The position numbers were made by a program, and so were the translations under genes. From assembly GCA_947087275.1 (NCBI GenBank), contig CAMUBZ010000010.1, forward strand, positions 1-37,208: a DNA stretch of 37,208 bases, read 5' to 3'. Shown here one piece after another: positions 1 through 37,208 of this stretch (position 1 is its first letter; every line of letters begins with the position of its first letter). Below the pieces are notes generated by a model. It did not search any database, was not told the DNA's origin, and worked only from the letters and a program-made list of their open reading frames with translations. The DNA is from an uncultured Candidatus Saccharibacteria bacterium. GTDB lineage: Bacteria > Patescibacteriota > Saccharimonadia > Saccharimonadales > Saccharimonadaceae.

Positions 1-54
1 CCCGCGACCTTCGCCGTGACAGGGCGACGCTCTAACCAACTGAGCTACGATTCC
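1..54 (-). tRNA. tRNA-Asp (GTC), partial
   Basis: The minus strand reads a 7-nt acceptor strand GGAATCG, T8-A9, a GCTC/GAGC D-stem, and an anticodon arm TCGCC-CTGTCAC-GGCGA with anticodon GTC (Asp). The window edge cuts off the T-arm and 3' acceptor strand. Confidence 0.9.
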
Positions 55-64
55 ACTGCATTTC

Positions 65-93
65 ATTATAACTCAAGTTCCCCAATTATGCAA
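65..93 (-). promoter_or_regulatory. Promoter of tRNA-Asp
   Basis: The minus strand shows TTGCAT (88-93), a 17-nt spacer and TATAAT (65-70), ending 10 nt before the tRNA 5' end. Confidence 0.7.
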
Positions 94-101
94 GAGCGAA
101 G

Positions 102-130
102 TTGAAGATTCCCTGTTGTCGTGGTAAAAT
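102..130 (+). promoter_or_regulatory. Promoter of tRNA-Pro
   Basis: TTGAAG (102-107), 17-nt spacer, TAAAAT (125-130), ending 10 nt before the tRNA 5' end. The tRNA-Asp promoter has the same distance. Confidence 0.6.
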
Positions 131-140
131 AAGAGTAAGT

Positions 141-216
141 CAGGGATTGGCGCAGTTGGTAGCGCGCACGCCTGGGGGGCGTGAGGTCGCCAGTTCAAGT
201 CTGGTATCCCTGACCA
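141..216 (+). tRNA. tRNA-Pro (GGG), CCA encoded
   Basis: A complete cloverleaf is visible: acceptor CAGGGAT/ATCCCTG, D-stem GCGC/GCGC, anticodon stem CACGC/GCGTG around loop CTGGGGG (anticodon GGG), T-stem GCCAG/CTGGT, discriminator A and genomic CCA. It reads CCC and CCU. Confidence 0.95.
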
Positions 217-221
217 CATGG

Positions 222-227
222 TATAAT
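222..227 (+). promoter_or_regulatory. -10 box, probable leaderless start of the next gene
   Basis: TATAAT ends 6 nt before the ATG at 234, so transcription would start at or within one base of the start codon. No convincing -35 is seen; the tRNA-Pro 3' end occupies that place. Confidence 0.6.
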
Positions 228-233
228 AGACTT

Positions 234-389
234 ATGAAATATGCGTTCGTAATCCTAGCGATTTTGGCAATTTGGTTAGGTACGATTCTGTTGACGATTT
301 TTAATTCGGCGGTGGGGATGTTTTTGCCGATTTTTGCAATTATCTTGACTGTGATTCTGTTTGTAATTGGCTTTGGGAAGAAACAATGA
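234..389 (+). CDS. Small two-helix membrane protein
   Basis: This 51-residue protein consists almost entirely of two hydrophobic segments (about residues 3-24 and 28-47) and a short GKKQ tail. The function is unknown. A longer frame opens at 102 but would read through tRNA-Pro, so the ATG at 234, placed 6 nt after a TATAAT box, is preferred; there is no Shine-Dalgarno sequence, which fits a leaderless mRNA. The stop overlaps the next start in an ATGA, making it the first gene of a five-gene operon with the ABC1 kinase. It might be a membrane partner of that kinase, but this rests on position only. Confidence 0.6.
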   Translation: MKYAFVILAILAIWLGTILLTIFNSAVGMFLPIFAIILTVILFVIGFGKKQ

Positions 390-1840
390 AAACTGCACGG
401 CGTTTTGCAGGGCTAGTCTGGAAACTCACCAAGATTGCTTGCTCGGAGCAGCCCAACAAAGATGCTGAATATCGTCGTACAATCTTTTATAGTTTTAAAG
501 AATGGGGCGGAATTTATATTAAGTTTTTGCAAGTGATGGCGGGCGCCAGCAAGTTTATGGAAGGTTGGGGTGGCCCGCGCGAGATGGAAGTTTTTTCGCA
601 AGCCCCACGCGAAGAACTTAATCTGGCAAATTATATAGATTTAAACAATTTTACACAAGTCTCTGCTGAGCCAGTGGCGGCAGGAAGTTTTGCTTTGGTA
701 TATCGCGGAATTTTGCGCACGGGCGAAGATGTCGCAATCAAGGTCTTGCGGCCTTCCATCAAAAATGGACTCAAACACAACCTACGTATTTTGGGATATT
801 TGTGTAATTTTTTCACCCGTTTCTTGCCAAAAACTTTGGTAGACTATAACGAAGCCTATGGCGCCTGTGCCAAAATGTTTACTTTGGAAACGGATTATCG
901 GCGCGAAATGGCCAACCAAGAATTCTTTGCCAAATTGTATCACAATCATCCGCGCGTAGTGATCCCCAAGATTTATCGTGAGTTGTCTTCAAGTGATGTT
1001 ATTGTGCAAGATTTTATCGACGGCCCAACTTTGGCAGACGTAATGAGTAAGGCAACTCCAGAAAAACCCGCCAGTCAACTTGCCCAAGAACTCACCGGTT
1101 CGGACTTGTGGGAGCAGATAGTGGTTGCTGGTGGCGAAGCGCTTTATACTGCAATGTGCGCAGATTATGTTTATGGCGATCCACACCCAGGCAATATTAT
1201 CTTGCTGCCTAGCAATCGCATCGCGTTGATTGACTTTGGGATCATCGCCAACCGCCCGCGTAGCCACCGCGCATTCTTTGATTGGGTGCAAAGTTATCAT
1301 GACATTTTGGACGGCCAAGGCGGATTTAAGCGTCTACTGGAAACCAGCGTGACATGTTTTTGCCCTGACATTGCGCTTGCAATGCAACGATGTAATTTTG
1401 GTGATGCCGATTTATTAACCGTACTATCCGAAGCGGTGACAGATAAGTTAGATCACGAAATGAACGGCAATGTATCCTACCTGGAATCGTTCAAAGCCGG
1501 CCACCTTGCCGATGTGTTTATCAAAGTGGTTGACACCAAAGTGATTGAAGTCGAAATCGACATGGTGAATTTTGAGTTAATGAAGGCCATGCAGGCCTTT
1601 TTGGGCTCGGTGACGATTTTGGATAATGCCGAAGGACGCCATGGTTTTGCAGAAATTATGTATCGCTCAATGGATTACGCAATTAATAATGCTACGCTAA
1701 GAGGAATCCCAAATGATAACGTGCATAATACTCGCTTGGGAGTGACTGAAAGTTATGAGTTGCTAGTGCGTACGATTTCGACATTGGCGGATAACGATGA
1801 ATACATGTTTAACTTTGTACGAGAAAGGATCTTTGCATGA
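386..1840 (+). CDS. ABC1/AarF/UbiB-family atypical kinase
   Basis: The 484-residue protein has the ABC1/UbiB kinase-like fold: a nucleotide loop VAAGSFALVYRG (about residue 97), VAIK with the ATP lysine (about 119), YGDPHPGNI (about 262) and DFG (about 282). The family signature KxGQ is present only as KFLQ, and the usual alanine-rich AAAS loop reads AAGS, closer to ordinary kinases. Known relatives support ubiquinone or isoprenoid-lipid metabolism, but no quinone pathway is visible here, so the substrate is open. The C-terminal 150 residues are helical. The gene overlaps both neighbours by 4 bp (ATGA), indicating translational coupling. Confidence 0.85.
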   Translation: MKTARRFAGLVWKLTKIACSEQPNKDAEYRRTIFYSFKEWGGIYIKFLQVMAGASKFMEGWGGPREMEVFSQAPREELNLANYIDLNNFTQVSAEPVAAGSFALVYRGILRTGEDVAIKVLRPSIKNGLKHNLRILGYLCNFFTRFLPKTLVDYNEAYGACAKMFTLETDYRREMANQEFFAKLYHNHPRVVIPKIYRELSSSDVIVQDFIDGPTLADVMSKATPEKPASQLAQELTGSDLWEQIVVAGGEALYTAMCADYVYGDPHPGNIILLPSNRIALIDFGIIANRPRSHRAFFDWVQSYHDILDGQGGFKRLLETSVTCFCPDIALAMQRCNFGDADLLTVLSEAVTDKLDHEMNGNVSYLESFKAGHLADVFIKVVDTKVIEVEIDMVNFELMKAMQAFLGSVTILDNAEGRHGFAEIMYRSMDYAINNATLRGIPNDNVHNTRLGVTESYELLVRTISTLADNDEYMFNFVRERIFA

Positions 1841-2034
1841 AAAATAATAATTTTACCAAAAGTTTAATCTTGCACATTCGCTATCCGTGGACGGCAATTT
1901 GTTTGCTAATCCTCTGGATTGGTTTGGCAGTGATTTGTGCGATTGTGGACTTTGCGCCGAGCGACGTCATCACTTTGGTCTGCATTGCTGGTGGGGCTAC
2001 TCTCATAATTGCATTTGTGGGGTTCCGGTCATGA
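1837..2034 (+). CDS. Small membrane protein
   Basis: A 65-residue protein with a basic N-terminus and two hydrophobic segments (about 17-37 and 43-62). No family is recognised. It is tied to the ABC1 kinase upstream and the Nudix gene downstream by 4-bp ATGA overlaps, so it is translated as part of the same operon. A second frame covers most of it but has no ribosome binding site of its own. Confidence 0.6.
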   Translation: MKNNNFTKSLILHIRYPWTAICLLILWIGLAVICAIVDFAPSDVITLVCIAGGATLIIAFVGFRS

Positions 2035-2657
2035 GGCGAAAATATATTCCCGAATGGGCAAAACTAATTCCTGAAGAAGCCGAAAAAGTTTTTTCTGGCG
2101 TGCTTTATGATGTTTATCAGTGGCCACAAGAAATGTTCGATGGTTCTACGGCGACCTTTGAGATGTTGCGACGACCAGATACGGTCAAAGTCATTGCAGT
2201 TTTGACACCGGAGGAACAGGCACAACTAAAAGATGTTGTAAATCTTACAACATCTACTGAAGATAAAATCGTTATTACAAAACAAAAACAACCACGTAAA
2301 GATTGGTTTTATGATTATCCCGGTGGAAGAGTTGATGACGAAGATGCAGACGAACTGACCGGTGCCAAGCGTGAGTTGCTAGAAGAGGCCGGGCTAGAAC
2401 TCGCCAACTGGAAACTAATAGATGTAAAGCAACCTTTTGATAAAATCGATTGGTTAGTTTATACTTTTGTGGCAAGTGGATTGGTACGACAGGCCCCACA
2501 ATCTCTGGATGGTGGCGAGTTAATCGAAGTTGAGTTAGCTACGATTCCTGAAGTCCACAAAATAGCTGAAAATCGTAATGCGCAATTTTTACGTTTTAAG
2601 AATCTTGGCCAGCTAGAATCGGTTGAAGACTTACGGAATTTGCCGGAGTTACAATGA
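2031..2657 (+). CDS. Nudix hydrolase
   Basis: The 208-residue protein hydrolyses a nucleoside-diphosphate-linked substrate by family knowledge. The Nudix box lies at about residues 98-124: YPGGRVDDED, then REL-LEEAGL. It is close to the ADP-ribose pyrophosphatase pattern but has one extra residue between its first glycine region and REL-EE. The N-terminal 80 residues resemble the beta-rich entry of ADPRase-type enzymes. A longer frame from 1887 exists, but the ATG at 2031 overlaps the previous stop by 4 bp like every junction in this operon. The substrate cannot be read from sequence. Confidence 0.85.
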   Translation: MRRKYIPEWAKLIPEEAEKVFSGVLYDVYQWPQEMFDGSTATFEMLRRPDTVKVIAVLTPEEQAQLKDVVNLTTSTEDKIVITKQKQPRKDWFYDYPGGRVDDEDADELTGAKRELLEEAGLELANWKLIDVKQPFDKIDWLVYTFVASGLVRQAPQSLDGGELIEVELATIPEVHKIAENRNAQFLRFKNLGQLESVEDLRNLPELQ

Positions 2658-3202
2658 GTAATATTGCCGATAAACGTACACAAATTTTGTTAGATTTTAT
2701 TGTCTATATGGCGACGTTTTTGGTAATTATCAACTTTGGTTGCTTATTATTGTCGTGGTTGGTGGAGTTTGTGGTTTCGCTAGCAAACTTCTGGACTAAT
2801 AATAGCTGGAGTGGGGCAGCCGAGATGGTGACTACTGTGTGGCCAACTCTGCGTGTAGCCGTAGGGATTAGTTCGATTTTTATTTCCCTGTTGCTGACTT
2901 ATAACAAATTGCGCCCCCATTTTTTGGCAATGAATTTGCCCGATGCAACCATCTCCTCACAAGACGTACCAAATATCAACGGTTTTGACCCGGCCACCAA
3001 GCAACGCTTAGAAGATGTTCTCGGCACAGTAATCAAATTACTCGCCATCGCTTTGGTGGTGACGATTGTGCTAGGCATCTTGCATTTTGTTCTGACTCAA
3101 AGCGAGACAATCTTACCATCTAGTTCTCTACCGCTTGTGATTATGGGCTTCCCGACCCTAGTGGGTCTAATTATTCTACGAATAATCGTGCGCAACAAAT
3201 AA
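2654..3202 (+). CDS. Multi-pass membrane protein, unknown function
   Basis: This 182-residue protein has about four hydrophobic segments (residues 14-45, 70-85, 120-145 and 155-178), with a polar stretch about 90-118 between the second and third. No family is recognised. It is the last gene of the overlapping five-gene operon (ATGA junction at 2654) and ends directly against the stop of the convergent VTT-domain gene, with no intergenic base and no hairpin terminator visible. Confidence 0.6.
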   Translation: MSNIADKRTQILLDFIVYMATFLVIINFGCLLLSWLVEFVVSLANFWTNNSWSGAAEMVTTVWPTLRVAVGISSIFISLLLTYNKLRPHFLAMNLPDATISSQDVPNINGFDPATKQRLEDVLGTVIKLLAIALVVTIVLGILHFVLTQSETILPSSSLPLVIMGFPTLVGLIILRIIVRNK

Positions 3203-4021
3203 TTAGGATTTTTCCGGATTGTTGCCGTTTCCAGCCTTCTTTTTGAGTAAGCCCATAACGCGTTCACGTTGCCAAATGCCAATGCCGAGGATAATCACAC
3301 CAAGAAGTGCCGCGATGGCCACCATGGTGAAATTTTCGCCAATTCCAGCGCCAATATAATTAGTAAGAATAATCGTGGGCAAACGACCTAGTGTCACTAA
3401 TACCATGAGACGTTTAATCGAGAGTTTGGTCAATCCGGCAAGATAACAGACGACGTCGTCAGGAAAACCTGGCAAAAGAAAGATTGCAAACAGAATGAGT
3501 GAGGCGCTTTTGGCTTCCAAAATAAAATCAAATTTGGCAACCACGGACTTCTTGAAAATCTTTTCTAGCAACGGGCGACCAAAACGACGAGCGAGTAAGA
3601 AAACAATCCAACAACCAACGAGACTCCCAATCGTAGTCCACAAAATTCCCCACGGTCCAAACAGAAACCCACCAACACTACCAACGATTTGTCCCGGAAT
3701 TGGCGCCACTACGGTCTGAGTAATTTGCAACAGGATATATAATAGTGGCGCGAATGGGCCGAACGACTGTACAGATGCCACCAATTTGTCACGGTTAGAT
3801 AGGAGTGACATCAGTGGCCCATGTAAGGCGACATCAAGAATCAAATATAGGGCCAGTGCAGCAATCAAAACTGCAACCACTGCGACTTTGATTTTGGTCT
3901 TACGAGCAATACGTTTACGCAATAAAGGCTCGTCAAGTGGCAAAAGCCCAGGGATGGGGGGAGATTGAACTTGTACGGGCCGTACAAGTTCGTCTGTTAA
4001 TTTGGACTTTTTACTTGGCAT
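3203..4021 (-). CDS. VTT-domain (TVP38/TMEM64, DedA-like) membrane protein
   Basis: The 272-residue protein has a polar cytoplasmic N-terminus of about 45 residues, then several membrane segments. VTT-domain hallmarks are visible: a re-entrant region with PIPGQIVG followed by GGFLFG, an ARRFGRP turn, and LLPGFPDDVVCYLAG. Relatives are lipid scramblases or membrane-homeostasis proteins; the cargo here is unknown. The ATG at 4021 overlaps the end of rny by 11 bp; a TTG two codons earlier (4027) is possible. Co-transcription with rny is likely. Confidence 0.85.
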   Translation of the reverse strand: MPSKKSKLTDELVRPVQVQSPPIPGLLPLDEPLLRKRIARKTKIKVAVVAVLIAALALYLILDVALHGPLMSLLSNRDKLVASVQSFGPFAPLLYILLQITQTVVAPIPGQIVGSVGGFLFGPWGILWTTIGSLVGCWIVFLLARRFGRPLLEKIFKKSVVAKFDFILEAKSASLILFAIFLLPGFPDDVVCYLAGLTKLSIKRLMVLVTLGRLPTIILTNYIGAGIGENFTMVAIAALLGVIILGIGIWQRERVMGLLKKKAGNGNNPEKS

Positions 4022-5528
4022 ACTCAACGGCGCGAGTCTCGCGAATCACGTTGACTTTGATCACGCCGGGATAAGACATCGTGGCTTCAATCTTGTTGGC
4101 GATGTCGCGGGCAAGTTTGAGCGCAGAGAGATCGTCGATTTGCTTAGGTTCTACAATAACACGAATCTCGCGACCAGCAGAAATTGCATAGGCCTTGTCG
4201 ATACCAGGAAAACTGGTGGCGATGTTTTCGAGGTCGCGCATACGTTCGGCAAAGTTCTCGGCCGAAATATTGCGCGCACCAGGGCGAGCAGCGCTCAGTG
4301 AATCGACAATCTTAACAATCACGGCCTCAGGAGTAGTTGGTTCAATATCATCGTGGTGGGCAGCCATGGCGTGCACTACGGCATCGGGCATGCCATATTT
4401 TTTGGCAAGTTCGGCACCGATCTCGGCATGCTTACCTTCAATCTTGTGAGTCACAGCCTTACCGATATCGTGAAGCAGAGTAGCAGTCTTGGCCACGCGC
4501 TTGTTAGCGCCAATTTCTTCAGCAATCATACCAGCCATGTGAGCCATCTCGACAGAATGAAGCAAAACGTTCTGACCATAGCTAGTTCGGAACTTGAGTT
4601 CACCAAGCAAATGAATGAGTTCGTGTGGGATACCGACCACGCCAACTTCGCGAGCGGCATCTTCACCGGCGCGCATGACTTCTTTTTCGATTTCGCGTTC
4701 GGCCTTAGCAACGGCATCTTCAATCGAGCTAGGGTTGATACGGCCGTCTTTCATCAAACGCTCAAGAGCGTAACGAGCAACTTGACGGCGAATTGGGTCA
4801 AAACTCGACAACACCACCATGCCCGGAGTGTCGTCTACCATAATGTCAACACCAGTGGCGCGTTGCAAAGCCTGAATGTTGCGACCTTCTTTACCGATGA
4901 TGCGGCCCTTCATATCGTCATCAGGCAACTTGAGCGCTGTGACAGTGCGATCCGCGGTAACTTCGGAGGACATGCGCTCCATGGCAGTCAACAAAATTGC
5001 TTGGGCAGTTTCGTCGATATCATGTTTGATTTCTTTTTGCTCTTTGGCAACGAGCCCAGCAAGATCTTGCTTGATATCGCGTTCAGTCATCTGCATCAAC
5101 TTGTCGCGAGCATCTTCCTTGGAGAGGCCAGCGATTTTTTCTAACTTCTCTTGCTGCTTGTTGCGAATGTCGCGTACTTCGTTCTTGAGATCATCAAGTT
5201 CTTTTTCTTGCTTAGCCAGACGCTCGGTTTTTTGCTCGAGCTGATCAAGTTTGTTGTCAAGATTAGCTTCACGCTCACTCAGACGATTCTCGGTGTTTTT
5301 CCATTCACGACGACGCTCAGCTTCTTCTTGCTGAGACTTAGCGGCCATATCGGCGGCGTCAGTCTTGGCTTTGAGCACGATGTCGGAAGCCTCATTTTTG
5401 GCTTTGCGCACCAAATCGTCGGCCTTGTTTTTGCCTCCATTTTCGTTTTTCTTGTTGTACGCAAAAATTCCACCCGCACCTGCAACAGCACCAAATGCAA
5501 GGGCAATAATTACTAATACTACGGTCAT
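4011..5528 (-). CDS. rny: Ribonuclease Y
   Basis: The 505-residue endoribonuclease initiates mRNA decay from the membrane. Domains in order: an N-terminal membrane anchor (about 3-24), a long charged coiled coil (25-190), a KH domain with GRIIGKEGRNI (about 205-270), and an HD phosphohydrolase domain with HSVEMAHMAG and the metal motif LLHDIGK (about 350), then a C-terminal region. Length and order match typical RNase Y. A Shine-Dalgarno GGAAAGG lies before the ATG, and a TATAAT preceded by TATGC lies at 5615-5620, giving a leader of about 80 nt. The VTT gene follows with an overlap. Confidence 0.97.
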   Translation of the reverse strand: MTVVLVIIALAFGAVAGAGGIFAYNKKNENGGKNKADDLVRKAKNEASDIVLKAKTDAADMAAKSQQEEAERRREWKNTENRLSEREANLDNKLDQLEQKTERLAKQEKELDDLKNEVRDIRNKQQEKLEKIAGLSKEDARDKLMQMTERDIKQDLAGLVAKEQKEIKHDIDETAQAILLTAMERMSSEVTADRTVTALKLPDDDMKGRIIGKEGRNIQALQRATGVDIMVDDTPGMVVLSSFDPIRRQVARYALERLMKDGRINPSSIEDAVAKAEREIEKEVMRAGEDAAREVGVVGIPHELIHLLGELKFRTSYGQNVLLHSVEMAHMAGMIAEEIGANKRVAKTATLLHDIGKAVTHKIEGKHAEIGAELAKKYGMPDAVVHAMAAHHDDIEPTTPEAVIVKIVDSLSAARPGARNISAENFAERMRDLENIATSFPGIDKAYAISAGREIRVIVEPKQIDDLSALKLARDIANKIEATMSYPGVIKVNVIRETRAVEYAK

Positions 5529-5614
5529 AATGCACCTTTCCTAATTGTTTGTCGACATTTTTCTCTATGCCAACGGGGTAACAAAATATATAAAATTAAT
5601 AAGTTTCCAGTTTT

Positions 5615-5620
5615 ATTATA
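5615..5620 (-). promoter_or_regulatory. Extended -10 box of rny
   Basis: The minus strand reads TATGC-TATAAT. The TG extension compensates for the lack of a clear -35 at 17 nt. Confidence 0.5.
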
Positions 5621-5652
5621 GCATAGATTGATAGGTTCTGAGCAAAAACTTC

Positions 5653-5683
5653 TTGACCCTCACATTGCGTCATAGACTATGAT
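5653..5683 (+). promoter_or_regulatory. MerR-type promoter with 19-bp spacer and dyad
   Basis: TTGACC (5653-5658) and TATGAT (5678-5683) are separated by 19 bp, the over-long spacer typical of MerR-controlled promoters. A perfect 6+1+6 dyad TCATAGACTATGA occupies 5670-5682. It is not centred in the spacer as in classic MerR operators but overlaps the -10. It lies just ahead of a merR-like gene, suggesting autoregulation. Confidence 0.5.
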
Positions 5684-5730
5684 AGAGTTATTATAAAATT
5701 AAGCAGAAAGAAGACTCTAATATTATCATT

Positions 5731-6729
5731 ATGAAAACTATTAAACAAGTCTCTGAGTTGAGTGGCGCTAGCGTGCGGGCATTACAATACTACGACAAAA
5801 TCAATTTGCTCTCGCCTAGCCGAACTGATTCTGATTACCGTCTTTATAGTGATAATGATATTGCAAGATTACAAAAGATATTATTTTTGAAAGAATTAGG
5901 GTTTTCGCTCAAACAAATTCGCGAGTTAATAGATGTGCCTGACTTAGAAAAAAGTTCGACTTTTCATCAACAAAGGGATCTTCTACACGCGAAGCGTCGT
6001 CAAGTCGAGAAAATTATAAATGTTTTAGAACGCCTGGAGAATGGAGACACACTTGATGGCTGCGCGAATGATATTAAGGCTATTGCTAAAGAATCGAGAA
6101 AGATGAAGAAGACCATTGGATTACTGATTATTTTTGCTGTGATAATCGCTGGAGGGGTAGGGGTTTATCGGTTCATACAGGAAACCCAGGAAAATTCCGG
6201 CGCACAAATCGCCGAACCGGAACAATTCCGAGGTGAAGAAAGTGTTATTGCAGACAATGTAGTAATCAACTCAGTGGTGGCGGATAGTGGCGTAGATTGT
6301 TCGACATTTGATATCGCACAAATTAGTGCAACATCTTTGCCGGAGGGGATAGAAATTTTAAGTAAGGTCGTATTCCCGGACGATTTGCAGGGCGACATTC
6401 AGATAATGGCGTTTTATGGCGCGGAGAGTCAGCCAACTACCTATGTAATAAAAAGTTCAAATGGTAAACGTTATATTGCAATTAATTTCGCGTTGAACCG
6501 CACACCAATCCGCGAAATGTATGTGCCAGAAGGCGAACCGTCGATAATAAACGGGGCTGTGGTTATGATAGGATCTTATACCGGTGAATACTATGATGAG
6601 TCTCTAGATATTCTTGAACCGATTAAGAAATATTATGCGGACTTTATGATTGGCGATGTGAATTATAGTATCGAAACTCACGGGCTAAGCGAGGTTGAAT
6701 TAGTCGAATTATTAAAATCACTGCTTTAA
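5731..6729 (+). CDS. Membrane-anchored MerR-family regulator with external domain
   Basis: The 332-residue protein begins with a MerR winged helix-turn-helix (residues 1-70: SGASVRALQYYDKINLL and YRLYSDNDIARL) and a helical dimerisation segment (70-115). Instead of a small cytoplasmic sensor domain it continues with a membrane segment (about 127-147, GLLIIFAVIIAGGVGVYRF) and about 185 residues predicted outside the cell. That places a DNA-binding domain and an external sensor in one chain, like ToxR/CadC but with a MerR head. The external domain is not recognised. Ribosome binding site is weak. A FemAB-type wall enzyme follows 53 nt downstream, so the signal could concern the envelope (inference). 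Confidence 0.8.
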   Translation: MKTIKQVSELSGASVRALQYYDKINLLSPSRTDSDYRLYSDNDIARLQKILFLKELGFSLKQIRELIDVPDLEKSSTFHQQRDLLHAKRRQVEKIINVLERLENGDTLDGCANDIKAIAKESRKMKKTIGLLIIFAVIIAGGVGVYRFIQETQENSGAQIAEPEQFRGEESVIADNVVINSVVADSGVDCSTFDIAQISATSLPEGIEILSKVVFPDDLQGDIQIMAFYGAESQPTTYVIKSSNGKRYIAINFALNRTPIREMYVPEGEPSIINGAVVMIGSYTGEYYDESLDILEPIKKYYADFMIGDVNYSIETHGLSEVELVELLKSLL

Positions 6730-6782
6730 CTCTGGTTTAAGGTTCGATTGTTAGGATAAAGTAAAGAAGTTAAGGGGTTCTC

Positions 6783-7709
6783 ATGGAACAACATTTTTTG
6801 CAGTCTCCAGCGTGGGAAGAATACGAACATCTAGAAGGTCATAGAACTTTTCGGATTACTAATGGCGACTCATCGGTGATGGCGGTTCTAGAACATACCG
6901 TACTAGGCAACTATCTATTTATTCCCTATGGGCCGACAGCAAAAAACAAAGTCACTTTAGAGACGACTTTGTTTGCATTGAAAAAACTTGCACAGGAGCA
7001 AGATGCATTCTTTGTCCGCCTTGAGCCGACAACTCCGTTTCCTGCCACAGAGCTAAAAACTCTTGGCTTGAGAAAATCCCACGATATTAACCCAGCACAC
7101 ACTTGGATATTGGATCTTACGCAACCGGAAGCACAGATTTTCGCAGACATGGAAAAAGAAAAGGGCCACCTTTGGCGGAATTACCATAAAAAGAATATCA
7201 CTATTCGACAAACCCAAAACCCAGCAGAAGTTGATATTTTAGTGACGATGCTAGATAAAGTTGGTAGTCAAAATCATTTCATCCCCCAGAAAAAGGTTCA
7301 TTTACGCCGGCAGTTGGAGGCTGGCTTTGCAACACTTTATATTGTAGAACTTAAAGGCGAACCAATCGCAGCAGCACTAGTTTATGACCATAATGGTGTC
7401 AGATATTATGCGCATGCGGCGGCAGACTACGAACATCGTAAGTTAGCGGCTGGTGCGATCTTGCTTGTACAAATGATTGTCGATGCAAAACGCGCCGGAA
7501 TGAAAACTTTTGATTTTTGGGGAATTACAATTTCTAGCGACAAAAATCATCCATGGTATGGATTTACGGAGTTTAAAAAATCCTTTGGCGGAAAACAAGT
7601 CGATTATGCCGGAACTTGGGATTTACCAGTACAGAAGTTACGTTACTGCTGTTATAAGATTGTGCGCAAAATAAATCGGGCACGGAGGAGACTTTGGCAT
7701 AGGAAGTAG
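6783..7709 (+). CDS. FemAB/FemX-family peptidoglycan aminoacyltransferase
   Basis: The 308-residue protein matches the FemABX fold, two GNAT-like halves that move an amino acid from aminoacyl-tRNA onto the peptide of lipid II. Visible signatures are the N-terminal FLQSPAWEEYE, the central LRRQLEAGFATLYIVELKGE with PIAAALVYDHNG, AAADYEHRKLAAGAILLVQ, and FDFWGIT near the C-terminus. A basic tail (about 285-308) may contact the membrane or tRNA. Shine-Dalgarno AAGGGG precedes the ATG. It lies downstream of the membrane-anchored MerR gene in the same direction and ends at a shared terminator. Acceptor and amino acid cannot be predicted. Confidence 0.85.
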   Translation: MEQHFLQSPAWEEYEHLEGHRTFRITNGDSSVMAVLEHTVLGNYLFIPYGPTAKNKVTLETTLFALKKLAQEQDAFFVRLEPTTPFPATELKTLGLRKSHDINPAHTWILDLTQPEAQIFADMEKEKGHLWRNYHKKNITIRQTQNPAEVDILVTMLDKVGSQNHFIPQKKVHLRRQLEAGFATLYIVELKGEPIAAALVYDHNGVRYYAHAAADYEHRKLAAGAILLVQMIVDAKRAGMKTFDFWGITISSDKNHPWYGFTEFKKSFGGKQVDYAGTWDLPVQKLRYCCYKIVRKINRARRRLWHRK

Positions 7710-7726
7710 GATGAAGCGAACTCCAA

Positions 7727-7754
7727 AAAACTGCCCCATAGCAGGGGCAGTTTT
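7727..7754. terminator. Bidirectional intrinsic terminator
   Basis: An 11-bp perfect stem (AAAACTGCCCC / GGGGCAGTTTT) with loop ATAGCA lies between the convergent FemAB and surface-protein genes. The minus direction has a T-run of six. Confidence 0.9.
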
Positions 7755-7769
7755 GGCCGTAGTTACAAC

Positions 7770-9188
7770 TTAGTGATTTTTGCGAGCGAGACTGCGCTTT
7801 GCAATGACAGCTGTTCCAGCCAACACGGCGACAGCTACCAAGACTAGCAATGAAGCCGTGGTTTCGGTGGCGGCATCCGCATCAATAGCGCGATTGATTG
7901 CTACACCAGTGTCTGGAGGAAGTACTTTTGCAGCGGCCGATTTGACAGCATCAAGAATTTTCTTGAGTTCAGTTGCATCAGTGGCACCATATTCGAGGGC
8001 GACCTCCGCTGCCTCAACCGCTTCAACCAATTCTTTGTACTCATCAAACTTTTCAACTTTCTTGGCTTGACCGAGAGCGGCACTCAAATCGTCAGCGGTA
8101 GCAGAGGTCAAATTTTCCCCTAAGTCAGTCTTAATGCCAAGAGCACGCATAGCATCACCAACTGCCTTGATGGCTTCGGCAAAGTCCTTACTAAAGTCAT
8201 AGGCCGGGGCTTCTTCAGCCAAGGCAACTGGTTCAGCCGCATCGCCACCTTTACCACCATAATTTTCGGGGTTCTTGGCCACCTCAAGCAAGTATTCCGC
8301 GTAGCGCACGGCATTCACCAAACGTTCATATTTTTGGTAAGTTTCGTCTTTCTTAGTTTCGTTGACGAATTTTTGCAACTCATTTTCGGTCTCGACTACT
8401 TCTGGGGCTTTGTTCTGATTAGCCTCATAAGCCTCGACAGCGGCAACTTCACTCACCAAGGTATCATAATATTGTTTGATTTGCTCGGGAGTAGTGCGAT
8501 ATTCTTCTGGAGTATCTTCACTATCATTGATGCCGTATTTCAGTTGATTATAGGCCTTGCCAAGTGCAGTATATTCTTTGTAACCTGGGAGTTGTTTAAT
8601 TGCGTTGACGACTTCCAGAGCGGTTTTGCCTTTAGTAGAGTCAAGGCTGATACTGCTATTTAATTGCTCAACCGTCCCGATTAATGTCTCACCTGCGCAC
8701 GTGCCAGCCGCGACACAGTCTGGCCCAAAGAGGGTGAAGTTGATTTCGGCCTCAATTGCGTCGATTGCTGCCTTGAAATCAGCATCATCTGTGTACTTCG
8801 CCAACTTTTTGGCAGCCAAAAGCTTTTCAATATCGGTCATCTTGCTGGCGTCTTGCCCGGCAGCAGTTAAGGCCTCGGCAATAGTGTCGTTCTTCTTGCC
8901 ATCGCGCAAAATAATTCCTGCTTCTTGAGCGGCGCAGCCCATGCCGACGCACCCATATTGATTTTCGATCGCATCGATCGTTCCAGCGATATAGCCCCAT
9001 TGCCCGGCATCGGGGAATTTTTCTTCAACTTCTTTGAGCAAAGCCTCGCGCTCAGCAACTGTAACGGTTGCACTGGTGGCTGCTTCTGCTGCATAAGCCT
9101 GCATACCCAAAGCTGGCACTACGGCTGGTGTCGCAACCAAAGCAAAAGTTGAGGCCAAAGCACCTACCACGATTAGTGATTTTTTCAT
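7770..9188 (-). CDS. Secreted, wall-anchored-type surface protein with LPPDTG motif
   Basis: The 472-residue protein has a Sec signal peptide (cleavage expected after AYA, residue 33), an acidic mostly helical body, and a sortase-like C-terminus: LPPDTG (about 423-428), a hydrophobic helix (about 447-465) and basic tail KRSLARKNH. The motif carries two residues between LP and TG instead of LPxTG's one, and about 18 residues separate it from the helix, more than usual. Two close cysteine pairs (CVGMGC, CVAAGTC) could form disulfides. No sortase is in this window. The promoter contains nine consecutive G in its spacer, so expression may be phase variable. Function is unknown; adhesion to a host cell is a guess. 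Confidence 0.75.
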   Translation of the reverse strand: MKKSLIVVGALASTFALVATPAVVPALGMQAYAAEAATSATVTVAEREALLKEVEEKFPDAGQWGYIAGTIDAIENQYGCVGMGCAAQEAGIILRDGKKNDTIAEALTAAGQDASKMTDIEKLLAAKKLAKYTDDADFKAAIDAIEAEINFTLFGPDCVAAGTCAGETLIGTVEQLNSSISLDSTKGKTALEVVNAIKQLPGYKEYTALGKAYNQLKYGINDSEDTPEEYRTTPEQIKQYYDTLVSEVAAVEAYEANQNKAPEVVETENELQKFVNETKKDETYQKYERLVNAVRYAEYLLEVAKNPENYGGKGGDAAEPVALAEEAPAYDFSKDFAEAIKAVGDAMRALGIKTDLGENLTSATADDLSAALGQAKKVEKFDEYKELVEAVEAAEVALEYGATDATELKKILDAVKSAAAKVLPPDTGVAINRAIDADAATETTASLLVLVAVAVLAGTAVIAKRSLARKNH

Positions 9189-9218
9189 TACACTCTCCCA
9201 CTTAATTAACTACTTTTA

Positions 9219-9246
9219 ATTATACCCCCCCCCAGAAAAAGGTCAA
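9219..9246 (-). promoter_or_regulatory. Promoter with G9 tract in the spacer
   Basis: On the minus strand TTGACC (9241-9246) and TATAAT (9219-9224) are separated by 16 nt, of which the nine next to the -10 are all G (9225-9233). One base gained would give the optimal 17-bp spacer. A leader of about 23 nt with GGGAGAG leads to the surface-protein ATG. Confidence 0.75.
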
Positions 9247-9257
9247 GCGTTTTGATT

Positions 9258-9590
9258 TTACTTGCGTGGCGCAGAGATATTCGCCGGGCGACCGTAATCG
9301 GGCAGAATAATTTGGTGCTGTTTCCCGTGTTGATCAAAGAGCGGAACTTGCAGTTGGTCTGCTAAAGTGTTGACGATTGTGGCGCCAATGCGCAACCCAG
9401 TAAAGGAGCCTGGTCCAGCAAAGAATGTAATCTCGGAAATATCCGGCCAATCGGCCTGATTTTCCTGCAACTTATCATGAATAAACTCCAAGATTTTTTC
9501 GGACATATCGTGGCGGCCAGGGCGAGTATACTCTTTGCCGTCCAAGCGCAGAACACAAACATCAGTTGAAGTATCAAGATATAATTTCAC
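9258..9590 (-). CDS. tsaB: Short TsaB-like protein (t6A synthesis)
   Basis: TsaB is the scaffold subunit of the TsaB-TsaD-TsaE complex that makes N6-threonylcarbamoyladenosine in tRNA. Recognisable parts are LYLDTSTDVCVLRL at the N-terminus and the family signature GPGSFTGLRIG followed by LADQLQVPLF. The protein ends at about 110 residues, whereas TsaB is usually over 200, so only the first actin-like half is present. The GTG at 9590 has a GAGGA ribosome binding site; ATGs at 9599 and 9605 do not. It overlaps tsaE by 17 bp, indicating coupling. It may be a minimal TsaB or a decayed gene. Confidence 0.75.
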   Translation of the reverse strand: MKLYLDTSTDVCVLRLDGKEYTRPGRHDMSEKILEFIHDKLQENQADWPDISEITFFAGPGSFTGLRIGATIVNTLADQLQVPLFDQHGKQHQIILPDYGRPANISAPRK

Positions 9591-9975
9591 GGGTACCATC
9601 CTCATTTAATTTAATTTCAAGATGATGCTTGTGCGTTGGCAAAAGTTCAGTCACATCACCACCCCATTCCACTACCACAACCGTGTTGGGCTCGATTAAA
9701 GTTTCCGCCAATTCATCACGCATAATTCCAGGGTCGTCTAGACGATAAAAATCGTAGTGCACTAATTCCCCGCTCGGAAAAGCATAACGCTTGGAAATAG
9801 TAAAACTCGGGCTCGTGACCGGTTCTGTCACGCCCAAGCCTTGAGCTAAACCGCGCGTAAAAGTAGTTTTACCCACGCCAACATCACCCACCAATTCAAT
9901 CACGGCGGGTAGTTCAAGATTTTGGGCAAAGTTTTGGCCAAAATCCAGCATGGCGGCTTCGGAAGTGATTCTCAT
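9574..9975 (-). CDS. tsaE: TsaE, t6A-synthesis ATPase
   Basis: This 133-residue P-loop protein drives turnover of the TsaB-TsaD complex. Walker A GDVGVGKT lies at residues 30-37, followed by TSPSFTISKRY and HYDFYRLDD, all typical for TsaE; length is close to normal. The ATG at 9975 follows a TATAAT box by 7 nt and has no Shine-Dalgarno sequence, suggesting a leaderless mRNA. It is co-transcribed with the short tsaB. Confidence 0.93.
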   Translation of the reverse strand: MRITSEAAMLDFGQNFAQNLELPAVIELVGDVGVGKTTFTRGLAQGLGVTEPVTSPSFTISKRYAFPSGELVHYDFYRLDDPGIMRDELAETLIEPNTVVVVEWGGDVTELLPTHKHHLEIKLNEDGTREIIS

Positions 9976-9982
9976 GATATAT

Positions 9983-9988
9983 ATTATA
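9983..9988 (-). promoter_or_regulatory. -10 box of tsaE, leaderless
   Basis: TATAAT on the minus strand, 7 nt before the tsaE ATG. Confidence 0.6.
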
Positions 9989-9996
9989 TCACGTGA

Positions 9997-10142
9997 GCGC
10001 TTCTCTCAATGTTATCAAGACACGGTGTTCTCGACCTCTGTCGTTACGAGGTCGAGCCACCTCTTCCTCGCCACGTGCGAACAAAATCTGCGAGTTTTGT
10101 TCGCTGGCTGCGGAATGGTCTTGCAAACACTAAGAGAAACGC
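9997..10142 (-). repeat. Palindromic element copy A (3' end of comEC)
   Basis: Outer inverted arms of 25 nt (9997-10021 and 10118-10142) match at 20 positions, and three of the five differences keep G-U pairing in the minus-strand RNA. Inside are the family hairpin (10030-10056, nine-base stem arms CTCGACCTC/GAGGTCGAG, with GT-CGTT-AC at the apex) and a second perfect 10-bp hairpin (10077-10104, GCGAACAAAA/TTTTGTTCGC). The comEC stop codon falls in the first hairpin, so the element encodes the end of ComEC. Confidence 0.7.
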
Positions 10143-11546
10143 GACTAGAATAGCATACACCAAGAAAATTCTTACGTCGCCAGATGGGAGTTCAAAAATA
10201 AACATCTGCTTTTCTCCCAGAAAATTCACTAGCCAAATATGAGTATCGAGTAAAAACGCAGCCAGTTTGCTAATAATCCCCGCTAGCCACGGCCAAAAAC
10301 TAGTGGCACCCGTCAGGAAAACTAGCAACATCGCATAGGGCAGAGTCGGTAAGATAAAGAGATTGGCCACAAATGATAGTAATGAAATAGTACCAAAATT
10401 ATAAATCAGGATTGGCGCACAAGTGAGAGTGGTGGCGAGGCTAGTGAGTAACATACTAGCCAACCAAGGTGGTTTCTTGCCACCGTAAAATAATTTCTGT
10501 AAACGCGGAGCGATGATAAGTAAGGCAAAGAAGGAGGCAAACGAAAGTTGCCAACCAAGGTTGAGGCAGTTTAGTGGACTAATCAGCAACGTGAGTGTGG
10601 CGACAAAAATGAGCAGGCGTAAAGGAGTAAACTTGCGCCCAACGTAACCCACACACAAGGACAAACTAGAGACGAGCGCCGCGCGCGTCATAGACGGCGT
10701 AAAGCCGACAATCAGGACAAAGGCGCCTATCAGTAGGAGTGAACCGAGCAGGCCGGAAAATTTTGAGAGTTTGCCGAATAATTTCCGCGCGGCGCCCACC
10801 AAGATACCTAAATGTGCTCCGGAAGCCACAATCACGTGGGTCATACCCACAGCACGTAGCGTTTCTGATAAATCATCCGGTAAACCAGATTTGAGCCCAA
10901 CGAGATAACCTAACCCCAAATACGCCGTCGGTGAGGCAATGTAATCTTTCACCTGCTCGGCAAAGCCAGTCTTGATGCGGGCAAAAATATCACCCGCCTC
11001 ACTCCGTTCCACCGCAACCAATTCCGGGCGATACAGTGTACCAGCATAAGTACCAAACCCTGCAGCTAAAGTCCCACGCAGAGTTACATAATCGGAACGC
11101 TCAAGTTGCACGGTCGTACTCACCCGCACATACAACGTGCCTGCTGCCGTGGTTGCGTTTTCGGTCGCGGCAAACAGCGTTAAGTTCGACAGAGTAAAGG
11201 TGGTTTGACCAGAAGAGGCGTTGGGATCGTCGCTGATTTTACCAGTGACCGTGATTTCCTGCCCTACCAAATGCTGCAGCAACTTTTGACCAGACAAGTC
11301 AGGCACCAAGCGATAATTGCCAATAATGGCCCCAGCCACAAACGCTACAACAATAATCAGGCGCCGACTGCCATGTAAGCAATAATATATAACTAGGAGT
11401 GCAGCAATCAACCATAGCCAATGGCCGCACAGGATTTTTCCCGTCACCACCGTGATCACAATGCCCAAAATTACTCCACAAAAACTGGCATACAAACACC
11501 ACGAGGGATGAATTTTACCCCATAAATAGCGCAAAAATCGTTGCAT
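10044..11546 (-). CDS. comEC: ComEC/Rec2-type DNA uptake channel
   Basis: The 500-residue polytopic protein carries the ComEC N-terminal domain (membrane helices, then an OB-like external region with GQEITVTGKISDDP and YVTLRGTL) and the Competence domain (LVGLKSGLPDDL, MTHVIVASGAHLG, GFTPSMTRAALVSS, LGWQLSFASFFALL). It lacks the C-terminal metallo-beta-lactamase-like domain of many ComECs. It should import single-stranded DNA across the inner membrane. An upstream extension to 11639 is less likely because TACACT lies 6 nt before the ATG at 11546. The last dozen residues (RTWRGRGGSTS) come from a palindromic element. Confidence 0.9.
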   Translation of the reverse strand: MQRFLRYLWGKIHPSWCLYASFCGVILGIVITVVTGKILCGHWLWLIAALLVIYYCLHGSRRLIIVVAFVAGAIIGNYRLVPDLSGQKLLQHLVGQEITVTGKISDDPNASSGQTTFTLSNLTLFAATENATTAAGTLYVRVSTTVQLERSDYVTLRGTLAAGFGTYAGTLYRPELVAVERSEAGDIFARIKTGFAEQVKDYIASPTAYLGLGYLVGLKSGLPDDLSETLRAVGMTHVIVASGAHLGILVGAARKLFGKLSKFSGLLGSLLLIGAFVLIVGFTPSMTRAALVSSLSLCVGYVGRKFTPLRLLIFVATLTLLISPLNCLNLGWQLSFASFFALLIIAPRLQKLFYGGKKPPWLASMLLTSLATTLTCAPILIYNFGTISLLSFVANLFILPTLPYAMLLVFLTGATSFWPWLAGIISKLAAFLLDTHIWLVNFLGEKQMFIFELPSGDVRIFLVYAILVAFLLVFARPFRSQRTKLADFVRTWRGRGGSTS

Positions 11547-11552
11547 GGCCAG

Positions 11553-11558
11553 AGTGTA
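11553..11558 (-). promoter_or_regulatory. -10 box of comEC, leaderless
   Basis: TACACT on the minus strand lies 6 nt before the comEC ATG; TTGCTA sits 18 nt further upstream. Confidence 0.45.
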
Positions 11559-11617
11559 GCAAAATTTGACAAAAATTAGCAAGCACAAGCATGATAAAAT
11601 CCTAAATATCACAATGC

Positions 11618-11666
11618 TGTATGTACAACGTATATACATTGTACATACAAATTATATACAATGTAT
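11618..11666. repeat. Two interlocking perfect inverted repeats upstream of comEC
   Basis: TGTATGTACAA (11618-11628) pairs with TTGTACATACA (11639-11649), 11 bp. ATACATTGTA (11634-11643) pairs with TACAATGTAT (11657-11666), 10 bp. The two share bases 11639-11643, so as RNA they exclude each other; as DNA they look like regulator sites. They lie between the comEC promoter and the end of the surface-protein gene. There is no T-run typical of a terminator. Confidence 0.6.
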
Positions 11667-11670
11667 TACG

Positions 11671-14406
11671 CTAGGCTTTGGAGAGAAGTTGGACTTTGCG
11701 GGTGTTTTTACGCTTTTTGGCGGCGAGGCGGCTCTTGCGATAAGTGGCGAGACCTGCGTAAGCCCCAGCCATCATGCTCATGAGCAAATTAGGCGTCACG
11801 CTCTGATCAGCAAAAATGTCCGCTTGGGTCTGCGCTTGAGTATTTGGTTGAGTTTCTGTTGCGACGTTCATAAATTGCTGGCTAACCGGCGCCTGTACAT
11901 TGCGCTCCAAACCGAGTAACGAGAGATTAAGGTCAAAAACCAAATCATCCGCATCGTTTTGGGTGGCTGTGCCCTGAGCAAGCAGAGTTTTGGCGCGCTC
12001 AAGGTTGTTCATCACGTTCGCATAAGTTGCTGGGGTATAATCCGATGGTTCAAGTTTGGCAATATCGGCGACTACTTCCCGCAAAGCCGACCAATCAGTA
12101 GTAGGTGTGGAATGAGTGGATTTGGACATCGCCGCCAAGGCAATCGTGCCTAACCGCGTATGGCGTTTGGTCTCGGGGGTGGCGATAACCACTGGTTCGG
12201 GCTGAGGAGTGGGAGTTTCTTCCAGCTGAAGTCCGGCTGTGGCAAATTTGACTTCGTCCATAGCGTCAAGAATTTCTGGCAAAGCAGCATCGGTTTTTTG
12301 CAAAATGGCTTCCGCTTTGACAATCGCAACCTGCAGTTCGCCGAACTGTTCTGCAAACTCGGCTTGATAGTCTTTGAGCGCCAAATCACGTACTGCCTCC
12401 ACCATCAGATAAAGACTAGAACGTGCATCATTCAGGGCAGCCAAGGCTAGTTCATCTACCGGCTCCGATGTAATTTCTGGTTCAGGTTCAGTTGTGGACA
12501 TATTTATAATAGGCTCATCCACAGGCAAGTCAGTAGGCGTTTCGAGGTCCGCATCCAGGTTAGTTTCTACTGTCGGCGTTGCTTCAAGTTCGGTTATTGG
12601 CTCAAGATTAAGGGTGGCCAAAATTACGCTCGCACCTAGTTCAGCCAAGTGCTGTTTTTCTGTAGCATCCAGTTCTGGTTCCAACAATTCTAGAGTAGGT
12701 TCGGTTGAGACGGGTGCAGTAGGTGGAATAATAGGCGGCGCAATCAAACCCGCCTCGGGCATAGCAAAATCTAGTTCGTTTTCTGGTTCTTCAAGCAAAT
12801 CAATATTAAGCCCCAAATCGCAAAAAACGGAATACAGTTGGTTGAGCGAGGCTTCGGGCTGTGCCGTCAGAGCTAAAGCAGCAATAATGGCATCCTTCAA
12901 AGCGTTATAGCTATAAGCCGAATACTCGTGCGGGTCAAGTTCTTGCGCGGTGGTCAAAACCGATAACATCTCGCCTCGCATTTCGTCGGCGACTTTCTCG
13001 ATGCCTTGCATGGTAGTTTTGAGACGCTTTTGCAAGTGCAAAACTTGTTCCAAGGAAACCTCTTTGGAGCCTTGCAAAAGTTTCTCTGCCGCCTTCACAG
13101 CGCGTTTGATGGCGGCTACCGCTTTGCTGGCAGCGTCTTGCCAATCGCCAAGTTCGTCACCGGCATAATCTTTGTCCAGATAGGTCTTGGCGCGTGTAAT
13201 CAGACTTTCTAAAGTAGTGCATTCTAGCGCCAGTTGCTCCACTGGGTCAATTTTGGCTTCGGGTGGATTGGGGTCAATCACGGTGGTAGTGCCAGTTTTG
13301 CGATTAGTATCAAGATAAAAACCTTTGGCCAGGTGGTCGGTCAGCTCGGTGGTATCCAAAGCCAAGAAGGTGCCGCCCGAAACTACAACCTTTTCGCCCG
13401 AAGCAACCCCATAAAACACACCACTCGGAACCTTGAAATTCCCAGCTTTAATCTCGAGCTGTTGCAAAGTGGAATCTGGGCCATACTTGGCAATCAAATA
13501 ACTCTGGCGGCTCACATATTCCCCACCGTCAATGTTCAGGTAAATATTGCCCGCGTATTCGGAACTTTCTTCAATTTGTATCACGGCGCCCACACCCACA
13601 GTGTTGTCCCAGCCACTGGGATTCGCGAGTTCACCAGTAGCAGTAATCTTGGTTCCAACAAAATCAAGATGACCGGCCTTGACACTGACGCCAGTAGCAC
13701 CGGTAATCGTGGCGGCGCCAATTTGCCATTCGCCATAGCCAGCCGCCGAGAGTGCCACGCCTTCGTCAGCATCAACTTCAATCATAGCGCTGTCAGCAAC
13801 AATAAGTTTGGGCGCATGCGCACCTTGCCCCTGCACCAAGCGGTTGATGCCTACGCCATCGTGCGCCACAATTTTACCTTTCAGAGTAATGCTGACACCA
13901 TAGGCGGCCTTGAAATTTGCCGCCAAATAAATTCCATAAGCATGCGGAGCATACAAAGTCACCTGCTCATCAACCGTCAAATTGGCATAATGAAGATTCT
14001 CGGCAGTCATGGCGCCTTTGACCCGCACACCGCTAGCACCCAGGCCATTCGCCACGATGCTCCCTTCACCAGTAATCGTGAGGTCGCCCGTTTGCAGATC
14101 AATCGCCGAAGCATTAGCGCGCAAAGAGGCAATTTTGTAACCATTCAAATCTAAAGTCAGAGGTTCTTGCCGATTGACCGTGATGTCCGACATGACGATA
14201 ATGTCACTTGTGAGAATAATTTTGGTGATGACTGGGTTTTGGACGGCAGCGTTCAGTTCGGGCTCAAGCGCAACTTTGGCTGTATGCTCAGCATCAAAAA
14301 GTTCCCTGGCCGCCAAACGCTCGCTTGCAGCGCAGAGCTCACCCGGCAACGCCGACCCCGAGGCCCATAACATTGCCAAAAAACTCGAAAGTTGGTCCGG
14401 TTGCAT
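11671..14406 (-). CDS. Large surface-type protein: beta-helix-like plus FIVAR-like helical repeats
   Basis: The 911-residue protein starts with an atypical, weakly hydrophobic N-terminus (no clear signal peptide), followed by about 300 residues of short beta repeats resembling a right-handed beta-helix (for example LTLDLNGYKI, LTITGEGSIVANG). Then come helical repeats resembling FIVAR domains (about 395-540, and more at 660-850), separated by a Pro/Glu/Thr-rich linker. It ends with a weak hydrophobic stretch (MSMMAGAYAGLATY) and a strongly basic tail (KSRLAAKKRKNTRK), recalling a wall or membrane anchor without LPxTG. In-frame TAG just upstream excludes an earlier start. Two promoters lie upstream. 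Adhesion is a plausible but unproven role. Confidence 0.65.
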   Translation of the reverse strand: MQPDQLSSFLAMLWASGSALPGELCAASERLAARELFDAEHTAKVALEPELNAAVQNPVITKIILTSDIIVMSDITVNRQEPLTLDLNGYKIASLRANASAIDLQTGDLTITGEGSIVANGLGASGVRVKGAMTAENLHYANLTVDEQVTLYAPHAYGIYLAANFKAAYGVSITLKGKIVAHDGVGINRLVQGQGAHAPKLIVADSAMIEVDADEGVALSAAGYGEWQIGAATITGATGVSVKAGHLDFVGTKITATGELANPSGWDNTVGVGAVIQIEESSEYAGNIYLNIDGGEYVSRQSYLIAKYGPDSTLQQLEIKAGNFKVPSGVFYGVASGEKVVVSGGTFLALDTTELTDHLAKGFYLDTNRKTGTTTVIDPNPPEAKIDPVEQLALECTTLESLITRAKTYLDKDYAGDELGDWQDAASKAVAAIKRAVKAAEKLLQGSKEVSLEQVLHLQKRLKTTMQGIEKVADEMRGEMLSVLTTAQELDPHEYSAYSYNALKDAIIAALALTAQPEASLNQLYSVFCDLGLNIDLLEEPENELDFAMPEAGLIAPPIIPPTAPVSTEPTLELLEPELDATEKQHLAELGASVILATLNLEPITELEATPTVETNLDADLETPTDLPVDEPIINMSTTEPEPEITSEPVDELALAALNDARSSLYLMVEAVRDLALKDYQAEFAEQFGELQVAIVKAEAILQKTDAALPEILDAMDEVKFATAGLQLEETPTPQPEPVVIATPETKRHTRLGTIALAAMSKSTHSTPTTDWSALREVVADIAKLEPSDYTPATYANVMNNLERAKTLLAQGTATQNDADDLVFDLNLSLLGLERNVQAPVSQQFMNVATETQPNTQAQTQADIFADQSVTPNLLMSMMAGAYAGLATYRKSRLAAKKRKNTRKVQLLSKA

Positions 14407-14452
14407 GCTCGAATTATTTTCCTATCCAATAACCCCACCAGCTATTGCTACT

Positions 14453-14458
14453 ATTATA
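14453..14458 (-). promoter_or_regulatory. Proximal extended -10 box of the large surface protein
   Basis: The minus strand reads TTTGC-TATAAT, giving a leader of about 40 nt. Confidence 0.5.
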
Positions 14459-14516
14459 GCAAATTTTAGTACAAAAAGCAATCCAAAAGTAGGCCCTTTT
14501 CTAAGGGGTTACAACC

Positions 14517-14545
14517 ATTCTAGCACAACATAAGCGAAATGTCAA
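14517..14545 (-). promoter_or_regulatory. Distal promoter of the large surface protein
   Basis: TTGACA (14540-14545), 17-nt spacer ending TTGTGC, TAGAAT (14517-14522) on the minus strand. It gives a leader of about 100 nt with a small CCCTT/AGGG hairpin. Confidence 0.65.
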
Positions 14546-14557
14546 TAGCAAAGGCAG

Positions 14558-15466
14558 CTACGCGCCGATGCGATCCTTAGAGTTCTTGCGAGTAGCGTTA
14601 TGCTCCACGTATTCAATGATTTTTTCGGCAACATTACGGCCAGTCACCTTTTCGATACCAAAGCCAGGCGAGGCATTCACCTCAAGTACCAGCGGGCCAC
14701 GGTTGGACCGCATCAGGTCAACACCAGCCACATGGAGACCCATAGTCTTGGCGGCCTTGACAGCGATACGCTTTTCTTCGGGGGTAAGTTTGACACCTAC
14801 ACCTTCACCGCCTTTGTGCAAGTTGCTACGAAAATCATCATCCAATGACTGACGCTTCATACTCGCAATCACGCGTGAGCCAACCACGAACGCACGGATG
14901 TCCGTGCCAGCAGATTCCTTGACATATTCCTGCAAAAGAATGTTGGTGCCGTCTTCATTATAGAGATAAAAGGCTTGGAGAGCGGATTTGGCGGCTTTTT
15001 TGGTGTCGGCCAAGACCACGCCGTTGCCATGAGTACCGGTAGCCAACTTAATAATCACCGGAAGGCCAATTTGCTCCAGGAGGTCATCAATGTCGGTAGT
15101 ATTGCGGCTAACCAAGGTTTTGGGAGTATCCACGCCGGCCTTGGTGAGAATCTGTTGGGAACGCAATTTATCCCGCGCACGCGTGATAGCAATTGAGCTA
15201 GAAACCATCCAGGTGCCCTGCATTTCGAGCTGGCGCACAATGGCACAACCATAACGAGTCATACTGTTGGAAATACGTGGGATCACAGCATCAAAACGGG
15301 GGAGTTTGGCGCCTTTGTAATAGACATCAGAATGTTTCTCATCCAAGGCGAGATAACAATTTTTGTATTTGATTACGCGCACCTCATGGCCGCGCTTCTC
15401 GGCCTCGGCCACTAAGCGCTGGGTGGAATAATTGGCGTTACCATTGGATAGAATCGCAATTTTCAT
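14558..15466 (-). CDS. RimK-type ATP-grasp amino-acid ligase
   Basis: The 302-residue protein belongs to the RimK branch of ATP-grasp enzymes, which add glutamate or similar residues to a protein C-terminus or small molecule using ATP. Features: N-terminal KIAILSNGNANYSTQRLVAEAEKRG, ARDKLRSQQIL, the ATP-binding IIKLATGTHGNGVVLAD, LLQEYVKES-GTDIRAFVVG, and the metal-binding LVLEVNASPGFGIEKVTG. The ATG at 15466, shortly after a TATAAT box, is preferred over an upstream start at 15487. It heads a group of four separately promoted genes (two ligases, two peptidases) that suggests reversible peptide modification. The target is unknown. Confidence 0.85.
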   Translation of the reverse strand: MKIAILSNGNANYSTQRLVAEAEKRGHEVRVIKYKNCYLALDEKHSDVYYKGAKLPRFDAVIPRISNSMTRYGCAIVRQLEMQGTWMVSSSIAITRARDKLRSQQILTKAGVDTPKTLVSRNTTDIDDLLEQIGLPVIIKLATGTHGNGVVLADTKKAAKSALQAFYLYNEDGTNILLQEYVKESAGTDIRAFVVGSRVIASMKRQSLDDDFRSNLHKGGEGVGVKLTPEEKRIAVKAAKTMGLHVAGVDLMRSNRGPLVLEVNASPGFGIEKVTGRNVAEKIIEYVEHNATRKNSKDRIGA

Positions 15467-15475
15467 AATGATTAG

Positions 15476-15504
15476 ATTATACAACACGAAGTCAAAAAAG
15501 TCAA
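15476..15504 (-). promoter_or_regulatory. Promoter of the RimK-type gene
   Basis: TTGACT (15499-15504), 17-nt spacer, TATAAT (15476-15481) on the minus strand. Transcription would start 2-3 nt before the ATG. Its -35 lies in a 14-nt sequence (15495-15508) that recurs exactly at 17012-17025. Confidence 0.7.
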
Positions 15505-15519
15505 TATAGTATCTTATGC

Positions 15520-15525
15520 TATAAT
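15520..15525 (+). promoter_or_regulatory. Extended -10 box of the second ATP-grasp gene, leaderless
   Basis: TATGC-TATAAT ends 7 nt before the ATG at 15533. The ATG at 15524 lies inside the box and cannot be the start. Confidence 0.7.
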
Positions 15526-15532
15526 GTTTAGT

Positions 15533-16486
15533 ATGATTAATTATTATTCTGTCCCAGAAGATACTCTTCCTATGTCGATGCGTATTCTGCGTAAAAAGTT
15601 GCAGGAACGTGGCTGGCGGGCATATAAATTAGCCTATGATGACCTAAATAATCTAATCTTAGTGCGGCCAGATGGCAAAGAATTAAGAATCGCATCAAGT
15701 ACTCCACCCACTACGAACGTTTTTGCGCTACGTTTGGCGGACAATAAACTAGCGAGTTACAACTTGTTACAACAGATTGATGTACCACAACCTGAAACAA
15801 TAGCGTTGCACTCTCAAGAAGATGCAAAACAGTTGCTGGACAAATATGGCACAATTGTTATTAAACCAGTTGATGGGGCACATGGTGATGGTGTCACCAC
15901 TGGAATTTTGCGTTTGGATCAAGTTGAACCAGCCATACAAAAGGCCGTGGAGGCTTCACAATTGATAAAGGTTGCAATTGGCCAGCCTCAATTATCATTA
16001 GATGCTTTGGAATTACGCGTAATTTGCATAAACTATAAGTTTATTGAGGCGATTGCTCGAATTCCGGCACACGTGACAGGCGACGGCAAGCATAGTCTAG
16101 TTGAATTGATTGATCTAGAAAACGCTACGATACGCACTGAGCCATATAAGAGCGATTTAGCCTACATTGACCGGTCAATGGCGCTCAACTTCTTGGGTGA
16201 GCGCCATGATGAAATCCCTGCAGCTGACGAGACAGTCAGAGTAGTAGCAAGTTGCAATCTAGGGCAGGGTGGCACGGTAGAGGATTATTCGGCCTTGATT
16301 TCAGAGGAAATGAAGGCCATGGCAGAGAAAATTGCATTGGTAGCTCAACTCCCGGTGATTGGTATTGATTTCTATGACGACCAAGTGATTGAATTTAATG
16401 CTTGTCCGTCACTGTATTACCCTACAACAGACACAACATCCACAAAAGCAATTGACGCGTACATCGACTACTTAACGCAACTATAG
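15533..16486 (+). CDS. ATP-grasp ligase (cyanophycin synthetase/GshF-like)
   Basis: The 317-residue protein has an ATP-grasp core: DNKLASYNLLQQIDVPQPET, IVIKPVDGAHGDGVTTGI (ATP loop), LELRVICINYKFIEAIARIPAHVTGDGKHS (as in cyanophycin synthetases and bifunctional glutathione synthetases), and the metal-site IDFYDDQVIEFNACPSL. By family it joins an amino acid or peptide carboxylate to an amine using ATP. It is divergent from the RimK-type gene and convergent with the RimB-like protease gene (5 nt between stops). The start is set by the -10 box 7 nt upstream. The product is unknown. Confidence 0.8.
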   Translation: MINYYSVPEDTLPMSMRILRKKLQERGWRAYKLAYDDLNNLILVRPDGKELRIASSTPPTTNVFALRLADNKLASYNLLQQIDVPQPETIALHSQEDAKQLLDKYGTIVIKPVDGAHGDGVTTGILRLDQVEPAIQKAVEASQLIKVAIGQPQLSLDALELRVICINYKFIEAIARIPAHVTGDGKHSLVELIDLENATIRTEPYKSDLAYIDRSMALNFLGERHDEIPAADETVRVVASCNLGQGGTVEDYSALISEEMKAMAEKIALVAQLPVIGIDFYDDQVIEFNACPSLYYPTTDTTSTKAIDAYIDYLTQL

Positions 16487-16491
16487 ATAGA

Positions 16492-16986
16492 CTACTTCAT
16501 GTACTTTTGATGGAATTTTTGTGGATCAGTATTTAACTCACGGTTAAGAGCTAAATCTCTTGTACGCGCAGGATATGGCACATCAAGACGCGCAACGTCA
16601 ACCAAAAACTTGTTTTTAAGCATGCGACGGCCTAGTAGGATTGGGAAATTATTACGACTACGATCTGATAGTGTAAAGCCAACTTTTATGCGACGGCCTT
16701 CAATGATCGTCGGTAGATAAACACGATAACGGATAGAAACTTGGCCAGTAGAATTACGCACCTGTATTGCCCGAAAATCAGTGGTTCTAAGCGTTTCCCC
16801 CGTATAAAACTCTGAATCTGGAGCAAAAAGACAAAATTCTAGTTGGTTATCTGGAGTGAGTTTAATATCGCTTGCCCAGATTGATGAACTTTCGGCACCA
16901 GTATCAACTTTTGCTGGAATATTTTCAATATCAGCTACTGTGATACGCACACTATTACCAATAATTGGTAAATCTCTAGTACTCAT
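16492..16986 (-). CDS. RimB-like retropepsin-type peptidase
   Basis: The 164-residue protein matches the family first named ATP-dependent zinc protease (PF05618), now seen as retropepsin-like and including RimB, which works with RimK. The catalytic signature AKVDTGAESSSIWA places the aspartate at residue 28; VYLPTIIEGRRIKVGFTLSDR and FPILLGRRMLKNKFLVDV complete the barrel. By family it would trim residues added by a RimK-type ligase, and two ATP-grasp ligases are its neighbours. The ATG at 16986 follows TATAAT by 6 nt, so the mRNA is probably leaderless. Confidence 0.85.
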   Translation of the reverse strand: MSTRDLPIIGNSVRITVADIENIPAKVDTGAESSSIWASDIKLTPDNQLEFCLFAPDSEFYTGETLRTTDFRAIQVRNSTGQVSIRYRVYLPTIIEGRRIKVGFTLSDRSRNNFPILLGRRMLKNKFLVDVARLDVPYPARTRDLALNRELNTDPQKFHQKYMK

Positions 16987-16992
16987 ACTTTC

Positions 16993-17021
16993 ATTATAGC
17001 ACAGATGATGCAAAAAGTCAA
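16993..17021 (-). promoter_or_regulatory. Promoter of the RimB-like gene
   Basis: TTGACT (17016-17021), 17-nt spacer ending CTGTGC, TATAAT (16993-16998). Start codon 6 nt downstream. Confidence 0.8.
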
Positions 17022-17052
17022 TATAATCATGCTTAACTATTGACTTTTTTGC
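17010..17052. repeat. Dyad between divergent rimB-like and DUF1704-like promoters
   Basis: GCAAAAAGTCAATA (17010-17023) is inverted as TATTGACTTTTTTGC (17038-17052) with one extra T. It covers both -35 boxes, so one regulator bound here could control both genes. Confidence 0.6.
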
Positions 17053-17068
17053 AATAGTGTGCTACAAT
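17040..17068 (+). promoter_or_regulatory. Promoter of the DUF1704-like gene
   Basis: TTGACT (17040-17045), 17-nt spacer ending GTGTGC, TACAAT (17063-17068). Leader of about 90 nt. Confidence 0.8.
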
Positions 17069-17163
17069 TAGAGATGTAGCCTTTTATAGGTAGTATTTAT
17101 TAACAAGACAAGGGGGTAATACATTTGAACAGTACATGCGGAATATTCTTTGCAGAGGCAATA

Positions 17164-18486
17164 ATGTCTAAAGAGCGTAAATATTCAGTTGACTTTAACG
17201 ATTTACGTGACTATTTGCCCAAGGTAGTGATTGAAACTCTGGATAAAATTGGGGACGTAATTGCTCCAATCAACTTGGTGGAAGCAATTACGCCACTTAA
17301 CGTGGCGTCGGAAAAGCAGAAATGGCTTGCAGAAGCACCCACCAGTTTTGAAAATCCTAAGTTTCAATATAATACCGAATTACTCAAGGCGCTAGTGAGC
17401 TTGGAACCTGACATACAACTGGCCAATTCGTTCCACGAGCAGGTTATGGGTGGTTTAGACGGTGACATTGCAACCATATCAATCATGCAGATTGCCAAGA
17501 ATCGACTTCAGGAGGCACAAAGTGCAATCGACGCAGCGAGAGCAATTCTGGAAGGCGACAGCCGGAAAACCGGTGAAGAAATGATGAAAATCTATGGCTT
17601 TCCCGATGCCTCAACTATTGTGTCGGCTCATCAATATGCCCGAGAGCTTATGTCTGACGGCGGAATGTTGCAGAAACAGCCTGTTATCACCGCGAGTGAA
17701 CTTACTCGGTTGTCAGCGGTAAAATATAATGCCGACTCCATCAAACAAGGGTTCTTGTGGGTAGCAGAACGATGTGGTTTTGAAGGTACTCGCCCGATTG
17801 AAGTAGACGAGTATGCAACGGCGATTGACGTGCGCGACAAGTCATCGCGCGGGGCGATTGTAGTAATACCAAAAACACGTGTGGTTACCGGCGTTAAACT
17901 TCTTACTCTGGCAGCACATGAGATTCTGTGTCATTGGCGCGATTCGGAAAATGCTGAACTTTTGGCCAAAAATATGAAAGGCGCCGATGAGATCCTGTAC
18001 GAAGGGCATGCTATGTCTGTGGAATCGCAGGTGGAGTTAATGCTCTCTGGTAAAACGCGGCGTTTAGCATTACCGTGGCGAATTATCGGCATGGATATAG
18101 CCAAAAATGGTGGCAATTTTGCACAGGTTGCAGCTGAATTATATCCGATGATTCTGGCGGTCGAAAAAGACGCAGCCAAGGCACTGAACGGAGTTTGGAC
18201 GTCATGTATGCGCATCTTTCGTGGTGCTACTGATACGGCCAATAATCAACGTAATTGCTATGTATATACAAAGGATAGAGCGTATTTTGAGGGGAAAACC
18301 TTGGTGAATGCGTTGCATCAACAAGGTTTGGGCAATTTGGCGGAATTCGGAGCGTTGACGCCGGCGGATGTTAGTATATTGCTGCCGACGATAAATCTGC
18401 TTACCGCAAATTTATCATACCAGTATCCGGAAACGTTGATCATGGAAATGTATGAAAAAATCATGGGGGGTGGTTTTATGTCTTAA
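17164..18486 (+). CDS. DUF1704/MATCAP-like metallopeptidase
   Basis: The 440-residue protein carries HEILCH (residues 252-257, an HExxxH zinc site) and EGHAMS (E280), equivalent to the QEGLA motif of the DUF1704 family whose eukaryotic members are tubulin tyrosine carboxypeptidases. The N-terminal 150 residues are helical (FNDLRDYLPKVV, QIAKNRLQEAQSAID). By family it would remove C-terminal residues from a protein or peptide. It lies next to two ATP-grasp ligases and a RimB-like peptidase. Two starts are possible: ATG at 17164 behind GCAGAGG, or TTG at 17125 behind AGGGGG, which would add 13 residues. Confidence 0.75.
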   Translation: MSKERKYSVDFNDLRDYLPKVVIETLDKIGDVIAPINLVEAITPLNVASEKQKWLAEAPTSFENPKFQYNTELLKALVSLEPDIQLANSFHEQVMGGLDGDIATISIMQIAKNRLQEAQSAIDAARAILEGDSRKTGEEMMKIYGFPDASTIVSAHQYARELMSDGGMLQKQPVITASELTRLSAVKYNADSIKQGFLWVAERCGFEGTRPIEVDEYATAIDVRDKSSRGAIVVIPKTRVVTGVKLLTLAAHEILCHWRDSENAELLAKNMKGADEILYEGHAMSVESQVELMLSGKTRRLALPWRIIGMDIAKNGGNFAQVAAELYPMILAVEKDAAKALNGVWTSCMRIFRGATDTANNQRNCYVYTKDRAYFEGKTLVNALHQQGLGNLAEFGALTPADVSILLPTINLLTANLSYQYPETLIMEMYEKIMGGGFMS

Positions 18487-18491
18487 AAAGG

Positions 18492-18521
18492 ATTCCTGCC
18501 TGAAACGGGCAGGAATTTTTT
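18492..18521 (+). terminator. Intrinsic terminator
   Basis: A 9-bp stem ATTCCTGCC/GGCAGGAAT with a 7-nt loop and a T-run ends the DUF1704-like gene and faces the dnaJ stop. Confidence 0.9.
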
Positions 18522-18530
18522 ATGATACTC

Positions 18531-19430
18531 TTAACCCCAGAAACCGCGCTTTTTGGATTTGGTGCCACCACGGAACTCTTCGAGAAGTTCTTTTTGACGC
18601 TTGGTGAGGTTCTTGGGGGTTTCGACAATCACGGTGACGATGTGCGGACCGCGGTCGCCGTCGCTACGCATCAGAGGTACGCCATGGCCGGAAAGTTTGA
18701 ACGGTGTGCCGGATTGGGTACCAGCCGGGATACGCATCCGGACGTTGCCGTCAACAGTTTCGACATCGACCGTGGTGCCAAGGGCGGCATCAGCCATTGA
18801 AATGTGGGTTTCTGAAAGGATAATAGTACCCTCACGGGTGAGATGTTTGTGTGGCTTGACCCGGATAAAGACATAGAGATCGCCCTTGGCACCACCTTTA
18901 GGCGCGGCACCGCCTTTGCCATTCAGGCGAATGGACATACCGTCGTCAATGCCAGCAGGGATTTTGACTTTGAGATCTTTGCCGTCGGCGCTCACAACCT
19001 TGGTAGTGCCAAATACTGCCTCTTCAAAAGTTAGAGTGACAGTGGTGCGATAGTCGGCGCCGCGCGCAGGGCGGCGGGGGCCACCGCCGAAGCCAAAAAT
19101 GGAGCCCAAAATATCGTCGAGGCCCCCGCCGCCCCCACCAAAATCGAAGTTGAAGTTTTGGAAGCCACCGCCCTGGAAAGGATTACCGCCCATGCCACCA
19201 TTACCCCCCACGCCAGCATGGCCAAATTGATCATAACGCGCCCGTTTTTGCTTGTCGGATAATACCTCGTGCGCTTCGGAAATTTCCTTAAATTTCTCCT
19301 CGGCTTCCTTGTTCCCCGGATTTTTGTCGGGATGGTATTTGACGGCCAACTTGCGGTAGGCCTTCTTGATTTCGTCATCAGAGGCGTTTTTGGAGACGCC
19401 CAATACTTCATAATAATCTTTTTTTGCCAT
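18531..19430 (-). CDS. dnaJ: DnaJ/CbpA-type Hsp40 without zinc fingers
   Basis: The 299-residue co-chaperone stimulates DnaK's ATPase. It has a J-domain (HPD at 33-35), a long Gly/Phe region (about 70-115), and the two-barrel C-terminal substrate domain ([44 protein letters not shown]). The CxxCxGxG zinc repeats of class A DnaJ are absent, so this is a class B/CbpA-like protein. A CIRCE operator lies 25 nt before the start, and AGGAAAG is the ribosome binding site. It is not linked to dnaK (5 kb away), and neither grpE nor hrcA is in the window. Confidence 0.93.
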
Positions 19431-19455
19431 AAACTATCTTTCCTGATATCTTATT

Positions 19456-19482
19456 TTAGCACACTTTGGACTGGAGTGCTAG
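19456..19482 (-). promoter_or_regulatory. CIRCE operator of dnaJ
   Basis: The minus strand reads CTAGCACTC, 9 nt, GTGTGCTAA, two mismatches from consensus TTAGCACTC-N9-GAGTGCTAA. This is the HrcA binding site; the promoter itself is not clear. Confidence 0.8.
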
Positions 19483-19491
19483 AGCAATATC

Positions 19492-20166
19492 CTAAAATTG
19501 TTTAATGATTGCCAGAGAGTGCCGCACCCGCAGTTGATACTGAGGATGCGCACGCAAAAACTCATCGACGGCGCGACTAGACCCGGGTAGTTCCGGATTA
19601 TTATAATCATGCACAATCATAATTCCCTGTTTGTGCAAGCGCGGCGCTACCAATTTGAGGCTGGTTTTGATGGAACTATAGAGGTCACCGTCAAGAAAAG
19701 CAAAGGCAATTTGCTCAGGCAAGTCTTGGCCAGTTAAATCGTCAAACCAAGCCTTTTTGATAATGACATTATGGAGGTTGGCGTGGCGAATTTTTTCAAT
19801 CACCTCGCGTTTGGTAACAAACAATTCTCCAGCCTGAAAATTTTGGCCGGCACCCGAGGCATCTTCGGTAGTCTTTTCGGGCAATCCGGCGAATGAATCA
19901 TAAATCCAAAGACGGCGCTCATGAGTTTTGCATGGGTTTTCCACTACTTTTGCAATAGTTTTACACCCATTATCGGTATTTTTGCACAAGTTATCCACAG
20001 GTTTTCCACAAGATGAAGAACTTTTGGCGAGCAGTTTGCCCAAAAGAACTGAGGTATCGCCACGGTAACACCCCAGTTCCACAAAATCCCCCGCCACGGG
20101 CAAGCACTGCTCGGCGAGTTCAAGAATTGTGGCGGTTTCTTTGGGTGTGACTTGGTCGTTTTGCAT
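19492..20166 (-). CDS. TylF/macrocin-O-methyltransferase-like SAM methyltransferase with insertion
   Basis: The 224-residue protein has the SAM-binding VELGCYRGDTSVLL, then IYDSFAGLP, FAFLDGDLYSSIKTSL and MIVHDYNNPELPGSSRAVDEFL, matching the TylF-like class I methyltransferases that act on sugars or small molecules. Between the first and second strands lies an unusual Cys/Asn/Lys-rich stretch (about residues 50-86) encoded by an array of DnaA-box-like words (19925-20010); it looks like translated non-coding DNA. No partner genes suggest a substrate. Confidence 0.75.
   Translation of the reverse strand: MQNDQVTPKETATILELAEQCLPVAGDFVELGCYRGDTSVLLGKLLAKSSSSCGKPVDNLCKNTDNGCKTIAKVVENPCKTHERRLWIYDSFAGLPEKTTEDASGAGQNFQAGELFVTKREVIEKIRHANLHNVIIKKAWFDDLTGQDLPEQIAFAFLDGDLYSSIKTSLKLVAPRLHKQGIMIVHDYNNPELPGSSRAVDEFLRAHPQYQLRVRHSLAIIKQF
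19925..20010. repeat. Array of DnaA-box-like words inside the methyltransferase gene
   Basis: On the plus strand a perfect DnaA box TTATCCACA (19991-19999) is followed by TTTTCCACA (20002-20010) and preceded by TTTTCCACT (19937-19945), TTTTACACC (19959-19967) and several TTTTGCA words. Spacing is roughly one helical turn. Confidence 0.6.
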
Positions 20167-20207
20167 AAAAATATAGTTTGACTATTGAACTGCTACAGGA
20201 GCCGAAT

Positions 20208-20272
20208 AGAGGAAAAGTTTGCTTTTTCTCTTGAGGCGACACCCAGCAGCAAGAGAAATCGAAAGTTCCTCT
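20208..20272. repeat. Nested inverted repeat ahead of a promoter
   Basis: AGAGGAA (20208-20214) pairs with TTCCTCT (20266-20272), and TTTCTCTTG (20225-20233) with CAAGAGAAA (20250-20258). It ends at the -35 of the following promoter. Function is unknown. Confidence 0.5.
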
Positions 20273-20300
20273 TGACATTTTGCGTAATGTGTGCTACAAT
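20272..20300 (+). promoter_or_regulatory. Promoter of the small membrane protein gene
   Basis: TTGACA (20272-20277), 17-nt spacer ending TGTGTGC, TACAAT (20295-20300). The leader is about 143 nt with no recognised element. Confidence 0.85.
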
Positions 20301-20449
20301 AAAGGTAAGTGGGGCGATGAAATTCGTCCTTGCTAGTGGTTTTGTTGTCTATGAAAACGATGAGACAGCACATTAACGGTTATGGGTCTTAATTTATTAT
20401 ACCCCAATCTTAGTGTCTGTCAAATCAGAAAATGGAGGAGGTTATATTT

Positions 20450-20794
20450 ATGGGAATGGAAGGTTTTAGAGAGGTGTTTGCGTTAAAATCAGATGAGGTG
20501 CGGAAAGCCTACCGCCAGCACCGTAAATCGGCAGCAATTTATGCCATTTTGACGGTAGCACTGGCACTGGGAGCAATGTTTGTGACGTATGCACTTACTC
20601 ACGACACGGAAATGTTTTTCGTGGGTGAATTAGGTACGCTTGCCGTCGGGCTTTTCCTGCTGGAAGCGGTAGCCACAATCGGTACTGGCATCGCGACAGT
20701 ACGACATTTTCACAAGGCGGAATATTACTACGATTTACTGGATACTCAGTACATCACGCGCCAGCCTTGGGATAAAATGAGAATCTATAATTAA
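20450..20794 (+). CDS. Small membrane protein, two helices
   Basis: The 114-residue protein has a charged N-terminus, two hydrophobic segments (about 29-49 and 59-84) and a basic, tyrosine-rich C-terminus. No family is recognised. It has a strong promoter, a long leader and an almost ideal ribosome binding site (GGAGGAGGT, 7 nt before the ATG), so it is probably well expressed. It ends at a nested terminator shared with the convergent acetate kinase gene. Confidence 0.7.
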   Translation: MGMEGFREVFALKSDEVRKAYRQHRKSAAIYAILTVALALGAMFVTYALTHDTEMFFVGELGTLAVGLFLLEAVATIGTGIATVRHFHKAEYYYDLLDTQYITRQPWDKMRIYN

Positions 20795-20847
20795 GACCAT
20801 TAACCGGTTAATCTGGAAGGCTCCCGCAAGGGAGCCTTGGTCTTTTT
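20793..20847. terminator. Bidirectional intrinsic terminator
   Basis: Inner 9-bp stem AAGGCTCCC/GGGAGCCTT with loop GCAA, outer AAGACCA/TGGTCTT, then T-run. It serves the small membrane protein gene and, in the other direction, ackA. Confidence 0.9.
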
Positions 20848-20860
20848 GAGCCTAGAGAGC

Positions 20861-22039
20861 TTACGCGTTCAAGAGCAACTTGGCGCGACGAAGCATTTCG
20901 GCGGTTTCGTCGGTGGCAATGACGTAAATTGGCTTGCTACCAGAGGCAGAAATGAGTGCATGGCGCTTGTCGGTGAGACCTTCATCGTTTTTGGCGGCGT
21001 TGATCTTGAAGCCGAGATATTCGAGGCCAGCCACAACATCGCGGCGAATCATACTGTTGCGCTCGCCGACGGTGGCGGTGAAGATGAGTTCATCCACACC
21101 GTGCATGCTCGCGGCGAGTTGCCCGATAATCACTTGCAAACGATAGATATACATATCATAAGCGAGAGCGGCTTTTTCGTCGCCTTGGTCGCGCTTACAG
21201 ATAATTTCGCGCATGTCATCAGAACCGCCAACGCCTTTGAGACCACATTCCTTGTTGAGATAAGCCTCGAGCCCTTCGTTGTCGAGTTTGAGTTCGCGAG
21301 CGATCGCAAGAGCAGCAGCTGGGTCGATATCACCACAGCGAGTGGCCATCATCAAACCGCCGTTGGGTGAATAGCCAATTGTAGTATCAACAGATTCGCC
21401 GTTCAAAAGAGCGGTGGCGGAGGAACCAGAGCCAATGTGGCAGACAATCACTTTCTCAGCCTCAAGGCCGGCTTCTTTGAGATATTCGCGAATGGAACCA
21501 ATAGAGAGGCCGTGATAACCAGTGCGATAGACGTCAATCTTGTCAGCCAAATCTTTGTCGATGGCGTAGTATTTGTGCACGTCATCACGCGTAGTGTGAA
21601 AAGCGGAGTCAGAGACGGCAATCACTGGGGTGTCGCCAAAAGTCTTGACGCAGGCCTCAATCTCGGCAGCCGCAACTGGGACGTGGAGCGGGGCGCGCTT
21701 TTTGGCAGCATCGAGGCGCTTGAGACAATCATCGTCTACAATATGATCGGCAGCAAAATAAGTGCCAGGGGCGGCCACACGAGCCACAATCGCATCGAGT
21801 TTGGAAGTGGCGCTGATATAACCCTCGTCATCGAGGATGTCACGGACATATTTGACAGTATCAGTTAATTTCTTGAATTTTTTGTCTAATTTCTGTTTGA
21901 CGCCGTCTTTTTTGATGGTGCAAACCACGTCGTTCCCCTCCATCTCGAAGTGCAGGCTACAGACTTCTTCGTCGCCACGATAGAGGCCGTATTTGCGTGA
22001 GGATGAGCCAGGGTTGGTCACCAAAAACAATTTTTCCAT
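20861..22039 (-). CDS. ackA: Acetate kinase
   Basis: The 392-residue enzyme interconverts acetyl phosphate plus ADP and acetate plus ATP. Signatures: N-terminal VTNPGSSSRKYGLY (acetokinase signature 1), GYHGLSIGSIREYL, VIVCHIGSGSSATALLNG, TIGYSPNGGLMMATRCGDID, and FTATVGERNSMIRRDV near the C-terminus. The length is normal. A TATGC-TATAAT box lies at 22063-22068 and AAGGAG precedes the ATG. No phosphotransacetylase or phosphoketolase is adjacent. It is the clearest energy-yielding enzyme in the window, consistent with a fermentative host-dependent cell. Confidence 0.96.
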   Translation of the reverse strand: MEKLFLVTNPGSSSRKYGLYRGDEEVCSLHFEMEGNDVVCTIKKDGVKQKLDKKFKKLTDTVKYVRDILDDEGYISATSKLDAIVARVAAPGTYFAADHIVDDDCLKRLDAAKKRAPLHVPVAAAEIEACVKTFGDTPVIAVSDSAFHTTRDDVHKYYAIDKDLADKIDVYRTGYHGLSIGSIREYLKEAGLEAEKVIVCHIGSGSSATALLNGESVDTTIGYSPNGGLMMATRCGDIDPAAALAIARELKLDNEGLEAYLNKECGLKGVGGSDDMREIICKRDQGDEKAALAYDMYIYRLQVIIGQLAASMHGVDELIFTATVGERNSMIRRDVVAGLEYLGFKINAAKNDEGLTDKRHALISASGSKPIYVIATDETAEMLRRAKLLLNA

Positions 22040-22062
22040 AAAAATAACTCCTTCTTCTGTTT

Positions 22063-22077
22063 ATTATAGCATATAAT
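22063..22077. promoter_or_regulatory. Back-to-back -10 boxes of ackA and the divergent gene
   Basis: Minus-strand TATAAT at 22063-22068 (ackA) and plus-strand TATAAT at 22072-22077 (gene at 22099) are 3 nt apart. Confidence 0.5.
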
Positions 22078-22098
22078 ATAAGTATAAGAAGAGGCGTG

Positions 22099-22485
22099 AT
22101 GAAGAAATTTTTAACCTATTTATTATATAGTTTGCCAGTGATTTTCTTCGTGGTGTGCTATTTTTGCATGACGGTGTGGGGCGAGGATATTATCCAGGGG
22201 GCAGGTACCAGTCCGGATATTTGGAACGATATTACTGGGGCGTTTCGGCACAATTCGCGCCTCTCGGATATGTACGCCTGGACGGTGATAAATTTCTTTG
22301 ACTTTCAGTATAGTTTTGGGGTGGATACGATTTTTCGGCTGCTTGATGTGGCGATGGCAACAGGGGTGATTTATCTAGTGACGAGTTTGGTGCTGGGGCG
22401 CTGGCCCAAACTGCAAATCAAAGATTCCCTGGTGTTTGCAGATTTGCGAATAAGGGCGTTTACTTCGTGCGCAGCGGGGTCGTAG
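22099..22485 (+). CDS. Truncated membrane protein, 3' end replaced
   Basis: The frame encodes 128 residues with two clear membrane segments (about 3-25 and 82-104), and then runs out of frame through a surface-domain fragment, ending in RIRAFTSCAAGS. The N-terminal MKKFLTYLLYSLPVIFF resembles the start of the O-antigen-ligase-like protein at 33340, so this may be the remnant of a larger glycan or membrane gene. The break appears near 22430-22445. A GTG at 22096 is an alternative start; AAGAGG precedes both. Confidence 0.5.
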   Translation: MKKFLTYLLYSLPVIFFVVCYFCMTVWGEDIIQGAGTSPDIWNDITGAFRHNSRLSDMYAWTVINFFDFQYSFGVDTIFRLLDVAMATGVIYLVTSLVLGRWPKLQIKDSLVFADLRIRAFTSCAAGS

Positions 22486-22668
22486 GAGTGAATGATGGTA
22501 GGTTGTGGTACGCTGGCTATATAGGATATATGTGGTCAGGGCATAGCACATCTGCCTCTAGTGCTTACAATATACGTTTTGATAGTTCTGTAAATAATAT
22601 AGTCCATAATGATAGTAAGTATTATGCTCGTCCCCTCCGCTGCCTTAGTACTGTATTAGGTATGTAGG
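22443..22668 (+). pseudogene. C-terminal fragment of a FISUMP/C-type-lectin-like surface domain
   Basis: In the second frame from about 22443 the sequence reads GVYFVRSG, LWYAGYIGYMWSGHSTSAS, AYNIRFDSS and PLRCLSTVLGM, then stop. The order W-S, Y-x-I/L-x-F, R-C-L near the end resembles the Fibrobacter-succinogenes-major-paralogous type of extracellular domain. There is no start codon or signal peptide, so it cannot be expressed as such. Its last 39 nt (22632-22670) are identical to the 3' end of the partial gene at 37143-37181. It could be a silent donor cassette or a recombination scar. Confidence 0.5.
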
Positions 22669-22670
22669 AG
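22632..22670 (+). repeat. 39-bp exact repeat, copy 1
   Basis: Identical on the opposite strand to 37143-37181. It encodes PLRCLSTVLGM and the stop codon of both surface-domain ends. Confidence 0.9.
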
Positions 22671-22685
22671 TGAGAGATAGATGCA

Positions 22686-22713
22686 AAAACCGCCCGATGT
22701 TCTGGGCGGTTTT
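22686..22713. terminator. Bidirectional intrinsic terminator
   Basis: A 10-bp perfect stem AAAACCGCCC/GGGCGGTTTT with an 8-nt loop. The same stem is used at 27389-27417. Confidence 0.9.
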
Positions 22714-22723
22714 GATATTATAA

Positions 22724-23320
22724 CTATACTGACGCATATGCGAGGTCAAGCAAACTATCGTGTACTTTAATTTCGTCATCCTTAAAACCGAATCTGTCGC
22801 GCATGACCTTTTCGATAAAACACGTCGGAAATGGTAGCGGCATAGCAAACTTATCTGTCCACTCGTTGATAACTGTTTTAACAAGTTCTTTATCTACCGA
22901 ACAGTTTGCATATGCAGCAATCCGCATTAACTTGCCTGTATCATCAAATCCGAAATTAAAGTCATAGTTTGCGCCCAATATCGCACGTTCTTTTGAGATG
23001 CGTCGTTCGCTGTTCTGTAATGTGCGTTGGCGCATCTCTGTGTATTCCTTGTAATCGTGTGTACGCTGATTTTTAGTAAACCCGAGTAGCCACATCAACA
23101 AATCATCATTACGATGAGGCAGCTTAAGTTTCGTCAGTTTAACAGTGACATCATTGTAGTCCAATGCAACAATGAAGGCATCGCCCGGTTTGACGCCAGC
23201 TCGCTGCGCACGTGCAGTTCCAGACCATTCAACACGCAATATACCATTCATTAAAGAATAATACAAACAATGTCCTATACATCTGGATTCTACTTCATGT
23301 TCGATAAAAATTCTTGCCAT
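22724..23320 (-). CDS. Protein of unknown function
   Basis: The 198-residue soluble protein is not recognised. It starts ARIFIEHEVESRCIGHCLYYSLMN, has a central charged helical stretch (KEYTEMRQRTLQNSERRISKERA, about 93-115) and a C-terminal alpha/beta-looking half. No signal peptide or membrane segment is seen. It has its own strong promoter (23468-23496) and a structured leader of about 140 nt, and ends at a bidirectional terminator, so it is a stand-alone regulated gene. GGGAAAG is a weak ribosome binding site. Confidence 0.7.
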   Translation of the reverse strand: MARIFIEHEVESRCIGHCLYYSLMNGILRVEWSGTARAQRAGVKPGDAFIVALDYNDVTVKLTKLKLPHRNDDLLMWLLGFTKNQRTHDYKEYTEMRQRTLQNSERRISKERAILGANYDFNFGFDDTGKLMRIAAYANCSVDKELVKTVINEWTDKFAMPLPFPTCFIEKVMRDRFGFKDDEIKVHDSLLDLAYASV

Positions 23321-23467
23321 ATCTTCTTTCCCTACTACCCGGTTCCCAGCCGGCGTTCGTTCTCAATGGTGGCCCGCCAGGGCTGAGCATTCTTAAGATT
23401 TTAGGGATAGCGCATCTATGCTCCTAGTTCTAGTTATTAGATGTGCTAAATATAAATTTCTACTTCC
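23321..23467 (-). other. Long structured leader of the unknown gene
   Basis: Between the transcription start (about 23461) and the ATG at 23320 the minus-strand RNA can form TAGCaCATCTA/TAGATGcGCTA near its 5' end, and GC-rich hairpins around GCCCTGGCGGGCC and the following GCCGGC. No known riboswitch class is recognised. Confidence 0.4.
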
Positions 23468-23496
23468 ATTGTAGCATAGATTATCAAAATTGTCAA
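23468..23496 (-). promoter_or_regulatory. Promoter of the unknown gene
   Basis: TTGACA (23491-23496), 17-nt spacer ending CTATGC, TACAAT (23468-23473). From here to the next promoter (23628) nothing further is seen. Confidence 0.85.
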
Positions 23497-23627
23497 TACT
23501 AATTATGGTAACTTTGGGATTTTAGCAAAAGGATGAGCAAAATAACTTGGGTAATTCTGCTGGTAGACTTTTAGGATTTTAATGTTATAACATAAGTTTA
23601 TTGCTAGTATTTTCATAAAAGTCAAGG

Positions 23628-23656
23628 TTGCAAAAAATGAGTTGTTTTGATATAAT
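23628..23656 (+). promoter_or_regulatory. Promoter of the NYN gene, leaderless
   Basis: TTGCAA (23628-23633), 17-nt spacer, TATAAT (23651-23656), then 6 nt to the ATG. Confidence 0.65.
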
Positions 23657-23662
23657 TATTGC

Positions 23663-24325
23663 ATGAAGGAGGTCAAGAAACAAAATTCGTCGGATTTAGA
23701 CACGTATGTTTTTGTTGACGTGAGCAATATCCGAATGGCGTGCCAAATGAGCCTTGGGCTAAATTTGGACTTCCTGAAATGATATGAATATTTAACAGTA
23801 AAGTACCCTAGACTACGCGAAGTAAGATACTACGAAGGCATTGCAAATGGTGACGAGAAAAAGAAACGCCATTTTGAATTTTTGGAGGCTCAAGGGTACA
23901 CAATCTGCTCTTTAGAGAGAATGGCATATAAAACACCGGCTGAATTTGCTGAATTTGCTGAATTTGCTGATTTTGAATGCAGCGCGTGTGGTAGTCTCAA
24001 TACCGTACGAATTGCACCAGAGAAGATTAGGCTCAAATCCAATGTCGATGTGTATCTAGCAGCAAACATGCTAGAATGTGCAGCGAAACAGCCCGTGCAT
24101 ATCGTCTTGATCTCATGTGATGGAGATTATGCCGAAGCCATCCAGGCATTGTTAAGGATTAGCCCAAATTCTATGGTGACAGTTCTAGCAACGCCAGCTA
24201 CACGTCATAATAATTGTCTTTCTGTGAGACTAAAAAATTTGAGCCAAATTTTGCCTCGCAAGAATTATAGACTAACAAATATAAATAATATCCGCGATAA
24301 AGTTACACAAATCTCTAAGAATTGA
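23663..24325 (+). pseudogene. NYN-domain (PIN-like) protein gene with in-frame TGA
   Basis: Reading from the ATG at 23663, codon 40 (23780-23782) is TGA; on both sides the frame encodes one protein of about 220 residues. YVFVDVSNIRMA (N-terminal aspartate), KSNVDVYLAANML and VLISCDGDYAEAI are the acidic motifs of NYN/LabA-type PIN-like nucleases. The context FLK-TGA-YEYL suggests a tryptophan codon TGG changed to TGA. A 9-bp repeat adds AEF units at 23939-23974. Alternatives are a sequencing error, readthrough, or reinitiation at a TTG at 23882. Other genes here use TGA as stop, so recoding is not favoured. Confidence 0.75.
23939..23974 (+). repeat. 9-bp tandem repeat, four units
   Basis: GCTGAATTT three times exactly and GCTGATTTT once, in frame in the NYN gene. 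Unit length keeps frame whatever the copy number. Confidence 0.95.
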
Positions 24326-24327
24326 GC

Positions 24328-24441
24328 ATCGCACCATTACTGGTGCGATCTCCTGGGAACAGCACCGAAGTGGTGCTCCCGACGTTGAGGCCGATATGAC
24401 CCCTATAGTTTTATTATATCAAATATTTCAATTTTTGCAAG
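24328..24441 (-). ncRNA. Candidate structured small RNA or 3' region
   Basis: On the minus strand a promoter (TTGCAA at 24436-24441, 16-nt spacer, TATAAT at 24414-24419) would start an RNA near 24407 holding two strong hairpins: AGCACC/GGTGCT (24361-24377) enclosed by partial GGGA/TCCC pairing, and ATCGCACCA/TGGTGCGAT with a tetraloop (24328-24349). No open frame follows; it would run antisense into the NYN pseudogene. It was compared with 4.5S, tmRNA and common riboswitches from memory without a match. Alternatively it is the 3' untranslated region of the NYN gene. Confidence 0.3.
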
Positions 24442-24458
24442 AGAGGAATGTAAAAATT

Positions 24459-24490
24459 ACAAATAGTACCCCATTTGGGGTACTATTTGT
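24459..24490 (-). terminator. Terminator of dnaK
   Basis: A perfect 14-bp stem (ACAAATAGTACCCC and its complement) with a 4-nt loop, followed on the minus strand by a short T-run (TAATTTTT). Confidence 0.9.
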
Positions 24491-24505
24491 TAGGCGGAGT
24501 GCAGA

Positions 24506-26401
24506 TTATTTGTTATCTACGACTTCACCTTCGACTGCGTCGCCGTCGTCGCTTCCGGAATTATCCATCGGTTCGGCGGTTGGCTTCTCTTCGGAGCCAG
24601 ACTGATACATCTTAGCGCCAATAGGCATGAGAACGTTGTTCAAAGTCTTTTGAGCCTCTTCAAGTTTCTCTTTGTCGGTGCCAGATTCCTCGAGAGCCTT
24701 CTTAGCCTCAGCGACGGCGTCTTTGATGGCTTTGGCGTCATCCTCAGAAATCTTATCCTTAAACTCCTCGGGCATCTTTTCGGCCTGATAGATTGCATTC
24801 TCGAGTTGGTTCTTGGCGTCGATCGCTTCGCGCTTCTTCTTGTCTTCGTCAGCGTGGGCCTCGGCTTCCTTCTGAGCCTTCTCGATATCTTCTTTGCTCA
24901 TGTTGCCAGAGTTCTGGATGGTAATAGATTGCTCTTTGCCAGTTCCCTTGTCTTTGGCGGTGACGTTCAAGATACCGTTGGCATCAAGGTTGAAGGTCAC
25001 CTCAATCTGAGGCACACCGCGCGGAGCAGGAGCAATACCGTCGAGGATGAAACGGCCAAGAGACTTGTTGTCGGCGGCCATTTCGCGCTCGCCCTGCAAG
25101 ACATGGATTTCTACCTGGGGCTGGTTATCAGCAGCGGTGGAGAAAACCTCGGACTTGCTGGTTGGAATAGTGGTATTGCGCTCAATTAACTTAGTGCTGA
25201 CGCCACCCATAGTCTCGATACCGAGAGAAAGTGGAGTCACATCGAGCAAGAGTACATCCTTGACATCACCCTGCAAGACACCGCCCTGAATGGCAGCACC
25301 CACAGCCACGACTTCATCTGGGTTGACACCCTGCATCGGGTCTTTGCCGAAAATCTTTTTGACTTCCTCAATCACGGCTGGCATGCGGGTCATACCACCA
25401 ACCATCACGACTTCGTCAATATCTTTGGCGGTCAATTTAGCATCTTTGAGGGCTTTCTCAACTGGCTCCGCCAAGCGCTCGAGGAGAGGCTTAACCAACT
25501 CTTCGAGTTTGGCACGGGTGAGAGTATACTCAAAGTGCTTAGGGCCATCAGCATCAGCAGTCAAGAATGGCAAGTTAATCTCAACTTCTTTGGCGCTGGA
25601 GAGCTCTTTCTTGGCCTTCTCGGCTTCGTCTTTGACGCGTTGCATGGCAGCAGCGTCGTTCTTGATGTCGATGCCAGATTCTTTCTTGAACTCATCCAAG
25701 AGGAAGTTGACGATGATGTTGTCGAAGTCTTCACCACCGAGGTGAGTATCACCGTTGGTGGATTTAACTTCAAACACGCCGTCGCCAAGTTCAAGGATGG
25801 AGACATCAAAAGTACCGCCACCGAGGTCGAAAACGGCAATTTGCTCATCCTTTTTGCTCTCGAGACCGTAAGCCAAAGCTGCGGCGGTTGGCTCGTTAAT
25901 AATACGCTTTACCTCGAGGCCAGCAATTTTGCCGGCGTCTTTGGTGGCCTGACGTTGAGAATCGTCGAAGTAGGCTGGGACAGTAATGATAGCCTCAGTA
26001 ACAGGCTCGCCAAGGAAGGCCTCAGCATCTGCCTTGATCTTGGAAAGAATCATGGCAGAGATTTCTTCTGGAGTGTATTCTTTACCATCCATCTCAACGG
26101 CGACACCGTTGCCTTTTTTGACAATCTTATACGGCATGATGTCGAGGTCGCGCTGAACTTCTTTGTCGTCAAATTTGCGACCGATGAGGCGCTTGATACC
26201 ATAAATCGTATTCTTTGGGTTGGTGACACGCTGACGCTGGGCAACTTTGCCGACCAAGCGATCACCTTTTTTGGTGACGGCTACAACACTCGGCGTGGTG
26301 CGGTCGCCCTCACTGTTGGCGATAACCTCTGGTTTGCCAGCCACCATGTACGCAAAGGCAGAGTTGGTGGTACCGAGGTCAATACCGATGATTTTTGACA
26401 T
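24506..26401 (-). CDS. dnaK: Chaperone DnaK (Hsp70)
   Basis: The 631-residue Hsp70 has the ATPase domain ([39 protein letters not shown]), the linker [15 protein letters not shown] and substrate domain, and an acidic C-terminal lid ending EGEVVDNK. The length is normal. Two HrcA-type promoters (26595-26669) drive it. Between them and the ATG lies a leader of about 187 nt that contains palindromic element B. GAAAGGAA is the ribosome binding site. It stands alone rather than in a grpE-dnaK-dnaJ operon. Confidence 0.98.
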
Positions 26402-26594
26402 AATTATTCCTTTCTTTAATACAATCTAACTACTACCACACTGGAGCAATCGCTATTTCTCGAGGCGCGTTCGCAACGCCTGTCGTTACAGGGTTGCGCC
26501 GCTACTCCTCGGCCGAGCCTCCGGATCCTCTCAAAATAGCATTTGCTCCAGCCCAGTACTAGTTACATCATCTTAAATTTCAGTTCTTATTCCA
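26402..26594 (-). other. dnaK leader region
   Basis: The long gap between dnaK and the YjdF-like gene holds, in order, this leader (mostly element B), two CIRCE promoters and a pair of hairpins. No open frame is supported here. Confidence 0.7.
26427..26565 (-). repeat. Palindromic element copy B (dnaK leader)
   Basis: Arms 26427-26458 and 26534-26565 are inverted copies matching at 25 of 32 positions; the inner 18 match at 16. Four of the seven differences keep G-U pairs in the dnaK mRNA. The core holds the family hairpin (26473-26497, apex CTGT-CGTT-ACAG) and CTCGGCCGAGCCTCCGGAT, shared almost exactly with copy D. Confidence 0.8.
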
Positions 26595-26632
26595 ATAATA
26601 TATCATTAGCACTCGTGTGTCAATAGTGCTAA
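26595..26632 (-). promoter_or_regulatory. dnaK promoter P1 with CIRCE
   Basis: The minus strand has TTGACA (26618-26623), 17 nt, TATTAT (26595-26600). A CIRCE site spans 26606-26632: TTAGCACTA-N9-GAGTGCTAA, one mismatch from consensus, with the -35 forming the first six bases of the spacer. Confidence 0.9.
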
Positions 26633-26640
26633 TTAGGTTA

Positions 26641-26678
26641 ATTGTAGCAAATTAGCAGTCAAGCGTCAAGACTGCTAA
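26641..26678 (-). promoter_or_regulatory. dnaK promoter P2 with CIRCE-like operator
   Basis: TTGACG (26664-26669), 17 nt, TACAAT (26641-26646). The operator 26652-26678 reads TTAGCAGTC-N9-GACTGCTAA: a perfect 9-9-9 dyad that differs from CIRCE by one symmetric base in each arm, with -35 and -10 in exactly the same register as P1. Confidence 0.75.
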
Positions 26679-26735
26679 CGCAGTCTTGCTGTCTGCGTCG
26701 CTCAAGCCATAAAACTATGTTTTATGGCTGTTCGC
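26669..26735. repeat. Two perfect hairpins at the end of the YjdF-like gene
   Basis: CAAGACTGC/GCAGTCTTG (9 bp, loop TAAC, 26669-26690) and AGCCATAAAAC/GTTTTATGGCT (11 bp, 3-nt loop, 26706-26730). The second overlaps the stop codon at 26715. The layout resembles element copy A (two hairpins at a gene's 3' end, and a shared GGCGAGGAA word nearby), but the family apex is absent, so membership is uncertain. Confidence 0.5.
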
Positions 26736-27356
26736 TTTCCTCGCCAGTTCAAGAGTGCTAACTTTGGAGAATTTGGTGATGAAGAATATACAGATAATTC
26801 CCCCAATCAGCGAGGCGATCATGTCCCACATCGTGTCGGCGACGCCAGATTTGACTAATTCCTGCATGTGGCCACCGCAAATCTCGTCGTAGAGGAACTC
26901 ATAGCATTCCCAACCGAGCGCCACAATTGCCACAATTCCGAGCAAAAACAGAACTTGGAACCAGCGAGGACTCTGGCGTTTGGCGTCTTGATGCTCATGT
27001 CGGGCAAAAAGTTCTTGCCCGACAACTGCGACGAGGGCACCTGAGGCAAAATGCACAATTTTATCATAATAAGAGTCATTATTTGCCGCCACCAGCACTT
27101 CGCTATACCAGTTGAGGTCAATGCCGAGCACCATAGCAATAATTAAAAAGATTTCGTAGGCCAAAATGAGAGGTACGCTGAATTCGATCTTAGCTAATTT
27201 GAAAAGGTTGGGGACGTAGGGCAAGACAATGGTAGCAATATAGCTAAGGGGCTTAGACCAGTAGGTTGGGGCGATGAGCCAGCCAATCAGCATTAGCACA
27301 CCAGAAAGAGAAATCAGAACCTTGAGGGCATTGGTGATAATCGCTAATTTCTTCAT
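26715..27356 (-). CDS. YjdF/DUF2238-like inner-membrane protein
   Basis: The 213-residue protein has about five membrane segments. YYDKIVHFASGALVAVVGQELF and DTMWDMIASLIGG, with a glutamate in WECYEFLYD between them, match the conserved D-K-x-x-H, E and D-T-x-x-D-M pattern of YjdF/DUF2238 proteins of unknown function. TAAAAT preceded by TATGG lies 6 nt before the ATG, so the mRNA is probably leaderless. The 3' end encodes ANSHKT within a strong hairpin. Confidence 0.65.
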   Translation of the reverse strand: MKKLAIITNALKVLISLSGVLMLIGWLIAPTYWSKPLSYIATIVLPYVPNLFKLAKIEFSVPLILAYEIFLIIAMVLGIDLNWYSEVLVAANNDSYYDKIVHFASGALVAVVGQELFARHEHQDAKRQSPRWFQVLFLLGIVAIVALGWECYEFLYDEICGGHMQELVKSGVADTMWDMIASLIGGIICIFFITKFSKVSTLELARKANSHKT

Positions 27357-27362
27357 AGAGAT

Positions 27363-27368
27363 ATTTTA
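27363..27368 (-). promoter_or_regulatory. Extended -10 box of the YjdF-like gene, leaderless
   Basis: TATGG-TAAAAT on the minus strand, 6 nt before the ATG. Confidence 0.5.
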
Positions 27369-27388
27369 CCATAAAATATATTAAGGTT

Positions 27389-27417
27389 AAAACCGCCCGA
27401 TGGTGCTGGGCGGTTTT
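27389..27417 (-). terminator. Terminator of the Nudix gene
   Basis: AAAACCGCCC/GGGCGGTTTT stem with a 9-nt loop, 3 nt after the stop of the gene at 27421. Same stem as at 22686. Confidence 0.9.
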
Positions 27418-27420
27418 AAT

Positions 27421-28032
27421 TTAAGGTTGATATTCATTCAAGACTTCCAGTGGCAAGACAAAGCCTTGGCGGCAGTTTTTGACAACTTGCAAGACGAGGT
27501 CCGGGCTGCGTAGCTTGTCCTGACGTTCCAAATCATAAATCGCGTCCTCAGAAAACCAGCGTTGCGACTTGACCTCTTTGTGGTTAAACTCAAAAGTTTC
27601 TCCGGTAAGTTCTGCTACGAAGACAATGAGCAAACAGGGGTCGTCGTTATGCTTACCATGTTTGATCGCGCAAATTCCCTTGAGCCGCACGCCTTGGCCC
27701 AACTCTTCGCGAGCCTCACGCACGGCGGCGTCGATAAACTGCTCATCTTCTTCGCAACTACCGGAAGGGATATTCCACCGATCTTCGATAGTATGCCAGA
27801 CGCCATTAATGCGGCAGCGCAGATCCTCCACAAGAAGAAATTCCCCTTTGTCATTAGTAATCACTACGCCGGCGCGATACCACGAGTCACCCCACCGCTG
27901 ACGATGCGCTTTGGTTACGCTAAGACGGAATAGCTCACTACGGTCCTCAATGATTTTAGGTGTTTCTGCTGAAGTATAGATTGTTGCCACAAAGTTTTTG
28001 ACGATATCAGAAAGGTGCTGATAAATACCCAT
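27421..28032 (-). CDS. Nudix hydrolase
   Basis: The 203-residue protein has a Nudix domain (about 60-180): WYRAGVVITNDKGEFLLVED, RWNIPSGSCEEDEQFIDAAVREAREELG (box with REAREE) and LLIVFVAELTG. The N-terminal 50 residues are helical. It resembles the upstream Nudix gene (shared WNIP-G and WYRA/WFRA entry), suggesting paralogues with different substrates. The ATG at 28032 has an ideal AAAGGAGGT 7 nt upstream; the start at 28062 has none. That ribosome binding site lies in the loop of a short AATACCC/GGGTATT hairpin. Confidence 0.85.
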   Translation of the reverse strand: MGIYQHLSDIVKNFVATIYTSAETPKIIEDRSELFRLSVTKAHRQRWGDSWYRAGVVITNDKGEFLLVEDLRCRINGVWHTIEDRWNIPSGSCEEDEQFIDAAVREAREELGQGVRLKGICAIKHGKHNDDPCLLIVFVAELTGETFEFNHKEVKSQRWFSEDAIYDLERQDKLRSPDLVLQVVKNCRQGFVLPLEVLNEYQP

Positions 28033-28058
28033 TTCTCCACCTCCTTTGGCTGGGTATT
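28024..28058 (-). promoter_or_regulatory. Hairpin enclosing the Nudix ribosome binding site
   Basis: AATACCC (28052-28058 read on minus) pairs with GGGTATT just after the ATG (28024-28030), holding AAAGGAGGT and the start codon in the loop or stem foot. Confidence 0.4.
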
Positions 28059-28069
28059 CCAATAAAAAC

Positions 28070-28098
28070 TGCGGTTTAATCTAATAGATTAAACCGCA
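28070..28098 (-). terminator. Terminator of the second Nudix gene
   Basis: A perfect 13-bp stem (TGCGGTTTAATCT and its complement) with a 3-nt loop, followed on the minus strand by GTTTTTATT. Confidence 0.9.
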
Positions 28099-28144
28099 TT
28101 CGAATGCGCAGATACTGAGATGATACTTTGATGGCTGGTTTGTT

Positions 28145-28795
28145 TTAGTCACCCCATGAGTTAATCTCGTTCAGGTGTTTTTCGCCGCGTAAGTACGCTT
28201 CGTAGGCCCCCAAACTGTCCATAACCGACTCCGGGCTACGCAAGATTCCGACCGCATGTAACGTCCGTACACCCTCAGTAGAGAACTTGTGGATATCAAG
28301 CGTTTCCGGAGTATGATAGTGTTCGGGGCCAGACTGGTCCTCAGCCAAATAGGTAGGCATCGCGTAATCTTTGCCCCAGCGAACATGAAGTATCCCCAGA
28401 ATCTTCACCATATGGTCGCTTTCCTCTTTGACTTCACGCAACAAGCCCTGCTCAAAGGTTTCTCCGACCATAATACGGCCAGCCGGGATATTCCAACCCC
28501 CATCCTCATCAACCCATTCGTTCTTATCCTTGTGCTGGATATTGAGGTAGTAATCCCTGAGGGCGGCGCTCTTGAGCTTTTTGACCTGAGCCTTACCTTC
28601 GTGCATCATGAGAATCTTTCCCGCCTGATCCACAACTAACGCAGCCGCCCTGAACCAGGGCAGTCCAAACTCGTCGATTTTGGACTGCAAAGCCGGGTCA
28701 TAATCAGGGTCAGAGCCATATTTGGCATGGACCCATGCGGTGATTTTGGCCATCAACTCCGCGTTTTCAGTTACCGGTACTACAATTTTAGACAT
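28145..28795 (-). CDS. Nudix hydrolase
   Basis: The 216-residue protein has a Nudix domain (about 50-180): WFRAAALVVDQAGKILMMHEG and GGWNIPAGRIMVGETFEQGLLREVKEESD, the last being a canonical box (GX5EX7REVXEESD) with the final G-U replaced by D-H. It is probably a paralogue of the Nudix protein at 27421. The start at 28795 is behind GGGGG; a longer frame to 28903 lies within the leader and lacks a binding site. The strong promoter at 28934-28962 gives a leader of about 130 nt with a long inverted repeat. Confidence 0.85.
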   Translation of the reverse strand: MSKIVVPVTENAELMAKITAWVHAKYGSDPDYDPALQSKIDEFGLPWFRAAALVVDQAGKILMMHEGKAQVKKLKSAALRDYYLNIQHKDKNEWVDEDGGWNIPAGRIMVGETFEQGLLREVKEESDHMVKILGILHVRWGKDYAMPTYLAEDQSGPEHYHTPETLDIHKFSTEGVRTLHAVGILRSPESVMDSLGAYEAYLRGEKHLNEINSWGD

Positions 28796-28840
28796 TTTGC
28801 ATGTCCCCCTTTCTGGCTTAGCGCCAACATGAAGAAATCC

Positions 28841-28899
28841 AAAATAGTACACTTTACGAGATTTATCATCTCTGATCTGGAAATGTGCTATTTTGGTCG
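28841..28899 (-). other. Inverted repeat in the Nudix leader
   Basis: CCAAAATAG and CTATTTTGG pair over 9 bp, with further ACA/TGT pairing and an inner GAGAT/ATCTC hairpin, in the leader RNA. No T-run follows, so it is not a simple terminator. In the 28796-29113 gap the rest is the two divergent promoters and the nusA leader. Confidence 0.5.
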
Positions 28900-28933
28900 T
28901 CAAAATTTTGCCTCACACTGGAGAGCTATCTAC

Positions 28934-28962
28934 ATTGTAGCACAGAACTGTATTTTTGTCAA
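28934..28962 (-). promoter_or_regulatory. Promoter of the Nudix gene at 28145
   Basis: TTGACA (28957-28962), 17-nt spacer ending CTGTGC, TACAAT (28934-28939). Confidence 0.85.
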
Positions 28963-28984
28963 TAGCAGAAGCAGTTTACGAGCA

Positions 28985-29012
28985 TTGACAAAAAAAATCT
29001 TTGCGTTACAAT
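28985..29012 (+). promoter_or_regulatory. Promoter of nusA
   Basis: TTGACA (28985-28990), 16-nt spacer, TACAAT (29007-29012). Confidence 0.8.
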
Positions 29013-29030
29013 GGGGTTATACAGATATTG

Positions 29031-29055
29031 ACCGACCCGAAGAGGGGCGGTTTTT
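29031..29055 (+). terminator. Terminator-like hairpin in the nusA leader (attenuator)
   Basis: ACCGACCC/GGGGCGGT (one mismatch) around GAAGA, followed by TTTTT, lies between the transcription start (about 29019) and the nusA ATG (29114). Confidence 0.55.
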
Positions 29056-29113
29056 GGCTTTTATGAGGGCGTTGCCCAAGCCAAAGGTTATCTATACCAG
29101 AGAAAGGAGAAAA

Positions 29114-30298
29114 ATGGAAGGTTTAGATCTGAAACAACTGAGCGCAATGGTGAATGTGATTGCGGAAGAAAAGGGGTTACCGGAAGATGCCGTGCTAGAC
29201 GTGGTGCAGATGGCGATTGCGGCGGCGTGGCGCCGAGACAACGGCGATAAAGATATGAACGTGCGGGCTTTGCTGGACACCAAGACCGGTAAGGCAACGG
29301 TGTTTGTGGGCCGCGAGGTGATTGAAGACGACGTAGCATATAATCCTGCTACCGAAATCCCTCTAGCTGAGGCTGTGAAGGTGAAAAAAGACGCCCAGGT
29401 TGGCGATATGGTTGAAGAATCGTTTGAGGTGAAGGATTTTGGTCGCGTGGCCGCGATGACCGCCAAGCAAGTGGTGGTGCAACGCTTGCGTGAGGCGGAG
29501 CGCGACGCAGTTTTGACGGCGTTTGAGGATAAAATCGGTACCGTGATGACCGGCGTAGTAGCACGTGTAGAGCCGCGGGTGGTACGGATTGACCTGGGCA
29601 AGGCTTCAGGGATCATGCCACGGTCGGAGCAAATTGACGGCGAATATTACACCGTGGGCGAGCGGATTAAGGTCTATATCAAGGGCGTAGAGCACGACGA
29701 CACTCGGGCGCAGCTGATTCTCTCACGCGGGAACGCAGAGTTTATTGAGTACTTATTCCGCCAGGAAGTGCCAGAACTCGAGAACGGCTCGGTAGAAATC
29801 CGCGGAATTGCCCGTGAGGCCGGCCGGCGCACTAAGATTGCCGTGATGTCAACCGTACCAGGTGTGGACCCAGTGGGTACCTTTGTGGGTGGTCGCGGGA
29901 TGCGCGTGCAGGCGATTATGAACGAAATCGGTGACCGCGAGAAGATTGATATTATCAACTGGAGCGAGAACCCGTCGGAATATATCCGTGAGGCGCTCAG
30001 TCCGGCTGAAGTAACCAAGGTGGAGATTGACGGCAAGAAGGCCAAGGTTTACGTGACCGAAGACCAGCAGTCGATTGCAATTGGCCGCCAAGGGCAAAAT
30101 GTGCGCCTAGCATCGAAGTTGACCGGTTATGAAATTGACATTGAACTTGCCAAGGCACCAGAGAAGAAAAAGCGCAAGAACGCAGAAGATTCCCTCCTGA
30201 ATGCTTTGAGTGAAGCTGATGAAGAGGGTCCAGCCGCAGGCTTGGACGAGAAGGTAGAGATTGACGACGCAGAAGAAATGAGTGGCTCTGAAGAATAA
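29114..30298 (+). CDS. nusA: Transcription factor NusA
   Basis: The 394-residue elongation and termination factor has the N-terminal RNA-polymerase-binding domain (LKQLSAMVNVIAEEKGLPEDAVLDVV), an S1 domain (about 133-200: GTVMTGVVARVEPRVVRIDLG), and two KH domains (REAGRRTKIAVMS, DPVGTFVGGRGMRVQAI; then VEIDGKKAKVYV, AIGRQGQNVRLASKLTG), then an acidic tail. The acidic-repeat domains of enterobacteria are absent, as usual outside Proteobacteria. A longer frame from 28727 runs through the promoter and is rejected; AGGAG precedes the ATG at 29114. rimP and infB, its usual neighbours, are missing. A leader hairpin suggests autoregulated attenuation. Confidence 0.97.
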   Translation: MEGLDLKQLSAMVNVIAEEKGLPEDAVLDVVQMAIAAAWRRDNGDKDMNVRALLDTKTGKATVFVGREVIEDDVAYNPATEIPLAEAVKVKKDAQVGDMVEESFEVKDFGRVAAMTAKQVVVQRLREAERDAVLTAFEDKIGTVMTGVVARVEPRVVRIDLGKASGIMPRSEQIDGEYYTVGERIKVYIKGVEHDDTRAQLILSRGNAEFIEYLFRQEVPELENGSVEIRGIAREAGRRTKIAVMSTVPGVDPVGTFVGGRGMRVQAIMNEIGDREKIDIINWSENPSEYIREALSPAEVTKVEIDGKKAKVYVTEDQQSIAIGRQGQNVRLASKLTGYEIDIELAKAPEKKKRKNAEDSLLNALSEADEEGPAAGLDEKVEIDDAEEMSGSEE

Positions 30299-30317
30299 AA
30301 ATCTAGAAACGAAGACG

Positions 30318-30344
30318 GGGAGCGCTTTGCAGCGCTCCCTTTTT
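30318..30344 (+). terminator. Terminator of nusA
   Basis: A 9-bp perfect stem GGGAGCGCT/AGCGCTCCC, loop TTGC, then TTTTT. Confidence 0.95.
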
Positions 30345-30360
30345 AGTGCCAGATGGTAGT

Positions 30361-31077
30361 TTAAAGATCTTCTCTGTTGGGGCCACCTGCACGCCAACCA
30401 CCCATATCGTTTCTGCACGGCTCTTTACTGGCGTCCTGCGGATAGACAGGTACCTGATGGTAGTAAACAAGAGTCGTAGGGCAGGCACCAGTGCGGGCAG
30501 CGAAATTGTCTGAGATAATCTGGTCGTAATTGTCCACCGTCTTGGCAGAACTATACAGCTCAATTACGATACCCCGATTGTATTCACCTACACTAAAAAT
30601 GCCGTCACCAACCATTTCGTTCGCTGATAAGAGAGTCTCGCCGTGAGCAAAAGATAAATCTTCACCCGCAACAAAATCGTACTGACCGCGCCAAATATTA
30701 CCATGTTCATCCTTCGCTTCAATCTTGATAGTGCCAGTATCGCCAGATTTGACTTCTTCGGGATAGGTGACATTTACCACAACCTTAAGGCCGTTCGGTA
30801 AGGATTCGTCTGGAACTTTTAAACCAAAACGATAATCGGTGTCGGCTAAAAGTGGATCGTCTGTGGCGGGTTCATCCCAATGGGGTGTATTATAGCAAGA
30901 TATAACGCACTCCATATCACTTGTTTCCTCCACGGCATTAACCTGATCACGAATCTCAGTCCAGTAATCCTTGTAAGTACTGGCGGTCTCCGCAGATGCG
31001 GAGACCTGCTTCTGAGAAGCACAGCCTGCAATGGCCATAACAACTACAAGTGTAGCAACAAGGTTTCTTTTCTTCAT
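30361..31077 (-). CDS. Secreted lipoprotein of unknown function
   Basis: The 238-residue protein has a lipoprotein signal peptide with lipobox AIAGC (C19), followed by a Ser/Ala-rich spacer. The body is acidic and beta-rich (LKVVVNVTYPEEVKSGDTGTI, then a helical segment with YNRGIVIELYSS) and contains four further cysteines, two near the N-terminus (MECVISCYN) and two near the C-terminus, suggesting disulfides. No domain is recognised. AGGAGG is the ribosome binding site and a strong promoter lies at 31174-31202. Confidence 0.8.
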   Translation of the reverse strand: MKKRNLVATLVVVMAIAGCASQKQVSASAETASTYKDYWTEIRDQVNAVEETSDMECVISCYNTPHWDEPATDDPLLADTDYRFGLKVPDESLPNGLKVVVNVTYPEEVKSGDTGTIKIEAKDEHGNIWRGQYDFVAGEDLSFAHGETLLSANEMVGDGIFSVGEYNRGIVIELYSSAKTVDNYDQIISDNFAARTGACPTTLVYYHQVPVYPQDASKEPCRNDMGGWRAGGPNREDL

Positions 31078-31173
31078 ATTAAAGTCCTCCTAAGAATATA
31101 AGTTTTAGGGGAAATCCAAAGTACCAATCTGGTAATATACTACTGGATAATCCCCGAGTTATCAGTTACTTCC

Positions 31174-31202
31174 ATTGTAGCACAGATTATGCTTTTTGTC
31201 AA
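31174..31202 (-). promoter_or_regulatory. Promoter of the lipoprotein gene
   Basis: TTGACA (31197-31202), 17-nt spacer ending CTGTGC, TACAAT (31174-31179). The gap 31078-31429 holds this promoter and a 90-nt leader, then DnaA-like words (TTTTCCACA on minus near 31300), and the hairpin region downstream of tRNA-fMet. No gene is seen in it. Confidence 0.85.
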
Positions 31203-31385
31203 TATTATTTATGGTTATTTTGTGATTTTCTGTCAAGTTTTATTATCCAATTATTCCCTTTTATGTCAATGTGGAGAAAGTGGCGGTATTTGCACAGTTG
31301 TGGAAAAGTGGCAAATGGTTGTTCGGTTTTATAGAGTAGACAAACAAAAATCGCCCCGTTACAGGCGGTAGACAGTCTATTGTAC

Positions 31386-31432
31386 CCAAAATGGAGCCGC
31401 AATCGGGGGGGCGATATACGACTCCATTTTGG
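31386..31432. repeat. 11-bp perfect inverted repeat overlapping the tRNA-fMet 3' end
   Basis: CCAAAATGGAG (31386-31396) and CTCCATTTTGG (31422-31432) are exact complements. The second contains the bases encoding the tRNA's CCA. A run of seven G lies between them, and a weaker CGCC/GGCG hairpin with a T-run follows downstream of the tRNA (about 31350-31375) as the likely terminator. Confidence 0.7.
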
Positions 31433-31506
31433 TGGCGGGAGTTGGATTTGAACCAACGACCTTTTGGTTATGAGCCAAACGAGCTACCAGGCTGCTCTAT
31501 CCCGCG
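31430..31506 (-). tRNA. Initiator tRNA-fMet (CAT)
   Basis: The minus strand gives a full 77-nt tRNA with encoded CCA: acceptor CGCGGGA/TCCCGCC with an unpaired C1-C72, D-stem GAGC/GCTC with A11-U24, D-loop AGCCTGGTA as in bacterial initiators, and anticodon CAT. The anticodon stem is TTTGG/CCAAA, so only two of the three G-C pairs (29-31 with 39-41) typical for initiators are present. Confidence 0.93.
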
Positions 31507-31516
31507 ATACGTGTTT

Positions 31517-31545
31517 ATTATACATCAACTATTTGGATAATGCAA
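31517..31545 (-). promoter_or_regulatory. Promoter of tRNA-fMet
   Basis: TTGCAT (31540-31545), 17-nt spacer, TATAAT (31517-31522), 10 nt before the tRNA. It overlaps the 3' end of the O-antigen-ligase-like gene. The same hexamers drive tRNA-Asp. Confidence 0.75.
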
Positions 31546-33340
31546 TAGGTTTTTCGTGTTTTGTGAGAATTGGCTGAGCAAGAGCGAAATACAACAGGGG
31601 TGGGAGGAGGTAGATATGGAGCGCGTTGGGTAGGCCAGAGAAAAACTGCAGAGTGATGACATAAGCGATGATGAGAGATAATAACAGAGGCATAGCGGGG
31701 TGTTGCCAGAAAGAAGGGGTAGGTTGGATACTAGTGTAATAACCATCCACAAACTGACGGGGAAAAATTCGGGGGCAAAACGCCAACAAAAGCGAGAAAA
31801 TAATAAACGCGATACCGACGAGGCCGAGTTCGAGTAAGAGGCTAAGAGGCTGGTTTTGAACAATTTCTTTGGGTGATGTAATGCCCGTGACGGCGCGATT
31901 TTTATACAACGCCGTGCCAGCACCGCCAAGGCCAACGCCAAAGAGGATGCTATGGCGGTTGTATTTGACAATAGTGTAGGATTCGCAAGTATCGTTGAAC
32001 CAAGAGCCGTCGTTGGGGCAATTATGACCAAAACGTTTGGTACGGAGGTCTGCTCCTGGGGCTGCAAACCAAGTCTTAAGTGCGGCCGCATTGAGGTTAA
32101 GGCGAATATCGGTGGATTCAGCAATATAACCGTCAAAAGTGGAGGATGAAGTGGCGTCATCTGGGGCGGATGTGGTATCCTGAACTGGAGTTTGAGGGCG
32201 AAAATCGATGATGCCAAGGGAGAGTTGATGGATGGATTTGGTAACTCCCGAGATGAAACTGCCGTGCGTGGGGCCGACAACGTTGAAAATTCCCTGCATG
32301 GTTAGCGTGAAAATGAAGGCAAAAATTTGGACGGCAATGATAGCTGGACGGAATTGATGTCTAACGAGAGCAAAGATTAGCAGCACAACGAGACCGACAG
32401 CAAAAGCATAGATGGCGCCGCGAGAGAAGGTGAGGAATAGGGTAGACGAATATAATGCCGCCAATGCGGTTAGTGCGCGTTTTGACATCTTCGGCGTCCC
32501 GTTCGCGCGCCCGTCTTTACGGGGCACTCTCTCTGTCGTCGCGGCTCGCTCCTCCCGAGATGACACCTCAGATGCAACGCGCGCACTGGCCATATCGCTA
32601 GCAAGATTTTGGAGCGGTTGCTGTATCAGCATCCAGAGTGAGAGCAGGGTGGGGGCGAGGAGAAGGTTACCCATAAATTGGGGTTCAATAGCAAAACCGG
32701 AGGGATGCGGGAAGCCGAAAGTTTGGGAAATACAGCCCGGACAGAGGAGAGTACATTCGCGGCTAACGCCAAAGACATCAAGAATAGCTTGAAGCCAACA
32801 AATCACACAGATAACGGCACTGGAGATGAAGAATGTTTTGAGCAGAGTATGTCGGAAAGTTTTGGCAGGGCTAAGGAGAGGCGTGATATAAAGGATAGCG
32901 AAAACCGCAAAGAAGAGAAGCCAGATGATGCCGGCGGTGAGAAGGGCGCGGGTAGCGTTGGCGGACCAGAGAATCGAGATGGTGGCGTAGAAAGGGAAAA
33001 GGCTGAAGAGGAAGAATTTGCGATTAGTGATAGTGTGTAGCGGCGGGATGCCGTGCTCTTTAAGAAACGGCGTCGCATCAGCCCGCCGTTGCGGGTGCTG
33101 CGCGCCTCGACCTCGGCCGTGGCCTCCGGATGTTCTCAAGAGAGCATGCCATCCCCCTCCACACCCTATCATAACCATGAATGCAATAATGTCAAAAATT
33201 ACTAGCCAGATTAGTGGTAAAGAGAGTTCGAAGTTCATGGAGTCGCTGCTGCCGAGGCGGATTATGGGATAATACGAAAAAAAGAGGACGGCGGGCAATG
33301 TATAAAGGAGGGCAAAATAAGCGCGACGGAGGAATTTCAT
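31529..33340 (-). CDS. O-antigen-ligase/Wzy-like membrane protein with two element insertions
   Basis: The 603-residue protein has about ten or more membrane helices and the O-antigen ligase family region (TFSRGAIYAFAVGLVVLLIFAL; SILFGVGLGGAG; QNQPLSLLLELGLVGIAF). By family it polymerises or transfers lipid-linked glycan outside the membrane. Two stretches look foreign: residues about 59-103 (GGHGRGRGAQHPQRRADATP) and about 252-290 (SSREERAATTERVPRKDGRA), encoded by palindromic element copies D and C. Both fall in predicted loops between helices. It overlaps the upstream GT4 gene by 4 bp and is the last gene of the glycan operon. Confidence 0.8.
   Translation of the reverse strand: MKFLRRAYFALLYTLPAVLFFSYYPIIRLGSSDSMNFELSLPLIWLVIFDIIAFMVMIGCGGGWHALLRTSGGHGRGRGAQHPQRRADATPFLKEHGIPPLHTITNRKFFLFSLFPFYATISILWSANATRALLTAGIIWLLFFAVFAILYITPLLSPAKTFRHTLLKTFFISSAVICVICWLQAILDVFGVSRECTLLCPGCISQTFGFPHPSGFAIEPQFMGNLLLAPTLLSLWMLIQQPLQNLASDMASARVASEVSSREERAATTERVPRKDGRANGTPKMSKRALTALAALYSSTLFLTFSRGAIYAFAVGLVVLLIFALVRHQFRPAIIAVQIFAFIFTLTMQGIFNVVGPTHGSFISGVTKSIHQLSLGIIDFRPQTPVQDTTSAPDDATSSSTFDGYIAESTDIRLNLNAAALKTWFAAPGADLRTKRFGHNCPNDGSWFNDTCESYTIVKYNRHSILFGVGLGGAGTALYKNRAVTGITSPKEIVQNQPLSLLLELGLVGIAFIIFSLLLAFCPRIFPRQFVDGYYTSIQPTPSFWQHPAMPLLLSLIIAYVITLQFFSGLPNALHIYLLPPLLYFALAQPILTKHEKPIALSK
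32472..32587 (-). repeat. Palindromic element copy C (in frame in the ligase gene)
   Basis: Arms AGTGCGCG-TTTTGACATC (32472-32489) and its inverted near-copy (32571-32587). Core with family hairpin CCCGT-CTTT-ACGGG (32510-32523). On the coding strand the apex encodes PRKDGR. Followed by AGGAGCGAGCCGCGACGA, similar in position to the GGCGAG words of other copies. Confidence 0.75.
33033..33164 (-). repeat. Palindromic element copy D (in frame in the ligase gene)
   Basis: Imperfect arms of 28 and 27 nt (33033-33060, 33138-33164). Core hairpin CCCGC-CGTT-GCGGG (33082-33095) and CCTCGGCCGTGGCCTCCGGAT, shared with copy B. Read in a different frame from copies C and E, so all three tested frames are free of stops here. 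Confidence 0.75.
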
Positions 33341-34590
33341 TGGCGGCCCCGCTTGTCGTTGATGATTGTGGTAATTCCCTGTGTAAATTTTTCGGTGGAA
33401 AATTTGGCGGCGGACTTGATGACGGTATCAGTATTAAACTTGGTTTGCTCAAACTTCTGAATTGCCTCAACCAAAGACTCAACTGTCTGTTCTGGGAAAA
33501 GCAGGCCGTTCTTCCCCGGCGTCACAATATCGCGACTGCCACCTTCAGCATAAGCAATCACCGGGCAACCCGCTGCTAGGGCCTCTACTGGGGCGATACC
33601 AAAAGGTTCGAGGCTAGGAAAGAGGTATGCCGTAGCAGATTGCAAATGCTCGGCAAGTTGCTTGGCGTCGACCCAAGGGATAAACTTGATGAGTGAGGAG
33701 TTGTGGGCGAGGCGGACGAGATTGGCATGTTCAGGACCGTCGCCGATTACCGTAAGTGGTTGCTTGGCCTGGAGACACGCCTGAATTACTAAATCAACGC
33801 GCTTCCAAGTGACTTGACGGCAAGAAACCACAAAACCGGAGCGTTTTTTGGGCTTGGTGGGAGTAAAAATTTGCTCGTCGACCGGTGGAAAAACGACTTC
33901 TGCTTGGCGATGATAATATTTTTGGATTTGGTCGGCGGCATGATGAGAAATCGTGACAAATTGATCTGGGCGCTGGGCGGCTTTATAATCGGCCTTGCGC
34001 AAAGGTTTGACTAAAAGTTTGAGACCAAGGCGCGCTAGAGGGTTGAGAATACCAAAGCCGGGATTTTGGAGATATTTGTCATAGAATTGCCAGTAATACT
34101 GCGTGGGGACGTGGCAATAACAGAGATGGCAGCAAGTATGGTGTTCTTCTGGGACGTGTCGCTCGTGCCCGTCTTTACGGGACTCGCGCACTGCATGCTC
34201 GCCAGCAGGCTCCGCACCCCCATCAGAACCACCATACTTGCCCCCCCTCGTCTTGACGCTTTTGGCTTCGGCGCCAGTGACAGAAATCACGACGTCGTAA
34301 TCTGATAGATCTAGATGCGAAAAGTAAAATTGGCGCAGAACTCCCAAGAAACGACGCAAACAAACTGGAAAAATATTGAGCCAGCCAGTACGTACATCAG
34401 CATCTAGGAACCAATCAATACCTTTGGGGCGATATTGCGAAGTGTAAATAGGAGCGTCGGGGTACATGCGATGGAGTTGCAGTAAGACCTTTTCGGCACC
34501 ACCGGGGGTGGTAAGCCAATCGCAGACGAGAGCAACTCGGACATGCGAGTCTTTATATTCCGCAGGATACGAGGCGGTATCAGTAACCAT
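33337..34590 (-). CDS. GT4-family glycosyltransferase with element insertion
   Basis: The 417-residue protein has the GT-B fold of GT4 enzymes: VALVCDWLTTPGGAEKVLLQLHRMYPDA at the N-terminus, RPDQFVTISHHAADQIQKYY, LTVIGDGPEHANL, and the donor-site signature ATAYLFPSLEPFGIAPVEALAAGCPVIAYAEGGSRDIV. By family it adds a sugar from a nucleotide donor to a lipid-linked acceptor at the cytoplasmic face. Residues about 117-153 are foreign (AEPAGEHAVRESRKDGHERH), encoded by element copy E next to a run of seven G. The start at 34590 is 2 nt after the sugar transferase stop; an earlier frame to 34668 overlaps that gene. Confidence 0.88.
   Translation of the reverse strand: MVTDTASYPAEYKDSHVRVALVCDWLTTPGGAEKVLLQLHRMYPDAPIYTSQYRPKGIDWFLDADVRTGWLNIFPVCLRRFLGVLRQFYFSHLDLSDYDVVISVTGAEAKSVKTRGGKYGGSDGGAEPAGEHAVRESRKDGHERHVPEEHHTCCHLCYCHVPTQYYWQFYDKYLQNPGFGILNPLARLGLKLLVKPLRKADYKAAQRPDQFVTISHHAADQIQKYYHRQAEVVFPPVDEQIFTPTKPKKRSGFVVSCRQVTWKRVDLVIQACLQAKQPLTVIGDGPEHANLVRLAHNSSLIKFIPWVDAKQLAEHLQSATAYLFPSLEPFGIAPVEALAAGCPVIAYAEGGSRDIVTPGKNGLLFPEQTVESLVEAIQKFEQTKFNTDTVIKSAAKFSTEKFTQGITTIINDKRGRQ
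34132..34241 (-). repeat. Palindromic element copy E (in frame in the GT4 gene)
   Basis: Arms GCAAGTATGGTG-TTCT (34132-34147) and its inverted copy (34225-34241, one extra base). Core hairpin CCCGT-CTTT-ACGGG (34168-34181), identical to copy C and read in the same frame (SRKDGH). Seven C follow directly at 34241-34247. Confidence 0.8.
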
Positions 34591-34592
34591 AC

Positions 34593-36017
34593 TCACTTTG
34601 CTCCCCGGCGAAAGAGGACGGCGCCAATCGTACGGAACATAATACGGAAGTCCATACCAAGCGACCAATTCTGAATATAATACAGATCAAGGGCGCGACG
34701 TTCGTCGAAAGAAATGTCGCGGCGGCCAGAAACTTGAGCGAGCCCGGTGAGGCCAGATTTAACGGAGAGCAAGAGCGAGCGATCACCATAATGATGAAGT
34801 TCCCCAGGCACCAAGGCACGTGGGCCGACTAAGGAAATATCACCCCGCAAAACATTAAATAACTGCGGAAGCTCATCGAGAGAGGTGGCGCGAAGGAATT
34901 TGCCGAGTTTGGTGATACGAGGGTCATTAGGGATTTTGTCACCATTTTGACGATATTTTTTGATGAGCTGCGGTTTGCCCATCTGAGTGAAGGCTTCTTC
35001 GGGGGAGAGCCCACAATATTCTGGTTTCATGGAGCGGAATTTGTAAATCTTAAAACGGCGGTTGTAACGCGAGAGGCGCGTCTCGGCATAAATAGCGGGG
35101 GCCTTGTGGTCGGCGATTTTTTGTAAGAGCCAAATAATCGCCATCGGAATAGCCGCGATAATTAGAGCGATGCTGCTAAAAATAATATCGCAGAGACGCT
35201 TGAAGATTTTGGCACCGCCAGCAAGTGGCGTTACATTAACAAGGATAGCCGGCGTGTCGCCGACGAGTTCGAGGGCGCCCATTTGGGAGGTGAGCATAGA
35301 ATTGGATGGGACAAAGTAATAGAGGAGATGGCGCTCGATGGCTTGACGGTAAACGTAATCCGTGCGACGATCGTCAGTCTGGAAAATGACATCGGGCTTG
35401 GCTTTGCGCAGAGCCTCTTTGAGCGAAGAATATTGTTTGCGACGCAAATCTTTGGGGATATATTTGGCGGCTGCTACCACGCCAGCTAGAGTGAAACCGG
35501 ATTCGGGAAAGGCAGCGATGTAATCGGAGAGGTATTCGGTGTTTTTGGTACTGCCGATGATGACAGCGCGAAGCACGGCGCGCTTCTTTTTGAGGATTGA
35601 ATTGCGCACAAAACGCACCAAACCGCGAAAGATACAGAGGAGCAAAAAACACGACACTACGGTATAGACAGCCATGATGCGCACTGGAAAGAGATCGACA
35701 CCAAGGAAAAAATCATAACTAATAATTGCCATGACGCCAACGACTGATGCTAAGAAAAGCCGGCCAATTTCCGACCAGCGGTTGCGGTTTAAGAAAATCG
35801 TGCGACGATAGAGGCCAAAAGCGGCAAAGATAATGATATAAATGGGCAACAATAATAGCAATGAGGCCACAAATTGCCAAGGTTTGGACTCAAAATAGAA
35901 AGGGCGCTGATCGAGGTGAGTACGCATGAAATAGGCTAGCAAAAAGGAGAGGCAAATTGCAAAAGCGTCGCCCAAAATTAGGCAGATGCGAAAAATCAAC
36001 CCAAAATCCTTCTTCAT
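34593..36017 (-). CDS. Polyprenyl-phosphate sugar phosphotransferase (WbaP/WcaJ-like)
   Basis: The 474-residue protein has four N-terminal membrane helices, a Rossmann-like middle domain (RAVIIGSTKNTEYLSDYI), a fifth helix (about 272-297) and the bacterial sugar transferase domain with KIYKFRSMKPE, DPRITKLGKFLRATSLDELPQLFNVL, GDISLVGPRALVPGE and GLTGLAQVSGR. It attaches a sugar phosphate to undecaprenyl phosphate and so starts glycan assembly, fitting its place as first gene of the operon with a GT4 enzyme and a ligase-like protein. TATAAT lies 7 nt before the ATG, suggesting a leaderless mRNA. Confidence 0.93.
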   Translation of the reverse strand: MKKDFGLIFRICLILGDAFAICLSFLLAYFMRTHLDQRPFYFESKPWQFVASLLLLLPIYIIIFAAFGLYRRTIFLNRNRWSEIGRLFLASVVGVMAIISYDFFLGVDLFPVRIMAVYTVVSCFLLLCIFRGLVRFVRNSILKKKRAVLRAVIIGSTKNTEYLSDYIAAFPESGFTLAGVVAAAKYIPKDLRRKQYSSLKEALRKAKPDVIFQTDDRRTDYVYRQAIERHLLYYFVPSNSMLTSQMGALELVGDTPAILVNVTPLAGGAKIFKRLCDIIFSSIALIIAAIPMAIIWLLQKIADHKAPAIYAETRLSRYNRRFKIYKFRSMKPEYCGLSPEEAFTQMGKPQLIKKYRQNGDKIPNDPRITKLGKFLRATSLDELPQLFNVLRGDISLVGPRALVPGELHHYGDRSLLLSVKSGLTGLAQVSGRRDISFDERRALDLYYIQNWSLGMDFRIMFRTIGAVLFRRGAK

Positions 36018-36024
36018 ATAGATT

Positions 36025-36030
36025 ATTATA
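36025..36030 (-). promoter_or_regulatory. -10 box of the glycan operon, leaderless
   Basis: TATAAT on the minus strand, 7 nt before the ATG at 36017. No clear -35. Confidence 0.5.
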
Positions 36031-36073
36031 ACAGATAATATGTTAAAATAAGGTTAAAGAGTTGGGAGGATTT

Positions 36074-37099
36074 ATGAAAAAAGATAAAGTTTTATTGACG
36101 GGCGGCACAGGGTTTATTGGCTCACATACGGCCGTGGAGTTGATCCAGGCAGGTTATGAGGTGGAGATTTTAGATAATTTGTATAATAGCAAAATTACCG
36201 CTCTGGATAATATCGAGAAAATTACAGGCGTGCGGCCGAAGTTTTATGAAGTGGACATTCGTGATGGCGATGCGTTAGCGAAAGTGTTTGCCGAGGGTAA
36301 TTTTGATACCGTGATTCACTTTGCAGGGCTAAAGGCGGTGGCAGAATCTGTGGAAAAACCTTTGACGTATTACGAGGTAAATATTGGCGGGACGATTAAT
36401 TTGCTAGAGTGTATGCAAGAATTTGGCGTGCACAAGATTATCTTTTCGTCGTCGGCGACAGTGTATGGTGAGCCTGATTCCCCACTCTGCGTGGAGAATT
36501 TGCCGGTGGGACGGAATTTGGCTAACCCGTATGGGCGCACTAAATACTTTATTGAAGAAATTTTGCGCGATGTAGCCATAAGTGACCCAGAGTTCAAGGT
36601 GACGATTTTGCGCTACTTTAACCCGATTGGGGCACATGCTTCAGGCCTGTTGGGCGAAGACCCGAATGATAAGCCAAATAACTTGATGCCGATTGTGATG
36701 AAGGTGGCGGCGGGTGAGATCCCAGAGTTGTCGATTTTTGGCAATGATTATGATACGCCGGATGGCACCTGTATTCGTGACTATATCCATGTGGTGGATT
36801 TGGCAAAGGGTCACGTAGCGGCAGTTGAGAAGATTGGCGACGTCGAACAAGTACAAGTGTATAACCTGGGGACTGGACGGGGGCTCTCGGTGATGGAGAT
36901 CGTGAAGGCTTTTTCTAAGGCTAGTGGCATGGCTTTGCCACACAAAATCGTGGGGCGTCGGGCAGGTGATTTGGCTGCACTGTGTGCCGACCCAAGCCAT
37001 GCTGAGGAGATGTTGGGTTGGAAGACCGAGCTGACGATTGATGACGCGATGCGGGATACTTTAAATTATCTCGAAAAGCAAGGTGTGAAGATCAAATAA
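36074..37099 (+). CDS. galE: UDP-glucose 4-epimerase
   Basis: The 341-residue short-chain dehydrogenase-type enzyme interconverts UDP-glucose and UDP-galactose (or the N-acetyl forms) with bound NAD. The NAD motif GGTGFIG is at residues 10-16, LDNLYNS follows, SSSATVYG precedes the catalytic Y153-xxx-K157 (YGRTK), and RYFNPIGAH, GTCIRDYIHVVDLA, and YNLGTGRG are typical of GalE. The start at 36074 is behind GGGAGGA; a TTG at 36062 is unlikely. It is divergent from the glycan operon and presumably supplies its sugar donor. Confidence 0.95.
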   Translation: MKKDKVLLTGGTGFIGSHTAVELIQAGYEVEILDNLYNSKITALDNIEKITGVRPKFYEVDIRDGDALAKVFAEGNFDTVIHFAGLKAVAESVEKPLTYYEVNIGGTINLLECMQEFGVHKIIFSSSATVYGEPDSPLCVENLPVGRNLANPYGRTKYFIEEILRDVAISDPEFKVTILRYFNPIGAHASGLLGEDPNDKPNNLMPIVMKVAAGEIPELSIFGNDYDTPDGTCIRDYIHVVDLAKGHVAAVEKIGDVEQVQVYNLGTGRGLSVMEIVKAFSKASGMALPHKIVGRRAGDLAALCADPSHAEEMLGWKTELTIDDAMRDTLNYLEKQGVKIK

Positions 37100-37142
37100 G
37101 GGCGGTGAGATTTTAGATTTTGCATAGCATTGGTTTCCCCCT

Positions 37143-37181
37143 CTCCTACATACCTAATACAGTACTAAGGCAGCGGAGGGG
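37143..37181 (-). repeat. 39-bp exact repeat, copy 2
   Basis: Identical to 22632-22670 on the other strand. Confidence 0.9.
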
Positions 37182-37208
37182 GAGGCCACTCCAACGATTA
37201 TACGGACC
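37146..37208 (-). CDS. 3' end of a FISUMP-like surface-domain gene (partial)
   Basis: The last 20 codons before TAG read GPYNRWSGLPLRCLSTVLGM, the same ending as the fragment at 22443-22668 but with a different sequence just upstream. The gene enters from beyond the window's right edge on the minus strand. The R-x-x-G-x-x-L-R-C-L pattern is typical for the end of FISUMP-type extracellular domains. It may be the expressed partner of the fragment. Confidence 0.55.
   Translation of the reverse strand, partial: GPYNRWSGLPLRCLSTVLGM

Follow-up and report, generated by a model that had tools for sequence, protein, structure and literature searches.

A G tract in the promoter spacer of a predicted surface-protein gene suggests phase variation by slippage in Saccharibacteria

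The window, a stretch of 37,208 nucleotides that makes up contig C10 of an uncultured Saccharibacteria genome, contains a promoter whose spacer ends in nine consecutive Gs in front of a gene for a predicted surface protein of 472 amino acids. In our view this is very probably promoter-spacer phase variation of the kind known from porA, acting at many loci across the genus and also in other gut bacteria. The tract-driven surface-protein genes of the relatives, and the gene in the window with them, probably turn on and off through slips during copying. The promoter layout, its recurrence, the different lengths of related promoters, the exported nature of the products (by a hydrophobicity rule) and the absence of MutS were observed directly. 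The interpretation is well supported as regards the type of mechanism; for the 472-aa gene itself it is a prediction from comparative evidence.

Results

A promoter with a G9 tract between tsaB and an accessory gene

Read on the minus strand from 9246 to 9219, the sequence is TTGACC-TTTTTCT-GGGGGGGGG-TATAAT (Table 1). The spacer measures 16 bp, its final nine bases are all G, and this homopolymer lies wholly between the -35 and -10 elements, as in porA and opc. An earlier note, made from the letters of the window, had described a TTGACC and a TATAAT 16 bp apart with a run of nine Gs on this strand; the coordinates confirm the arrangement, and its reading as a promoter is supported by a genus-wide family of similar promoters. 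At G9, slips of one to two bases suffice to bring the spacer to the 17-bp optimum. The site scores best among three promoter-like sites in 2.6 kb and its exact string occurs only once in the 829-kb genome. It is located in the 69-bp gap between the stop of tsaB (9258) and the start of the 472-aa gene (9188).

Table 1 Features of the window and other G/C runs of the same genome. Positions with a contig prefix lie outside the window.
Feature	Position	Strand	Basis or remark
-35 element TTGACC, 5/6 to consensus	9241..9246	-	sequence
Non-G part of the spacer, TTTTTCT, 7 bp	9234..9240	-	sequence; usual lengths in the genus 5-7 and 9
G9 tract, putative slippage site	9225..9233	-	sequence and promoter-family comparison
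-10 element TATAAT, 6/6, directly adjoining the G9 tract	9219..9224	-	sequence
Likely ribosome-binding site GGGAG (inferred)	9195..9199	-	sequence
Gene driven by the promoter, predicted secreted 472-aa protein with helical body	7770..9188	-	low-confidence all-helical model
Terminator-like hairpin 3' of the 472-aa gene	7731..7746	-	consensus match only
tsaB (TsaD/TsaB family), ending 11 bp before the -35 element	9258..9605	-	family search; tsaE neighbour conserved in relatives
tsaE	9574..9975	-	family search
TTGACT-TTTC-G14-TAGAAT, spacer 18	C13:154		
TTGTAA-AAACG-C10-ATGA-TATAAT	C1:106763	-	before ABC-transporter ATPase
G9-TGT-TATAAT	C2:70782		before ABC ATPase
G9 upstream of extended TGC-TACAAT	C6:4106		before LiaF-like membrane protein

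The 472-aa protein begins with a signal peptide, MKKS...AYA-AEA (MKKSLIVVGALASTFALVATPAVVPALGMQAYA), and ends with VLPPDTG, a hydrophobic segment and the KR tail KRSLARKNH, that is, with the LPxTG-like motif, hydrophobic segment and positive tail of a sorting signal. PPDTG is a non-canonical form of LPxTG; xP[DN]TG is usual among the tract-driven genes of the genus. The same genome encodes two sortases (two matches to PF04203 above the cut-off). The secreted, sortase-type product proposed earlier is thus supported by the signal peptide, the PPDTG-hydrophobic-KR end and the sortases, and we regard the protein as a predicted surface protein. No Pfam or NCBIfam family could be assigned to it, all matches being sub-threshold, including a weak one to FIVAR (E 0.06). 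Homologues were found neither in 98 other genomes of the genus nor in a wider search of genome contigs, nor among the other tract-driven proteins (best E 0.16). AlphaFold, run without an alignment, gave a pLDDT of 43.7.

In a same-locus comparison, tsaE-tsaB is conserved in relatives and the gene 3' of tsaB varies: the closest relatives have an RNase Y-like gene (named from its translated sequence) and some close relatives have other genes. The 472-aa gene is, therefore, a local accessory gene with its own promoter, and the tract of the window accordingly lacks a direct orthologue. A consensus search found no terminator-like site between tsaB and the 472-aa gene, so read-through could mask an off state. 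It is possible that read-through from tsaE-tsaB keeps the gene partly expressed at any tract length, a serious reservation about any complete off state. The window also encodes, at 11671-14406, a 911-aa adhesin-like protein with weak matches to pectate-lyase-like adhesive and FIVAR families and with no G tract of eight or more.

The promoter type recurs and is not due to chance

A run of at least eight Gs followed by TATAAT within 0-4 nt was found in 24 of 174 genus genomes, with no match for the reversed-pattern control; TTGAC-N3-14-G8+ was found in 50 of the 174, with six matches in total for the reversed pattern. Most of these genomes have no site under either pattern. Across the wider family, sites are present in 41 of 394 genomes and 16 of 61 genera (two control matches), and a stricter pattern detected them in 10 of 192 genomes of a phylum sample.

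Promoter-based patterns gathered 88 promoters from 50 genomes, a selection whose bias is absent only in a neutral sample comprising every G8+ run that a pattern blind to promoters caught in 24 genus genomes (n = 56). Eleven of these 56 runs fall within promoters that match the consensus at 10 or more of 12 bases, compared with a mean of 0.35 and a maximum of 3 in flank shuffles. The position of G tracts within promoters is not a matter of chance. Among the 88 promoters, the -35 element matches 5-6 of 6 bases in 73 (perfect TTGACA in 48), TATAAT is perfect in 43 and the tract adjoins the -10 element in 72; tracts range from G8 to G17, mostly G9-G10, and spacers are mostly 15-19 bp long.

These data bear on two other explanations. 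The tract might be an artefact of sequencing or assembly, such as the poly-G of two-colour chemistry or a miscounted homopolymer. Poly-G is indeed error-prone and some long tracts lie near contig ends (for example C9:41803 and C13:154 of the same genome), but the tract of the window is found within its contig, with unique sequence on either side and exactly between -35 and -10, and tens of genomes have a tract in this very position, with hardly any matches to reversed patterns; we consider an artefact very improbable. Hardly more credible is a regulator-binding site or G-quadruplex that serves ordinary regulation rather than slippage. G runs can form such structures, and a repressor would block the polymerase just where the tract sits; against this, the total length varies freely, the tract adjoins the -10 element whatever the gene, and by eye no second conserved motif surrounds it.

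The 829-kb genome has only 10 G/C runs of eight or more, at least four of which are flanked by a -35-like and a -10 element. Other tracts are placed differently. At C4:7183-7191 (L362:1984-1992) G9 lies within coding sequence, where a relative, G014, has G12 (L359:1964-1975); the two protein halves (RREEA(Q/K)NFYGGG end and LNCVETITSFMLL continuation) are in different frames in both assemblies, an arrangement resembling a second G-tract switch, this one translational. Two species (L360:2073-2082, L361:1959-1968) have G10 at matching positions in similar sequence (VKWGGG(V/A)IF-KI), possibly another shared coding tract. G11 at C8:17354-17364 (L105:3055-3065), just 5' of the start codon of a bacterial sugar transferase (PF02397) and downstream of an extended -10, is possibly a leader-region switch of surface polysaccharide. 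C10 at C9:41803-41812 (L106:5804-5813), in a thioredoxin-reductase-like gene at the extreme end of the contig, probably reflects a break or mistake in the assembly at this tract.

Related promoters differ in tract length and MutS is absent

Promoters of related genes have conserved flanks and differ by 1-5 bases in the number of Gs, as counted in assembled homopolymers whose length may be wrong by one or more bases. The own species is represented by one genome, and the comparisons are thus between paralogues or between species. Pairs within one genome have G15 and G10 (genome G028), G14 and G10 (genome G073), G10 and G9 (genome G116) or G11 and G10 (genome G030). Between species, G9 in genome G001 corresponds to G11 in genome G157 (spacers 15 and 17), G11 in genome G007 to G9 in genome G069 (spacers 17 and 15) and G8 in genome G040 to G9 in genome G014; a five-genome group with proteins starting MSK(K)(S/T)TKIIAA has tracts from G9 to G12. 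The length difference between related copies that characterises porA/opc-type tracts is therefore seen here in paralogues and in orthologues of other species. Slippage predicts such a pattern, and we infer that it caused the differences; they do not by themselves demonstrate switching within a single population.

Without mismatch repair, G tracts are expected to slip more frequently. A search for MutS (PF00488) came up empty in all 60 genus genomes examined but succeeded in 11 of 14 control genomes, and an earlier study likewise detected neither MutS nor MutL among Saccharibacteria (PMC8406219). With MutS missing, the main brake on slippage is removed and slips would escape repair by the MutS route. 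The slippage postulated in the earlier note is thus supported by the conserved-flank copies of different tract length and by the missing MutS; variation among cells of the own species is its prediction.

Tract-driven genes preferentially encode exported proteins

By a simple hydrophobicity rule for export, 50 of 83 downstream genes (60%) encode an N-terminal hydrophobic segment, compared with 126 of 434 neighbours (29%; p = 1e-7). Of the 83, 13 specify a PxTG sorting signal followed by a membrane segment and a positive tail, as do 2 of the 434 (p = 2e-9). The products of some tract-driven genes have no export signal (L150, L156, L166, L170). In such proteins, L172 and L190 included, a W(D/E) motif is often seen near residue 20-30, for example in GWDVVSELA, EWEEMAKNAP and SEWDNLSS.

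The promoter of the window could also be truly constitutive, its tract being stable in length or neutral and tuning strength or spacer conformation instead of acting as a switch. The elements are already strong at 16 bp, no variation within a species was seen (with one genome per species), and read-through from tsaB is possible. However, copies with conserved flanks differ by 1-5 Gs, G tracts are otherwise few, exported products are enriched and MutS is absent. We therefore judge a constitutive promoter unlikely and prefer phase variation.

Similar promoters in other gut bacteria

When 84,980 species genomes were scanned for TTGACA-N3-12-G8-TATAAT, at least 119 stretches matched; the matches listed come mostly from gut Clostridia and Bacilli, and those outside Saccharibacteria (L209-L326) also include Streptobacillus and others. 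Among the matches listed outside Saccharibacteria, 77 of 96 downstream genes (80%) encode an N-terminal hydrophobic segment, compared with 143 of 526 neighbours of these genes (27%; p = 1e-22). A spacer of exactly 17 bp is rarer among these listed matches than its parts predict (7 observed, 17.2 expected, P = 0.0008); in the Saccharibacteria set no depletion beyond the marginals was found (6 observed, 5.5 expected). The depletion may mean that the state met with most often is weaker than the strongest one, or it may reflect selection against very strong consensus promoters.

In both sets (L060-L206, and L209-L326 among the matches listed), a length of 8 bp is avoided by the non-G part of the spacer, with 12 unique sequences at 8 bp versus 28 at 7 and 59 at 9. 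The commonest tract, G9, consequently seldom yields exactly 17 bp.

Discussion

Saccharibacteria live on other bacteria. In the mechanism that we propose, the replication polymerase would add or drop one or two Gs in the slippage-prone tract of a sigma-70-type promoter, and the change would persist where repair by the MutS route is missing. The distance between -35 and -10 would then shift among about 15, 16, 17 and 18 bp from cell to cell; for the gene in the window, G9 corresponds to 16 bp and one extra G would give the 17-bp optimum. Transcription of the surface-protein gene would presumably rise and fall with spacer length. With independent tracts at many surface-protein genes of the genus, a population would contain cells with different surface repertoires, from which it may benefit.

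More tentatively, and with slightly more doubt than trust, we suggest that gut Saccharibacteria, which lack mismatch repair, use promoter slippage throughout the genome to switch many surface genes independently of one another, and that the similar promoters of gut Clostridia and Bacilli are set such that the commonest tract misses the 17-bp optimum. If true, such an off-optimum setting would leave most cells off or low and a minority on. A multi-locus switch of surface proteins would be a simple source of cell-to-cell variation, readable from sequence, in bacteria that have very small genomes and lack mismatch repair. That the promoter pattern also turns up in gut Clostridia and Bacilli, among others, suggests a switch commoner in gut bacteria than the classical examples from pathogens imply.

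In a search of open-licence full texts, no previous description of phase variation was found for Saccharibacteria. The closest known systems are porA (poly-G) and opc (poly-C) of Neisseria meningitidis, in which a homopolymer between -35 and -10 sets the spacer length and the product is a surface protein (van der Ende 1995; Sarkari 1994, both as cited in PMC5084427). The promoter of the window shares with them the G or C homopolymer between the two elements, a spacer whose length depends on the tract and, as a prediction, the surface-protein product. The analogy, already drawn in the earlier note, gains support from the promoter family, the length differences between conserved copies, the enrichment of exported genes and the absence of MutS. 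In contrast to porA and opc, organism and products are unrelated, some relatives have many loci per genome, and Saccharibacteria lack both MutS and MutL.

In Bifidobacterium breve, G tracts of sortase-dependent pili have mixed lengths in deep sequencing (PMC9187656). This is also a gut commensal with a sortase-dependent surface product and G-tract slippage, the latter presumed in our case, but its tract is part of the coding sequence and causes frameshifts, whereas that of the window lies in the promoter spacer. Another CPR bacterium, Gracilibacteria BD1-5, has a hypervariable gene with a locally hypervariable repeat under diversifying pressure (PMC6851277); there, coding 9-base repeats take the place of a promoter homopolymer. 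Invertons, the invertible promoters of gut bacteria, switch genes for cell-surface features (PMC11892184). They do so by DNA inversion and not by slippage, and what they have in common with the system of the window is that cell-surface genes of gut bacteria are their target.
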